A stretch of DNA of 64,000 bases from assembly GCA_030581615.1 (NCBI GenBank), contig JAKTTT010000072.1, positions 37,713-101,712 of the forward strand. Reading direction: 5' to 3'. A program made the position numbers and the translations under genes. The notes below the pieces were generated by a model. That model saw only the letters and a program-made list of their open reading frames with translations, searched no databases and was not told the origin of the DNA. The DNA is from Alloascoidea africana (Eukaryota; Ascomycota; Alloascoideomycetes; Alloascoideales; Alloascoideaceae). Positions 1-64,000 of the stretch are shown in pieces (position 1 is the stretch's first letter; the number at the start of each line of letters is the position of its first letter).

Positions 1-103
1 AATGCCTATATCACTTTTACCATCTCCAAATTTCTAAACTTTACTTAATCTCTAATCTTTTTTGTTCTTCTGCTGGGAAGAAGCCAATAGCTAAGGTTTA
101 GAA

Positions 104-1353
104 ATGCTCCCGCGATTTGGTCGAGCGCTGCTCCCACTCCTTTTTCTAGCGGGGTATGAAAACTCAAGAATCGCTTCAATTGAGTAAAAACTAATTTGAA
201 CCATTTTTTCAACATCAAGTTCTCTTGTGTTACTGTTTTTTATTGCGTTGAACGGTGGAGTAAACCGCTATCCCTTGAACCGTTGGTACTGGCTGGAGGC
301 AGATACCTCAGGAATTCCAAACGCTCCTGCAACCTCCCGATGGACATTTTATCAAAACTGTGGAGTAGAAAACGGAGTCAATGCCAACTGCGGAAGCAAA
401 CAGGCCGCTTTCCCGTTTTCGCCTGTCGATAATTTTAAGACAGAACAAAACGTTCCAAACGATCTTTCGAAGCACAGAAATGTAAGTTGGCATTTTAAAC
501 TTTTACGCCTACATTACAGTGACTAAATCTGAAAAACATGGCATTCTAGTACTACTACTATTTAACACGGTGCGGATGGGCATTCTTTCTGATAAGCTTG
601 TTTTTCACGGCGCTTGCCTTTTTCCTGTGCTTTGGAGCACTCTGCTCGCACTGTGGGACGTTACTTGCCGCCCTCCTAGCGTTGTTCGCTTGGATTTTTG
701 CCCTTGCAGCAGCGGTTCTCTACACCGTTGCCTATGTTAAAGGTAGAAACAAGTTCCGAGATTCTGGACGAAAGAGTAATCTTGGCCTCAAACTATTTGC
801 TTTCGCATGGGCTACTGTGCTTTTATTACTCTTGTCCGCAATTGGCCTTTTCCTATCATTGTGTATGGGGATTAAGAAGAGAAAAAGAAAGCAAGACGCG
901 TATAACTATAACGACAGCTACTATGACAATTACAGTACACCAAACCCCTATATTATGGGGGGAAGCAATCGTGATGGTTACCTTAGAAATCAAGAATCAG
1001 AAAAGTATGGAAAAGGTCTACCAAACATCCAGGGGCAGACTGCTTGGAGTGCAGACAACAATCAACAAACGCCCGAGATGTCGCCCGTCCAACACCAACA
1101 AGGACAGCCTGTGTGGAATGGAAGCAACAGTTACACAACTTCAGATAAGCATGATTCGTATGTTCAGCATGATCGCGAGTTGCGTTCTTCAGGAGGTAGT
1201 GGCTACTATTCAGCATCCGACAAGCCAAGGTCCTCTTTACAAGATGGACGCCAGAACTCAACCGGAAGCAAAAGCGTGTCATTTTATCGTGTCCGTAAAG
1301 TTGACGAAGATGGACAAGTTCTGGATGAGCCCCAAACTGTTGCGGTTCGTTAG
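104..1353 (+). CDS. SUR7: Sur7-family eisosome/MCC tetraspan protein
   Basis: Three exons, 104-153, 220-481 and 550-1353, give 371 residues. Intron 1 (GTATGA donor, CTAAT branch, CAAG acceptor) and intron 2 (GTAAGT donor, TGACTAA branch, CTAG acceptor) both restore frame, and the only ATG that supplies the first membrane segment is at 104. Seen: TM1 about residues 10-28; an extracellular loop with the family signature (WYWLEADTSGIPNAP, then two NCG sites at Cys64 and Cys74); TM2 about 112-132, TM3 138-160, TM4 175-197; and a long hydrophilic tail of about 170 residues rich in Ser, Asn, Tyr and Gln. Family knowledge: Sur7 proteins mark furrow-like plasma-membrane domains (MCC/eisosome) and affect wall synthesis and endocytosis. 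Which Sur7 paralogue (SUR7, PUN1, FMP45 type) it is cannot be settled. The start codon and first intron are inferred but well supported by the joined hydrophobic segment. Confidence 0.85.
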
Positions 1354-3656
1354 GAGTACCATGTTTTAGAGTGATTTTTGACAAATGCCGAGTTATTGCA
1401 ATAGTCCATCGCAGCTGTTCCTTTTTTCTATGAACCCTTTTTAACGTGTTACGATTTCCATGCTACACATGCGTAAGATCAGTAATGTAGCTTTCCAAAC
1501 CCCACGTACTACACAAATTATACTGTAGAAGTAATTTGTTGATGATACTAACCTGTAAAACTGAAAACCTCTACAAGACTGCTACATGAATTCCTCAGTC
1601 TAAGAAGAAAAACAAGTTCTGGTTTGTTCAATCACGTCAACATGCAACAATTTTAATTGCGAACTAGACACAAGACACATGGGCATCAAAAGGTTTGCTC
1701 AACCCTACACATCACACTTGCCATTAAATTCAGGTTCATATCATCAAGGCTTAAAACTAACAGATTGTGATTAAAAGTTGAAAACAATTGTTTACAAAAC
1801 TTTGACAAAGAAACAAAAAATAAGAGTCCCAAATACATCTTTGCTACACCGATATTAATTGTAACTAGAAGGACCTTACGGTGATCGGATACTTGGACCC
1901 GACGTGAACACTTGTTTTACGATAAGGGTCTCATAGCCGCATTCCCCTAGTAGACGAACAAATGAACGTAAAGATCGGGATGGGTTGGTACAATGAGACC
2001 CCATAAACCAACACTTTTGGATGATCTTAAAGGGCTTCTTTGTTTTTTTATGGATACTTTTATATGATTATTAAATGTCCATGATTAGAAATTTGGTGAC
2101 AATCTCCTAGATTTTATGGCAACCAGTAGAAGAGCTGTTTTGTACCTTATTCACCCCGAAAAGGAATACTTGCTAGGGTCTTGTCAACTTGACACCCCAT
2201 CTTGTTCATGGAGATTGACTTGGTCAATATAGGCATTGCTTGAGGTAAGGAAAGCTGTGAAAGGGGCAATCAGTTATTCTTTAATAACCGCAAAATAATA
2301 TGAGTACCAAAATGAACGATAACACTAGAAAAAAGAGACCTATACGTTTTTCTGGGTAATAGTCTTCAGCGTTCTTCGTGAAGCAGTCTACATATGCAGC
2401 TTCGCATTAATGATTTCATAGGCAACTGACTTTTTTGATTCAGATTCTTTCTACATCTATGCCAAACTTGGTTAAACACAGCTTCACTTGTGAGTTAATT
2501 TTCTCCTTGTTTGCAAAGTAGCATGGGTGTGGCTCATCTTCCTTTATGTAATTAGTGGTATGGAAGTGATGTATGAATTGACTTGGGCACTTGTATTCAA
2601 GTTTCTGGAATTTGAAAACTCATATCAAAAATTAGGCCAGCTTGCAATTGGGGAACAATCTTTATAGGTTTTAAAGAAAACAAATCTACAGACGTATAGA
2701 TTTACTTCAAACTTTTGATTTACCTAAAAGACTCCGAATTACGCTGTTGTTAATGAATCGAGCATTTCTCAACTCGAGAAGTTATACCTAATTTCTAGGT
2801 TAAGGATAGCTTACGCCTGAGGTAATGTCATTACTCCCCAGAGTTTGATTCATTAGTTAGCTAATCTGTTCACTAGGCGGATCAAGGCAGAAATGATTGT
2901 CATTCCCAAACTCAAACCCTATTGTTGTCTGTAGATTCAAGTAGTACGAGATTCATAGAAAGAAATACAGATAGAATTAAAAAGGTAAACACGTTCTAAT
3001 CGTTTTTGTGCCTATGTATAACCCGACCAATTAGTATGATGATAGAATTTGGGTTAGGACCAAACAGCAGATCAAATAAAAACCAACAAACCGATACAAA
3101 GCACATGGTTCGGCAATCTAGCAGAGACAACGCAAAATCATGTTGGCAAATGCAAACTCTACTGCTACCGGGAGAGGCAACTCTAACACCAGATTGAAAC
3201 ACGCAGGTGCTAGGCACCCAACACGAGTAAAATCGGCTAGATGAAATGATTAAAACATTTTCTAATACACTCTATACATATATACAAAGTTGTAAGCCGT
3301 AGACACTAATCAAACAGGCTAGTCTGTGGGAAATTGGAGTGGAGAACGTGCAATGGGTTTTGTTCTTGCTGTTATTCTTACCCGATTGGGAAGCCCATGC
3401 TGTCTGCTGCTCAGCCAATCACAACGCCGCATCGCAATGTCCGGGTAACACAGAACAATAGTCCATAAACGCAGATGTCCTTGCACACCTTCCTTCCTTC
3501 TCACTGATACCTTACGACGTTACAGATAAGCCTGAGAGAATCACGTTTGAACCGATATATTACAGCTTTTATTTGCAAAACATCTATTCCATACTCATCT
3601 ATTTGACAACGCTTGTGTTACAACTGAAAGAACGGCGCGACAACAATTAAGCAGCA
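1354..3656. other. Intergenic, 2.3 kb, no supported gene
   Basis: AT-rich DNA between the Sur7-family gene and MAF1. Open frames here are at most about 75 codons, overlap on both strands, and show no recognisable domain, signal peptide or splice-joined extension. No tRNA B-box-like motif was seen. It presumably holds the 3' end of the first gene and the MAF1 promoter; a non-coding RNA cannot be excluded. Confidence 0.5.
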
Positions 3657-4672
3657 ATGAAGGTAAGCATGCACATTTAGAATACCGTATACGGGATGAA
3701 GTGAACTTGCAAGTGCTGTGGTGATCATCGCTAGCATTACACCTTGTATTCCCTATGGTTCACACTTTTAACCGTTTATTTTTTACTAACGTTTTTGTTT
3801 CGATTTAGTTCGTGGACGAAATAGCCCTGGAGGGCATAAATCAACAGCTAAAGTTCGACACCGCGGACTGCCATATCGACGGAGGATGCGATTTATTTAC
3901 GACAAAACCTGCGGGATCAGACAAGAAGCTCTTCAAGACAATAGACAAGCACATAGAGACCATGCTACAAGACATAAATACACCAGCCCCAGACATTGCA
4001 ATGCCTTCTTCGCTTAGTCCTCCATCTACATCGTGGGGAGGTGTGCGGAGAGTTAGCCAGGGCCGGAGGAGCTCCAGTTTTGGCAGTAACCGAAATGAAT
4101 CTGATTCAATACCTTGGCTTGGTTCAAGCTTATATGACGATGATGAGAGAGTTGGAAATCTTCTCTCTTCATCCCCATTTGGACCCCTGAATCAAGCAGC
4201 AAGCAGGAAGACGTTTGCCTATTTAATAGGAATACTAAATGCCACATACCCTGACCATGATTTCTCTTTTCTTCAGCCAATTAATTTCCACAAAGAACTT
4301 AGTCCTACCAAAATGATAAACAAGTTTAACAACACTCTGATGGGGTTGGGAAGACCAGTATCACCCTGGATATGGGAAGCGATTGATTTTCAAATCGAGT
4401 TAAAGGAATGTGTTGTTTACACTTATTCGCCATCTTCAGTTTTCTTGGATGACGAGCCTAGAATGCTGTGGTCTTTAATGTGGTTTATATTTAACAAGAA
4501 GAGAAAGCGTGTATGCTTCTTATACATCAATGCAATGAGACATATTTCTTCCCCTCTATTGACCCATTTGTCCCCAAAGCATAACGACGATACTGTGCGG
4601 GATGAGAGCGAAGAAGAATACGATCTGAGATACAGCGACGAAGATATTGTTGGCGATTTCGAAATGGAATGA
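3657..4672 (+). CDS. MAF1: Maf1, repressor of RNA polymerase III
   Basis: Exon 1 is only six bases (3657-3662, Met-Lys); a 146-nt intron (3663-3808; GTAAGC donor, TACTAAC branch at about 3784-3790, TTTAG acceptor) precedes exon 2 (3809-4672). The product is 289 residues. It starts MKFVDEIALEGINQQL and includes the family core: DCHIDGGCDLFTTK near the N terminus, YPDHDFSFLQP at about 149, and a box around 220-240 (WSLMWFIFNKKRKRVCFLY). It ends in an acidic tail. An Arg-rich serine stretch (GRRSSSFG, about residue 83) resembles the PKA/Sch9 phosphosites that control Maf1 in yeast. Known role: nuclear repressor that binds Pol III when nutrients are short. The intron after codon 2 matches the position known in S. 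cerevisiae MAF1. It is shorter than the 395-residue S. cerevisiae protein, mostly in the linker. Confidence 0.95.
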
Positions 4673-5095
4673 ACGAACTGAAATGAATGTAGGAATTTTG
4701 ATGTCCCCTTTTTATTTTTTGTTTTTTTAGTACTCGCAGGTGGAGTTGCCTCTCGCTATCGATACATTCGCGTGATAAAGACCGACTCCTATCGATCCCT
4801 GTGATTTTAGTTCGATTTTGAGACTATGAAGTTGAAGTTGGTGGTGTATGCTCTAAGGATTTCTAAGATGTAATACTATTTGATGGTTTTTGTATTTTTC
4901 TTCATTTAAGGGATATAAGTTTGATACTTGAGGTTTTTTTGTTCAAGCAAATGTCGTATTTTTTTTTAATTTTCGTTTCATTTCTTTCATTTTATAAATT
5001 GTATTGGTTATATAATCTTTAATCTTGGAGTTTGAATTTAAGATACTACTGTCATGATATATATCTAAAGTAATCATTTTCATTAAAGCTTCATC
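4673..5095. other. Convergent 3' spacer between MAF1 and the FAM32A-like gene
   Basis: AT-rich region with several T-runs and TATA-like stretches, between the stop codons of two convergent genes. It is likely to hold both 3' UTRs and their poly(A) sites. Nothing else is visible. Confidence 0.5.
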
Positions 5096-5568
5096 TTAGC
5101 CCGGCCCGATCTTGGGCATCTCGTTATGTTCAGATAACGATGCCAAGTATTGGTTGTATTCCGTTACTCTTTGCTCGTGTGTTTTTGAAGCTTTACCCCG
5201 GAGAATTTTCTCCAACTAGTTCAATGTTAGTGAGTGCTCACAAAACATAATTGCAAATAGCATACTCTTTTGCGTCTTGCTTCTTCAAATTTCCTTTCAG
5301 ACTCAGTCTTCGGAACCTCTTTATTGAATGTTTCTAACTCCTTTTCTATGAGGCAATCCACGGATCCATCCAGCTCACGGTTTTGCTCTTCCTTGTTCTT
5401 GTTCTTTCTGTCCTCACTTTTGGTATCGCTTCCACCAACAACGGCGCCATGGGTCGATGATTTCTTGCTCTTATGCCCGCTCTTGTTTTTTTTCTTTGAA
5501 ATCTTGTTTGAATCGCCCTTAAACTTGAGACGGAGCTTCTTCTTCTCCTTCGTCGCGTCCTCTCCCAT
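5096..5568 (-). CDS. FAM32A-like small nuclear protein
   Basis: Minus-strand gene with two exons, 5568-5266 and 5215-5096, around a 50-nt intron (5265-5216; GTATGC donor, CACTAAC branch, CTAG acceptor), giving 140 residues. The N terminus is lysine-rich (MGEDATKEKKKLRLKFKG). The spliced C terminus carries the FAM32A signature: EEARRKRLEKILRGKASK, then THEQRVTEYNQYLASLSEHN, ending EMPKIGPG. Without splicing the frame ends in an unrelated dozen residues, so the intron is well supported. The family is small and nuclear; human FAM32A has been seen in the catalytic spliceosome, where it helps 3' splice-site use, but a role in this yeast is inference. An upstream GTG extends the frame, but the ATG at 5568 matches the family start. 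It shares a 168-bp divergent promoter with the pyrophosphatase paralogue. Confidence 0.85.
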
Positions 5569-5736
5569 GTCTCTCCTCCTACACCTTGTTTTTGGGATGT
5601 GGGCAGAGTGCGTTTCCGTAATACACCACCTTTCAAAGTCACGTGGTGTCACAACCGTGATGTTGTGTGCGAGAAGAGCTCATCGCCATCGCTATCACAA
5701 TCCTGAACCTTCTCTTTACTCGAAGAAACACCGGAA

Positions 5737-6609
5737 ATGGAGTTTTCTACACGTTCAATTGGGGCTCCCAACACTCCAGAGCATTTGGTGTATATTGAGA
5801 AGGATAATAGTCCTATTTCGACTTTTCATGATGTTCCTCTTTTCGCAGACAGCGTCAATGGGGTTTATAACATGGTTGTAGAGGTTCCAAGATGGACCAA
5901 TGCAAGGATGGAAATCTCCAAGAAGAAGCAATTGAATCCTATCAGACAATGTAGTAAGGGAAAAGCCCTCAAGTATGTCAGAAACTGCTTTCCTCACCAT
6001 GGGTATATCCATAACCACGGCGCTCTGCCACAGACCTGGGAGGATCCTAGTTTGGTGCATCCCGAGACGAAAGCTTTAGGCGATGATGGGCCCTTAGATG
6101 TGTGTGAAATCGGTAGTCGTATAGGCTACGTCGGTCAGATAAAGCAGGTTAAAATCCTAGGGATCATGGCCTTGCTACACAAAAATACCACGGACTGGAA
6201 GGTAGTTGCAATCGATGTGGAAGATCCAATTGCTGAAAAATTGAATGATATTGAAGACGTTGAGCAGGAGTGTCCTGGAATTCTAAGAGCCTTGAATGAG
6301 TGGTTTCGAATTTATCACGTCCCTGAAGGCAAGCGCGAGGACTTTTTTGCATTCTCTGGAGAAGTCAAGAATAGAAAGTACGCCGATTATGTCATTAAAC
6401 AAGCAAACAAAGCATGGGAGAGGTTGATCAATGGCAACGTTTCTGAATCAACAAAGGTGGATATCACAAATGCAACTTTGACTGAAACCCCGGGCTTTTG
6501 TGATGTCAGTGTTTTGAATCTTCCAGAGAACCAGAACTTGCCCCCTGCTCCTATTGACAAATCTGTTGAAGAATGGTATTTCATTCGTTGTGCTCCTCCT
6601 TCTCCCTAA
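5737..6609 (+). CDS. Inorganic pyrophosphatase paralogue, probably catalytically dead
   Basis: An uninterrupted 290-residue frame aligned end to end with yeast Ipp1, the soluble family I pyrophosphatase that hydrolyses PPi: [66 protein letters not shown] and NEWFRIY are all present. Against the yeast active site (numbering without the initiator Met, counted from memory of the yeast sequence), several catalytic positions differ: Lys56 is Arg, Arg78 is Lys, Tyr93 is His, Asp117 is Gly, Asp147 is His and Lys193 is His. Glu48, Glu58, Tyr89, Asp115, Asp120, Asp152, Lys154 and Tyr192 are kept. Loss of Asp117 (activates the water) and Asp147 (metal ligand) argues against normal activity. The frame is intact and long, so it is a maintained paralogue rather than a decaying pseudogene; an essential active IPP1 should lie elsewhere. 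Confidence 0.9.
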
Positions 6610-6749
6610 TTTTTGCATCTTGCTATTCTTACCGTGTTACATTGGGATGTGTTGTCATGAAAAATAATGTTTGATTTACTATTGCTGTATCATACTATTA
6701 AGTGATCTTGGGATTTATATTAATCATTAGTATAGCATAAAAACTTGCT

Positions 6750-9700
6750 CTATTTTCCAAATAGCATCTTGGCAACAAGGGTGACATTTCGTTCTTCCTT
6801 GTCGTCGCCAGGACCAGAATCAGCGTCAGCACTTCCACCAACGCTCTGGTCAAGCGCCAACTTGTTATTTGCAAGTGACAAAATATTCTCCTCTATAGAG
6901 TTTTTTGTAACTAAACGTACCACACGAACCTCCCTTGTCTGGCCCACACGATGCGCTCTGTCTTCCGCCTGTTTATCATCATGGGGGTTGAAACTCTGGT
7001 CAAAGATTATGACCACGTTCGCACAGGCTAGATTAATTCCAAAACCACCAGCTTTGGTTGATAGCAGAAAAACCGAAATGGATTCATCCTCATAAAATTG
7101 GTCAATCATGTCTTGCCGTGATTGCACATCTGTTTGGCCATCCAGTCGCAAAAACGACATATTCATGGTGGATAAAACTGGCTCCAACAGATCCAAAACC
7201 TGTGTAAATTGAGAAAAAATCAGGATTCGGTCTTTGTTGCGAACCATTCCAGGAAGCATCTCCTTCAGTTTGGCCACTTTCCCAGATTCCATCCACTCTT
7301 CATTCTGAAGAGCATACTTTTCAATGCTCTTGAATTTGAGACACAGAAGATGTAGTTCATAATCCGACATCACTTCCATATCCTCAAAAATGTATTGCCT
7401 GTTTGCATCCATATATGCATCCTCTCTCATTATATCCTTTGCCATCTTGTGCAGCAAGTCGGTTCCATAGTGCTTTCTAAATAACAGTGGATGAATTGCA
7501 GCTTTCCTGAGTTGCATCATAACGTTGTTAGACGTTTTATCTCCCTTTTTAAAAGAAATGCCATCTTTCCGCTTTTGTATTGATTCGCGCCCAGCTTTCA
7601 ATTCTGCTTCGTACAGAACTTTCTGGGATGGTAGTAAATCACAATACTCTATTGTTCTTGTTTTTGGAGGCAAGTGCTGGAGGACTTGATCTTTTCTCCG
7701 CCTCAATATGAACGGAGCCATCATTGTCTTTGCACTTGTGATTCGTTGCTGCGATAAAAGTGGGTTATAATTGCTATTATCATCTGTTGTCTTTGCCTTT
7801 TGTTTGAAAATCCCTTGTAAATCTTCCTTCTTTTCTTTAAAAATCGCAGGAAGTATAAATGCCAACAAAGAAATCAATTCTTTCAGATTGTTTTGTAACG
7901 GAGTACCCGTTAGCAAAAGTCTAAACTGTGCTTTCAGCTTCATTAGCTTTGTATATCGCTCAGATTCGCTATTCTTCAGCATATGTCCTTCGTCATAGAC
8001 ACAACAGTTGAATTTGATACTCTTTAAAAACCCCATATCATACTTGCCTCCAGTTGCAAGATTGTAGGTCGTGACAAGAACATTGAAATGGGCATCGCTG
8101 AGAGCGATCCGCAAGTCTGATCTTTCTGTTTGGTTTCCGTAATAAGGTTCAACAATCAGAGAAGGGCAGAACTTTTTAAACTCGCGAAGCCAATTTTCTA
8201 AAGTGGAGGATGGGACGACAATGAGATGGGGGCCTTCAATACCCACCTCTCTTAAATGTGCAAGGAAAGCAATTACCTGGCATGTTTTCCCGAGCCCCAT
8301 TTCATCTGCTAAAATGCACGAAAGACCTTTCTTGTACAGGAGATTTAGCCAATTGATGCCAACCTGTTGATAGTTGTTCAAGGTTAAGTCGTCGGCCAAC
8401 ATTGATGGCTTTTCTGCAAAATATCCTCCAGGAAACTTTCTCTTTACAGAAGTGGCAATGAGGCCTTCTTCTTCGTCGTCTTCACCACTTTTATCTGATG
8501 GCGGCACTGAATCGTGGAAATCAACATCTACAGCTTCGATTTCCCCTTGTAATCCCCGAACGTTAATTCCCCATTTCTTTATAGCAGAGCTGACCTCTGT
8601 TCCCAATTCATTGCATTTCTTAATAAGAGAGTCGATTGCTTCGTACCCCAGCAAAGTAGAAGAACACGCATCAACCACTTTTGCACCAGCCAACTTTCGA
8701 TTTCTACCCTTTTTCTTGGCATCCTCAGGCATCCCAACATTGCGAGCACTGTTGAGGGATTTAAAAGGTCGTTTACTGACGATCTGGTCCGCAACTTCAT
8801 TTGTACAGGACGCTATATCCGCAATGTCTCGCTTAGAGGCCGTATTCAGAAACTCCAATACTCGGAGGTCAAATGCATACTCCTCCGAATTATCGTAACT
8901 CTGATCATCGTCTGATTCGTCTGTTTCCTGGTCAATAGCTTCAGGTTCCTCATCACTCAAAGCAATCACTTTGTGTCCTAGGTCTGGCAAAGTTGTAGTG
9001 CTCCGATTTCCCTTGACGAGGCGCCGTCTTGGTTTAGCCTCCGCTGTTGGTTCGCTAGTCCTCACTGTTTTAGTACCAAACTTTTGAGCGATTGATAACT
9101 TTGGTTTAGCAATGTTTACTTTTGAAGTCGAAACCAGGTTTTGAGCTGTGGGCGGGGTGGTGATTCTGGAGTTTGCAGACCCAAAGCTAGTAGATGAGGA
9201 TGTCGATGACAAAAGGGATGACGACGAGGGAAGGGAGATGAGGTTTCTCTTAAATCTCGAACGGAGATACGCAGCAGCATCATCAAAGTTGACTTTTATT
9301 CGAAGAGCAGACACGACAAGGTTCTCCGAGACTCCAGGAAACATTTCTTTCAGCCTTTGGGCGTTGGCTGAAAGATGATTACGGTGTGTGCCTATAGTAC
9401 CACCCGAACCATGGCCAGAGTCAAGACCAGAGCCAGTCGATGGTCCCCGGATAGGTCCAGAAGGTCCTCTCTGAATCTTTGGATTTGGCCCCGAGTAGCC
9501 AAACTTGGCCATCAAATCGGAGGACAAATTTTCAAACCCGCGTTTGTTGTCGTGGCTGGTCATACTGCCGTTTGTTGTAATGCTGGATGGTGTAGTGCTA
9601 TTGGTGTGGTCATCGGAGCTGGTGTCCATTGCTGATAAGCCTAGGAAATTTCCTGTTACCGGAGAAGACAGAAGAGCGCCAGGAGAAGAGTCGGGGACTT

Positions 9701-9755
9701 GAATATATGGCTCTGGTTTTCTCGGTGTGGTTACACTATCCTCAGTAGTGGGCAT
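6750..9755 (-). CDS. FUN30: Fun30, SWI/SNF-family chromatin remodeller with CUE domain
   Basis: Single exon, 1001 residues, ATG at 9755. The N-terminal third is Ser/Thr-rich and contains a CUE ubiquitin-binding domain (LKEMFPGVSENLVVSALR, about 130-165). The Snf2 ATPase follows: motif I DEMGLGKTCQV at about 485, motif II as DEGH at about 587, LTGTPLQNNLKEL, then motifs V-VI (STKAGGFGINL, DRAHRVGQTREVRV at about 937). The DEGH box and CUE domain identify the Fun30/SMARCAD1 subgroup. Known role: nucleosome sliding and histone exchange, silencing at heterochromatin, and long-range resection at double-strand breaks. It is convergent with the pyrophosphatase paralogue (140 bp between stops) and divergent from ESF2. 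No truncation or altered ATPase motif was seen. Confidence 0.96.
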   Translation of the reverse strand: MPTTEDSVTTPRKPEPYIQVPDSSPGALLSSPVTGNFLGLSAMDTSSDDHTNSTTPSSITTNGSMTSHDNKRGFENLSSDLMAKFGYSGPNPKIQRGPSGPIRGPSTGSGLDSGHGSGGTIGTHRNHLSANAQRLKEMFPGVSENLVVSALRIKVNFDDAAAYLRSRFKRNLISLPSSSSLLSSTSSSTSFGSANSRITTPPTAQNLVSTSKVNIAKPKLSIAQKFGTKTVRTSEPTAEAKPRRRLVKGNRSTTTLPDLGHKVIALSDEEPEAIDQETDESDDDQSYDNSEEYAFDLRVLEFLNTASKRDIADIASCTNEVADQIVSKRPFKSLNSARNVGMPEDAKKKGRNRKLAGAKVVDACSSTLLGYEAIDSLIKKCNELGTEVSSAIKKWGINVRGLQGEIEAVDVDFHDSVPPSDKSGEDDEEEGLIATSVKRKFPGGYFAEKPSMLADDLTLNNYQQVGINWLNLLYKKGLSCILADEMGLGKTCQVIAFLAHLREVGIEGPHLIVVPSSTLENWLREFKKFCPSLIVEPYYGNQTERSDLRIALSDAHFNVLVTTYNLATGGKYDMGFLKSIKFNCCVYDEGHMLKNSESERYTKLMKLKAQFRLLLTGTPLQNNLKELISLLAFILPAIFKEKKEDLQGIFKQKAKTTDDNSNYNPLLSQQRITSAKTMMAPFILRRRKDQVLQHLPPKTRTIEYCDLLPSQKVLYEAELKAGRESIQKRKDGISFKKGDKTSNNVMMQLRKAAIHPLLFRKHYGTDLLHKMAKDIMREDAYMDANRQYIFEDMEVMSDYELHLLCLKFKSIEKYALQNEEWMESGKVAKLKEMLPGMVRNKDRILIFSQFTQVLDLLEPVLSTMNMSFLRLDGQTDVQSRQDMIDQFYEDESISVFLLSTKAGGFGINLACANVVIIFDQSFNPHDDKQAEDRAHRVGQTREVRVVRLVTKNSIEENILSLANNKLALDQSVGGSADADSGPGDDKEERNVTLVAKMLFGK

Positions 9756-10236
9756 ATACTTTGTGTTTAGTTTTGAATTAAATCTACTCTGCTAAGTTTA
9801 TCCAATGATTGGGCTTTCGAAAAGGTTTGATGATTTGGTTGTTTTTTTCCTTTCCTTCCTCAGAGAATGGATAAACGGAGAGCCAATTCGCGGGAATCAG
9901 AGATGGGAAAGAAAGAAGAAAAGCGTGAGAGTGAAGGTGAAAAATAAAAGTTTTGGCGTTTTTTTTTCAGCAAGAGCTTTGTTACGCGTCCTTTTCTTTT
10001 TTAACTTTATAGGGAAAGAACAACGACAAAGACAGCAGCATATTAAAGAAAAGTATATTTATCTGGAAACTTCTATACAACTATAATTGGTTTATTAATT
10101 GCAAACTAATAAGCTGCTTGACAGGTTTTTCTCTTTCCCGCGTTCCTGTTCAACGATGAGATTGAAGGCAGGGTAATCAGGGTCTTCAAATTAGAACCCG
10201 AACAGAAAAAAAGATTGAAAAAGATTGAAAACCACA
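9756..10236. other. Divergent promoter region FUN30 / ESF2
   Basis: 481 bp of purine-rich, A/T-run-rich DNA between two divergent starts. A PAC-like GATGAG lies close to the ESF2 start (separate entry). A frame at 9805-10086 is low-complexity and unsupported. Confidence 0.5.
10155..10160 (+). promoter_or_regulatory. PAC-like element (GATGAG) upstream of ESF2
   Basis: The hexamer GATGAG, preceded by C, lies 76 bp before the ESF2 ATG. GATGAG is the core of the PAC motif found upstream of ribosome-biogenesis genes in budding yeasts (bound by Tod6/Dot6). A single hexamer is weak evidence alone; the gene's function makes it plausible. Confidence 0.35.
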
Positions 10237-11283
10237 ATGAAAAGGCAACGAGAAGCTCGGTTTTTTCCCGAAGAAAGCTCAGGTTCGGGTTCGGAGGAAG
10301 AGGTTGCTGATGATGGCGGTGATTCAGAGCAAGAGTCAAAGACGACCATGAAACGGGCGTCGCTTAAACGTTCTGATCCTTTTGGTCTGCGAAGCGATGA
10401 TGATGACGACTTTGCTTCAGACGACGATGACGATTACGAAGATGCAATAGAAGAAACGGGGAAGACATCTATTAAACGACAAAGGCTTGACTCTATCTCT
10501 GTCTCATCAGAAGATGAGCAGGAAGAGCTGGAGGACGACTCCCAGCCCACAGAGAAAAAAAATTCTAAAGTAAAAGCTTCCAAGAAAAAGCTGAAACCTC
10601 TAACTCTAAAAGATCTTGAAAAGGCTCAAAAACGGATAAAAAAATCCGGTGTTGTTTATATCTCACGGGTTCCACCTTATATGAAGCCACAGGCAATGAG
10701 GAAAATCCTATCACAATTTGGAGAGGTGAACAGAATATTCTTGGCCCCAGAGGATTCAAAGACATACAACAGGAGGATCAAGTCTGGCGGAAACAGAAAA
10801 AAAAGTTTCACTGAGGGCTGGGCAGAGTTCAAAAACAAAAAGTATGCAAAAATCGCAGCTGAAACGCTGAATGGGAACATAATTGGGGGGAAAAAAAGTT
10901 CCTTCTACCACGATGACATTATGAATATCAAGTACCTACCAAAATTCAAGTGGGATAACCTGACTGAACAAATTGCTATTGAGAATCAGGCAAGACAATC
11001 TAAAATGAGAGCAGAAATAGCTCAGGCTACAAGAGAAAACAAGGCTTTCATCGAAAATGTGGAAAAGTCAAAGGCCATACACGCCATACGGGAAAAGAGA
11101 AAGAAGAAAGCGGAGAAGCTGGATAAAGAATCGAAGCAAAACGAGCAGAAGAGTGAAGAAGCTGTTGAAGTTCGGAGAACTTTCCAACAGCGTAAAGTTG
11201 CATCTACAAGAGCATCGGCACCAGAAACTGAAAAGAAGGCAATAGACTCCAAACTGGAAGGTATTCTTGATCAAATATTTTAA
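10237..11283 (+). CDS. ESF2: Esf2/ABT1-family 18S rRNA processing factor
   Basis: Single exon, 348 residues. ATG at 10237 is used; the frame continues upstream only to a TTG. The first 120 residues are acidic with SDDDDDFASDDDDDYED-type runs. An RRM-like domain follows (GVVYISRVPPYMKPQAMRKI at about 135, LSQFGEVNRIFLAPED), with the insert RRIKSGGNRKKSFTEGWAEF typical of Esf2/ABT1 rather than of ordinary RRMs. The C terminus is a charged helix. Known role: nucleolar SSU-processome component that activates the helicase Dbp8 during early 18S maturation. Its stop lies 53 bp from that of convergent DSS1. Confidence 0.93.
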   Translation: MKRQREARFFPEESSGSGSEEEVADDGGDSEQESKTTMKRASLKRSDPFGLRSDDDDDFASDDDDDYEDAIEETGKTSIKRQRLDSISVSSEDEQEELEDDSQPTEKKNSKVKASKKKLKPLTLKDLEKAQKRIKKSGVVYISRVPPYMKPQAMRKILSQFGEVNRIFLAPEDSKTYNRRIKSGGNRKKSFTEGWAEFKNKKYAKIAAETLNGNIIGGKKSSFYHDDIMNIKYLPKFKWDNLTEQIAIENQARQSKMRAEIAQATRENKAFIENVEKSKAIHAIREKRKKKAEKLDKESKQNEQKSEEAVEVRRTFQQRKVASTRASAPETEKKAIDSKLEGILDQIF

Positions 11284-11336
11284 GATCTTAGTAATTTGTA
11301 TGTACAATTTCCTTTGGAGAAATGCTTCCCCAGTAA

Positions 11337-14287
11337 TTAAACAGCTATATACAATTTGCAATCTGTGAAATCAATAGAAACCACTTTAGAAGCCTCTACA
11401 AATTCTCCCACTTTGAAAGAAACGCCCAAGTCATTCTGTAGCCAAGCAACAGTCCCCCAATCGACCAGTTCAACCCTTTGGTATCCATTCAAAAGAGTAG
11501 AATCCGAAACCAAACACCTTAATTTTATCTCATTGTCATTTTTGTCGATAGTTCGCTTCAGCTCTTTGAGCACCCAGAAGGAGTTTGAGGCTCTTTCAAT
11601 CCTCTTTATATTGCCCATTCGCGACGTCAAGTGGCTCAGAACAACCAAGAGTTGCTGCTTCGTAAACGTAGGACTCTTGTTGAGAAGAACAGATTGGTAC
11701 TGCCAATGGCTAACAACATCTACAAACCGTCGCAATGGGGATGTACAGGTCATGTAGGAAGGAACCCCTAGAAGAGCGTGTGGATCAGGCTTTAGGGAAT
11801 AATAGGCTGAGGATATCAAGTTAAACATTGCGCTTGAACCTTCATCTAACTTGCCATTTGCATCTCTTTTGGTCAGAATCATATCAAAAGCATTTAGGCC
11901 GTTCTTACCCAAAGTAGCCAATGGAATAGGTTGCAGACTTCGATATATTCCGGGGATCCCTCGGGTAGTGAAAACATTTGAGTTGACAACGTTTGCAAGA
12001 ATCATTAGCTCAGACACCAAATCTTGAGACTTGCCCTGTCGCTGCCTTTTTAAAATAACAGATCCCCGCTCAACAGGAGCGCTATCTTTTCGATCAAATA
12101 TTCTCTCGTAGTCTAGTTTATGCTCAAACCCAATGCGCGGAGTGTTGTTAGAGATCATAACGGCACCGTTTTTAATTCTAAAGCGTTTAAACGCCATTGA
12201 AACCCTGTACAAATCCTCTAAATCTTTCTTCAAAGGCTCTCCATTGTCTTTTTCTAAGACGGAGTCGACATGGTCATATGTAATTTTGTGAAAGTTTTTC
12301 ACAAGTCCAGCTGATATTTTGGCATTACTTAAATCAAATGCTCTTTCAATATTGGCTTCCATTGGATTAAAGGGAATAGAATATGACATACATCTGGTTT
12401 CTTGTCCGTTAATCCCCAGGCCCGCCATAGACACCAAAGCCTTGGGGAACATTGGTAGAGATGTATCTGGTAGATATATTGTGGATGCCCGGCCAAAAGC
12501 AATCCTCGAAACCATCATGTCAGGAGTGATAAATGAGGCAGGATCTGCAATGTGTATGTGAACTATCCACTTTGTTTCGGATATTCTTTCTATAGATACA
12601 CCATCATCAATTTCCTCTGCTGTTTTATCATCAATACAAAAGACATCAAGGTCTCCAAAATTCACTCTGACATTCTGTAAAGAATCGCTCGGCTCAAAAG
12701 GTTCCATAGCGCCATAGTAGCTTTGCTCGAGGTCTGCCCTTTGTGACATGCCAGTATTTGGCATCCCTAGTTGTCTTTCATAAAACCGAATGCATAGATC
12801 ATCGGGAAGATACCCAATATCAACCAGCAATTGTCTTGCCGAGTCCCTTGTTATGTCTTTTGTAGCAAATCCAGGTAGCTGCCTCAACAACTTTACTACT
12901 AGAGACACTGCCATTTCAGAATTATCCAAATTTCCTGCTGCATAATCCTGAATTAGACGTAGAAAGTTGTGGTAGTAAGGCTTGATGGGTACCGGCTTGC
13001 TATCAGAATTGTTTGTCCTGCTACGTAAAACCTTGGAGATATGGGATACGAATGAAGCCACCTCTCCGGAATTATCCTTTCGGGTCAACTTTAACAGCAA
13101 GGTGGTGGATCTCGCCTGTGGCAATTCCAGAGCTGTAACAGTTAGCGGGTTTCTTGGTCTAGCATCTAGAGCCCATAGTAGAGGTGTCTTTTTCAATGCT
13201 AGATACAGGCCAAAAAAGAGACTACCAGAGATTCGACTTTTTGCCCTGATTTCGCCAAACTCCTTCCCTAGAGCCGTAAAATCAGATCCACAAACTTCAG
13301 TTATAATATCCGTCACTTTGGCCAAAGCATCTGGTGCCTCTGAACGTTGGCTGTCCCAGAGCAACTCTTCAAGACTAAGTTTGTTGATAACTTCCACAAG
13401 CTCGAAAATAGAAAGGCTCACGGGCCCGTTCCAGGAGTTGATGCATCGGTGGATTATCTCCAGTTTTCTTGTCAGCGTGGGAACTTCACTCCATGCCTCG
13501 AGAAGCAGATCGCGAACAGGGTTGCAGAGGCTCGATCTTACGCTATCAGAGACCACATAATGGGTGTCATCGCTTTCTTCTGTTGACTTTGCATCCATTC
13601 CCCTGATATCAGTTCCGATACTCCTCCTAGACACCCCTATGGGCTCTTCTCCAGGCAGAACCATCTCTTTCCTTATGACCCCTTTAACAATCTCAGGCTC
13701 AAAAAACCTCGGTATCTTTATCCTTATCCGTGCCTTTGGAACAAATGCAACTTGCCCGGAAACAGTCACCAATGTAAACCGGTGGTCATTGCTGTCCCGT
13801 GCACCCTCCACCACAATCGCCAGTTCCATCTGTGACATTTTTGAGTGATAGTCAACCAGATCTCCGATTTGCAGCTCGCGTAGGTAGTCATCTATAGCGA
13901 AATTTGGGCTTGAATTCGCATATGAAATGGTTGGTCTGCGAGCTTGACGTTTCGATCTTGATCTATCTATTTGACCTTCTATCATATCATTTTTCTTTTT
14001 CATTTCTCGTCTTTCGTTCATCGAAGCAATAATCTCATCCAGACTTTTCACTTCTGAAGGTTTCAATTCACTAGATCATCAAGTCTTAGCAACTTAGTTC
14101 TTTCCATATTTCGCAAACAATAATCCTACCCTAGATTAAGCTTTTCTTCACTTTCAATGGGCTTCTTCACACCTGAAAGCGAGCTTTGAAAGCGCCGAAG
14201 CACCCAAAGCCGCCACTTTGAAACTGAGACTGCATCAATGGCTCCTCTCTTTGCTATCGTAAAGCCATGTTGTTTCCAAATGAGCAT
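11337..14287 (-). CDS. DSS1: Dss1, mitochondrial RNase II-type 3'-5' exoribonuclease
   Basis: Two exons on the minus strand, 14287-14130 and 14070-11337, with a 59-nt intron (14129-14071; GTAGGA donor, CTAAG branch, CTAG acceptor) that keeps frame; product 963 residues. Exon 1 supplies an Arg-rich, amphipathic presequence (MLIWKQHGFTIAKRGA, then LWVLRRFQSSLS), as expected for mitochondrial import. The RNB domain spans about 520-860, with the acidic metal-binding stretch IDDKTAEEIDDGVS and the downstream MCTSPLRRFVDVVSHWQ box. Known role: catalytic subunit of the mitochondrial degradosome with the helicase Suv3. Without exon 1 the long frame has no ATG near its beginning, supporting the splice model. 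A copy of the 128-bp inverted repeat begins 73 bp upstream of the start codon. Confidence 0.93.
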
Positions 14288-14360
14288 TCTTGAAAACAAA
14301 AGAAAAAGGGAAGATGACGGTAACAACTGCACTTTTCCAGTCAAAACATTTTTTTTTTCT

Positions 14361-14488
14361 TATTATCGTTTGTATTACAACACTAGGCTATTTAGACTTA
14401 ACAACCGTACTCCTTTTGCTCGTCCGAAAGGGGGGCTCTGAAACTTTAGGGAGCCTGAACTTTGTTCGCTTTATATCTGCTTTCCTGC
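14361..14488 (+). repeat. 128-bp repeat, copy A (inverted partner at 16887-17014)
   Basis: Runs from TATTATCGTTTGTATTAC to GCTTTATATCTGCTTTCCTGC. The reverse complement of 16887-17014 matches over the whole 128 bp with four mismatches found by eye (about 97% identity). It contains a short potential stem (GGCTC ... GAGCC) around GAAACTTTAG. Ends are not TG...CA, so it is not an obvious LTR. It lies just upstream of DSS1, so it may contribute to that promoter. Confidence 0.9.
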
Positions 14489-14588
14489 CTTCGTCTGGGG
14501 GAAGAAAAATGAAGTAACCTACAAGATGGCCCGCGCCTGACTCTTGCGTCGCAACTAATCCGCTAATGATTCAGCTCACATTAGCTGA
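14489..14588. other. Short spacer between repeat copy A and LINE remnant
   Basis: About 100 bp of unique-looking sequence with no reading frame of interest; a transition from the repeat into the retrotransposon remnant. Confidence 0.4.
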
Positions 14589-15038
14589 TTAAGTGTTTGG
14601 GTTGCCCGCTCCATACCCTCTCCTGTAGAAGTCTACAAGCGTGGGTAGGTTCTCCTTGTTGAGCATTTCTATTATGGACTGGATAAGATCCAACCCGCTT
14701 TCTTTCCTCTCTTCTGCCCATAATGGGCATTCCATGACCTCGTGGTCATAGCTGGGAGCTTGGTGCCCACATGAGCACTCTACGTCCTCTGGAGAGAGGA
14801 ATTTCTTAAGTTTGTAGTCGATTATGCCCATGATTCTTTGGCGTATCTTTGGCATACTTTTTTCCACATGTGTGGCGAACTCTTGATCCGTGTATCCCAG
14901 TTTGTACACGTCCCCTATTTGCCCGCCCCTCCAAACCTCCTTTCCAAACCTCCAACTTCTGAGTGATAGCTTCACGACTCCTGCGACACCCCTGTTCGTC
15001 GATGCAGTCGCGCAGATTGTGCAGTGTAGACTCCACAA
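14589..15038 (-). mobile_element. 3' tail of a LINE-type (Tad/I-like) retrotransposon ORF2
   Basis: A minus-strand frame of 149 codons without a plausible ATG at its head. It resembles the extreme C terminus of non-LTR reverse transcriptases: a Trp/Lys-rich stretch (WRFGKEVWRGGQIGDVYKLG), then a Cys-His cluster, CSCGHQAPSYDHEVMECPLW, which matches the CxC...H....CP zinc-finger-like end seen after RT/RNase H in fungal LINEs. No reverse transcriptase core is present nearby, so it is a 5'-truncated remnant, the usual fate of LINE insertions. Host gene capture or an unrelated zinc protein is the main alternative. It sits inside the segment bounded by the 128-bp inverted repeats. Confidence 0.6.
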
Positions 15039-15257
15039 TACACTTAGATGTCAGCTATTAGTATCACAGGATATGCATTTTTATACACTCCTTATAACTC
15101 TCTTTTCATCCTAATCTACCCAAAAGTGCACGCGCTACGGCAGTTTGAAACCCGAATTTCCCCAATTTTTGACGATGTTCGCCCAAACCCCGTGAAAGTA
15201 ACGTGACGTTTGTCCAAATAAGGGAATTTACTTCAAAAAAACGCTAACATTTGATAC

Positions 15258-15306
15258 GTTGGCGCTGGTTCACGCCAGTTCATGCGGAATCTTTTTGTAT
15301 ATTTGA
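15258..15306 (+). repeat. GTTGGCGCT motif repeat, copy 1
   Basis: GTTGGCGCTGGTTCACGCC followed by AGTTCATGCGGAA and TTTTTGTATATTTGA. TGGCG and CGCCA can pair as a five-base stem. It recurs about 300 bp downstream with an eight-base deletion. Confidence 0.7.
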
Positions 15307-15561
15307 CTAGAATTTGGCCTTCTTGTTGGGCGCCCAGGGGCGCGGACTCTTGATCCGTGGATTTGGAGAGTTGTGGTGGTTGTGGAGCTTTTTGTGATTC
15401 TTTTGCTGAGTTTTTGGTGGTGTAGGAAGTGGTGAAGATTGTGCGTGGAGGTGCGTTTGAGTGGCCGAAAAGGGAATGTTTTGGAAGTAGAAGTTCAACT
15501 ATTCAAAGTTTATCAAATCCCAAAGCAGTATATTTTTACAATAGTCCGTACATTGACGCTG

Positions 15562-15602
15562 GTTGGCGCTAGTTCATGCGGAAACGATTTTTGTATTTTT
15601 GA
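15562..15602 (+). repeat. GTTGGCGCT motif repeat, copy 2
   Basis: Second copy: GTTGGCGCTAGTTCATGCGG then TTTTTGTATTTTTGA. It lacks the small hairpin loop of copy 1. It may mark an old duplication or ends of a lost insert. Confidence 0.7.
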
Positions 15603-15749
15603 AGAAAAGAGTAATAAAGATGATTAATATGATAACTTAGTATAATTAAAAATGAAAGATAAGAATAATAGTGCTGATATTCAACCTAATAGTAAATATA
15701 ATGAGTAAATAGAGTAGTTATATAGCTATAGACCGATATCGCCCGAGTC

Positions 15750-16535
15750 CTAACATTGGTTATCATAATAACCGCGTTCTAACCTAACTTTTTGAGAGAG
15801 CAGCTTGAGTCGCTCTTCTTTTTCTTGAGCTGCTCTCTCAAAAAGTTTTTGGGTCAAAACTGCCCGCTCTCTTACTTCTTCCTGAGATGCGCGCTCAGCA
15901 AGGTATAAAGCTTCCGAAACTTGAGAATGTTTGTTGCTCAAGGTACTCTCTTTTAGTGCCCCACCATTCGCAGCAAGCCTCTTGTCCAAGGCTATAGTAT
16001 ATCCCTTTGGATTCTTCCAGTTTGACACCACAGGAGGAATATACCAGCTCTTTTGATCCCCAGCTGTGAGCTTCCTAGGTGGTGACCTTAGCACTGGGGC
16101 AGGAGGAGATGGAGGACCCCCAGGAACTTTTGTATGTCGAAATCGTGGTGGTTCCATTGGGTCCTCCTCAACGTCAACAATCTTTAAAATCTTTTGTCTT
16201 TTCCCATCTCCCATTCCCATGCTCCTTGCTGAGTATCGTACATATGTTGCTTCATTGGGATTCTTTTTGGGAATGGTGGTTGGCTTATTAGCATTAATTT
16301 TCTGCTGAACTATAAGTGCTAATGCCTCTTCGGTTTTCTGCTTTGTCTCAGCAACAAGGTCTGCAGATGGTCTTTCCAGTGCTAAGTCTGCGCTGCTTAC
16401 TCGCTGCCGCAAAGGTACCAAGTCTCTGAAGGATGACTATATGATTCTTGACTGTGAGTGTCCTTGTCGAGCAATCGCATCGTATCGCAACTTACCCTCT
16501 GAATCTTGTTGAAGTCTACTAATCGTATCGCTCAT
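15750..16535 (-). pseudogene. Truncated, nonsense-interrupted PRP45/SNW1 (SKIP) copy
   Basis: On the minus strand, translation from ATG at 16535 reads MSDTISRLQQDSEGKLRYD, AIARQGHSQSRII, then an in-frame TAG at 16439-16437, then SSFRDLVPLRQR and on for about 228 codons. This is the SNW domain of the spliceosomal factor Prp45/SKIP: YVRYSAR, GGPPSPPAPVLRSPPRKL, WYIPPVVSNWKNPKGYTIAL and DKRLAANGG are all present. Two defects are visible. The conserved N-terminal block (the FGDGGAFPEIHVAQYP region of SKIP) is absent upstream, and the TAG falls between conserved residues. The C terminus also ends early. A GTAAGT lies in the right place for a donor, but splicing to the AG of the TAG shifts frame, so an intron does not rescue it. 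Prp45 is essential, so a complete copy should exist elsewhere. Sequencing error is the alternative for the TAG only. Confidence 0.75.
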
Positions 16536-16886
16536 TTTTGTAGAAGAGTGACGTAATGTTCCAACCAGAAGGGGGAATATTAGCAAGTGGGTATATGGGT
16601 GTATGAATCAAGAAGGGAAAGAAATAGGCACGTGCCATACACGTGAGCGAGCAATAGACTAACAATTTTAATATCTTATTACTTCATCTAACTTTATCTA
16701 AATTTTTCAGAGTCAAGTGCTGCTTTCTTTTGTTTCTCGCTCACGTCCATCACACCCTCGCAAATGGAACTGTGAAACCCCGAGATGATTCTGCCAAGAG
16801 GGCACCAACAAATTGGCTGTGCCAGTCTCCCGGCCTCGACCAACTTAAGGGCAATGTTTCCAGCAGGATGAATTACATGTGCAATT
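16536..16886. other. Spacer upstream of the PRP45-like copy
   Basis: About 350 bp. Translation in all minus-strand frames shows no missing N-terminal SNW block. Two CACGTG E-boxes lie close together (near 16632 and 16642, CACGTGCC and CACGTGAG). No gene. Confidence 0.4.
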
Positions 16887-17014
16887 GCAGGAAAGCAGAT
16901 ATAAAGCGAAGAAAGTTTAGGCTCCCTAAAGTTTCAGAGCGCCCCTTTCGGACGAGTAAAAGGAGTACGGTTGTTAAGTCTAAATAGCCTAGTGTTGTAA
17001 TACAAACGATAATA
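16887..17014 (-). repeat. 128-bp repeat, copy B (inverted relative to copy A)
   Basis: Reverse complement of 14361-14488, four mismatches in 128 bp. Flanks differ on both sides, so these are the practical limits of the homology. It lies 172 bp beyond the stop codon of the GPI protein gene. Confidence 0.9.
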
Positions 17015-17186
17015 CAAGAAAGTGGAACACTGCAGATTACTACTTTTACTTGTTCAGTCCAGTGAAAACAAACCATAATTACCCGTAGACATTATTACAC
17101 CTATATAACGTGTATTTTAACCATCTAAGAATCTTAACGAAAGCAATATTTCAGTGCTCGATCCTGGCGAGAACTAGCGATCATGA

Positions 17187-17639
17187 TTACAACAAGTAGG
17201 CAGCGAGAACAACGGCACCGGCAACAAATCCTGATACCGTTGAGCCTCTGGAACCAGCATTGGCACTGCTAATGGTGTCGTTGGTAGCGTTCTTGGCAGG
17301 TCCGGACTCCTTGGGGGTTGAGGATTCAGCAGGCTCGGACTCAGACTCAGCTGGTGTGTCCTTGGTAGGAGCTGGGGGAACACCGGTCGTGGTGATGACT
17401 GTTGGGACAGTGCAAGGACAGTCTGTGATGGTCAATGTGGTAGCATCAGTGACAGTGATGGTCTTGTTGTTAATAACAAGCTCAGTTGGTCCTGGGCAGT
17501 AAGTTGTGTACTCGGTAACAACGGTATCGACAGTGGTTGTGTAGGTCTTTGTGACATCTTCGTCAGTGTCATTGGCGTTTGAGACCTTGTAAGCCAAAGC
17601 AGAGCCAGAGAGTAGGGCAACAGCAGCAGTGTACTTCAT
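17187..17639 (-). CDS. Small GPI-anchored cell-wall protein (unnamed)
   Basis: Single exon, 150 residues. N-terminal signal peptide [16 protein letters not shown]; the mature part has a Thr/Val-rich core ([19 protein letters not shown], then [15 protein letters not shown]) seen in fungal wall adhesins and Ccw-type proteins, with a few Cys that may pair. A Ser/Thr/Pro/Glu-rich stalk follows, then a C-terminal small-residue site (NAGSRGS) and hydrophobic tail [16 protein letters not shown], typical of GPI attachment. Predicted to be lipid-anchored then linked to wall glucan. Several NxT/S sites suggest N-glycosylation. Exact orthologue not recognised. Confidence 0.8.
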
Positions 17640-19466
17640 TTTTGATAATTGGTCGAGTTTTAAGTTTTGCTAAGTTCAACAACTATGGAAAGACAACAAG
17701 ATGAGGAAAAGGGAAAAGAAAATAAGGGAAGGCTTGGTTTTAAATATGGTGAAAAACCGAAAAAAATAAATAATGAGAAACGGAAAGCCAGCCCAAAAGT
17801 AAGGAGATGGTAAAAATAGGGCGAGCCTGGGAACGAATATTCTTTTTCATCTGGGCCTGGAATTGCGAGCGAGAACAGGAAAGCCTGTCTCGATGCAGCT
17901 GTGCGTTGGTGTCTCGAGGCGTGTGGGAAGAGTAGATCGGTTTCGGGCTGGATGGCCAAGGCCAGCAAAGCGGTCTTCGGCTCATCTACGCGCTCCGGTA
18001 TATCGTGGACTCGTGGCTGTGTTTATTTGTTTGTTCGTCTGGAAGAAAACGCTCCTTGAGCTTCTTTTCGCAGGGATTTGATTCAGGGGGCTAGGAGAAT
18101 AAAATTTAGCATCTGTCCCTTCTCAACATGTTTGAGTGATCAATGCTGCTCCTAAGAGGTGGTCACATCTCTCAATTGAATAAGTCCTTCTATATCTCTG
18201 CACCGAGGGACACGTTTCTCTTACATGCACCCCCACCGGAAGAGGGACCAAACAAATAGTTTGTGTCTTGTTGTTTCTCTTGGAACGCGAGGAACAAATA
18301 TCAGAAGCAATCCTTGTTTGTTTAGATGAACCCGATCGAATTGTAGACTCAAATCTGCATTGCTTAGCTGCTAGAATGGTATCTAGAGATACCATAAGCT
18401 CATCTACTGAGCAGGAGATAATAAGACCTTCCCCCTTATTTCCTACTTGCTAAATCTCGATTTGTTGACCTGTTCTCATTTATTTCCACCAATTCGACCT
18501 TATATTTTTCCGATCTCCAATGTGTTTGTGGCTTCAATATCACCAAGTCCTTGAAATTTTTTTATGATTTTGTTGGGTTTTCTACTTTTGGTTTCACAGT
18601 TTCAGGAGAATACAATCAGGCATGCCTATTGCACCTTCTCATCTAGTAATTATTTGTTCTACTTGTAAAACCGCACATCACATAATGATCAAGGAAGGGT
18701 CTAAAGTAGGTCACAGCGCTATTGCATTATACAGAAAACACATGAAGAAGAGGTTGGTTTTGTATATCGAGCTCTATTTTTACAACCTCTCTTTCTCCAT
18801 GTGTTTACTGAAGTGAAAAAAAGTTTCTCTCATTTCTTTTTTGGCTTTTCGGCCACCGAAGGCTCGATGACGAGGCTTGAAACAACACTACTAGCCTTCC
18901 CCCAAAGCCTTGTGCCTGTAGGCCAGAACCTAGTTCCCAATCGCACAGGCTGCAATCTTGGGGTTTCGAGTCTCGACCGCCCTCTCAAAGCTTGACGCAG
19001 AATTGCCCAAGCCAAATATAGCAATTGGTGCCTATTGGGCGAATACATGACAAACTTGAGGCTTTTGTTCAGGAAGCCCTGAGGGGGGACATGAAAGAGA
19101 ACGGAATGTGCGGTCTTCAGTTGTATGTGAAGAGATGAACAACCATCGCCTTGTTCTTGTTACTAGTAGGGGTCAAGAAGCACACCAAAATGTGCATTAG
19201 TTTTTTTGTATGCTCAAAAGATCTTTGGCAAAAGGGGCTAGACAGGCAAGTACAGTAAATGCTAGGATAACATGCCGTGTCTACGCTTTAACACTAAGGT
19301 GAAATGGATGAGATCGATGCCACTAGATTAGCTTTAATTGAACCAAAATGAAAAAGATATGCTCTATTTGAGTGCAATCTATAAACCCCAAGACTGCTAT
19401 GCTATACTGACTAGAATTTCCCAGCAGCTGTATAAAAAAAATGGAAAACCTGGTACTCTTCTGGAT
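17640..19466. other. Intergenic, 1.8 kb, no supported gene
   Basis: Promoter of the GPI protein gene at one side and 3' flank of the ZRG17-like gene at the other. Frames are short (at most about 100 codons) and without recognisable domains. A GTTTCGAGTCTC near 18962 resembles a tRNA T-loop but no cloverleaf can be built around it. Confidence 0.45.
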
Positions 19467-21914
19467 CTAAACTCGAGTAATATCAATTGTCGTTTCAACT
19501 TTGACAAAATCGTTACTTGGAGCACCTGTGGTGCCAATGTTCAATATGCCATGAAGCCCATTCAGTTTCTCCGCGTTGTTGTCTTTCAAGTCTCCTAATG
19601 CGTTAAAATCTTTGAACCCCTTTTTCTGAGAATTCGCGCTCTTCGTGTTATGAAATCTCTGCTCGTTGACCATCACTTCAATAAGAGCTTCTCGAGCGTG
19701 GGCCTTAACTCTGTCTTCATCCTCTTTATTACCAGATATTGTGATTTTAATACACCCAATGTAAAGGCCATAGTGCATTTGAGAAAACTTTATATCAGCA
19801 ATGAATTGAACACATGGATCAGTTTCAATCTTTCTTGAAACGGCTTCCAACCGGTCATCACCAGTAAAGGAAAGAAGTAGCATTTGGGCCAGTATCTTTG
19901 CCATGGTATAGCCGAAATAACACATTGATGCCCCAATCAAGGGAGTCACAAACTTGTCAATATTCTCTCTCAAACCAAAGTTTACGAATGGGTATACCAG
20001 CAAAAAGCACGAAAATACAAGCGTGATGACATGTGAAGGGTTGTAAGGGACGATGAAAGGGAAAAGATTCCAAACCTTTTTCATTTTGGGACTAGATTTG
20101 AGTAATGATTCGCCAATTTTCTCAAATCGTGATATACCTTTTGCCGAGACAAGTGTTATCAATAATCCGGTGACGACAAGAATTTCCGGGTATACCCAAT
20201 ACATACCATACTTGCCTGCAGTATGGGAATGGTCATTTTCTGGATTTGTGAGACTATGGGTATGTGTAACGCCATGATGATGGGCACCGTTGACCTCAGC
20301 ATTAAGGCCATCATAGAACAGAAATTCAAACAACTCTTCCACCGTATGGGACATTATATCGCCTCCCATGAAAAGTAGCGAAATGCTTAGGGCAAAATCA
20401 GCCAGCACTTCAATTCTCTCTAGGCCAAATGGATGTCGAAGGCTGCTCTGCCCCCATACCTCAAAGTTCCCTACAACGTCAACAGCAACCAAGATAGTCG
20501 CGCTTATCGCGTCGTAAAAAATCAAATGTGCCAGGCTGGTAATTGCAGATGAGCCTGTATTCGAGGTAAATAGTAACAAAGCCACGAGACAGTGGGCAAT
20601 GCAAAGTCCAAATCTCACTTTCTGTTGGAAAGACATGCTCTTTATGCAATCGTTAAAGTTGGGAACGGGGAGAGATGTAGGAATAGGCAACGGCGCTCTG
20701 ATTTTGGGTTCCTCGAAAAAATTCATTGAAACAGAAGAATGTTTGTACTTGTGACCTTTTCTTTGACTTGTCTTTGGAATCCCAGATAGCGGCGTCGCCG
20801 CCATCGCTTGGTCTGCTCGGATGGTCAATGGTGTAAAATTGAAAGGCGATTCCGGGCCCGGCCCATTGTTGTTGACGTTTACACTTAGAAAGTCGTTAGA
20901 AGGAGATTCAGAGACATCAGGGAGTCGAGGCGCGGGCGATCTGGATCTACTCCTGCTGCCTTTTGGAGCGCCAGGGGCCAGCAGATTCCTTTGGGAATAC
21001 GAAAATGTGCTATTTGCGGAAGGGCTTGGCAGTGGATATAGCCCTGGGGAATCTGGAGGTTGCTGGATATTCAGTCCTCCGTACCAGGAAGACCTTTTCC
21101 CTCGCTTATCGCTGGTATCACTGGTAGAGTTATTCGTGATGGTAATAGTGGTCGGCTGCAGTATTTGTTCCTGGCTGCCTGAGCCTTGGCCTTCGGATTC
21201 TGCCACGACCTCTGTTTCCGATTGCCCATCTCCTTGTCCATCTATGCTAGACTGCTCGTTGATGTTTATTATAGATCGTGGTCGTTGTCGCGTGCTATAC
21301 GGATAGTAGCTTCCCCCTGTCCCTGCCTTGGGGATATGATTTGTACTGCCGCTGCCTGGAGGCGCACCATTAGCCACGCTGTGTGTGGAAAACAGAGTTG
21401 CAGTAGCAGACGAAGGTCTGGGTATCGGAGAGCTCCTGCCATTGTTCATGAGCGATGGATTGGCGGTATTCTTGAAAAAGTCGTGGGCTCTCGAGTACCT
21501 TGCTGGAAGATTTGAATACGGAGAGCTTACCTCTTGGTTTCCATTTCTGGCCCTGGAAGAGCTGTCTGCAGGAGGACTATTCAAAGACGAACTGAAAGTT
21601 CCATTCAGTCTGGCTGATCGCGGCTGCCATTTTCGGGAGTCGCTGCTGCTGCTGCTGTTGGTAGTTTTCAGCAGGGAAAGATTTGAGTTACGGTTATGGT
21701 CAACAAGAGCCTGAAGTCTGCGTTCTCGTATAGACTTTTTGGTTGTGTTCATGTTATCTTGTTTTGGAGCTGTGCGTTCCCGTTCGGGGTCCATTTCCAC
21801 TTTGTGTGCGGCCTGCTCTTGTGCTACCAGGGTCTGAGACGAGTAGGACCCAGAGGAGGCAGAGAGTGTAGCCAGGCTAGGCTCAGACCCGAGGTCCGAG
21901 GGTGTGGACGACAT
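19467..21914 (-). CDS. ZRG17: Zrg17-like zinc transporter subunit (CDF family)
   Basis: Single exon, 815 residues. The first 400 residues are Ser/Pro/Asn-rich and disordered. A CDF-type membrane region begins near 430 (QQKVRFGLCIAHCLVALLLF), including RHPFGLERIEVLADFALSIS, the fungal form of the CDF FGxxRxE box, and a His-rich cytosolic loop (HHHGVTHTH, ENDHSH). A soluble C-terminal domain follows. The usual zinc site does not look intact: HxxxD is not present in the second segment (the histidine is displaced in AHLIFYD), and no equivalent is visible in the fifth. This fits Zrg17, which works as the partner of Msc2 in ER zinc import rather than as the transporting subunit; that assignment is inference from the family. 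Msc2 itself is not in the window. Confidence 0.75.
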   Translation of the reverse strand: MSSTPSDLGSEPSLATLSASSGSYSSQTLVAQEQAAHKVEMDPERERTAPKQDNMNTTKKSIRERRLQALVDHNRNSNLSLLKTTNSSSSSDSRKWQPRSARLNGTFSSSLNSPPADSSSRARNGNQEVSSPYSNLPARYSRAHDFFKNTANPSLMNNGRSSPIPRPSSATATLFSTHSVANGAPPGSGSTNHIPKAGTGGSYYPYSTRQRPRSIININEQSSIDGQGDGQSETEVVAESEGQGSGSQEQILQPTTITITNNSTSDTSDKRGKRSSWYGGLNIQQPPDSPGLYPLPSPSANSTFSYSQRNLLAPGAPKGSRSRSRSPAPRLPDVSESPSNDFLSVNVNNNGPGPESPFNFTPLTIRADQAMAATPLSGIPKTSQRKGHKYKHSSVSMNFFEEPKIRAPLPIPTSLPVPNFNDCIKSMSFQQKVRFGLCIAHCLVALLLFTSNTGSSAITSLAHLIFYDAISATILVAVDVVGNFEVWGQSSLRHPFGLERIEVLADFALSISLLFMGGDIMSHTVEELFEFLFYDGLNAEVNGAHHHGVTHTHSLTNPENDHSHTAGKYGMYWVYPEILVVTGLLITLVSAKGISRFEKIGESLLKSSPKMKKVWNLFPFIVPYNPSHVITLVFSCFLLVYPFVNFGLRENIDKFVTPLIGASMCYFGYTMAKILAQMLLLSFTGDDRLEAVSRKIETDPCVQFIADIKFSQMHYGLYIGCIKITISGNKEDEDRVKAHAREALIEVMVNEQRFHNTKSANSQKKGFKDFNALGDLKDNNAEKLNGLHGILNIGTTGAPSNDFVKVETTIDITRV

Positions 21915-22757
21915 TGTGGGTCTGTCTCGTAGGCGTCCTGTATTAGGTCTTGGGGGAAGGAGAGAGGGAAGGATGAAGGTTTCTGGTTCCTAGACTAGAC
22001 ACGAGCACAGAGCCCAAAACCTCGATCCGCGCCGACGCTCTTCTGTCAGAGCTCTATCCGTGTGCCAGAAACACAGCATCACAATGCGACAACTCCGTTT
22101 GCGAATCGCCAGTAAGTGTAGTAGATAAGTACCGGCTGGGGGGGAAACTGGAGGTTTGCCAGTTATCGAGAGAGCTCTTGGCACGTACACACGCCTACGG
22201 CTGGCCTTTCACAAGCACAGAACAGCACCGGACAAAAAGAAGCAAACCCCAGCAATTAGCCGTTATAGATCCTTCTCATCGAAACGTCAGACGCCGTATT
22301 TCTCCACAATTCGCCGAAGCTATCTCCATTAGCGGACCAGCCGCGGGACCCGACGATGCCTTACCCTGCCAGCCCGTATCAGGAGATTGAACGAAGATTG
22401 ATACTAATGCAAAGGCGGAAATGGCACCATTTGCTACGCACGGAAGGGGCGTATTGGGAAAGGCACTATTGGCCGTTTACCTCTCCGGTGAGCCTCGATT
22501 GTCCGATGATCAGCTAGACCGGCGGGAGTAGCGTTGGCTGGACACGATCCCTGGATTAGGTTTGGCCCTAGGGAGATATACCAGGCAAGACCCATATTGG
22601 TCCACAGGCTCTTACTTGTTCCTGTCATTTTAAAAGCAGCTGATCGCCTGATCCTCGGTGAGCAGTCATAAAGCTAGATGTTTTTCCGGGTCTTCTCTCC
22701 TCTCTCTTTTCCCTTTCTCATCCCGTAGTTTCGTTCGCCTTGTTTCTCGTACAGAAG
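21915..22757. other. Divergent spacer, GC-rich, no supported gene
   Basis: 843 bp between the ZRG17-like gene and the 567-residue protein gene. GC-rich from about 22000 to 22620 relative to its flanks. Overlapping frames of 60-100 codons have no recognisable domain. Confidence 0.45.
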
Positions 22758-24536
22758 ATGCCGGAGGCTGGTGTTGGCTGTGATCTCGAACTAAACCAGA
22801 GCAGAATCGTTGCTTTAGAAAACGAAAACAGTAAAGAAATGCTCGACCATCCAGATACAAACTACGCTGAAAGCGGAGTAGCTCACTCAATAGAGGAGCA
22901 CCAGAAGGGCCCGGAGTCAACCGATAGGTAAGTACTCTTTTGTCTCTAATAGAATATAAAACAAAAAGGAACACCACTAACAGGTTTTGTCGCTGGCAAA
23001 AGCCCCGGATCCGATGTTGAGGGGGAAAAGGAACTATACATCAGAGATTCTTCTGTTTCTCTGCCCACCACTTACGTTTCAGGATTTTTGAACAGGGCCA
23101 AGACGTTTTGGATTGGGAAAAATCAAGACGAGAGCTTGCACACATCTGTAGATGTTGTTGCCGAGTCAAATATTTCAAAGAACCCTCATTTAAATCAGGT
23201 AGAAACTTCTGGTTGGAGGGAAAGGTTTTCGAATTTTGTTCGCGAGCACTTGGCCTCGGAGTTCTCAGACGAAGATACCGATTCTGATAGCATATCTTTG
23301 GTAGATAGCTTGGAGGACATCTCGACCAGCATTGACACCGAATGGTCTGAAGTACAAAAACGAGTGGAAGAAATACAGCAGAAACTCAAAGACAATACGC
23401 GAATATTTTGCAATGATGAACCAGAAATAGAGCTTGAAAAAGATAGGAATGACGGAGCAGAATATGGTGAAGCTCAACTGAATGATCCTGCTTTAGGCTG
23501 GGCATACAAAGCTGCTGCAACTGTAGGATGGGGGCCTTGTCATGATGAGTTCAAATCAGAAAATATTATCCAGCCGCAAGAAGAAACAATAAAAGTGGAA
23601 ACTGAACCAGTGGTTGAGGAGTTCTCTACTAAAATCTCCAGTGATCCAGATCAATCAGAACCAGTACCAGCACCAGTTACCGAAACAGTTACCGAAACAG
23701 CGCCAATCGAGGTGGAAACTCGCACAGCTATTGAAAATTCCTCTACTGCAGTTTCTGGAGATTCAGATCAACCAGTATTGGTGACAGAAACAGAGCCAAC
23801 GGAGATGGAAGTTGTTTCCACACCACTTTGTGATGAAAAACCAGCTGAAGAGCCATCTCCAGACAGTAGCGCCGAGGAATATGGACCAGGTGAAACCCTC
23901 GGATTGAATACGACAGAGTCCCCGTTATCAAAGTTCCCAGAAATCGAGTCGCCCGTCACTGAACACTCTTTAAGCAATATATCTATAGGAGAGAACCCAC
24001 TAATATCAAGTGAAACCACAGGGCGAACTTCAACTAGGAGCACTGGAAGCAAGGTATCTATCCAAAACAGCGAGGCAAACTCTGCACCCTCTATGAAAGT
24101 AACAGACAGTCCCTCTTCTCTTTCCAAAGATCCCGAGCTTAGATCTGTGGAGGAACTCCAAGATCAGCCCTGTGAAAGCCCCAACCATGGACTAGGAACC
24201 GTGTCTTTAGCAAAAGCTGCGATTGAAAACGACTATGTCAAACCTGTTCTCGTATCAGGGATTGCCAGGCGAACTCCAGAACCAAAGACAGAGCATGAGC
24301 GTGAAGAATTAGCCCCGGCGCCTAGTTCACACACACACTCCCTATCCCGAACACTCAGTACCAAAAAAAGTTCCCATTCGCCTTTTTTCAAACGAAGAAG
24401 TAGCAAGCTTGATTTAGAAGTAGTAGATGAGAAGAAAACAAGCCCCAAGATACGTCGAGTACTGTCCATCCTTAAAAAAAAAAGCCATCACGGTGAACAC
24501 GAGAGCTTACACAAGCCTGGCAAGCTCTTTGCCTAA
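22758..24536 (+). CDS. Acidic Ser/Glu-rich protein of unknown function
   Basis: Two exons, 22758-22927 and 23003-24536, around a 75-nt intron (GTAAGT donor, CACTAAC branch at about 22975, AAAAG acceptor), giving 567 residues. The nearer CAG directly after the branch point would break frame; the AAAAG 25 nt downstream keeps it, giving SPGSDVEGEKELYIRDSS then LPTTYVSGFLNRAKTFWIGK. The middle is rich in Glu, Ser, Thr and Pro with VTETVTETAPIEVET-type repeats. Possible coiled coil WSEVQKRVEEIQQKLKDN. The last 60 residues turn strongly basic (FFKRRSSKLDLEV, KIRRVLSILKKKSHH). No domain recognised. It may be a lineage-specific regulator or scaffold; function is not assigned. Confidence 0.7.
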
Positions 24537-24840
24537 GTTGATTTCTGTCGCTGCTTACAATGAAATGGAGCCATTTTACGATAGAATTCAAATTGTATAG
24601 TAGCATAGGTATAGTTTATATGGTATAGGGTAATTGAACGGCATTGCGAGCGATCCGAGCACTTTTTCTTCTCTCTGGTGCTGGTCATCCAAGCTGCCCC
24701 TGGAGTTTTCAGCACTTTTGGCCTTGGCGGCTGCAACAAGCCGGAGGTGGGGGCGGGTAACCGCACCCGGGGCTAAGGCCACGCCCTCATGCTCTCAGTA
24801 CTGCCCATCCCAATCCACTCTCCCCGTTCACAGGACACAA
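24537..24840. other. Spacer upstream of myosin-I gene
   Basis: 304 bp with an AT-rich first half and a GC-rich second half (about 24690-24780). Promoter of the downstream gene; no gene seen. Confidence 0.4.
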
Positions 24841-27800
24841 ATGGTGATAACAAAGCGTGCGGGCCGCAAGGGCCAGGAGAAAAAGCAACAGCCTGCAAAG
24901 AGACACCAGGTCAAGAAGGCAGCCTTTGACACTTCGAAGAAAAAAGAAGTAGGGGTAACAGATCTAACCCTTCTCAGTAAAGTTTCGGATGAAGCGATCA
25001 ATGATAACCTGAAAAAGAGATTTGATAACCGCACCATCTACGTATGTTCTAGAGTTGGCAATGCCATAGGCTTGATTTCATGGGTTATTGTTTTTGATTC
25101 CATTCTAACCGAGAGTTGCTAGACCTATATTGGCCATGTGGTATGTGTTGGATGATAATGGGGCTAAATGTCAATTTGACTCCCTCCCCCCTCTCTTTCT
25201 CGTCTAACCTCAGGAATCCAGCTCATTTCAGTGAATCCGTTTAGAGATCTAGGAATTTACACGGATGAAGTACTTCAGACATACAAGGGGAAAAATCGAC
25301 TGGAAGTAGGTAACCGTTTATCCGCTATTTGGCATTTCAGTGAACTGACCCTCAATTTCACTAAAGGTACCGCCACATGTATTTGCCATCGCAGAGTCAA
25401 TGTATTACAACATGAAGGCATATAACGAGAGCCAATGCGTTATTATTAGGTGAGCCTTTTTTTTGTGAATTCCAAAATGGTCTCAAATATGCTTTGTTGC
25501 TGACGTTCACTTTTACATTTACACTAGTGGAGAATCAGGTGCGGGCAAGACTGAGGCCGCAAAGAGAATAATGCAGTATATTGCCTCTGTGTCTGGCGAG
25601 AGCTCCTCGGATATCCAAAAAATCAAAGATATGGTCTTGGCCACTAATCCCTTGCTTGAATCTTTTGGTTGTTCTAAGACCCTTAGAAATGACAATTCTT
25701 CCAGACACGGAAAGTATTTGGAAATTCAATTTAACCAACAGTTTGAACCTGTCGGTGCCACAATCACAAACTATCTTCTTGAAAAAGCCAGAGTTGTGGG
25801 CCAGATTACAAACGAGAGAAATTTCCACATTTTTTACCAGTTTACCAAGGGTGCTTCTGCACAATATAAAGAGCAGTTTGGCGTCCAAGGACCAGAGTCT
25901 TATGTTTACACGTCTGGTAGTAAATGTACATCTGTTGGCAGCATTGACGATGTAGCCGATTATCAAGCGACTTTGAAGGCTATGCAAGTCATTGGTCTTA
26001 CTCAGCTTGAGCAGGATCAAATTTTTAGATTGTTGACTGCAATTCTCTGGATTGGCAATATATCGTTTGTCGAGAATGACGAGGGAAATGCTCAAATTGC
26101 CGATCAGTCCGTTCCACAATTTGTGGCATATTTATTGGAAGTGGATCCTCTAATGGTGGAAAAAGCCATCACGGAACGAATCATGGAGACGTCTCGAGGC
26201 GGAAGACGAGGATCTGTTTATCACGTTCCTTTGAATATTACGCAGGCCTCGTCCGTCAGAGATGCTCTTGCAAAGGGAATATACAACAACCTCTTTGATT
26301 GGATCGTTTCACGTGTAAACCAATCCCTACAAGCAGTCGGTGGTGTCTCCAAGTCAATTGGAATTTTGGATATCTATGGGTTTGAGATTTTTGAAAACAA
26401 CAGTTTTGAACAGATTTGTATCAACTATGTGAACGAGAAATTGCAACAAATTTTTATCCAGCTCACTTTAAAAGCAGAACAAGAGGAGTACGTTCGAGAA
26501 CAGATTAAATGGACTCCCATCAATTACTTTAACAACAAAATTGTGTGCGACCTCATTGAAGGTAAACGACCTCCTGGTATCTTTGCCACACTCAACGATG
26601 CCTGTGCCACTGCACATGCTGACCCAGCTGCTGCTGATCAAACTTTTGCATCAAGGTTGAGCATGATGTCTAGCAACCCCCATTTCGACCACCGACAGAG
26701 CAAGTTTTTAATCAAGCACTACGCAGGTGATGTTATGTATGATATCCGGGGTATGACTGACAAAAACAAGGATCAGATGTTGAAGGACCTTAAGGAGTTA
26801 ATCTCTCAATCCTCAAACTCATTTTTGGCAACGATATTCCCAGAGACTGTTGATAAAGACTCTAGACGCCGTCCTCCAACTGCAAGTGACAAAATAAAGC
26901 AGTCTGCCAACGAGCTTGTTGAAACTCTGTCAAGATCGCAGCCTTCTTACATACGAACAATCAAACCAAATCAAAACAGATCACCGTCAGAGTATGATGT
27001 CAAGGCTGTTTTACACCAAGTCAAATACCTTGGTCTACAGGAAAATGTTAGGATCCGCCGTGCTGGGTTTGCGTATCGTCAAACGTATGAAAAGTTTATT
27101 GAAAGGTTTTACTTACTCTCTCCAAAGACAGGTTACGCTGGAGATTACATCTGGAATGGCGATGCAAGATCAGGATGCATCCAGGTTTTGAAAGACACTT
27201 TAATTCCAAAAGAGGAATACCAAATGGGAACAACAAAGATTTTCATCAAGACCCCAGAAACGTTGTTCGCGCTGGAGGGTATGCGTGACAAGTACTGGCA
27301 TAACATGGCGGCAAGAATTCAAAGGGCTTGGAGAAGATATGTTAAGAGAAGAAATGATGCAGCGATAAAGATGCAAAGGGCCTGGAGAAACGTTAAGGGA
27401 TCAGCCAAATACGTTGAGATACGAGATGATGGACACAAACTTTTGGCCTCAAGGAAACAAAGAAGAACTATGAGTATTCTGGGCAGCAGAAAGTATTGGG
27501 GAGATTATCTTGCTTGTAATGATACAAGTGGTATTGGCCATTTTGTGAAAAAGACTGTTGGAATATCCGAAAAAGTTGAGTTTTCTTGTAGAGGTGAATT
27601 ACTCCATGCAAAGTTTGGAAGATCGAGTCAGAGGCTACCTCGAATTTTTATACTGACAGCTACCAAATTCTATTTGATTGCTGAGGCTGTTATAAACAAT
27701 CAAGTATCGTATACTTCAGAGTTTACGATCGGCGTATCGTCTATTGGATACCTTGGATTATCCAACCTTCAAGACGATTGGATTGCGATATCTCTAAGGG

Positions 27801-28822
27801 GCGTCCCCCAGCCGGATCTTTTCATAACTTGTGTTTTCAAGACGGAGCTCGCAACAAGAATTTCAAAGTTCATGCCGGGGCTAGACGTAAAGATCGGTCC
27901 CACTGTGCAGTATCAAAAGAAGCCAGGAAAGTTCCATACTGTGAAATTTCAGGAAAATCCATCTGCACCTCGTAATGGAGACATTTACAAAAGCGGGACA
28001 GTGCAAGTGGCGACGGGTAATCCAGCATCATCTTCCTCGCGAAAACCTCCAAAGAAGAAAGGCGGTTTGGATAATTACGTTTACCCTATAAGAAAGAATC
28101 CACAGCAGGTGTCCAACTATAACTTGCCTTCAAGACCCACTGCTAGGCAGAACAATTTTAGTTCCCAATCTACATCGCAATATGAGCCAGCTGTGGAACA
28201 GACTTTAGCTCAGCGGCTTCCAATTCAGTCTCAGATACAGCCTCAACCACAAACGCAATCATCATATCGTCCATCAAATGCTGGCACATCATCATATAGT
28301 ACTCAACAAAGTACAACATCGCAGCGCAAGAGCATGCCTCCTCCGCCACCTCCGCCTGTTGCAGCAGCTCCACCCACGGATCCGACCTATAAAGTTTTGT
28401 ATGATTACCAAGGATCTAGTGCAGGTGAACTGTCAATTACAAAGGACGAAATTATATATGTCATTTCTAAAGAAGCGAACGGATGGTGTTTAGGAAAAAG
28501 ACTTGATGGAAGCCAAGAAGGCTGGACTCCCTCTGCATACCTGGTAGAATTTCACCAGCCACCTCCTGCACCTTCGGCGAGGCCTAAGAAGAGAGCTCCT
28601 CCTGCCCCACCGGTGAAAAAGAAGACGGTCTCTTCTCAATCATCCTCTCAAAACGGATCAGGAATTTCCAGCACACCAAACTCTAGCATTAATTTGGCCG
28701 GTGGGCTTGCGGAGGCATTGAAGAAGAAACAGCAGAGTGATGCCAGTTTAGCGGGAGGACTGGCCGAAGCATTGAGAGCAAGAGCAGGAAGAAGGAATAC
28801 AGATGATGACGATGATTGGTAG
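24841..28822 (+). CDS. MYO5: Type I myosin (Myo3/Myo5)
   Basis: Five exons: 24841-25041, 25123-25140, 25222-25305, 25367-25449 and 25528-28822, 1226 residues. Exon 2 is an 18-nt microexon encoding TYIGHV, needed to match the conserved motor stretch between NRTIY and [14 protein letters not shown]. Introns have GTATGT, GTATGT, GTAGGT and GTGAGC donors. Motor: P-loop [13 protein letters not shown] (about 130-141), switch II region [18 protein letters not shown]. The TEDS-rule serine (Ser358 in RRGSVYHVP) is sixteen residues before DALAK, so PAK-kinase activation is probably conserved. Then IQ motifs, a lipid-binding TH1 tail, proline-rich [11 protein letters not shown], an SH3 domain at about 1079-1138 ([16 protein letters not shown]), and the acidic DDDDDW end that recruits Arp2/3. 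Known role: actin assembly at endocytic sites. MYO3 versus MYO5 is not distinguishable where only one copy exists. Confidence 0.97.
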
Positions 28823-29144
28823 ATTGTGTGTGTAGTGTGTAGATTTGGAGTTTTTCTAAAATTTGTGCTTTTTTGCGTGCTCTCTTTGTTTGTTTTTGAT
28901 TTTTTAAATCAGATATCAGGAGATAAGCTCGTAATCTGCTACGTAGATAAAGCAAATAAAATTTGAATAAATAATAGCCATTGATTTTTGTGTGAGTTTT
29001 GAAAGTTATTTAACTTTTGGATGGAGTGTGTTGATTTTCATTTTGATTATCGTTGCCATGGCAACACCAGAGGTACAAAACACGATGATGGGCAAAATCA
29101 ATTGTTGTAACCATCATCATCACTATACACACTCAAAAAGCACA
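28823..29144. other. Spacer between myosin-I and SPC24
   Basis: 322 bp. Contains the myosin 3' end and SPC24 promoter, with T-rich and CATCAT-repeat stretches. The frame starting at 28992 runs in phase into SPC24 exon 1 but its leading part has no similarity to Spc24. Confidence 0.4.
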
Positions 29145-29849
29145 ATGTTAGAAGAGGATCCTGCTGTTTTGTTACGTTCAACTATTGAGAATTTCCAGAT
29201 TTCTGCAGATTTGCAGACTTTGAATAGGATTCAAGAGAGTCTTTCTCAACTTGAAAACAAAAGGACGAGAAAGTTGGATGAATCTCGGGATATTCTGAAA
29301 AGTAAGATATCATACTGCTTCAACCGTCTGTCAAAACACATCACTGACGAGTGGGGGTTCTAGATCTATCGAGGCAATTGGAACTTGCAAAAGCGTCATC
29401 GGATGCGTCTGCAAATTCACCTTCGGTGCGCGAGCGGGCCAAAGTGCTTTCGACACTGGACAAGCAAAAATTTCGAGCTGCTAAGATGTTAACAGAACTG
29501 GAGACTTCAAATAGCATGAGTCAGAATACACTTGCCGAGTTGCAAGACAAATTGGAAAAGTTGGATTTGGAGGAGACTATGGATACAGCAGCATCGCCTG
29601 ATGTTACTGATTCTGCATTGTGAGTTCACCGTTTGTTGGATGCTAATTGTAGCTTTTGACTAACCGATTGGGTATGTTAGACTCAAACTAAAGTTATATC
29701 GAAATCTGGGGATCAGTTTTGAAGATGAAGATAGTGAAAGTCCTAAAATATTGATTCAGTCAGCAGACAGAGAGGGAGTAAATTCACTACAACTGGATAA
29801 CAAGTATAGCCATTATTTTATTTCAAACTACATCTGGGACAGGATATAA
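29145..29849 (+). CDS. SPC24: Spc24, Ndc80 kinetochore complex subunit
   Basis: Three exons: 29145-29301, 29364-29619 and 29681-29849, 193 residues. Intron 1 has GTAAGA donor and CTAG acceptor; intron 2 GTGAGT donor, GACTAAC branch, TTAG acceptor. The start MLEEDPAVLLRSTIENFQI fits the family's short N terminus; a long coiled coil follows (to about residue 130). The globular end made by exon 3 has the family hallmark LKLYRNLGISFEDEDSE and KYSHYFISNYIWDRI. Known role: with Spc25 it anchors the Ndc80 complex to the Mis12/MIND complex and CENP-T receptors. Small size and poor coiled-coil conservation are usual for the family; the C-terminal globule makes the call. Confidence 0.85.
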
Positions 29850-30077
29850 CGTGTATTACGATTTCTGACCTTGATGGTTGTCTTTCTGTCTTTCCTTTTC
29901 CTTTTCCTTTTCTATTTTTTTTTGTTTGGCTGGTTCAATGTAGTTTAGAAAGAATGAAAAACATGGTATGGTTTTAAAATAACGTTACTATATACAGACA
30001 AGTTGTAAAAACCACAAAAGAATATACATGTCCAAAACGACACCATAGTTTGCACATTTTTTTGTTCATGTGCTGTT

Positions 30078-30576
30078 TTAAAACCCCTTGGGATTGGTCC
30101 TGATGGTAAGTTTTGTCCATTTGGGTACCTCTGGATAGAAAGTTAGTAAAAAATATGGAGAACAACCGTTTCAAAAAAATGCATACTATGTGCGCTCTTT
30201 CTGTAACTCCTCGAGGTCCTACTGAAAACGGTATACTTGTCTCTAGGCAGCATTTCCGATTCCTTTGGGATCTCAGCTTTTGCCCGTTCTATTGATTTAC
30301 AAGTATAACCCATTCGTTCCAGTCCTTCGCTTAAAACCTCAATAACATTGTCCACGTTCTTTAGTCGTTTCCTTTGGCCTGCCTTTTGTGTTCTTGATAA
30401 TCTCCAAGGTGTTTTCCTGTGAAAATTGAAAGAGTTGGTTAGCGGTCGTCGTTGGCCAAAAGCTCCAAAAGATCTTGGGTTTCATTACACGTTCAAAGAT
30501 TAAAAATCATTATTGTGTCAACTTACCATAGCAAACCTCCAAGTGCAACTAACGAAGGTCGAAAAGGTCCGGACAT
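30078..30576 (-). CDS. MRPL31: Mitochondrial large-subunit ribosomal protein L31 (mL60)
   Basis: Three exons on the minus strand: 30576-30527, 30416-30187 and 30130-30078, 110 residues. Intron 1 is 110 nt (GTAAGT ... TTTTCACAG), intron 2 is 56 nt (GTATGC, TACTAAC branch, CCAG). Product starts MSGPFRPSLVALGGLLW, continues KTPWRLSRTQKAGQRKRLK, has DKYTVFSRTSRSYRKSAH and ends KVPKWTKLTIRTNPKGF, all matching the fungal MRPL31 family. Protein of the mitochondrial 54S ribosome. Only splicing brings these pieces into one frame, which supports all four junctions. Convergent with SPC24 (228 bp between stops). Confidence 0.92.
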
Positions 30577-33284
30577 TGTAATAATTGGGTTATTCGACTT
30601 TTGTACCGAATAACTATGGATTGACTATTTTGTCAGTGGAAGTAGTTGTGAAGTTGTTCTGAGATGTACGCACACGGACCCACATATTCTCTAGTTTATG
30701 TGTTAGCACAAAGTGATTCAAAATTGAGCGAGCGGTGGTGGGCTTATTTTATGGTTTGGGAGAGCACATTCATTTTTTCTTACCTGTATCAATCTTGTAC
30801 TCTACATATTGGGTACTTTTTTGTTTTGTTTTGTTTTGTTTGATAGATTGAATTTCAAACAATGGATTTTCCCAAATTCCAAGTCATTATTAGTTCTGGG
30901 TTTATAGAAACCTCCTTTGATTTACATCATAAGGAATCCCAGTTGGTTATGTTTCTAACTTGAAATGATGGGTTTCAAAGGGATTGGGATCATCAACTAG
31001 ACTTTACGTTTTTAAATTACAAAGTTGTTTACTATTGCGATGAATCGTTACAAGATCTCCATCATAAATATTTGATTAAAATGGTTAATGGAAAATAGTT
31101 TTCATTGATGAGGTTTTAACAATGAAATTTGGGTAAGGGATCAAGAATGCCGACTCTGGAATAGAACTTTGGAGCTTTGTGACAGAATATTTGAGCATCG
31201 GCTATTCTTCTGTGGACCCACAAACGATCCATTGTTTTCGAATAAGATTTTAAAAAAGAAAGTCTAGAGACAATAGATGTGAGGAGTTATATTGGTCGAT
31301 CTCTTTGAAGATCTGCTCAGCACACGACCTACAGTAAAGAATGAAAAGATTGACTGGTTGATGATGATGATGATGTAATGCTTGATAGGATATGGCCATG
31401 GGAGTCGAAAGGATCAACAGTTCAGTTAGATTTGTTATTACAGCGTCGCGTATTACATTTTCCCGGAGGCCTTTCCTTTCGCGATATCTTTTTTCTACCC
31501 CTGAATAAATGGTGATGATGATGGTGGATTGGCTAAAATTCCAGTACGTAGGCAATAGCCGATATCATTAGAGGACAAAGCCTATTACTTTTTGAATTAC
31601 GCTTTTCACAGGTGGCATGTACTATTCACCAAAAGTTGTTACCAACGACACTAAGAAATTTGCCAACAACCATCCATCAAACTAAACGCAGTTTAGCTGG
31701 CTTTTGCTTACTTTTGAAGTATGTGATTTGTCTAAAAGGCCTGTTTTTTGCTTTTAGGTGTTCGGAAGAGGAATGATAATATGCGGTTATGCCGCGGAAA
31801 ACGGGATCAAAGCTGGCTAATTAGAGTTTAAAACATGCAAGCTCACATGACAGACATACATACAGACAGCGTTTTTGGTTTTTGGTTTTTTTCGTTCATG
31901 TGGAAACAACTAAAAGAGAGCAAGCCCTAAATGAATGTAGTAGACAATGTGGTAAAAAGACTATTCAGATCTAGTTAAGACATGGACAGTTGGGGGAACA
32001 ATTAGGGAATGCAACAGGCGTTTTACTTTTTTGTTTTTGTTTCTGAATTAGAGAGCAGATCTGATCTTCCAAAATAGTGTGAGCATGATCAACGAGTTGA
32101 ACAAGATTTACGTGCGAACCTAAACATACAAACACAATATTGGACAGAAAAAAAAATAATGGAAAGATAATCCAATTCAAACCGGACCCAAATCGAGAGG
32201 CGGTAGGACAGAAAACGGAAGGGGGAGCGGGAAGTAGAGAATCGCAAGCAGGAGCAAGAATCGTTCAAAACTGAATTGAATTATTTTTCACTTTGGAGTT
32301 GGCTGGCGAGCTCTGGTTGGTCTTGGCTTGGTGGGGGCTGGCTGGCCGGCCTGGGCGGAATCGCGGGGTACATGGCGGGCGACCTATCAGAGGCCCGTGG
32401 GAGTAATGTCGCGGCCACAATAATAGCCGACCGACCGTGCGAAAATGTGCAGAGATTGGAGAGAAAGAGCAAAAACGACGGGATGTGGCTGGTGTGCGAT
32501 TCACAAAGCATGATCCTGGGATTGGTACTGGTGCTGTACAGATGTTGGAGCTGAAAAAATACGTACTGGGATGACCATGATGGGAGCTTGAGCCCTCTCA
32601 GTAAGTCATCTAATCTGCTGGGATCTATCAGTTTTGTGAGGTCAACTGCGATGTTAAAGAGGCTGGGATGGAAGCAATTTTGGGGCCAGGCGAGTCTTTT
32701 TTTTTCTTTACAAAGAGCACAGCGTAAACAAGAAAACGGCAGAGAAATTCAACATAATGGAAACGAAGTAGAAGCAGCATGTAGTGTATGCGTACGTATT
32801 TCACTAGTAGAAGAATACAATGCCAATAAATAGACAGGAACTATTTGGCGAAATTGGACTTTTTAAACTGATATTTACAAGGGCTTGTGGGGGAGTGCAA
32901 ATGTACGAGGTCTTTTTCGACCCCAGATTTAGGTGCCAGAATGGTCCATGACATTTAGTCAGTCCAGGAACAACAGCAACAACAGCAACAGGTTTGCTCA
33001 AACAGTAGTTTAAAATTGTAACACTCCTAGCAGAGCAGCTGTGATGAGGAAGAAGAATTGGTGATGTGCCATCCCAGACCAAAAGCTCTAAAAGCTGTAC
33101 CCAAGAATAAGCGCCATGTAGTCTGCTCTTCTCGCCAAAGATGTCGACCGTTTTGTTCGTATACAGGAGAACCTCGATGTCATTGCTCTTCTACACGACT
33201 GTCACTCTGGCAGCTAGCTGCTTGTAGCATGGCAGGGGCTCTGGCTACGAGCTGAGACGTTTCGGAATCCGGGGAAGCAGAGCA

Positions 33285-33345
33285 GAGCGGTGTGAAGCAG
33301 AGCAAGGCAGAGCAGAGCAGAGCAGAGCAAAGCAGAGCAAAGCTC
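33285..33345 (+). repeat. AGAGC pentanucleotide microsatellite
   Basis: Imperfect tandem array of GCAGA/AGAGC units (AGCAGAGCGG, then GCAGAGCAGAGCAGAGCAAAG). Produces several overlapping Leu/Cys/Ala-rich spurious frames on the minus strand. Confidence 0.85.
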
Positions 33346-33649
33346 CTGTGTGAAAAGTCCAGCACCGAGAATTCCAGGCCAGGAAGCACACCCTGAAGCG
33401 CCAGAACAGGGCCCAATGGAGCCCAATGGTGTAGCTTCTCCACGTCCTCTCCATCCCATCTCCAGCGTGAGGTTCTCTCCAGCCCCTGGCTTTATCCAGA
33501 TTCCAAAGGCGTTCCTACCTGTTCCGACCGGGGCCTCGGCAGCACCCGATCGATCGGGCCCGGGCAGCACCTGCATGCAGCACACCCCGGTTTGGCAGAG
33601 AATGATGCTGTCCGGTTAGCGCAGGTTTGGGTTTGGTGCTCCCGGTTTG

Positions 33650-33712
33650 GTATTTTATTTTTATTTTTATTTTTATTTTTTGTTTTTACTTTTATTTTAT
33701 TTTTTATTTTGT
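33650..33712 (+). repeat. TTTTTA-type microsatellite
   Basis: Tandem TTTTTATTTT units with one TTTTTGT interruption, about 60 bp, in the promoter region of the HapX-like gene. Confidence 0.85.
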
Positions 33713-34196
33713 TCCGCTCACCCTTCCAATGCGTCCCGCGAAAAGCCAACGCTGGCCAGCACAGACACTTATATCATCTGTTCTCCTCCGCTTTTTTTCT
33801 TCCTCTTCTCCTTCCTTACCTCGTTACTTTCTACCTCTTCCGCTTCCCTCTCTGACTCTGTCTGTCTATTGATTGAGTGCAAGCCCGCGATTAGCATTCC
33901 TTGCATCATCTATATTCACCAGAAGTTTACCCTTAATTTTCACTCTGCTTACCCTCGGAGAAGACAGCATTCACCCTTCCTTCCTTCCGAACGTTTCCTT
34001 TGTGGCCGTCTTAATTGACAGATCATTGAGCCTTTTCTACGAAAACCTCCTACGAATTTTTCAATCTATTGTGTGTTTTTGCAACAACTTCGAGTTATTC
34101 GGATCATACATAACGTCTCTGTTTTTCCGACCCTTAACCAAACGGTACTAAACAATCGATCAATCAAATCATTGACAATAATCAATAACTATAAAA

Positions 34197-36028
34197 ATGC
34201 CAGCGCCCAGTAAGTTCATTCTTTTTTCACTAGCTTTTGCCAGAATTTCAAAATCATAGGAATCAGTAACTCAATTTTCCCGTTTGTCCTTTTTTTTTTT
34301 TTTTTTTTTTTTGCTTTCATATATCTAGTTGCAGTTCTATCCTCTCATCATCTTCAGGCCATTGCTCCTGCTCCAAAGCACGATAACAAGCAGTTGTATA
34401 CCGAGAAGAGCAACAGTAGTTCGGATCTGAAACGAAATACCAATACAGGCAACATTGCCAAAACCCTTTGCTCGAATGTGAGACCCAGAAATCGAAAATC
34501 CTCTTCTCCAGAGCCATATCTGAATACTAAAAGTAACAACAATGGCAAACCCAATAGCCAAAGTACAAGTTCCACAAGACCTGTATCGTGTATAATAACC
34601 TCAAAGAATTGGGTGCTCCCACCTCGACCCAAACCAGGCCGAAAACCAGCAAGTCATGTCGATAAAAAGTCCAACAGCTCCAGTACTAAAGGTGCGAAAA
34701 ATGCACAGAATACCATTTCGCACCAAAATAACAAATCCTCAGGCAGCCCAAGTAATAACACATGTAACGCTCGATCACCTTCATCATCGTCTTGTGCCGC
34801 TGGTTCCGGCCCCCAGTTACAATCTCAATCCAGATCTCGATGTCAAATTCAATCCCAACAACCAAAGGTTCATCAAGCTACCTCTCGTGTGGACCAACTC
34901 CAGGTCAAACTGGTTGAAGTTGAAAAGATCATTGAAAAGCGGGAAAAAGATTTGAGAACTGCTCTCAACTCGGCAAATATGGAAAACACAAAGCTGCGAT
35001 CCGTGATAAACAAACTGAGTAACGAAATCCGGATGCTAAAGTCAGCAACTGCCTCCGTTTCGTCCTCGGTTTCGGCCTCCGCTGCCATCTCCACTACTGG
35101 AAACACCAGGTCACAACCGGCTGTTTCCGCTTCCAGTGTGTCCATCTCGATCAACGGTGGAATTTTATCGCCTGCTGATTCTGGCCTGAACTCACCGCTA
35201 CTGTCTTCGGATGAGGAGAACGACTCGATTTCCCTTTCACTCTCAACAACTGTTGACCCCAAAAACATCCCAATCCCTGGTCCTTTGAGACGATCTTCTT
35301 TTGGAACAAATCAGATCCAGGAGCAGAATGCCACAACTGCTGCTGCCGCCGTTGGTGGTGGTGGTGTGCCTGTGGTAGGAGCTTTTGAAGTCAGCAGAAA
35401 ACGTGCAAGAGCTACCAGTAGTAGTGAGCTGAACTTTGGCATGTCCGATGGGTTTCTTGAAGATGTGTCATTTCTACCTGGATCTCCAGAGTCTATTGAT
35501 TCCTCATCGCTTAGCTTTGGGTTTGATGATTTGATGGCTAGGACGGATTCTCCTTCAACTTCTCCTTCTTCATCTTTGAGCTCCAGCTCTGTTCCCATGT
35601 CAAGACATCACCAGTCTTGTTCGGATATCGAGCTTGGCGAAGATGTTGAACTAGAACCTCCAACCAAGAGGTTCAGGGGTGCTGCTGATTTCTCTAACGG
35701 ATACTGTAGTTTTGGAGGGTTTGCGTCCGATGACGATTTTACGCCTCTTCGCCGATCTCAGAGTGAAAGCGACGCAGTGATCAATGATCTTGCACCTGGA
35801 CAGATAATAGCCAGTGCTGGTCTGAGTAGAGCATCCTCTGCGCCTCTTGTCTCTACTGCTGAATCTTCTGACAAGAGCACCGAGATCTCGGATTGGATGG
35901 ACCTGTTTCTGAATAGTGATCTTGTGGTGGACAATGATACAAAGGAATCTGTGGGATCCGGATGTGGTCTGTGTTTGAATGGATCTGGATGTATCTGTTC
36001 TGAGTTTTCTTCGAATGGATGTCGATGA
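34197..36028 (+). CDS. HapX/Hap4-like CCAAT-complex regulator
   Basis: Exon 1 is 13 nt (34197-34209, MPAP plus one base); the intron 34210-34328 (GTAAGT donor, long T-run, CTAG acceptor) leads to exon 2 (34329-36028), 570 residues in all. At about 92-108 lies SKNWVLPPRPKPGRKP, the Hap4 motif that docks on Hap2/3/5. A coiled coil at about 192-245 (VDQLQVKLVEVEKIIEKREK...NKLSNEIRMLKS) follows, and the C terminus has CGLCLNGSGCICSEF, like the iron-sensing cysteine clusters of HapX. The basic region expected between these in HapX/Hap43 is not recognisable; only a Lys/Asn-rich AKNAQNTISHQNN is in its place. So this is likely a CCAAT-complex partner regulating respiration or iron use; which one is uncertain. 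Ser/Asn-rich linkers and acidic patches could activate transcription. Confidence 0.75.
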
Positions 36029-39000
36029 GACTTGAGTGTGTTTTTGTTTTATGGTTGAGGATTTGATATACCCATTTCAAGCCTTTTTTGAATATGTTTG
36101 CATTTTTTGGATTTGTTTTTCCTTTCCTGTTATTTTCTTTTCTATTTTTTATTTTTGTTTTTGCTCTTTTTTTGCATTTTCAAGATGGTCGATTGATGAT
36201 TTATCTTTGTCAGTGAGGAGACCCGTTCATCATTCACCGCCATCATCAACATCATCGTCACAAAGGGAAGGCAGCAACGATTGTGAGTTACCTTTTTCTT
36301 AAACATTGTTATTATTACAACTATGACTATTACTACTATTACCTGAACCCGAAAAAGTACTTTTTTTTATCCCCCTTATTTCTTTCTAATTTTCCTGTTC
36401 TTAATTTTAACGAGACCCATGATATGACGACTACGATCGATGAGAATTTACGATGATCCATCCGTCTCTACTTCAGTAACCCACCTTCCCTTCCCTCTAT
36501 AACGTCACTTATACTCTGAAACTAGATGATGGTGTTGATATATTTTGTCCTTGAGAACATCAAGTTTTTATCCTTTTTTTTCACCCAAAAAAAACATTTT
36601 TCTTATTCGTTCGTTGGTTGCCTTTTGAGTTTAACAGAAGAGTTTATTACTCAGAAAGGGGAGTTTTCACTTCCATTCCTGAGTAAAGAAAAGAGCTTTG
36701 AGGCTTTTTTTACTCTTCTCTTCTCCTCGCTGATTGAAAAGATAAATAGAAGAAAAGTACAATTTAGCTTAGAATTGCAAAAAGAAGTAAATGGATTATC
36801 TCTGAAAAGTGACGTACACAATTGTAATCTCAGAGATTTACAAATTATGTTTTTGCTCAGGTATTGTGAGACGGGAAGGATTAATTGTGTATATTATCCA
36901 CACAAGTGAATATTAAAATTGGGATCCATCCGTTTAATTTAAAGGGAGAGAGAAGGTAGATATTGTTTTGAGAGAAATATTAATCGTACGAGATGGATTT
37001 CATTTGCGATGGAACAATCAGCCAAAAAAATCGGTCATGATTGAAGATGGCAAGATGTATATATTTGTCAAAGATTGGTTTCTATTGTTTAAAGCCGGTT
37101 TTCAATTCCCAGCCCGGCTTTGAACATGAACACACCACAACCCCATACAAATAAATGCCCCTGATTTCAAAGAAGCCAACCCCAAATGAAATGGGATGAC
37201 AATGGAATGACCAAAAGATCGATACTGATTAGTGGATGGATTTTTTTGTTGTTGTTGTTTTGTACTTTTATCCTTTTTTGCGCTGAAACATGTTTCGTCA
37301 AGAGTAGTAAAAAGTAGAGACACACACCTTGTATAAATACCCAAGCCCAAGCAACCCTTATTAGATCGCGTTTTGCCATTAAGAGTTTACTCCACCGTTG
37401 AATAAGCTTAACTCGACAAGGAGGAGGATAACTACAAGTACAACGATATAGATTATTTATTTACTAGATATCCGCGCGTGAGACTTTGTCACCTTGACTC
37501 TCTCTTTCTTGGCTTGGTGAGATAATAGCAAGAGCGGCATCAAGCACAAGGTGGCTTGCTTGTGCTCTATGGGGTTGGGAATTTCAGAGCATGGGCCTTT
37601 TTCTGGCCATCTGCTTTTATTTTCTTTTCCCTTCTTGAAATTGAAATGATGGAATTGCGATATGCATGGCCATGGATGCTTTCAATTCTCTTTTTTGTTG
37701 TAGTTGTTCTTTACTAGCATTGTTTGCTCAATCGCTGTAATCGTGGGATAGGATACGGTGGATGGGAAAAGATATCAGTTCAATCTTCCACTTCCTCTTC
37801 CCCGGGCTTGGACTCCAGGGATCAAGAAGAACCTCCAAGCATGTCTCTTCCGTACCAGGAAGCTCCCCCCCTCCCCCGCGAGGCAATCAAGCACAAGCAC
37901 AGGCACAAGCGACGTCGCCGACTCTCTCCGGCGTTGCAATCAACAGCCCGGAGCAGAGCACACGGTTCGGAGAGTAGCCCCAGCATTATAAGCCCAGCTG
38001 GTGGAAGCTACCCCGGAGTGTCGTCATTGAGAACGCCCCGGTCCGGCACAGCATTTATTTGAATTACGCTTTTCTGCAAGGCAGCACAAAACGGCCCAAA
38101 GGCAAATGCTCCGGATTAGACAGGGTTCCCGGGCCCATTCCCGCCCCGTTCGGACTCCGCGAAACCGGGGTGCGCACCCGGCCGGGCCGCTGCTGCTGGG
38201 ACCCGGTCTGGTTGAGCCATTTTCCAAACCACCGTCCTTTTGTTTTTGTTTGAAGTGGATCTGTGCTCTGTCCGTCTGTCTCACGCCCGGCACGTAGCGC
38301 CCGTGCTTGCCGTCTGCCGTTGGTGCGGCCCATCTGGAAGCTCCGGCTGGACTTGGACTTGGAACCGGCGGCCTCTCGTACGCTCTCTAGCGCCGCCCCT
38401 GCTCGGTGCTCGAGGGTTTGGCTTTGGCTTTGAGGCCAGCTTGTTTCAAACGAGAGGGCAAAATACATAAGCGAAATGCCCCCCGGTCTGATTGGCCGAC
38501 TCCCGCCGTCGAGGGATATACGGTTTTTTAAGAATAAGGCTGGTTACGGCGAGAGCTTGTTTGGTTAGTGACCGCCAGGTGACCCAGGATCCATATCTGA
38601 CTTCTGCCCCGTTGTAATTGTCGGATCGGAGGATATCGCTGAAATCTGAAACGGACAATTGCACTTTTCCTAGCAGAAGCAAGAGCGGATGAGCTATATG
38701 TGCGATGCTGGTGGGCAAGTAAGTCTCAGTCTCAGATTGTTCCAACATCCGGATTATTTGGGCCCTTTTGGTCTGGTTTTGTAGATTCGCTAGATTTGAA
38801 GAGTCATCGTCATACCCCACAATTCAGATTCCTCTTGGGGCTTTTAATCTGATGTCGTGTGTAAAACATTTGTCTATTCAATCCTGTGCCTTTTATCCAT
38901 CTACGGTCTTAAACATTGGGTCCTTCGCACCTCGATCTCACGCGATATTTGTCCCTGTCATCGATCTAGCCCATCCAAAAACAATAACCAAAACAAATCT

Positions 39001-39260
39001 CGATAAACTCTATCTATCTATCAATCAATCGATCTCTAATCATTATCGCAAAGTCAGCCCAGATCAAACCAAACTAACCCAATTGAAAACCCACATCCAT
39101 CCACCAATATATATACACTCACTAGATCGCCAATATCACGTGTCTGCATGTGCTGTGTTGAGAATCGGCCGTTTTGATAAATCCTCCTCCTCCTTCTTCT
39201 GATTTGCTCGAGGCCAGCATTAGTAATCTTCAAGTGGCCCCCAAATTTTTGTCTCTTCAC
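36029..39260. other. 3.2-kb non-coding region between HapX-like gene and GSH2
   Basis: AT-rich to about 37700 with T-runs, then a GC-rich island at about 37800-38470, then CT/CAAT-rich sequence before GSH2. Frames at 36526, 37724 and 38446 lack recognisable domains, and the last lacks an ATG. Probably 3' UTR plus the GSH2 promoter; a non-coding transcript is possible. Confidence 0.45.
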
Positions 39261-40920
39261 ATGTCTACAGTAGATGAAATCTTTAAAAATTATCCTCCTC
39301 GTGGGGAAGGATCATGGATATCTGAAGAAGAGCATTTGATCGACAAGATTGAGCAATGGTCTTTGGCGAATGGTTTAACGATGCTGCCTCCGGGGTTTGA
39401 CGGTACGAGTGCGATTCATGCTCCAGTGACACTTTACCCTAGTCCATTACCCAAGGAAGGATTGGTGAGGGCAAAACAGGTACAGACATTGTTCAATTCG
39501 GTGTATGCCCGGGTTGCGAATGATGAGGAATGGCTAGGAAGCATCATTAAGGAGTATGGTACACAAAGATATTGCTAGTTTTTTTTTGATGGACGGTTTG
39601 ATCTCTGACATGTTTCCCACCTCTCGTCCAGACTGGCTCCATTTGATCCTCTGTTTACCGGGAAGCTCTGGTCGACTTATCAACGTGCGAAAAAGGATGG
39701 TATTGTACAACCTTTGTCCCTAGGTCTGTTTAGGTCCGACTATATGATCCATCAGGATCCTCAAGATCATTCATTTGCGATTAAACAGATTGAATTCAAT
39801 ACAATTGCAGTTTCTTTCGGAGGCCTATCTGCCAAAGTCGCAGACTTGCACAGGTAAGCAAACAAAATATATATAGATGCTTTTTTAACACCTTGTTAAT
39901 TCTCTGTCGGTTCATTCTAGATATCTTTCTGCAAGTGGATCGTACAATTCTGAAGCAAGCAATCTCTACACATTACAAAACCTTCCATCCTCAGAATCTA
40001 CAGAAGGTTTGGCAAACGGGTTGGCACAGGCACATGGAGCATATTTCAAAGCGGAGGAGGGTCTCGACAAACCACCAACCAAATCCGCAGTACTGTTTGT
40101 GATCCAGGAGAAAGAACGAAATGTTTTCGACCAGCGGCACGTTGAGTATGCGCTTTTCAACTCTCATGGCGGCATAAAAGCCCATCGGATTCTCCTTGCG
40201 GATGTGCCCCGGCTTACAAAAGTGGACCCCAAGACTCGCAAACTGGTGTACACGAGAACCGGGGACGAGATTTCTGTGGTTTACTACCGCACGGGATACT
40301 CCCCCACGGACTACGAATCGGAACAGGACTGGGAGACCAGATACAGACTCGAAACGTCCCGTGCAATCAAGTGTCCTACTCTGCTAACCCAGCTCGCGGG
40401 GTCTAAAAAAATCCAGCAGATTCTCACGAACCAGCCCGTGCTGTCCCGGTTCCTCCCGATCGAAGATCTTCCTCAGGGGCTCGCGAGCCTCGCTTCAACT
40501 TTTGCTGCCATCTACCCGCTCGACAAGTCCGAGCAAGGTCTTGAGGCGCGGCGGTTGGCGTTTGAAGACCCCACGCGGTTTGTACTTAAACCGCAGCGTG
40601 AAGGTGGCGGCAATAACGTTTACAAAGAGGATATCCCCACGTTCCTCCGTGGGATCCCGGAGCGGGACTGGGAGGGATACATTTTGATGGAACTTGTATG
40701 TCCACCGGAATTCAAAAATGTGATTTTGCGTGGCGGGCAGCCGTTTTTGAACAAGGTCATTTGTGAACTTGGTGTTTTTGGAACGGTGCTTTGGGACAAC
40801 AGGGGCAACATTTTGGAAAATGATGAATGTGGATGGCTTTTGCGAACGAAATTCAGTGAGAGCAACGAGGGAGGCGTGGCTGCTGGATTTGGATGTGTAG
40901 ACAGTATCTATTTGGTGTAG
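39261..40920 (+). CDS. GSH2: Glutathione synthetase
   Basis: Three exons, 39261-39553, 39632-39853 and 39921-40920, 504 residues. Introns are 78 nt (GTATGG ... TCCAG) and 67 nt (GTAAGC ... TCTAG). Exon 1 starts MSTVDEIFKNYPP; exon 2 carries RSDYMIHQDP and IKQIEFNTIAVSFGG (substrate-binding EFNT block); exon 3 has the ATP-grasp glycine-rich loop FVLKPQREGGGNNVY (about 388-402) and the end DECGWLLRTKFSESNEGGVAAGFG. Reaction: gamma-glutamylcysteine + glycine + ATP to glutathione, second step of synthesis, cytosolic dimer. Length matches the eukaryotic enzyme (about 470-500). All key motifs are intact. Confidence 0.96.
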
Positions 40921-41022
40921 ATGTGCAACAAGAGACGATTATTACTATAAAAGAAAAAGAACGGTTTATTCATGCCTCTATATCATAGATCTATCTATCA
41001 TAACAAAACAAATTAAACATTG

Positions 41023-42306
41023 CTAGTTTTTCACCAACATGGAGGCTCTACCGGGACCTGTTCCGACCCACCCAACAGGAACGCCCAAGAACTTTTCGAT
41101 ATAGGCAATGTAGTCCTTGGCCTGCTGTGGTAAGTCGTTGTAGTCTGTAATTCCGGTGGTATCCTTTTGCCAACCGGGGAGAGTCACGTACTCTACGTCG
41201 ACCTTGGCCAACATGTTCAGGTCTTCCGGGAACAGACTCAAAGTCTCGCCGTTGCGCTTGTAAGCCACAGCAACCTTGATCTCGGGGAGTTGATCAAGCA
41301 CATCCAACTTAGTGATGTTCAACTTGGTGTAGCCGTTGATCAAAGTGGAGTACTTCAAAACGACAAGATCCAGCCATCCACAACGTCGCTTACGGCCGGT
41401 CGTGACACCGTATTCTGCACCAACGGTTTGCAACGTCTCGCCAATCTCGTTCAACTGCTCAGAAGGGAAGGGGCCCTCGCCGACCCGGGTGGTGTAAGCC
41501 TTTACCACGCCGTAAACATTTTGGATTGCGCGAGGGGGGATTCCCAGACCAGTACAAACACCGCCAATTCCCGTAGAAGAGGAGGTAACATAGGGATAAG
41601 TACCGAAGTCAATGTCGAGCATTAGAGCGTTTGCACCCTCGATCAAAATTTTTTTCTTTTCAGCGAGGGCTTTAGCCATAAAGTCGACGGTATCAATCAC
41701 AAACGGTCTCAATTTTTCTCTATAAACCTCGTATTTTGCCAATTCTGTTTCATAATCGCAATCAAAATCGCCATAACGTTTTTTCCTCGAGTCGATAAGA
41801 CGCTTCAATCGCAATTTGAACTCGTCCCAAGATTCGGGCTCTTGGGACACAAGATGGTGCACGCGGATTCCGGATCTGCTTGCCTTGGTGGAGTAAGTTG
41901 GACCAATTCCTTTACCCGTGGTGCCGATGGACTTTTTGTTGACGGAGAGCTCTGCCTCTTTCAACTTGTCGGTACGCTGGTGGAAATCAAACACGATATG
42001 GGCTCTGGAGGAGACGAAAAGACGGGATCGGCAATCCAGACCCTGTTTTTCCAACTTTTCCAACTCTTCAAAGAAGGATGGGACGTGCACAACGACGCCG
42101 TTACCGAGCACGTTGAGACACTTTGGGTTCACAAGACCCGATGGCAACATGTGGAAGTCGTACTTGACTCCGTCGACGACAATCGTGTGGCCGGCATTGT
42201 TTCCTCCTTGACAACGTGCACAAACGTCAATATCCTCGCAGAGAATGTCCACGAGCTTGCCTTTTCCCTCATCTCCCCATTGGGAGCCGAGAACAACGTC
42301 CGCCAT
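41023..42306 (-). CDS. ADE12: Adenylosuccinate synthetase
   Basis: Single exon, 427 residues, ATG at 42306 (the frame runs on upstream to a TTG, but [20 protein letters not shown] is the family start). Seen: the GTP P-loop variant [54 protein letters not shown] and the C-terminal GPGRASM. Reaction: IMP + Asp + GTP to adenylosuccinate, first committed step to AMP. Convergent with GSH2 (102 bp between stops). A TGACTC-type element about 290 bp upstream may link it to Gcn4/Bas1-like control. Confidence 0.97.
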
Positions 42307-43769
42307 ATTGAAGATTTGGTAGTACTGGTAGTAGTGGTTGTGTAGTTGTGGGGACAAAGGTTAGGAGCAGTTGATGAACTCTTTGCCAATGTTTATTGCA
42401 GTTTGTTTTACAACAGTCTTCAAAAAATGAAAAACTGTTGGACTTTTGTGACGAAAGTACCAAAAGTTAAAAAAAAAAGAGAAGGTGAGGATGGGGGGTC
42501 CTTGTGCTTTTAAACTCAGATCTGGGAGAAGAAACCGTCCAATCGCACGGCTTGCTCTCTGGGGCCGAGGAGTGCAAAGGCAAAAAACAAAAAAAAAGAG
42601 TCATACACGGGAAATCGCAAAAATGGACAAAAGCTTGGTTTCAGGTGCTCCAGTGGGTAAGCCAGAGATATACGGGCATACGTTTATACATGTTATGCTC
42701 GACTACGGTGCTGTGTGGAGCTGAGCGACCAGCCGGCGCTGGAGAGGTTCGCTTTGGCTGGTCGTCGTCGGGACCAACCGGCGAGCCAGCAGCGGTGGCA
42801 CGTCCTCGTACCCGTAACCGTAACCGAAACCGTGGAGTGGCATGGGCAGGGCATGGGCAGGGCAGCTGAGCATCATGGGCCGTGATTCACTGCTCCAGCA
42901 GCTGGAAAAGACATCATATGGGTCCGTGGCAGGTCTGCTCGACAAACAGCCTGGAAAGCTAGGAAGCGTGCGAAAGATTTCGGAACAGAGCAGAGAGAAA
43001 CAGCCCACGCCGGCTCAGTCCCCAAACAAACACATTGCGGGCGACTCAAACGACTACGATTAGAGACCACTTGCGCCCCGTAATTATCATACCCATCTGC
43101 TCTGGGCCCATCCTCTTCTTCCCTTCCTGGGCCTTTTCCTTTTTCATTATTCGCACGAGCCCTAACACAGACACCACCCCCGTTTACCCGGCCCCCACGC
43201 GACTATATAAACAGCCACCTCCCGCCGGCCTTTGCCTGTTTTCTTTTTTCCTTTTCTTCATACTTACCTGGAAACGTTACGGGAGATCATCAAGTCTTTG
43301 TGACCGGTGGGTCCAGCCGCATTGCACAGCGCGGTCTGGGTCCATCGCCAGCTATCTTCGGGTAGCCTGGGTTTTATAATTTTTGATTTCTGTCCCTTCT
43401 CAACAGCCTTTTGGTTTGTTTTGATGAAGCGGAAGTTTGTGTTCTGCCAGTGGGTTTCTGGGGGAGTATGAAGAAAAGCTGTGCAACAACACGTGTTAGA
43501 CTGTTTCAGTCTCTCATTTTTTGCTATTGGGCTCCAGAAGGAGCACTGTGGTTAACGATGAGCAGATTGCGGCCAAGTAGATCGTTGTAGGTGCATTCTT
43601 GTATTCTCGTAGATAGCAATTTGCACCAGCACGCGGCCCACACACCACCTCGGGCATCTCCGAAAACCCTATCCAGATCCCAAATCCCAATCGCAAGGCT
43701 AATCCTAATTTCCACAGCCCTATATAACCAAATGCTGCCCTCCTCCCTTGTCTCCGGCTCGTTTTCTCG
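42307..43769. other. Divergent spacer ADE12 / GUD1
   Basis: 1.46 kb. Contains the ADE12 promoter, a GC-rich stretch (about 42720-43060) with tandem GTAACC and GGCATGGGCAG units (near 42818-42860), and the GUD1 promoter with TATATAA near 43206. Frames here are GC-skew artefacts without recognised domains. Confidence 0.45.
42598..42603 (-). promoter_or_regulatory. TGACTC element upstream of ADE12
   Basis: GAGTCA on the plus strand, i.e. TGACTC reading toward ADE12, 292 bp before its ATG. This is the Gcn4/Bas1 core found in purine-pathway promoters of budding yeasts. A single hexamer is suggestive only. Confidence 0.3.
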
Positions 43770-45221
43770 ATGACCGGCCCTCATAGCTCCAAACTCGCCT
43801 TGTTTCTGGGCCCCGTGGTCCATGCTCTCGCCCTCGACACGCTCGAAACGCTCAATTGTGCCGCTATCGGCGTCGATGTGGCCTCTGGCACCATCCTCTT
43901 CTTTGACAGGAACGTGTCTGTGCACCAGGCTCTGCAAAACCCTCTGGGCATTGCAGCAAGCCATGGTTTCGATCCAAACAGCCACGCTATCGACCTTGTG
44001 TCCTTGCTCGACGATAACGATAACGATAACGAGAACGAGAACTGCTGGAGGAGTGGCAAATTCCTGTTTCCTGGCTTTTTCGATACTCACATCCACGCCC
44101 CTCAGTTCCCCAACAACGGCATCTTTGGCAAAACCACTCTTCTCAACTGGTTGGAAAAATACACTTTCCCCTTGGAATCTTCTCTGAACGATTTGGTCAA
44201 GGCGGAAAAAGTTTACTCAAAAGTTATCTCCAGAACATTGCAAAATGGAACAACAACTGCAAGTTACTATACCACGATCTATCCAGAATCGACAAATCTG
44301 TTTGCAGATTTGGCCCTTAAACTTGGTCAAAGAGCGTTTGTAGGAAACGTTTGCATGAGCCAAAACTCTCCAGATTACTATGTCCAGACCCAAGAGGAAT
44401 CTCTGATCAGTACTCAAAAAGTTATACATCATTTGAAACAGATCGACCCAGAGGCCGAGTTTGTGAAACCAATTGTAACCCCCCGTTTTGCACCCACATG
44501 TTGTGAAAAGTCCATGAAATCCCTCGCTGAATGTGCCGCTTTCCACGACCTTCCGATCCAAACCCACATTTCGGAAAACCATGCCGAGATTGAGTGGATT
44601 AAGCAGTTGTTCCCTGGCTATGCCAGCTATGCAGATGTTTACTATCGTAATGGCCTGCTCACAGATAAAACAATACTCGCACATGCAATTCATTTGACAG
44701 ATGAAGAAAAAGATTTGATCAAACAGCAGGGTTCTTCTGTCTCCCATTGTCCCATTTCCAACTCTTCTCTCACGAGTGGCGAGGCTCGTGTCAGATGGTT
44801 GCTCGATAACGGCATCAAAGTGAGTCTCGGAACTGACTGCTCTGGCGGCTTCTCCCCCAGCATTTTGGAAACGGCAAAACATGCTCTACTTGTTTCTAGA
44901 CATGTTGCAATGAAGTCTCTTAAAGATACAGATAAACTGTCCATCAACGAGGTTCTTTACTTGGCCACCTTGGGAGGTGCCCAGTCCTGTGGTCTTCAAC
45001 ACAAGCTGGGAAATTTTGCACCAGGTAAGAAATTTGACGCTCAGCTCATTGACCTGGTCTGTCCAGATTCCAGAGTCGATCTGTTTGATTTCCAAACTGA
45101 TGCAAAAGAGAACCCGCAAGAAGACTATTTTGAAACCATTATTGCGAAATGGCTCTTTAACGGTGACGATAGAAATACGAGAAAAGTCTGGGTTAATGGA
45201 TCCCTTGTCGTGTCCAAGTAA
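43770..45221 (+). CDS. GUD1: Guanine deaminase
   Basis: Single exon, 483 residues. Amidohydrolase fold with zinc ligands in order: FFDTHIHAPQF (about 105-115), QTHISENHAE (about 264), ILAHAIHLTDEE (about 303) and SLGTDCSGGFSPS (about 354); SHCPISNSSL is also typical of the guanine/chlorohydrolase branch. Reaction: guanine + water to xanthine + ammonia. An in-frame GATAAC/GAGAAC hexanucleotide array gives the acidic run DDNDNDNENEN at about residue 82, an insertion not needed for the fold. TCATA repeats follow in the 3' flank. Confidence 0.96.
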   Translation: MTGPHSSKLALFLGPVVHALALDTLETLNCAAIGVDVASGTILFFDRNVSVHQALQNPLGIAASHGFDPNSHAIDLVSLLDDNDNDNENENCWRSGKFLFPGFFDTHIHAPQFPNNGIFGKTTLLNWLEKYTFPLESSLNDLVKAEKVYSKVISRTLQNGTTTASYYTTIYPESTNLFADLALKLGQRAFVGNVCMSQNSPDYYVQTQEESLISTQKVIHHLKQIDPEAEFVKPIVTPRFAPTCCEKSMKSLAECAAFHDLPIQTHISENHAEIEWIKQLFPGYASYADVYYRNGLLTDKTILAHAIHLTDEEKDLIKQQGSSVSHCPISNSSLTSGEARVRWLLDNGIKVSLGTDCSGGFSPSILETAKHALLVSRHVAMKSLKDTDKLSINEVLYLATLGGAQSCGLQHKLGNFAPGKKFDAQLIDLVCPDSRVDLFDFQTDAKENPQEDYFETIIAKWLFNGDDRNTRKVWVNGSLVVSK

Positions 45222-45249
45222 TCCAGTCAAATCCATGTTTCTTTTCTTT

Positions 45250-45292
45250 GTCATATCATGTCATATCATATCTTATCATATCATATCATTGT
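45250..45292 (+). repeat. TCATA pentanucleotide tract in GUD1 3' flank
   Basis: Imperfect tandem TCATA units (CATATCATGTCATATCATAT and similar) just after the GUD1 stop; could be transcribed in the 3' UTR. Confidence 0.75.
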
Positions 45293-45386
45293 AATTGAGA
45301 AGTAAATAAACCGCCTAGACTAAGTTTGCTTTCATATATATTTAATCGATAAAAAATGAAAATGAAAATGAAACAATGGTTGTAAC

Positions 45387-46127
45387 TCAATTGAATCCGG
45401 TCAAACTGGGCACATTTGAGATGATTTTGTGCCAAACGGAACCAAAAGTGGATTTAGGTTCTGTCTCGGTATTTGAGCAATCACCAGAAACGCTGCTGCT
45501 GTAACCCTCGTAAGGAGCAGCTTTTTTGTAAGCTTCCACAGGCAGCTCGCCAATGTAGTTTCTATCGCCAAATCCTCCCACAAAATAGACCCCATCGACT
45601 TCGAGCTTGGCCCAATATGTGGCATGGACGGGATTCCCAGGAAGCCAGAACTTAGCGTCTGGGTGTCTTTTCAAGAAATAGTTCTGGGTCTCCAGTATTT
45701 CCTTTGGATTTGTGATCTTGGTCAAGTTGCCTCTCAAGGAGATTCGCGGTGAGCCCGCTGGACTGCTAGGGATCGCCCCCGGATAGTTGGGATTCACACG
45801 CTCGTTTAACCGGTGGTCGCCTACTCGGATCGTGGCCGTGATGGGACTGCCCTGTTGTACGTTTCTGAAGGCAGATCCGATCTCAACTACGAGGAACCGA
45901 GGATCTCCATCGATATAGTCCACGTAGTACTCGGGAAACGCCACCGGGGTGCCCTTTAACCCCCCGGTTTGGTAGATCGTGGCCACGGACGCTAGAGATT
46001 CACGATGCACCAACGTTCTTGCCTCAGCGGCGGCTTCTGGTACAGTGGGGATCTTTTCGATCTCGACTGGGAACGCAGACACCACCAAGAGAGACGATGC
46101 AGCGGTTAAAAGTGAAGTCAATTTCAT
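45387..46127 (-). CDS. Secreted CREG-like flavin-fold protein
   Basis: Single exon, 246 residues, with a signal peptide (MKLTSLLTAASSLLVVSAFP). The body matches the pyridoxamine-5'-phosphate-oxidase-like fold of CREG-type secreted glycoproteins: ARTLVHRESLASVATIY, then FPEYYVDYIDGDPRFLVV, GNLTKITNPKE (with an N-glycosylation site) and HATYWAKLEVDGVYFVGGFG. In this family the FMN site is usually lost or weak, so enzymatic activity is not assumed. Probable location: secretory pathway, wall or outside the cell. Fungal relatives are widespread but mostly uncharacterised. Confidence 0.8.
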   Translation of the reverse strand: MKLTSLLTAASSLLVVSAFPVEIEKIPTVPEAAAEARTLVHRESLASVATIYQTGGLKGTPVAFPEYYVDYIDGDPRFLVVEIGSAFRNVQQGSPITATIRVGDHRLNERVNPNYPGAIPSSPAGSPRISLRGNLTKITNPKEILETQNYFLKRHPDAKFWLPGNPVHATYWAKLEVDGVYFVGGFGDRNYIGELPVEAYKKAAPYEGYSSSVSGDCSNTETEPKSTFGSVWHKIISNVPSLTGFN

Positions 46128-46820
46128 TGCAATTGAATGATGGGCGAAATTAAGAGCAAGAAAAAGTATGGAAAAGGGTAAAAGGAAAAGGGAATAACGA
46201 GAGAATATTGGCCCACTATGGCCAAGCCGATCGAGGAACGGAAATCATGTTTCGTCTTACTAAGTCGGCCAGTCCGTGTTAAAACAAAACACCACAATTT
46301 TAACTTCTATTATCCGTTCTCCCACTTCGCGTTATTATTGGATTGCTTTATTCGTTTACTCTCCTTCCGATTGCGTATTTGTATATAGCCCTCTCACAAA
46401 TAGAAAAATGGCCTGTTCAATGGGACCTAGTTCATCAATATCAATCACGCATACCACCCTCTAAAGCAATTTTAGTGCTCATTCTATTTTATCTCCTAGG
46501 GATTATTATTACGGTCACAAAAGCCAGAATAACAAAGGATCCGTTAAAAAGCATCTGATTTATAACTAGTAAAAATAATGCTGGGGCGAGAAGGGTGAAA
46601 GTTAACCGATAAGATCGAAATGAAACCGAATGTCCTTCATTTTCCAAAATACAGATACTGTATGAAAACATAACGCGAATAAAATAAGAGAAAATGAATA
46701 AAAAAACAGACATGCCATTAGCGCATTTTAACCAAGAAAAAAAAAATAGAGTGCAAAAAACAACAACAACAATGGATTGGATTGCTCTGTTCAAGAGATC
46801 TCATTTCAAAATCAACTTCA
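46128..46820. other. Spacer between CREG-like gene and ATG4
   Basis: About 690 bp, AT-rich. Promoter of the CREG-like gene and 3' flank of ATG4. Nothing supported; frames of 60-100 codons have no domain. Confidence 0.45.
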
Positions 46821-48638
46821 TCAATTCAGCGCTTTAATCCCTTTTTCCCAATCTTCACTCTCTTTATATCTCATCGCATCACTCGATTCTATGAAAACAG
46901 GTTCGTCATCGTTACATTCACTTCGCCCACCGGTATTATTAACCCCCATGCCTAAATCAACAACGCTTCCAAGTGTACCACTGAAATCTTTAAATCCATT
47001 ATCCTCACTTCCGGATATTATGGGAATGATCGGGGATTCTGCACATAGAGAAACACATTCTGATAGATCGGTATCGCTTTTGCCAAGCGTGCTTATCTTG
47101 ATACCATCTGCCGAATTCTCCGTCGTGTAGGTCTTGCCGTTGCTTTCGAATTTATCAATCGTGATTCCGTCCTCCTCTTCGTCTCCAGAACCTTTCTCTC
47201 TTTGCGAAAAACCATGACTAGATGTAGACAACGCAAGAACATCGTTCCTTAGTCCGTTTAGGGTTGACTGAGAACCGTTCATGCCTAGAGATCCAGACAC
47301 AAAGTGATCTCCATCCTCCTCACTTGTATCCGTTTCCAAAACCTCATCGCTACCATCTTCAGATTCCAGCCCAACATCTACATACCCACTATCCGAGTCA
47401 TCACTATCGCATCCTATCGATATCGACGACCGCCGGATCGCCGAGGGCTCTCTGTCATAAACGTGAATCGCTTTAGGGCCTTCATTGCTATTTCCCATAA
47501 TCTCTTTCTTCCAATCCTTCCAGCTTCTTTCATCTTTTATAAGAAACCCAATCAGCATACTGGGGTCCATGTCCTGCATGTGTAGCTTTCGGATTCTTCT
47601 CGTATGCACAGAGTCAACATCTAGAAAAAGTCCATCATTGTCCCGTGAATATTCATGTTCCCTCACGGTATTACCCTTTAGCGCAGGCTTTGGCTGATGA
47701 GGATCCAAATAGAATAGATAATCCCCTTGATAACCGTAAAAATAATGAGATGAAGAAGGTCGACCCCCAGCTATGCCTACCGATTGTGGAAGCGAGAGAA
47801 CTTTGCGAAGAATTCCCCAATACAAAGGGTTCACTCTTTCCATCCCCAGTCTTACTCCCAAAAGAATCAAAACAGGTTTGAATCTGCCGCTATCCCCCTT
47901 GGCCAGTTGAAATATTCTATCCTCGTAAACATCACCGCTGTTTTCTCCAACATAAACCTTCAACTTGCACTTGGAGAACCCATTTCCCAGGGATTCTATA
48001 CTTCTCGCAGCTGCAGTGGGGCCAAACCATTCACCAGGTTTTTTACCTGTGCATCGTTCACCTTCTCTAACAAATCGGTGGATCGAGAAAGGAGCAGAGG
48101 GATCATCTGTAAACCACTCCAGAACCTCGTCATGCGTTTTTATCCTTCGTTTTCGTCCTCTGGGAACACCACCAACGTTGCCATCGTACCGCCAGCTTCG
48201 TCCAAGCTTCAGTTGAACTAATGTATTTGCCAGTAAGCACTGTCCTGTTCTTATCATACACCCCCAGCCGACATCTGTAGTGAAACCCAGAGAGGTATGC
48301 TCGAGTTTTGCCGTTCGCAGTATCGTTCTCACAGAGATTGGATTTGGTCCATCTTTGGCTCTGGGTATCAAAGGAAAATCAGTTCGATATGTAAGCCATA
48401 TTTTCGATTCCACATCTTTCAGAAACTGTTCTGGCCAATTATCGTTTTTGGGTTCGTTTGATGAAACCCGCTCCGGCCCAATCTTATCTATCTCCTCCTG
48501 TTCTTTCTCTTGCTGCTCGACAACAACGGGAGAGTACTGGGCACCCAAGCATACTATCGGATTTACATGGTCTGTGTTAGAGGGCTCGGGGTCGAGAAAG
48601 TACTGTATCATCCGTTGAAGTCCCCCGGCGGAAGCCAT
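46821..48638 (-). CDS. ATG4: Atg4 cysteine protease of autophagy
   Basis: Single exon, 605 residues. The peptidase C54 core lies in the first 380 residues: FLKDVESKIWLTYRTDFPLI, then TTDVGWGCMIRTGQ with the catalytic Cys at about 126-130, WFGPTAAARSIESLG, and SSSHYFYGYQGDYLFYLDPH at about 290-309, giving the catalytic Asp and His. The C-terminal 180 residues are acidic and disordered, longer than in most yeasts (S. cerevisiae Atg4 is 494 residues). Reaction: cuts the C terminus of Atg8 to expose glycine and later frees it from phosphatidylethanolamine. Start is the ATG at 48638. Confidence 0.95.
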   Translation of the reverse strand: MASAGGLQRMIQYFLDPEPSNTDHVNPIVCLGAQYSPVVVEQQEKEQEEIDKIGPERVSSNEPKNDNWPEQFLKDVESKIWLTYRTDFPLIPRAKDGPNPISVRTILRTAKLEHTSLGFTTDVGWGCMIRTGQCLLANTLVQLKLGRSWRYDGNVGGVPRGRKRRIKTHDEVLEWFTDDPSAPFSIHRFVREGERCTGKKPGEWFGPTAAARSIESLGNGFSKCKLKVYVGENSGDVYEDRIFQLAKGDSGRFKPVLILLGVRLGMERVNPLYWGILRKVLSLPQSVGIAGGRPSSSHYFYGYQGDYLFYLDPHQPKPALKGNTVREHEYSRDNDGLFLDVDSVHTRRIRKLHMQDMDPSMLIGFLIKDERSWKDWKKEIMGNSNEGPKAIHVYDREPSAIRRSSISIGCDSDDSDSGYVDVGLESEDGSDEVLETDTSEEDGDHFVSGSLGMNGSQSTLNGLRNDVLALSTSSHGFSQREKGSGDEEEDGITIDKFESNGKTYTTENSADGIKISTLGKSDTDLSECVSLCAESPIIPIISGSEDNGFKDFSGTLGSVVDLGMGVNNTGGRSECNDDEPVFIESSDAMRYKESEDWEKGIKALN

Positions 48639-48895
48639 GGCGACTATGAAGACGATTTCAAACAGGTCATCAGGAATCCAAATTCAATCTACAGCAAAAT
48701 CCATTTGGGGAGGTGTTCAGATGTTAGCTCCAACACACAACAAATCTTGAACCAAATCTCAAGTTCATTCCATGAATAAAAAAGACAAAACCAGGTGGGG
48801 TCCATTACATGAAATAAAAAATCAGGCCTCTATATGCACAAATAAATAATGCTAGTAAAACAAAACTAAAAAAAAAAAAAACTGCAATCAATCGT

Positions 48896-50530
48896 TCATC
48901 GTTTCTTTCCCTTTTTCGTTTTGGATACTGGAGCAGCATGCCCTGTAGAATTTACATGTTGAAACAATTTATTCCTACTCGTGAAAGCTTCTGAACAAAC
49001 TGCACAGTTTAGAGCCGAATTGGTTGTGGTTGTTTTACCCTTTGTCTTCTTTTTCTTTGTGTTAAAAGTTGCTGTAGGTTCTTCATCTTGCATATCATCA
49101 GGAACAGATATTACTACTGGCTCACTTGATGGATCCTGATCTTTTTGAAACTTGAGCTTCTTGTCCAAAGACGCAAGAAGATCATCCAGAGATTTTTCTT
49201 CCAGCTCTGATTCTTGAAACGAATCGAAATATTCGGTCTGTTGCTTTTTCTTGTTCTTTTTCTTCTTCTTAGAACGTGATGATGTCATCGGAGTGTTTGT
49301 TTCTTTTAAATCGTCTTCCTCAACCTCATCATACTTTTCATTATCAGCAAAATCTTGGACATTTGCGGTCCCGGCTGCCGTATTGTTATCCAGTCCTAGA
49401 TTGATTCCTTCTCTTTTCATCTCGCGCTTCAAACGATTCAGTTCTTTGATATGTTTCTTGCTTCTTTCGTGTGAGGTTAGCTGTTTCTCACTCTTAAAAG
49501 ACTTGTTGCAAACAACACATTCATAAACCAGTTCTTCATAAATCTCCTCTTCTATTTTGGATTCAACCTGTGCTCCATTCTCTGGTATCTCTTCCTCTGA
49601 ATCTCCAGCACTATAATTCTCATAAAATTCATTCATGTCATCTTCATCGATTTGTTGCCAATCTTGCTGTTTGTAATCATGTAAATTTGCAGTATGCTTT
49701 GCTCGATCTCTAACTGCCTGCTTTTTCGCCATGTTTTGTTGGTCACGCAATTTTTGCTTACGCATTTCTTCTTCCTGATCCGCATTTGCCTTCACTCTTG
49801 GATCTCTTTTCTTCACAAAGGAGACAAAAGACCGTACAGTTTCGTTATATTCTTTTCTTGCCTGATCTCTTAACTTTTTGTTCTCTTTTTCCATGGCTCT
49901 CCTGATTCTACGATCCGGTGCATCAGAATAGCGATATCGATCGGTCCAACTGAAAGACTTTACAGTTTGGAAATGGCTCCAACTGGAATAAAACTTTTTC
50001 ACGGTATCGTTCCAATTGGAATCCTTATCACCAAATTTGTGCAAGTAAAATGCACAGTCGTGGAGATAGTCCACTTCATAGAGATCAAACCCCTTGAGTC
50101 CATCAAGCTTCCCCATTTCGATTTCTTCTCTCATAAGCTGGTCAAACACCTTGTTCAACATGCCGTAATAGCCAGCAGGTGTTGAGTCGAACCGCGTATA
50201 CAAACGGGGGTCGAAAAATTTCATCAAATCCTCCACTGAAGTGCCTACTTGTACCCCCGGTGCGTATCCATAGTCGTCATCTACCACGCCCGTGTCCTCA
50301 TCCTCATTCAAAATCTGATACTTGTGAGAATCATACCATGCTCTTTCCTGGGCATCAGATAGCACTTCGTAAGCTGCCCGTATCAGGTTAAATTTTTCAG
50401 TTGCCTCCTCCACATTGTCTGGGTTTTTGTCCGGATGGTATATTATAGCCTGCTTTCTATACGCCTTTTTGATCTCTGTATCCGAGGCAGTAGACTCCAC
50501 TCCCAGCAGCTCATAATAGCAGGTTTTCAT
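48896..50530 (-). CDS. JJJ1: Jjj1, J-protein with C2H2 zinc fingers (ribosome biogenesis)
   Basis: Single exon, 544 residues. J domain at 1-70 with HPD at 32-34 ([10 protein letters not shown]). Then the Jjj1/DNAJC21 middle segment ([50 protein letters not shown]), an acidic-charged stretch, and two C2H2 fingers: [20 protein letters not shown] (about 335-360) and [20 protein letters not shown] (about 506-531). Known role: works with the Hsp70 Ssa and Rei1 to release Arx1 and recycle factors from cytoplasmic pre-60S particles. All parts are intact. Confidence 0.95.
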
Positions 50531-50754
50531 TTGTGAACAAACTGAATATGCTAATTTTCACTCATAATGGAGGCGCACTCTTTTTTTGCGCAGGACATTT
50601 ATCGCAAGGGGTGTGTGGGTGCACTTTTCTCCAAGTAGTGCCTCTTTCAAAAAGCCCACCATGCTCCTCGTCTTTTAACATCTTCATCACTATTTCTGCT
50701 CTCTTCTTGTTTGTTTCATTTGTACCGCCACTTTTTCCACACATATAGCAGAGC

Positions 50755-51429
50755 ATGAATATTGGCAACCATTTACCAAAGAGTTATTTTGGGTGTATAT
50801 CGCTGAGAGCTGGTACCTTGACAATCCTGTACCTCACGGTTCTGAATGTGGCACTTACCATTGTTTACGACGGTGTACTGTTATTCACGAACTATGTTAA
50901 CCAGGCCGTGAACATTGGCATCGTTGTGTTTTCACTGCTCATGTGCCTATTCTACTTTCCCTTTTACATAGGTGGGGTTGTGGGTATTCATAGAAGAAAC
51001 GCTGTTCCTCTTATCTGGGTCGCCTATATCCAACTCTTTGGCATTGCCATGAACATACTGGGCACTATTCTGGAGATTTTGGCAATTAGTACCGGGAACT
51101 TGAACATTCCTACTGATCCGAATGTCAGTCGTCAATCCATAGTGAAGGTCGTCATATGGTCTTTGTTGATTGGCTTGCTCCTGGCCTTGTACAACACAGC
51201 CACCGTTGTGGCGTACACCCGCCTTTTAATAGCCGAGACGAATTTGAAAGAGGAGTTTGAAACGGAGGAAATGGGTCGCTTGGACGAGGAAGATTCTTTT
51301 GGACAACCACTTCCCAAGATTGTAAAGTTCAAGAGGAATGCTACTTACTATGCAATTGGACTAGGTTACAAGCTTTGGTTTGAAGGCAACGATTACTTTG
51401 CAACCTCAGATGAAGCAATAACTGTATAG
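50755..51429 (+). CDS. Four-span membrane protein, function unknown
   Basis: Single exon, 224 residues. Four hydrophobic segments are visible: about 18-40 (LTILYLTVLNVALTIVYDG), 49-72, 82-108 (WVAYIQLFGIAMNILGTILE) and 125-153 (VVIWSLLIGLLLALYNTATV), with a short N terminus and a charged C-terminal tail ending YFATSDEAITV. The topology recalls MARVEL-like or Tvp-type Golgi proteins, but no diagnostic motif was recognised. Divergent from JJJ1 with only 224 bp between starts. Confidence 0.7.
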   Translation: MNIGNHLPKSYFGCISLRAGTLTILYLTVLNVALTIVYDGVLLFTNYVNQAVNIGIVVFSLLMCLFYFPFYIGGVVGIHRRNAVPLIWVAYIQLFGIAMNILGTILEILAISTGNLNIPTDPNVSRQSIVKVVIWSLLIGLLLALYNTATVVAYTRLLIAETNLKEEFETEEMGRLDEEDSFGQPLPKIVKFKRNATYYAIGLGYKLWFEGNDYFATSDEAITV

Positions 51430-52473
51430 AAGATGCAAGTCTAAATTTTCGTATAAGCATCATGGCAATAGATGTGTCATTGTGGTCCTAATAAAGCAAA
51501 CAGTCTAACAAATATTGATAAATTCAAAGCATTATACAAAAAAATGAAACTATTCATTCACGCTCTATAACTTTCTGTTTTGATATATGTTTGATCTCAA
51601 TCACTAGATATTGTCACAATACGATAACTATATGGTCTGTGATAAGAAGATTACATTTCGTAAATACTCATAGGATGCTCTCGAGCTTCTCAGCTTTTTG
51701 TTTTAGTCTTGGAGCATATACATGAGTGAGAGAAAGATGAAAAAGGTCTGGGGCTTCGCCTCTATAGTAGCACCCGATAAAGTTTGCGATCAGCGCTTTA
51801 AAGTTCAGAACGGAAAGAGTGAGAGCATTAACCAGATGGATTGTTTTAACCTGAATAAAAAAATTGGTGCGTTCATCCTTTGTCTTTACAAAGAGATGGT
51901 TGAGGTCAAGCGGCGGATGATACGGGGAGTTGTCCCAGAAACATATTTAATGGTTGAATGACGTATGTAGCGTTGAATAGTCTTTTTGCCCCGTTTATTA
52001 TTTCGAGACTAAAGCATGTTTCTATTAGGCATTGGTTCTTTTCTTCATTTTGAGTAATCTATACGAGCAGTTTATGGAATCAAACTACAAGGATGTGATT
52101 CTTGAACTCCCCATAAACCTATTTGGTAGGATTCCCAAGATTTTTTCTTATTTTAACAACGGTGCTAAATACTCAAACCACTATTCAAAGACAATTAGTT
52201 TCTCGTTATTTTTTTTTTATTTTATTATTTTTTTTTTGTTCTAAAAGCAAACATAGTATATAGGAGATATTTGAAAAAACAGATTATAAACAAAACGAAA
52301 ATGCACAACGGATAGCATAAAATAAATAGAAAATCACGAACACAAACCAAATTTTTCATAAAATAAAACGAGCAGGTATCACTGAAAAGTCACAGCAATG
52401 ATAGGTTGTTATTTCTGGTGACGGTCTTCATAGTAAGAAGCTAGATGTTAAACGATAGGTTCTTTCAAATCAA
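51430..52473. other. Spacer, about 1 kb; one 79-codon frame of doubtful status
   Basis: AT-rich. An ATG-initiated frame at 51722-51961 (MSERKMKKVWGFASIVAPDK onward) lacks similarity to anything recognised and has no splice-joined extension, so it is not called as a gene. The rest is likely the 3' flank of the two convergent genes. Confidence 0.4.
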
Positions 52474-54153
52474 TTACAGACTGGGTACAAGGTTTTTTGG
52501 GCCAGTTGTTGTTGTTGTTGTTGTTGTTGTTGTTGCTGTTGTTGAACTAGCGGATTTCGATATTCCTGCTTTAGGAGAGTAAAAACAGTAGCTGTCAACT
52601 AGATCTTTGTAGGTAGCTGAATGGATTGGTGGTCTTTCAGGAAGCCGCGTTCTCTCTGCGGGAGGTGTCGACTTGAAACCAGTATCTTTTGAAGGAGCGT
52701 CAGAAACGTGTCGAGGGTTCTTGGCTGAGGAAATTGTTGACTGGTTGAAACCTAGGTCTGTCCTCATTGGAAAAGATGTATCCATTGCCGAATCCGTATG
52801 GCCTTGATAAGTGTAGGAAGCAGAATAGGATGGCGAGTAATACGAAGAAGCAGAATCAACTGAAGAGTAAAAAGAGTTTGTCAATGATGGAGAATAATGT
52901 GAATCGGTAATCCCTTTAGACTGCGGTGAACTCGAACTTATCGAAAGATGGCTTAGGCTTGACAAATCGTAGACCGAATAGCTCTTGTGATGTGATGAGC
53001 TTCTAAAGTGGTGTCGCTGCTTCTGTTCGCCTTGTTCATCAGCAATTGATCTGGTTGCAAAGCTCTCATTCACGGAAACATTTTCTTTCTTCTGGGTCGC
53101 AGAAGCAAATGTTGAATTGCTTTGAAAGTTGGAAGCAAAGCCATTTGTTCGTTTAGGTATGCTTCTCTTTTGCGTATATTGAAAATCAATGCGATAGTTA
53201 AACGATTCGTTATTATCCCAGAAATCCTGTCCATTTGTAGTATACTTCAAACATAAAAACATTGGGTTACTTGATAAAAGAGTTCGACTGATATTCTCGA
53301 GAGAAATGAGAAACGCAAAGTTGTCTCGATTTGGTCGTCTTTCCTTGTTCAAAACCAACTGGCTCTCCTCTGGCTGATATGTAGCGACAACCTCAGAGTA
53401 TGTTTTCCAATAATCACAACTGTATTTTGCAATCACTTTTTTCTCAAATGCAATGTTGGACACAGACACGACTCCGACAAGAGTTGTCTTTTCTGCAGAT
53501 AGTGTAAGCCTCTGTAAAGATATTGGGTTTGAGTAGTCCACCTGGGCCGGGAAGCCAACCAACGATATGGAGTATTCGCCTTCGTCTTCGCTCGAACTAT
53601 CCCATGAGAAATTGTCATCGTCATAAAAAATATCGTCAAAGTCGTCCGAGTCTGAACTTGAGTTTGAATCCGAACCAATATGAAATTTGGGAGATTTTCT
53701 GTGACGCGGCGGTTGTCTAGAGCTGGCGGAAGCCACAGCGGAAGGCATTTCCCTGGTACAAAAATGTCTAACATCTTCAATTTCTTCATTAAATCGAACC
53801 GATTTTGTTCTTGTGAGGCCAGGCATTGACTTACACCTGCTCAGAGAGGACAGCTTCAAACTGGACTTTACCCGCTCGCCCGACTTTTTGTAAATGCCAG
53901 TGGCTCTTTCTGGAGACAGAGAGCGTGTCGAGGTCAGAATATTTTCTTCTTTAGCTGGCAGCCCGTCTCCATTTTCTGTTTCCTCTCCGCCATGGCGCGT
54001 AGAGTTGGCATTGATGAACGAGGACGGCTTTGCCAGAGTCTCTTGTTGCGGCAGCGTTGGAAGGGCACCACCACGTGCTGTGATTTGACCTACCTTGTTT
54101 GGGTTCTCCATAGCCAAGACAGCCACGGCGGTGGGGAGCTTAAGCAAAGACAT
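52474..54153 (-). CDS. GAC1: Gac1-type glycogen-targeting PP1 regulatory subunit
   Basis: Single exon, 559 residues. RVxF docking motif for phosphatase Glc7 as TKSVRFNEE (KSVRF about 119-123). A carbohydrate-binding CBM21 domain lies at about 205-330: ISLQRLTLSAEKTTLVGVVS, KYSCDYWKTYSEVVATYQ, LCLKYTTNGQDFWDNN and NYRIDFQY. Known family role: brings protein phosphatase 1 to glycogen synthase to promote glycogen build-up; GAC1, PIG1, PIG2 and GIP2 cannot be told apart here. The Ser/Thr-rich C terminus ends in a run of threonines encoded by a GTT/ACA microsatellite (52507-52542). A second in-frame Met lies 14 codons after the first. Confidence 0.8.
   Translation of the reverse strand: MSLLKLPTAVAVLAMENPNKVGQITARGGALPTLPQQETLAKPSSFINANSTRHGGEETENGDGLPAKEENILTSTRSLSPERATGIYKKSGERVKSSLKLSSLSRCKSMPGLTRTKSVRFNEEIEDVRHFCTREMPSAVASASSRQPPRHRKSPKFHIGSDSNSSSDSDDFDDIFYDDDNFSWDSSSEDEGEYSISLVGFPAQVDYSNPISLQRLTLSAEKTTLVGVVSVSNIAFEKKVIAKYSCDYWKTYSEVVATYQPEESQLVLNKERRPNRDNFAFLISLENISRTLLSSNPMFLCLKYTTNGQDFWDNNESFNYRIDFQYTQKRSIPKRTNGFASNFQSNSTFASATQKKENVSVNESFATRSIADEQGEQKQRHHFRSSSHHKSYSVYDLSSLSHLSISSSSPQSKGITDSHYSPSLTNSFYSSVDSASSYYSPSYSASYTYQGHTDSAMDTSFPMRTDLGFNQSTISSAKNPRHVSDAPSKDTGFKSTPPAERTRLPERPPIHSATYKDLVDSYCFYSPKAGISKSASSTTATTTTTTTTTTGPKNLVPSL
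52507..52542 (+). repeat. GTT trinucleotide array in the GAC1-like coding region
   Basis: About eleven GTT/GCT units that encode a poly-Thr tract a dozen codons from the C terminus of the GAC1-like gene. Trinucleotide length keeps frame, so length variation among strains is likely. Confidence 0.85.
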
Positions 54154-55410
54154 CCGGATCGTTGTCGACGAGAAAGTGCTGGAGGAGTGGTGGGGTTATA
54201 TAGGAGAGGTGGAAGGAGATGGTGCTTTCTAGAACGGCATGCAAAGAACAATGAACATGTCTCCGAAGAATCTCCGCCAGCTGCCCTGCGTGATGGAGTA
54301 ACGTGATGTCTCACCGTGTCTCAGTCGCGAAAGCGCGAAAGTGCAAAAGAGCCCCGGGCTCCGTGGGCTCTGTTCCGCGGAAGCTCGGCGACGGCCCAGC
54401 GAGGGCTCGGAAGGACGCTGGCTGGCTAGCGCGGGCTAGCCGAGTCGTCCTGGAGTTATCGTGGGGAATAGGTCCGGGCCCGGCAGGCTCGTTCGGAGAT
54501 GGGAAGGGACTAAGTCCAAATCTAGGTTTAGAGCCAGATTGGAGGTCACCAGCCGAAGCCAGTGACATTTAGCCCTGCGATCACCGAAACCGAATTCTGG
54601 GGTAAAAGTAGAAGCGAGCATGGGAACTCCGTCAAGCGCATAATATTACGGGCCCCAGGCACAAACACATGTCCAGCATTGTAATTCCAGCTGTCCCTGC
54701 CATGACTCACCGCAGAGACTCACTGTTACTGTATCGAGACTGCTGCCAGCCCGAATTGTTCCTGGTCAATCAATCAAATCGGAAGATGGGGAGACCGCCC
54801 AAGTACGTCCATGCAAATGACTTGCATTTCTATCATTCAGAGTCTTGAATGCCAATTTGCATGGACTCCACCACCTCACGGATACACACAGCCTGAAAGG
54901 TTATACTATGAATGACAGTTCAAAGTATCCTCCCTTAGGAAGGAGTGACTGGCTCTAATATCAAGCCGTCATTGAAAGTGAAATTATAGAATAGACAGTG
55001 AACAAACCCTCGCTATTCCCTTGAGCCAAGAGAGCCGTGTGTCTATATCTGCCTTATCTACAATTATTAGCCCGCTGGAAAATTCAATAACTCAAGACTA
55101 GGTTTGTTCTGTGCTTGTATTGGGGGGATGCTTTGAGCGAATCATTGGATATCGGGACCGTTTTCTTCCGTGATTTGAAAAGTAGATTATTACAGCACAA
55201 ATTATCCATTAACTCATCGGTTCGACTGTTATTATGGACTCTAGAGAAATATCACAAGAAGAGAGAAGGTAAACATTCTGGAGGATGGACTTGTAACTCT
55301 GGACGACCACCAAACCCACACTTAGTTACCCGGCTTTAGCTTCACTTCCGTTATCGAAACCCTCACGAAGTCCAGAAATTGCATAGTACCAAGACCACTT
55401 GCTCCCTTTA
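54154..55410. other. Divergent spacer GAC1-like / VOA1-like, GC-rich island
   Basis: 1.26 kb. GC-rich from about 54310 to 54560, then AT-rich. Frames in the GC-rich part overlap on both strands and show no domain. A frame at 55115-55339 is also unsupported. Presumed promoters. Confidence 0.45.
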
Positions 55411-56601
55411 ATGAAGTTGCAACTTGTACCAATTAGCATTTGTGCACTCTCAGCAGTTGTCGCTGCTGCAGACAGCAAATCAGACCACTCTGTAGATGCT
55501 GGTGTCTTTGCCTTTCCCCAAACCGATCGTCATTACAAGGCTACTCCTCGTTTGGAGCCAAATGCTGCACAGGTTGTTCTAGCCAGTAGATTAAACGTCC
55601 CTACTAATCAAGAGCTAACGGTAAGAAATATCCTCCCGGCTTCATATGGTGTCATTAATATAATTACTAACTTTGTTCTGTGTGTGATTGTTCAGAATGA
55701 TGATGTGGAATCTCTCAAAGACTTGGACGTTAGCCCCGAAGCATTTTCGAACCGAGATGAAGGCAACTTTATGATTGTTGTTCAAGGTGTTGACCAGCCT
55801 GCTGATTTTTTCAAATCCAAGGACAGCGATGTCAAGCCACTGTTCACAATCAAAAACCCTCCCAGTTTCAAGTCTTTCTCCAAGCTTTTAAACACACTGG
55901 CCAGTCAGGTTAGCGAGTTAAAGGACAAGATAGTGAAGCAAATGGACAACAACAAGGCCGATCTGGCTCCTCTATTTTCTCTCATTGGTGAATTTATAGA
56001 TGAGGATTTGTCCATATTCAAGGGTGTTGAGTCTGAAATTGCGGGCTTTTTCGATTCTCTATTCCGTTCACACAAGACAAAGAGCCTCAAGGATATTTTC
56101 GACGAGAACGTCGAAGAAGATAGACAATTCATTTACGAAAGTGCTGCTTTAAAGTCTCTTTCTACTCAAGAGCCAATTCAAGGGCAAACTGTTGTTATGG
56201 AATCAAAGACTCTTGGGTTGTTGTCTAAGAAATACGGAACTTCTTCTGAAAAATACAAAGTTGCAAAGGAGATGATTTCAGACTTGGTTATGAATACCGT
56301 TGAATCATTTGCATCCAATGTGAAAAGCACCGTTGTTGCGATTCCAGAAGAAGCAAACTTGTCTGATAAAGATTTTACAACAACTTCAAAGACTAGCAGC
56401 ATCAAGAAGATTAAGAGGTCTGTTAATGTTGGTATCCGCTCTGACAAGAGAAAAGACATTAGCGTCCAATTCAACATGTTTTTGTGGGTTGGTATCGTGC
56501 TCGTCCTTGCTATAGTCTGGGGCATTAGTCTTTTGGCCAGCATAGGAAGCGAAGAGCTACCAGGCGTTCTAAGTGCTGCCACCCATGTCAAAAAGACATA
56601 G
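55411..56601 (+). CDS. Type I membrane protein resembling V-ATPase accessory ATP6AP2/VOA1
   Basis: ATG at 55411 gives a signal peptide (MKLQLVPISICALSAVVAA). An intron at 55621-55695 (GTAAGA donor, TACTAAC branch, TTCAG acceptor) is 75 nt and contains no stop in frame, so it is easy to mistake for coding; with it removed the product is 371 residues. The lumenal part is helical and charged. Near the C terminus is a single TM preceded by a dibasic KIKRSVNVGIRSDKRK and reading VQFNMFLWVGIVLVLAIVWG, then a short cytosolic tail. The FNxxLW...LVLA pattern and position resemble the TM of ATP6AP2 (prorenin-receptor) and Ac45/Voa1 proteins, which assist V-ATPase Vo assembly in the ER. That link is inference from the TM pattern and layout. 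Confidence 0.55.
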   Translation: MKLQLVPISICALSAVVAAADSKSDHSVDAGVFAFPQTDRHYKATPRLEPNAAQVVLASRLNVPTNQELTVRNILPASYGVINIITNFVLCVIVQNDDVESLKDLDVSPEAFSNRDEGNFMIVVQGVDQPADFFKSKDSDVKPLFTIKNPPSFKSFSKLLNTLASQVSELKDKIVKQMDNNKADLAPLFSLIGEFIDEDLSIFKGVESEIAGFFDSLFRSHKTKSLKDIFDENVEEDRQFIYESAALKSLSTQEPIQGQTVVMESKTLGLLSKKYGTSSEKYKVAKEMISDLVMNTVESFASNVKSTVVAIPEEANLSDKDFTTTSKTSSIKKIKRSVNVGIRSDKRKDISVQFNMFLWVGIVLVLAIVWGISLLASIGSEELPGVLSAATHVKKT

Positions 56602-56976
56602 ATCTTTTCCTGATTTAATCATATCATACATTTTCATAGTTAATTTATAAAGGCTTATGCTTTCATTTCTGGGCCAGGAATACTACGAAAGGCACAATCT
56701 AGGTGCTCTCTGTGAACAAATCTACCAATCCTCACATCGCAAACAGGAATTGCCTGCCCATGCCTCTATTGGCTAAACTAGAGCAAAACCAAACTCAGAA
56801 CCTAGCTCCTAAAACTTTTGGCTTTTCGCAAACATGTGGGGAAAGTTTCTAATTGCTACCGCCAGCTTTGATACACCCATGCACCCTGGTCTGATAACCA
56901 CCAAAACCCGCCGCTGAGATCGCATATCGAAGGCAAAAGTCCTTATCGGAACCGTGCAAAACCAACCTTTCTCTTG
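56602..56976. other. Spacer VOA1-like / ADP1
   Basis: 375 bp with the 3' end of one gene and promoter of the next. No feature of note. Confidence 0.4.
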
Positions 56977-59900
56977 ATGTTGCGGGCCGCAGAGTTCTTG
57001 GTAACTTCTCTGGCCGCTTTGAGCAGCTTGTTGTCAGCAGCAGCTTCACAAAAAGTGGCCCCGAATGACCTGTTCCTTGAACTAGACCTACCCTTGTCAT
57101 TAGACTCCTCTGCCCAACAATCTCCTTCCATTAATTACTCAGATCTACAAGAGGATGGAGAATGTCCGCCTTGGTAAGTTGGTAATTGTTAAAGGCTGAA
57201 GCACGGCCCGACCATGTCTACCATTTTTTTGTTTTGGTCTAACTCTCTACAGTTTCAACTGTATGCTCCCGATTTTTGGATGCACCCAAGGCGGCGTTTG
57301 TAATGAATACAACGGTTTGTGTGAATGTCCTCCTGGATTTGGAACAAATGACTGCTCAGAGCCGGTTTGTGGTGCACTCTCGGATGGCCCGAATCGTCCT
57401 GTCCGAGATGGTGATCACTGTGAGTGCAAAGAAGGATGGTCCGGTATAAACTGCAACATGTGTGATCGTGATGAAACCTGTAATGCTTTTTTCCCCGATG
57501 ATATCCAAGGTACTTGTTATAAAGGAGGGATTTTGGTTCATGCAAATAATCAAATGTGTGATGTCACAAACCGGAAGATTGTTGATATCCTCGATCCCAG
57601 GAAACCGCAAGTAACATTTGGTTGTAACTCAACAGAAGAAAGCTGTACTTTTCAGTTTTGGATAGGAGAAGTGGAAAGTTTTTATTGCCGTTTAGACGAA
57701 TGTGCATTTGATACAGAGTTTACTTCATCGACAAATTCTACGAAAACCCATTGCGAAACGATCACATGTGAGTGCATCCCCGGAAGAATGCTTTGTGGCC
57801 AGAAAGGGTCTATCAACATTGACGATTTTTTGGTGAATGAGATTAGAGGACCCGGCGATTTTGAATGCAATCTCGGAAAGCAAGAATGTAAATTCTCGGA
57901 GCCTGCTATGAATAACTTGATTATGAGTGTCTTTGGAGATCCGGCCATTTCACTGAGTTGCCAGTCTAGTGAATGTTTACACTATACCGAGATCCCAGGA
58001 TACGAACCGCCAGAGAAAAAGAAATTGGCTGCTTGGAAATCAATCGTTATAGTCGGGGGAGTTTTCCTTCTTCTCAGTGGGGCAATTGCCACCTTCTATG
58101 CGTCCTTTATCAAGTCATCACCTCTATTTGGAGGTAGCAATGGTAATTATATCCGTCTACCTGATGATAACGAAAATGCAAAATTAATGAGCGGCCATAC
58201 GCCAATGACCTTGTCATTCAAAGGAATTCAGTATCTTCACTCTGAAAAGCTGATTTTGGACGACATATATGGACTTGTAAAGCCAGGAGAGGTTATGGCG
58301 ATCATGGGAGGATCCGGTGCTGGAAAAACAACATTGTTGGATATCTTGGCACATAAAAATAAACGTGGAACGATAAACGGGCAAATTTATGTTAATGGAA
58401 AAAGATACCATTCTGAAGAGTACAAAAAGATTATCGGCTTTGTTGACCAAGAGGATTATTTGTTCCCTACACTGACTGTGTACGAGACAGTTTTAAATTC
58501 GGCTTTACTAAGGCTTCCAAAGAGCATGTCATTGGAGGCAAAACGCCTTCGTGTTCTTGAGACGTTGACCGAGTTGCGAATTTTGAACATTAAAGATAGA
58601 ATAATAGGCAACGAAGAAGATCGGGGGATTTCTGGAGGTGAAAAGAGACGAGTGTCCATTGCTTGTGAATTGGTTACCAGTCCTTCTATCCTATTCTTGG
58701 ATGAGCCTACTTCTGGTCTTGACTCCTACAATGCTTTCAATGTTGTTGAATGTTTGGTTCACCTGGCTAGAACTTACAATAGAACAATTGTGTTCACTAT
58801 ACATCAGCCTCGTTCAAACATTGTTGCTCTATTTGATAGGCTAATGCTTCTAGCTGATGGTAAATTGATTTACTCGGGTCCAAATAGCGGTACTTTTGAT
58901 TATTTTGAAGCTATAGGCTACAAATGTCCAGAAGGATTCAACATTGCAGATTTCTTGATAGATTTAACTGTGCAAGCGTCTTCTAATGGTTTCCTTGAAG
59001 ATTCATCTAGTCGAAATGAAGAAGATGTGGATGGCGCCCCTGAAAATTATCACAGAATTACACCTTCATCAACAAGCACTGGACTTGACACTACAAGCGA
59101 ATGGAGGCATTTGGCCTCGCATCGAGATGATTTGATTCCTACTGGGCAAGAAGTAGCAAGGAGGCCGCGCCTCTCTTTATCCATAACCAAGGACGACGTC
59201 ATTCTGGACAAGCTTGTAACATGCTTCCGGGTTTCTCTCTTAGCGGACGATTTAAAGAAAGAGATTGATAAACATCGCAAACATGGTAGCTCTTCCAGCT
59301 CAAGTGTTCGCGAGGAAGATGGTGAACATTCTGCTCAAGAAAACGAAGCCGATACAGAAGCCCAGACTGACGCTGATGTCGAGGCTGTGGAAAGCGAACT
59401 GTTTACGACAGACAAATTGAGTGGGCATAAAAGAACAGGTATATTTGGTCAGATATCCATTCTATCCAGCCGTACTTTCAAGAACCTCTATCGAAATCCT
59501 CAGCTACTGTTGACTCACTATCTAATTGGAATCCTATTGGCATTTTTCTGTGGTGGTCTCTACTACAACGTCTCGAACGATATTTCTGGTTTCCAGAACC
59601 GTCTCGGTCTGTTTTTCTTTCTCTTGGCTCTTTTTGGATTCTCCACGTTGACGAGTTTGAATCTGTTTGCCAGTGAACGAATCATTTTTGTTAGGGAACG
59701 TGCGAATGGATATTATCACCCATTATCATACTATATTTCCAAAGTCCTTTTCGACATTGTACCTCTCCGTGTTGTACCACCGCTTGTTCTTGGAGTTATT
59801 ATCTACCCAATGGTTGGGCTTTCGCTTGAAGAAAATGCTCTGTTCAAATTTCTACTAATTCTAATTCTGTTCAATTTGACCACCGCAGCTATCTGTTTAA

Positions 59901-60271
59901 TCATTGGTGTGGTCATCAAAGACACCTCCGTTTCCAATTTGATTGGGGTTTTAGTGATGCTCTTCAGTTTGCTCTTTGCAGGGTTGTTCCTGAATAGAGA
60001 CTCAGTTCCATACTATGCCAAATGGTTACAGTATCTTTCGGTTTTCCACTACGCCTACGAATCGTTGATTATTAATGAGGTCCGGTTGCTAACTTTAACC
60101 GAGTACAAGTATGGTTTATCAATCGAAATTCCAGGCTCCGTGATTCTGAGCACATTTGGATTTGACGTGGGAGCATTTTGGGGGGACATTATTGGGTTAG
60201 GATGTATCTTTTGCGCATTTATCGTTCTTGGATACATTGCTCTACATTTTGTGTTGGTAGAAAGGAGATAG
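56977..60271 (+). CDS. ADP1: Adp1, ABCG-type transporter with EGF-like lumenal domain
   Basis: Two exons, 56977-57173 and 57253-60271, with a 79-nt intron (GTAAGT ... CTACAG), 1071 residues. Exon 1 encodes a signal peptide (MLRAAEFLVTSLAALSSLLS) and the splice rebuilds CPPCFNCMLPIF. Cys-rich EGF-like repeats follow (GLCECPPGFGTNDCSEPVCG, then HCECKEGWSGINC), a TM at about 327-345, then one ABC cassette: Walker A GGSGAGKTTLLD at about 417, signature ISGGEKRRVSIA at about 525, Walker B ILFLDEPTSGLD at about 545. Six TM segments fill about 795-1065 (IGILLAFFCGGLYYN and others). This is the layout of S. cerevisiae Adp1 (1049 residues). The substrate is not known. Confidence 0.95.
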
Positions 60272-61221
60272 AAAAACGGGCATTGTGTTATAAAAAAAGT
60301 GTGAGATAGTGGTTGGCAAGAGGAAGGAAGGAGCTATAGGCTTTGGAGGAGAGATGGTGATACTTTTCTTCTAGATAGAAGAGCAGTCAAATAACTGAAA
60401 AGTTCAAAAAGTGCATTACAGTTTATCCTCAATCTTTATTTTTTGTTTTTATTGTTATATTAAAGTCTCGGTATATAATAGTTTTTGTCTAACCAGGAAT
60501 TATCGAGTTAAAGTCATACATCTTTGTTAAAAGTGTGTGATCGTATATCCAACAGAGGTATCGTTTGTAGTATGTGACTGGGTTACATCTCTTATTTGCT
60601 TTTATTAGGGGTTTGTATGTCGTTTTCTGCCACTCGGGCTGCCGCATTGCTTATATAACATTGCGTATGTAGTTGTGCGTGAATTAAAATGGGTGTACTA
60701 TCAGCTATTTGGCGACAGTGATTGTCGCTTTAATATCGGGTGTTTTCGAGAAAAGTCGGGTAGAAATGACCCGGAAAAGGAGATCTTGGTATGGGTCACA
60801 AGGACTTGCAGAACTCGGTCGAAGACCTGTTCCTAACAAGGCAACTTGCATGGAATCCACCAATCAACTGTCAATTCAGGTTTTCTGTCATCCCCTGAAA
60901 ACTTAATAATTACTACTCTATTCGGACTGTTCTGCATACAACTTCCTTTTTGTGTTTCTGGCATAAGTTTTCTGTTAGATTTCCAGTTTACTCAGATAAA
61001 AGAGATCTCTTCTCTTCCTCAGAATCTACATCTCCTCTAGCCCCTTAAATGGCAAGCACCAACATGAACTCTATAAATTGCCAACGGGACGAGCTTGATG
61101 GATCCGAGCAAGGTAATTTGCATCAAGAGAGCAAAAGAGGGAAAACCAAAGGAGTCAGGAAAGATACTTTGGATATAAATATGTCTGCATTAGACAATAA
61201 TTGAATAACGATAGAACAGCT
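60272..61221. other. Spacer from ADP1 to transposon remnants
   Basis: About 950 bp. Contains ADP1 3' sequence, short unsupported frames (60709-60906), and a 51-codon ATG frame at about 61049-61204 (MASTNMNSINCQRDELDGSE onward) of no recognised family. It may already be transposon-derived sequence. Confidence 0.4.
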
Positions 61222-61662
61222 TCACAAAATATACTCTTCCAAAGCAGGCGTGGATACACCGAAAGATATTGCTACCTGATTAGGTCTGGTACAGTTCAAA
61301 AAATTAGACAATAAAACAATCACAACATATTCCGCGCCGATATAACCCTTATCAATAGAGTTCGTTTTATAAATACTTATTTTGGCCCAATTGGCATTAA
61401 TGAACTCGAATGAATGCTCAACCGAAACTCTAACGCCTCTCATTGAGTTGTTCGCATCGGTGAGCCTTGGGGTATCTTGTCTAGGTCGAAAAGGAGAAAC
61501 AACCACTTCAGACGCTTCGTACCGTAAATGATGTACTGGGTGCCCTCGACATTAAAGGCTTCCTTTAGCCTCTCTTCAAGCTTACTATCCATGTACAAGT
61601 ACTGGTCGTGTCATGGGTCCGCCCTTGGACCAAAGCAGTCTAGAATTGGCCCACTAGGAATT
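61222..61662 (-). pseudogene. DDE_4 (Harbinger-like) transposase, C-terminal half, frameshifted
   Basis: Minus strand. The 61222-61506 frame reads VVSPFRPRQDTPRLTDANNS then MRGVRVSVEHSFEFINANW and AEYVVIVLLSNFLNCTRPNQ, the PFR...R..VE..F...N signature that ends DDE_4 transposases. Immediately upstream, in a frame offset by one base, lies DQYLYMDSKLEERLKEAFNV then GTQYIIYG, the segment that leads to the second catalytic Asp. The Asp itself is not clear (TKRLKW sits where DPAYP-like sequence is expected). So the gene is broken by a frameshift. The first catalytic region is not on this strand nearby; an N-terminal piece lies on the opposite strand at 61854. Dead DNA-transposon remnant. Confidence 0.65.
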
Positions 61663-61853
61663 GTCAAGCTTGTATGTTCAATGCACAATAACCCTGAGCG
61701 TATCTGTTAGGAACAAACCCTTAAAAATTTTTAAAAACAGTAACTGTGAAACGATAAAACTGTAATCATTATTGAAATGTACACACTAAGGGTACAGTCC
61801 TGATAAGAAGATGTAATTTGTATAAATAAACAATTGCTCACCTCGTGGCCTGT

Positions 61854-62012
61854 ATGTGTAAGCAGAATATTAAGGAATTGGTTCGGTTACTTCATATTCC
61901 TGACAATATTACTAGACCTCGCCTAATGTACAAGGTCGATACAGTAGAAGCACTGTGCATCTTTTGCAGTAAATATATGCTCTTCAAGAACAGTTCTTTT
62001 TTCTGTAATTAA
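61854..62012 (+). pseudogene. DDE_4 (Harbinger-like) transposase, N-terminal fragment
   Basis: A 52-codon plus-strand frame, MCKQNIKELVRLLHIPDNIT then RLMYKVDTVEALCIFCSKYM, resembling the region before the DDE domain of fungal DDE_4 transposases (LxIP ... Y ... EALCIFL). It then stops. It points away from the C-terminal half on the minus strand, so the two fragments come either from one inverted element or from two copies. Confidence 0.5.
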
Positions 62013-62093
62013 CCGTCAGTAACAGGAGACTAGCGGTTCCGGATAGATGGGTTGACCATATATTTCAGAAAGCGAAAAGAAAAAAAATTATAG

Positions 62094-62967
62094 ATGAAAG
62101 GTTACTCCCTCCACCTAGACAATGTGAAATTCCATGAACCAAGACTAAACCCTTACGATGAGGCCCTGGAGCAGTTTCTTCCGAAACGAATTTCCAAAGC
62201 CTTATCAAAGCATCAATACGATTTGGGGGAAGGCAGCGATCAAATTGACGATGAGGTGTGGAAACAAGACATTATGGAGATATACGATAAAATGCTTACC
62301 GAAGTACGTTGATAATTCTCAATATACACCCAATCTCAACCAACTCATCAACTACTTGATTGAATCAAGATTTACCGGCCAACTCTTAGAACCATTCTCA
62401 GACTTCTACGGCGTAGAACTCTTGTTTAAATTTAAAGAAGAGTTCTTCTTAATTGACAACATTGCTCGAGTCAACCTCTTACGAAACTTTTGGTCTACGA
62501 CGACACAACACGGAACCAATATCGAGAACTTTCAAGACAACATGTTGGTGATGGAGTTCTACTTTCCTGAACTGCAACCCTACTTCTCGTACATACCTCT
62601 TTTCAATCTTTCCAACAGTCAGATGGACTCTGTCCTAACTAGATAGGGTATGCTTGGTAACTCGGTATAAGAAATTAACAAGTTAAAAGGGGCAAACTAC
62701 AAGCTACTTGTGAGCTTTATCGACAAACAAATTTCTCAAAAAATAATCAATGGTTCTGTTGCTAAATCTACCATTTCCACTTCTGATTCTGACTCCATCA
62801 GCCTTCTGGAGGATCAAGCTAACGATGAGGTTCCTTACATTCATTGCAAAAAAGTTCGCTGCCACAAATATTGTGGACTAGGTCATGGTTTCAAGCGCTG
62901 TCCCTTAGTGATCATTTTTCCAGAAACTTGTTTGTGGATAAAGCAGCTTGCAGTTTGTGCTTTTTAA
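62094..62967 (+). mobile_element. Decayed reading frame with zinc-knuckle-like end (unknown mobile element)
   Basis: Three overlapping open stretches line up into one decayed gene. 62094-62312 (MKGYSLHLDNVKFHEPRLNP) ends at a TGA, and the reading continues in the next frame from about 62302 (VDNSQYTPNLNQLINYLIES, then FSDFYGVELLFKFKEEFF) to a TAG at 62644. The same frame crosses another stop and resumes (YKLLVSFIDKQISQKIINGS), ending CHKYCGLGHGFKRCP, a CCHC-like zinc knuckle. A GTACGT near the frame change could be a donor, so an intron is possible there. The middle part is repeated in inverse at 62991-63216. The zinc knuckle and decay suggest a transposon ORF; the family is not recognised. 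Confidence 0.4.
62397..62621 (+). repeat. Inverted duplication, arm 1
   Basis: About 225 bp from CTCAGACTTCTACGGCGT to TTTCCAACAGTCAG. Its reverse complement recurs at 62991-63216 with roughly 85% identity by eye. It codes FSDFYGVELLFKFKEEFF in the plus direction. Confidence 0.8.
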
Positions 62968-62990
62968 CTTGTTAATCTCTTCTACCATAC

Positions 62991-63216
62991 CTGGCTGTTC
63001 GAAAGGTTGAATAGAGTAATGTGAGAGAAGTATGGCTCCAGTTCAGGGAAGTAAAATTCCATCACCTACATGTTGTCTTGAAAGTTCTCGATGTTGGTCC
63101 CGGTTGTGCTGTAGTAGACCAGAAGTTTTGTAAGAGGTTGACTCGAGCAATGTTGTCGATTAGAAAAAAACTCTTCTTTCAATTTAAACAAGAGTTCCAC
63201 GCCGTACAAGTCTGAG
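62991..63216 (-). repeat. Inverted duplication, arm 2
   Basis: Reverse-strand copy of 62397-62621 (minus strand reads FSDLYGVELLFKLKEEFF, later interrupted by a one-base shift). The loop between arms is about 370 bp and includes the zinc-knuckle-like end of the decayed frame. Confidence 0.8.
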
Positions 63217-63633
63217 AAGGTTAGAATTCCATTCCACAAAAGAAATGCCAATAAAGGAGAACTCAAACCTCCCAAAGTTTGTAGAGTTTTTCAAGCTAGA
63301 TAAGCTGTGAGCAGTCAAAGTAGCACGAATTCCCAGAGTAAGACATAAGCCCTGAGTATCTGGCTATGACCCAGACGCCAAGCGCTTACCAGTTTGCTGA
63401 TCGGTCAAAGTCCTCTACCCCAGTCTCTCTAAGAATGTCTCGATTTCAATCGAGAAATGCTCCAAAGGCTTGAAAATTTCGAGCATGTCCCTCTTGGACA
63501 AGTAAGAGGTGTGTGGGCGTTTCCATAGTAGATAACGTACTGTATATGCGAACGAATCACATATGCGAGCGAATCACTTTCCACAATCCTGCCAAACTCC
63601 TTATTTAACTATTACTTTCTTCTGACACATAAC
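63217..63633. other. Spacer before pogo-type transposase
   Basis: About 420 bp. A near-tandem GCGAACGAATCACATAT / GCGAGCGAATCACTTT pair occurs at about 63548-63580. A TTATTTAACTATTACTTT stretch before the next ATG may be its promoter or the inner edge of an element. No gene. Confidence 0.4.
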
Positions 63634-64000
63634 ATGTTTTCAAATTCTATAGAAGCCAATCTCCTCCTTGCCATCCAGGCTATCAAACAAGACCCAAAAC
63701 CCAGCATCCGGAAAATTGCCCAGACCTACTATGTTCCCTATTCAACACTGCGTACTACGATGAATGGAACTCGCGCACGCGTTGATATTCCTGCCAATTT
63801 AATGAGATTAAGTCAGCTAGAAGAGGAGACTCTAGTCAAGTTCATCCTTGACCTTAATGCCGGAGGATTTTCTCCCCGCCTCTCTGGTGTTGAAGATATG
63901 GCCAATCTCCTGGTTGCAGAGCGTGAGGGCTGACGCGTTGGGAAGCTCTGGGCTACAAACTTCGTCAAGCAACAACCAGAGCTCAAGACACGCTTTAATC
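63634..64000 (+). pseudogene. Pogo/Fot1-type transposase N terminus, TGA-interrupted, runs off window
   Basis: ATG at 63634. A helix-turn-helix of psq type (PSIRKIAQTYYVPYSTLRTT) is followed by a CENP-B/Tc5-type second HTH (LEEETLVKFILDLNAGGFSP, VEDMANLLVAEREG). An in-frame TGA at 63931-63933 then interrupts, and the same frame goes on RVGKLWATNFVKQQPELKTR, which is the conserved continuation (VGKxW...FxKR.PEL..RF) of these transposases. The frame is open to the window end; the DDE part would lie beyond. The TGA could have come from CGA by C-to-T change. Not functional unless read through. Confidence 0.7.

Follow-up and report, generated by a model that had tools for sequence, protein, structure and literature searches.

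Cytosolic inorganic pyrophosphatase, Ipp1, is essential in yeast (PMC11857102), and the work of its active-site residues can be followed in several papers on the family. The DXDXXD motif is given there as the signature of family I pyrophosphatases (PMC8386120), and a low-barrier hydrogen bond is described between Asp117 and the water that makes the attack (PMC11210485). For human PPA2, the metals M1 and M2 are ligated by the equivalents of Asp115, Asp120 and Asp152, and M3 is served by the equivalent of Asp147; the residue matching Arg78 binds PPi or phosphate, and the exit of phosphate is aided by those matching Lys73 and Lys76 (PMC11766831, the numbering of which we mapped as yeast + 49). 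Docking on a schistosome pyrophosphatase places the counterparts of Arg78, Tyr192 and Lys193 in contact with PPi (PMC8386120, mapped here as yeast - 2). Furthermore, the activity of the D117A mutant of mouse PPA1 is reported as undetectable (PMC3633968), the equivalence of mouse and yeast D117 being taken from the yeast work cited in that paper.

Other described systems bear on the present locus from a greater distance. Drosophila NURF-38 is a pyrophosphatase within a chromatin remodelling complex and as such a precedent for a pyrophosphatase inside another complex; it is reported to be active (PMC4424980), whereas the protein described here is predicted to be inactive. FAM20A with FAM20C, and the inactive homologue of S-adenosylmethionine decarboxylase, offer examples of an inactive paralogue beside an active relative (PMC10211241); these belong to other enzyme families and are known heterodimers, whereas for our protein a pairing with Ipp1 is a proposal.

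We analysed a window of 64,000 nucleotides from Alloascoidea africana, in which positions 5737 to 6609 of the forward strand hold an open reading frame running from ATG to TAA, encoding 290 amino acids and containing neither a stop nor a frameshift. The encoded protein covers positions 1-153 of the 153 of Pfam profile PF00719, the family I soluble inorganic pyrophosphatases, scoring 139 bits where the cut-off is 23.5, and phmmer aligns its residues 1-284 with residues 1-284 of yeast pyrophosphatase; the best chain reaches E 2.5e-120, and the top four of the five alignments shown are free of gaps. Its identity to yeast Ipp1 is 59%, and a sequence-only reading of this DNA was right to describe the frame as full length and closely Ipp1-like. 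On the evidence of the reading frame, the family profile, phmmer and the alignment we treat the gene as an intact Ipp1 paralogue and a predicted pseudo-pyrophosphatase; with a probability of about 0.57, it arose long ago as a dispersed copy of the gene for the cytosolic pyrophosphatase, no longer hydrolyses PPi and is kept as a pseudoenzyme.

The paralogue was aligned with yeast Ipp1 and with three further pyrophosphatases of the same genome (L001, L002 and L003), and compared at 14 positions which we take to make up the active site. Eight of them are unchanged (E48, E58, Y89, D115, D120, D152, K154 and Y192) and six are replaced, namely K56R, R78K, Y93H, D117G, D147H and K193H. The sequence-only reading had named these same six replacements in yeast numbering; against yeast Ipp1 all of them fall in register at active-site positions, and the numbering is correct when residue 1 is the first after the methionine. 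Thirteen of the 14 positions, all but Y89, are named directly or as mapped counterparts in PMC11210485, PMC8386120 and PMC11766831. The sequence-only reading described Asp117 and Asp147 as catalytic or metal-binding; in these papers the former is the partner of the attacking water and the latter lies on the M3 side.

All the changes can be placed on the forward strand of the window. The signature stretch (6082-6099) reads D-D-G-P-L-D, in which the middle aspartate, D117, has become glycine (codon GGG, 6088-6090) while D115 and D120 are kept, so that the DXDXXD signature itself is lost. K56R is encoded by AGG at 5905-5907, Y93H by CAC at 6016-6018 and K193H by CAC at 6316-6318. Further replacements stand beside the altered sites. 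In loop I (5950-5973), the phosphate-exit and PPi-binding loop according to PMC11766831, D71C, K74G and K76A accompany R78K, and K73 is kept; in loop II (6178-6189) the M3-side change D147H is followed by E148K, G149N and E150T. The adjoining D152-W-K154 (6193-6201), with its metal ligand and active-site lysine, is retained, and P199R completes the set. D117G takes at least two base changes within its codon, K193H two, and K76A and E150T three each; since several codons differ by two or three bases, isolated base-calling errors are an unlikely cause.

Compared with S. cerevisiae Ipp1 and mammalian PPA1, then, the paralogue shares homology over its full length, eight of the 14 active-site residues and the M1/M2 ligands; it differs in the replacement of D117, of the M3-side D147 and of four PPi contacts, and in the rewriting of loops I and II. 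Yeast Ipp1 and L001-L003 are identical to one another at all 14 positions. As a wider control we used bacterial family I pyrophosphatases from two phyla, comprising 49 of the 51 distinct matches listed, with two partial matches left out (29 of 31 from one search, 19 of 19 from another and one more from a third). K56, Y93, D117 and K193 are present in all 49, and D147 in 48; E48, E58, D115, D120, D152 and Y192 are likewise found in 49 of 49, K154 in 48 and Y89 in 44. The column of R78 is insecure and uninformative in this set (R in 19, K in 18, other residues in 12). None of the 49 bacterial enzymes carries the joint changes of the paralogue at D117, D147, K56, Y93 and K193. Among the 123 positions conserved in yeast Ipp1 and L001-L003, the paralogue is changed at six of the 14 active-site positions and at 21 of the 109 others (one-sided p = 0.054); the excess at the active site is borderline, and the paralogue has diverged outside it too.

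Read against the published roles of these residues, the sequence predicts a protein that keeps the M1/M2 site but is devoid of Asp117, of the aspartate serving M3 and of the usual contacts to the substrate. Because D117A alone left mouse PPA1 with no detectable activity (PMC3633968), there is strong reason to expect that the paralogue has lost PPi hydrolysis. As a homologue of an enzyme from which conserved catalytic residues are missing, the paralogue answers in this respect to the description of a pseudoenzyme.

Alternatively, the same pocket could have been remade to suit a different substrate or metal, and Y93H, D147H and K193H might then form, with the retained aspartates and glutamates, a transition-metal site serving a different phosphoryl-transfer or hydrolytic reaction. 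Histidine has indeed been introduced at three of the six altered sites, while none of D115, D120, D152, E48, E58, K154 and Y192 has changed; where the four substrate contacts are replaced, the new residues are still polar or basic, and relative to IPP1 the protein has gained both cysteine (six against one) and histidine (nine against seven). We nevertheless judge this explanation unlikely, as the glycine at position 117 has no obvious stand-in in the sequence and the geometry of the three histidines is hypothetical.

The 23.18 Mb genome (138 contigs) was examined by a six-frame search in which the best candidates were considered, and the paralogue was also used as a query with E values up to 10. 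It contains at least four family I pyrophosphatases by this count. L001, on contig C10, is IPP1-like and 78.7% identical to yeast Ipp1. L002 (C109) and L003 (C13) are both extended at the N-terminus, are 61% identical to each other and, judged by these extensions, are apparently mitochondrial enzymes of the IPP2/PPA2 type. Each of the three retains all 14 active-site residues. The paralogue belongs to the same family and genome as the IPP2/PPA2-type pair but differs from it by its altered active site and by the lack of an extension, and is nearer to IPP1 (63% identity to L001 as against 44% to both L002 and L003). A second, complete IPP1, for which a search of the genome had been suggested, is therefore present in L001, and the objection that the genome might hold no other soluble pyrophosphatase falls away. 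As an observation apart, the two apparently mitochondrial enzymes with complete active sites compare with a single mitochondrial one in S. cerevisiae (PMC11857102).

In phylogenetic analysis the best topology joins the paralogue with the IPP1 of its own genome (AU 0.86, against 0.16 and 0.21 for two alternatives); neither alternative is rejected at these values, and the duplication may lie before or after the split from S. cerevisiae. Searches for relatives gave two Vibrio matches among plasmids (about 30% identical across 60% of the query), three distant bacterial pyrophosphatases in the genome_contigs set and none in the viral_contigs set. A joint duplication with neighbouring genes was considered and rejected. 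When stop-to-stop reading frames of at least 80 amino acids were compared, 74 kb of the paralogue's contig (C72) and roughly 40 kb surrounding IPP1 on C10 shared only the pyrophosphatase pair and its antisense frame; the adenylosuccinate synthase gene has one match in the genome, and the gene that converges on the paralogue (6750-9755, reverse strand) has no second close copy, the next best match being 39% identical over part of its length. By its reading frame and sequence match this convergent gene encodes a SNF2-type ATPase, which we take to resemble Fun30. The divergent neighbour (5227-5568, reverse strand) is FAM32A-like, its 21 bits falling a little short of the 22 that Pfam requires. 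An E-box, CACGTG, at 5640-5645 (-97 of the paralogue) was dropped as a signal, because IPP1 is also preceded by one, at -175, and seven occur in the window.

Several observations were made on other genes along the way. Of the nuclear complex I core subunits, the 49-kDa and 51-kDa proteins each match this genome twice and the 30-kDa protein once; also listed with these duplicates are matches at G000:C23:33983-34504 and C25:94573-95094. The 49-kDa pair (L011 on G000:C18 and L012 on G000:C34) agrees over the mature part in all but one of 390 residues (389 of 390) and differs at 171 of 390 third codon positions, with different N-termini; these are old duplicates held almost identical at the protein level. 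In the PDB the 49-kDa protein is closest to chains named NUCM, those of Yarrowia lipolytica, which together with the 79% identity between L001 and yeast Ipp1 points to an ascomycete yeast; a lipase-like gene had distant PDB matches only. A carboxylesterase-like match (L007, G000:C21:14273-15832) contains three in-frame stops, one TGA and two TAA, and is a decayed or intron-bearing gene. An open frame at the end of the window (63532-63930), perhaps a transposase fragment, resembles the Psq helix-turn-helix weakly, under the Pfam threshold, and shares a stretch of 82% identity with C109.

The history of the paralogue was assessed by comparison with L001. The two genes differ at 28%, 20% and 54% of first, second and third codon positions, respectively, and at 63% of 73 fourfold sites, which is near saturation. 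Two methods gave dN of 0.28-0.29 and dS of 3.1-3.7, the latter being near-saturated and unreliable as a number, and the resulting dN/dS of about 0.08-0.09, computed within one genome only, is still far below 1. The marks of a decaying pseudogene, such as stops, frameshifts and the loss of codon constraint, are thus absent. In a neutral simulation carried to 63% protein identity, with point substitutions only, no indels and all divergence placed on the paralogue branch, a stop-free frame survived in one of 400 runs and the mean was 5.3 stops. Taken together, the intact frame, the near-saturated synonymous sites and this simulation rule out decay as the leading reading. The changes from IPP1 also follow the constraint of the family, touching 27 of the 123 conserved columns and 76 of the 158 variable ones (p = 6e-6), and the 64 changes specific to the paralogue are milder than random single-base ones (mean BLOSUM62 of 0.63 versus -0.37). 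Selection has acted during much of the history of the gene, a statement in which the times before and after loss of the active site are pooled.

Constraint is clearly relaxed all the same, as the branch of the paralogue is about eight times as long as that of IPP1 (0.578 against 0.075 substitutions per site), and Tajima tests with three outgroups agree on the faster evolution of the paralogue (p = 3e-10 with yeast, 8e-5 and 0.005). Such a long branch, the 21 changes among 109 otherwise conserved sites outside the pocket and the absence of any special sparing of hydrophobic residues would also suit a copy that served for long as a working second pyrophosphatase, was recently inactivated and is now drifting, its stops not yet gathered. 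This seems improbable to us, given that pocket codons two or three bases away imply many later hits without a stop or an indel, and that the spectrum of change is mild and follows the family constraint; a very recent loss is made less likely by those codons in particular. The sequence-only reading of a gene that is maintained and not decaying stands as far as the frame and the general constraint are concerned, both being kept and decay by long neutral drift being unlikely; constraint after loss of the active site, and the regulator or dimer-partner role that it put forward, are conjecture.

Continued pyrophosphatase activity, weak or with another metal and specialised for instance to one compartment or growth state, would accord with the retention of K154, D115, D120, D152 and both glutamates and with the lysine that phmmer aligns at position 78 in the 8prk chain of yeast pyrophosphatase (a solved R78K variant, reportedly the subject of Tuominen 1998), but it is very improbable in the face of the joint change of D117, D147, K56, Y93 and K193, which occurs in none of the 49 bacterial enzymes, and of the undetectable activity of D117A alone in mouse PPA1 as reported in PMC3633968.

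For the maintained pseudoenzyme that we favour, the following picture may be drawn. The protein would fold as a family I pyrophosphatase and dimerise, may still bind, though weakly, an anion and one or two divalent metals, and would not activate water. Weak binding of metal and anion is plausible because the M1/M2 aspartates are kept and the pocket is still largely basic, its replacements being K to R, R to K, Y to H and K to H. Concerning the fold and the dimer surfaces, which had been claimed to be preserved, R51, W52, H87 and W279, which we take to be residues of the dimer interface, are all kept, and D277, presumably another, has become Glu. Where L001 and yeast share a residue, the paralogue departs from it as often at hydrophobic positions (21 of 70) as at polar ones (32 of 105), and no clear sparing of core-type residues is seen; the figures for Gly, Pro and Trp are 4 of 15, 2 of 17 and 0 of 6. 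An AlphaFold model built from four sequences was useless (pLDDT 36.7).

As to what such a protein may do, we suggest only tentatively a non-catalytic job, either as a partner of Ipp1 or in the sensing or binding of ligands of the phosphate type by the remodelled, largely basic pocket. Paralogues of duplicated homomers frequently form heteromers in yeast (PMC6711710), and inactive tuning partners are known in other families (PMC10211241); for these reasons pairing with Ipp1 would be the likeliest single function. The same source describes a tendency of heteromer-forming paralogues toward higher identity, and the 63% between the paralogue and IPP1, a moderate value, counts against a partner. GC3 is 0.44 in the paralogue versus 0.62 in IPP1 (0.43-0.50 in the two other pyrophosphatases and the Fun30-like gene), which suggests a lower abundance than that of Ipp1, and the codon bias may weakly argue against an abundant stoichiometric partner. 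Taken more broadly, it is possible, at somewhat less than even odds, that a pyrophosphatase fold has been turned into a dedicated sensor of ligands or partner of Ipp1, or else, by virtue of the three histidines it has gained, into a new metal-dependent activity, and is kept by selection.

Our literature search, with most subscription journals lying outside it, returned no report of a pseudoenzyme among inorganic pyrophosphatases, which is weak evidence of absence. If the paralogue is a pseudoenzyme it would be, as far as these searches show and within the literature searched, the first described in the soluble pyrophosphatase family. Soluble pyrophosphatase drives biosynthesis. If maintained, a dead paralogue would offer a natural handle on the tuning of PPi hydrolysis by heterodimers and would show how much of the pyrophosphatase fold serves non-catalytic purposes.
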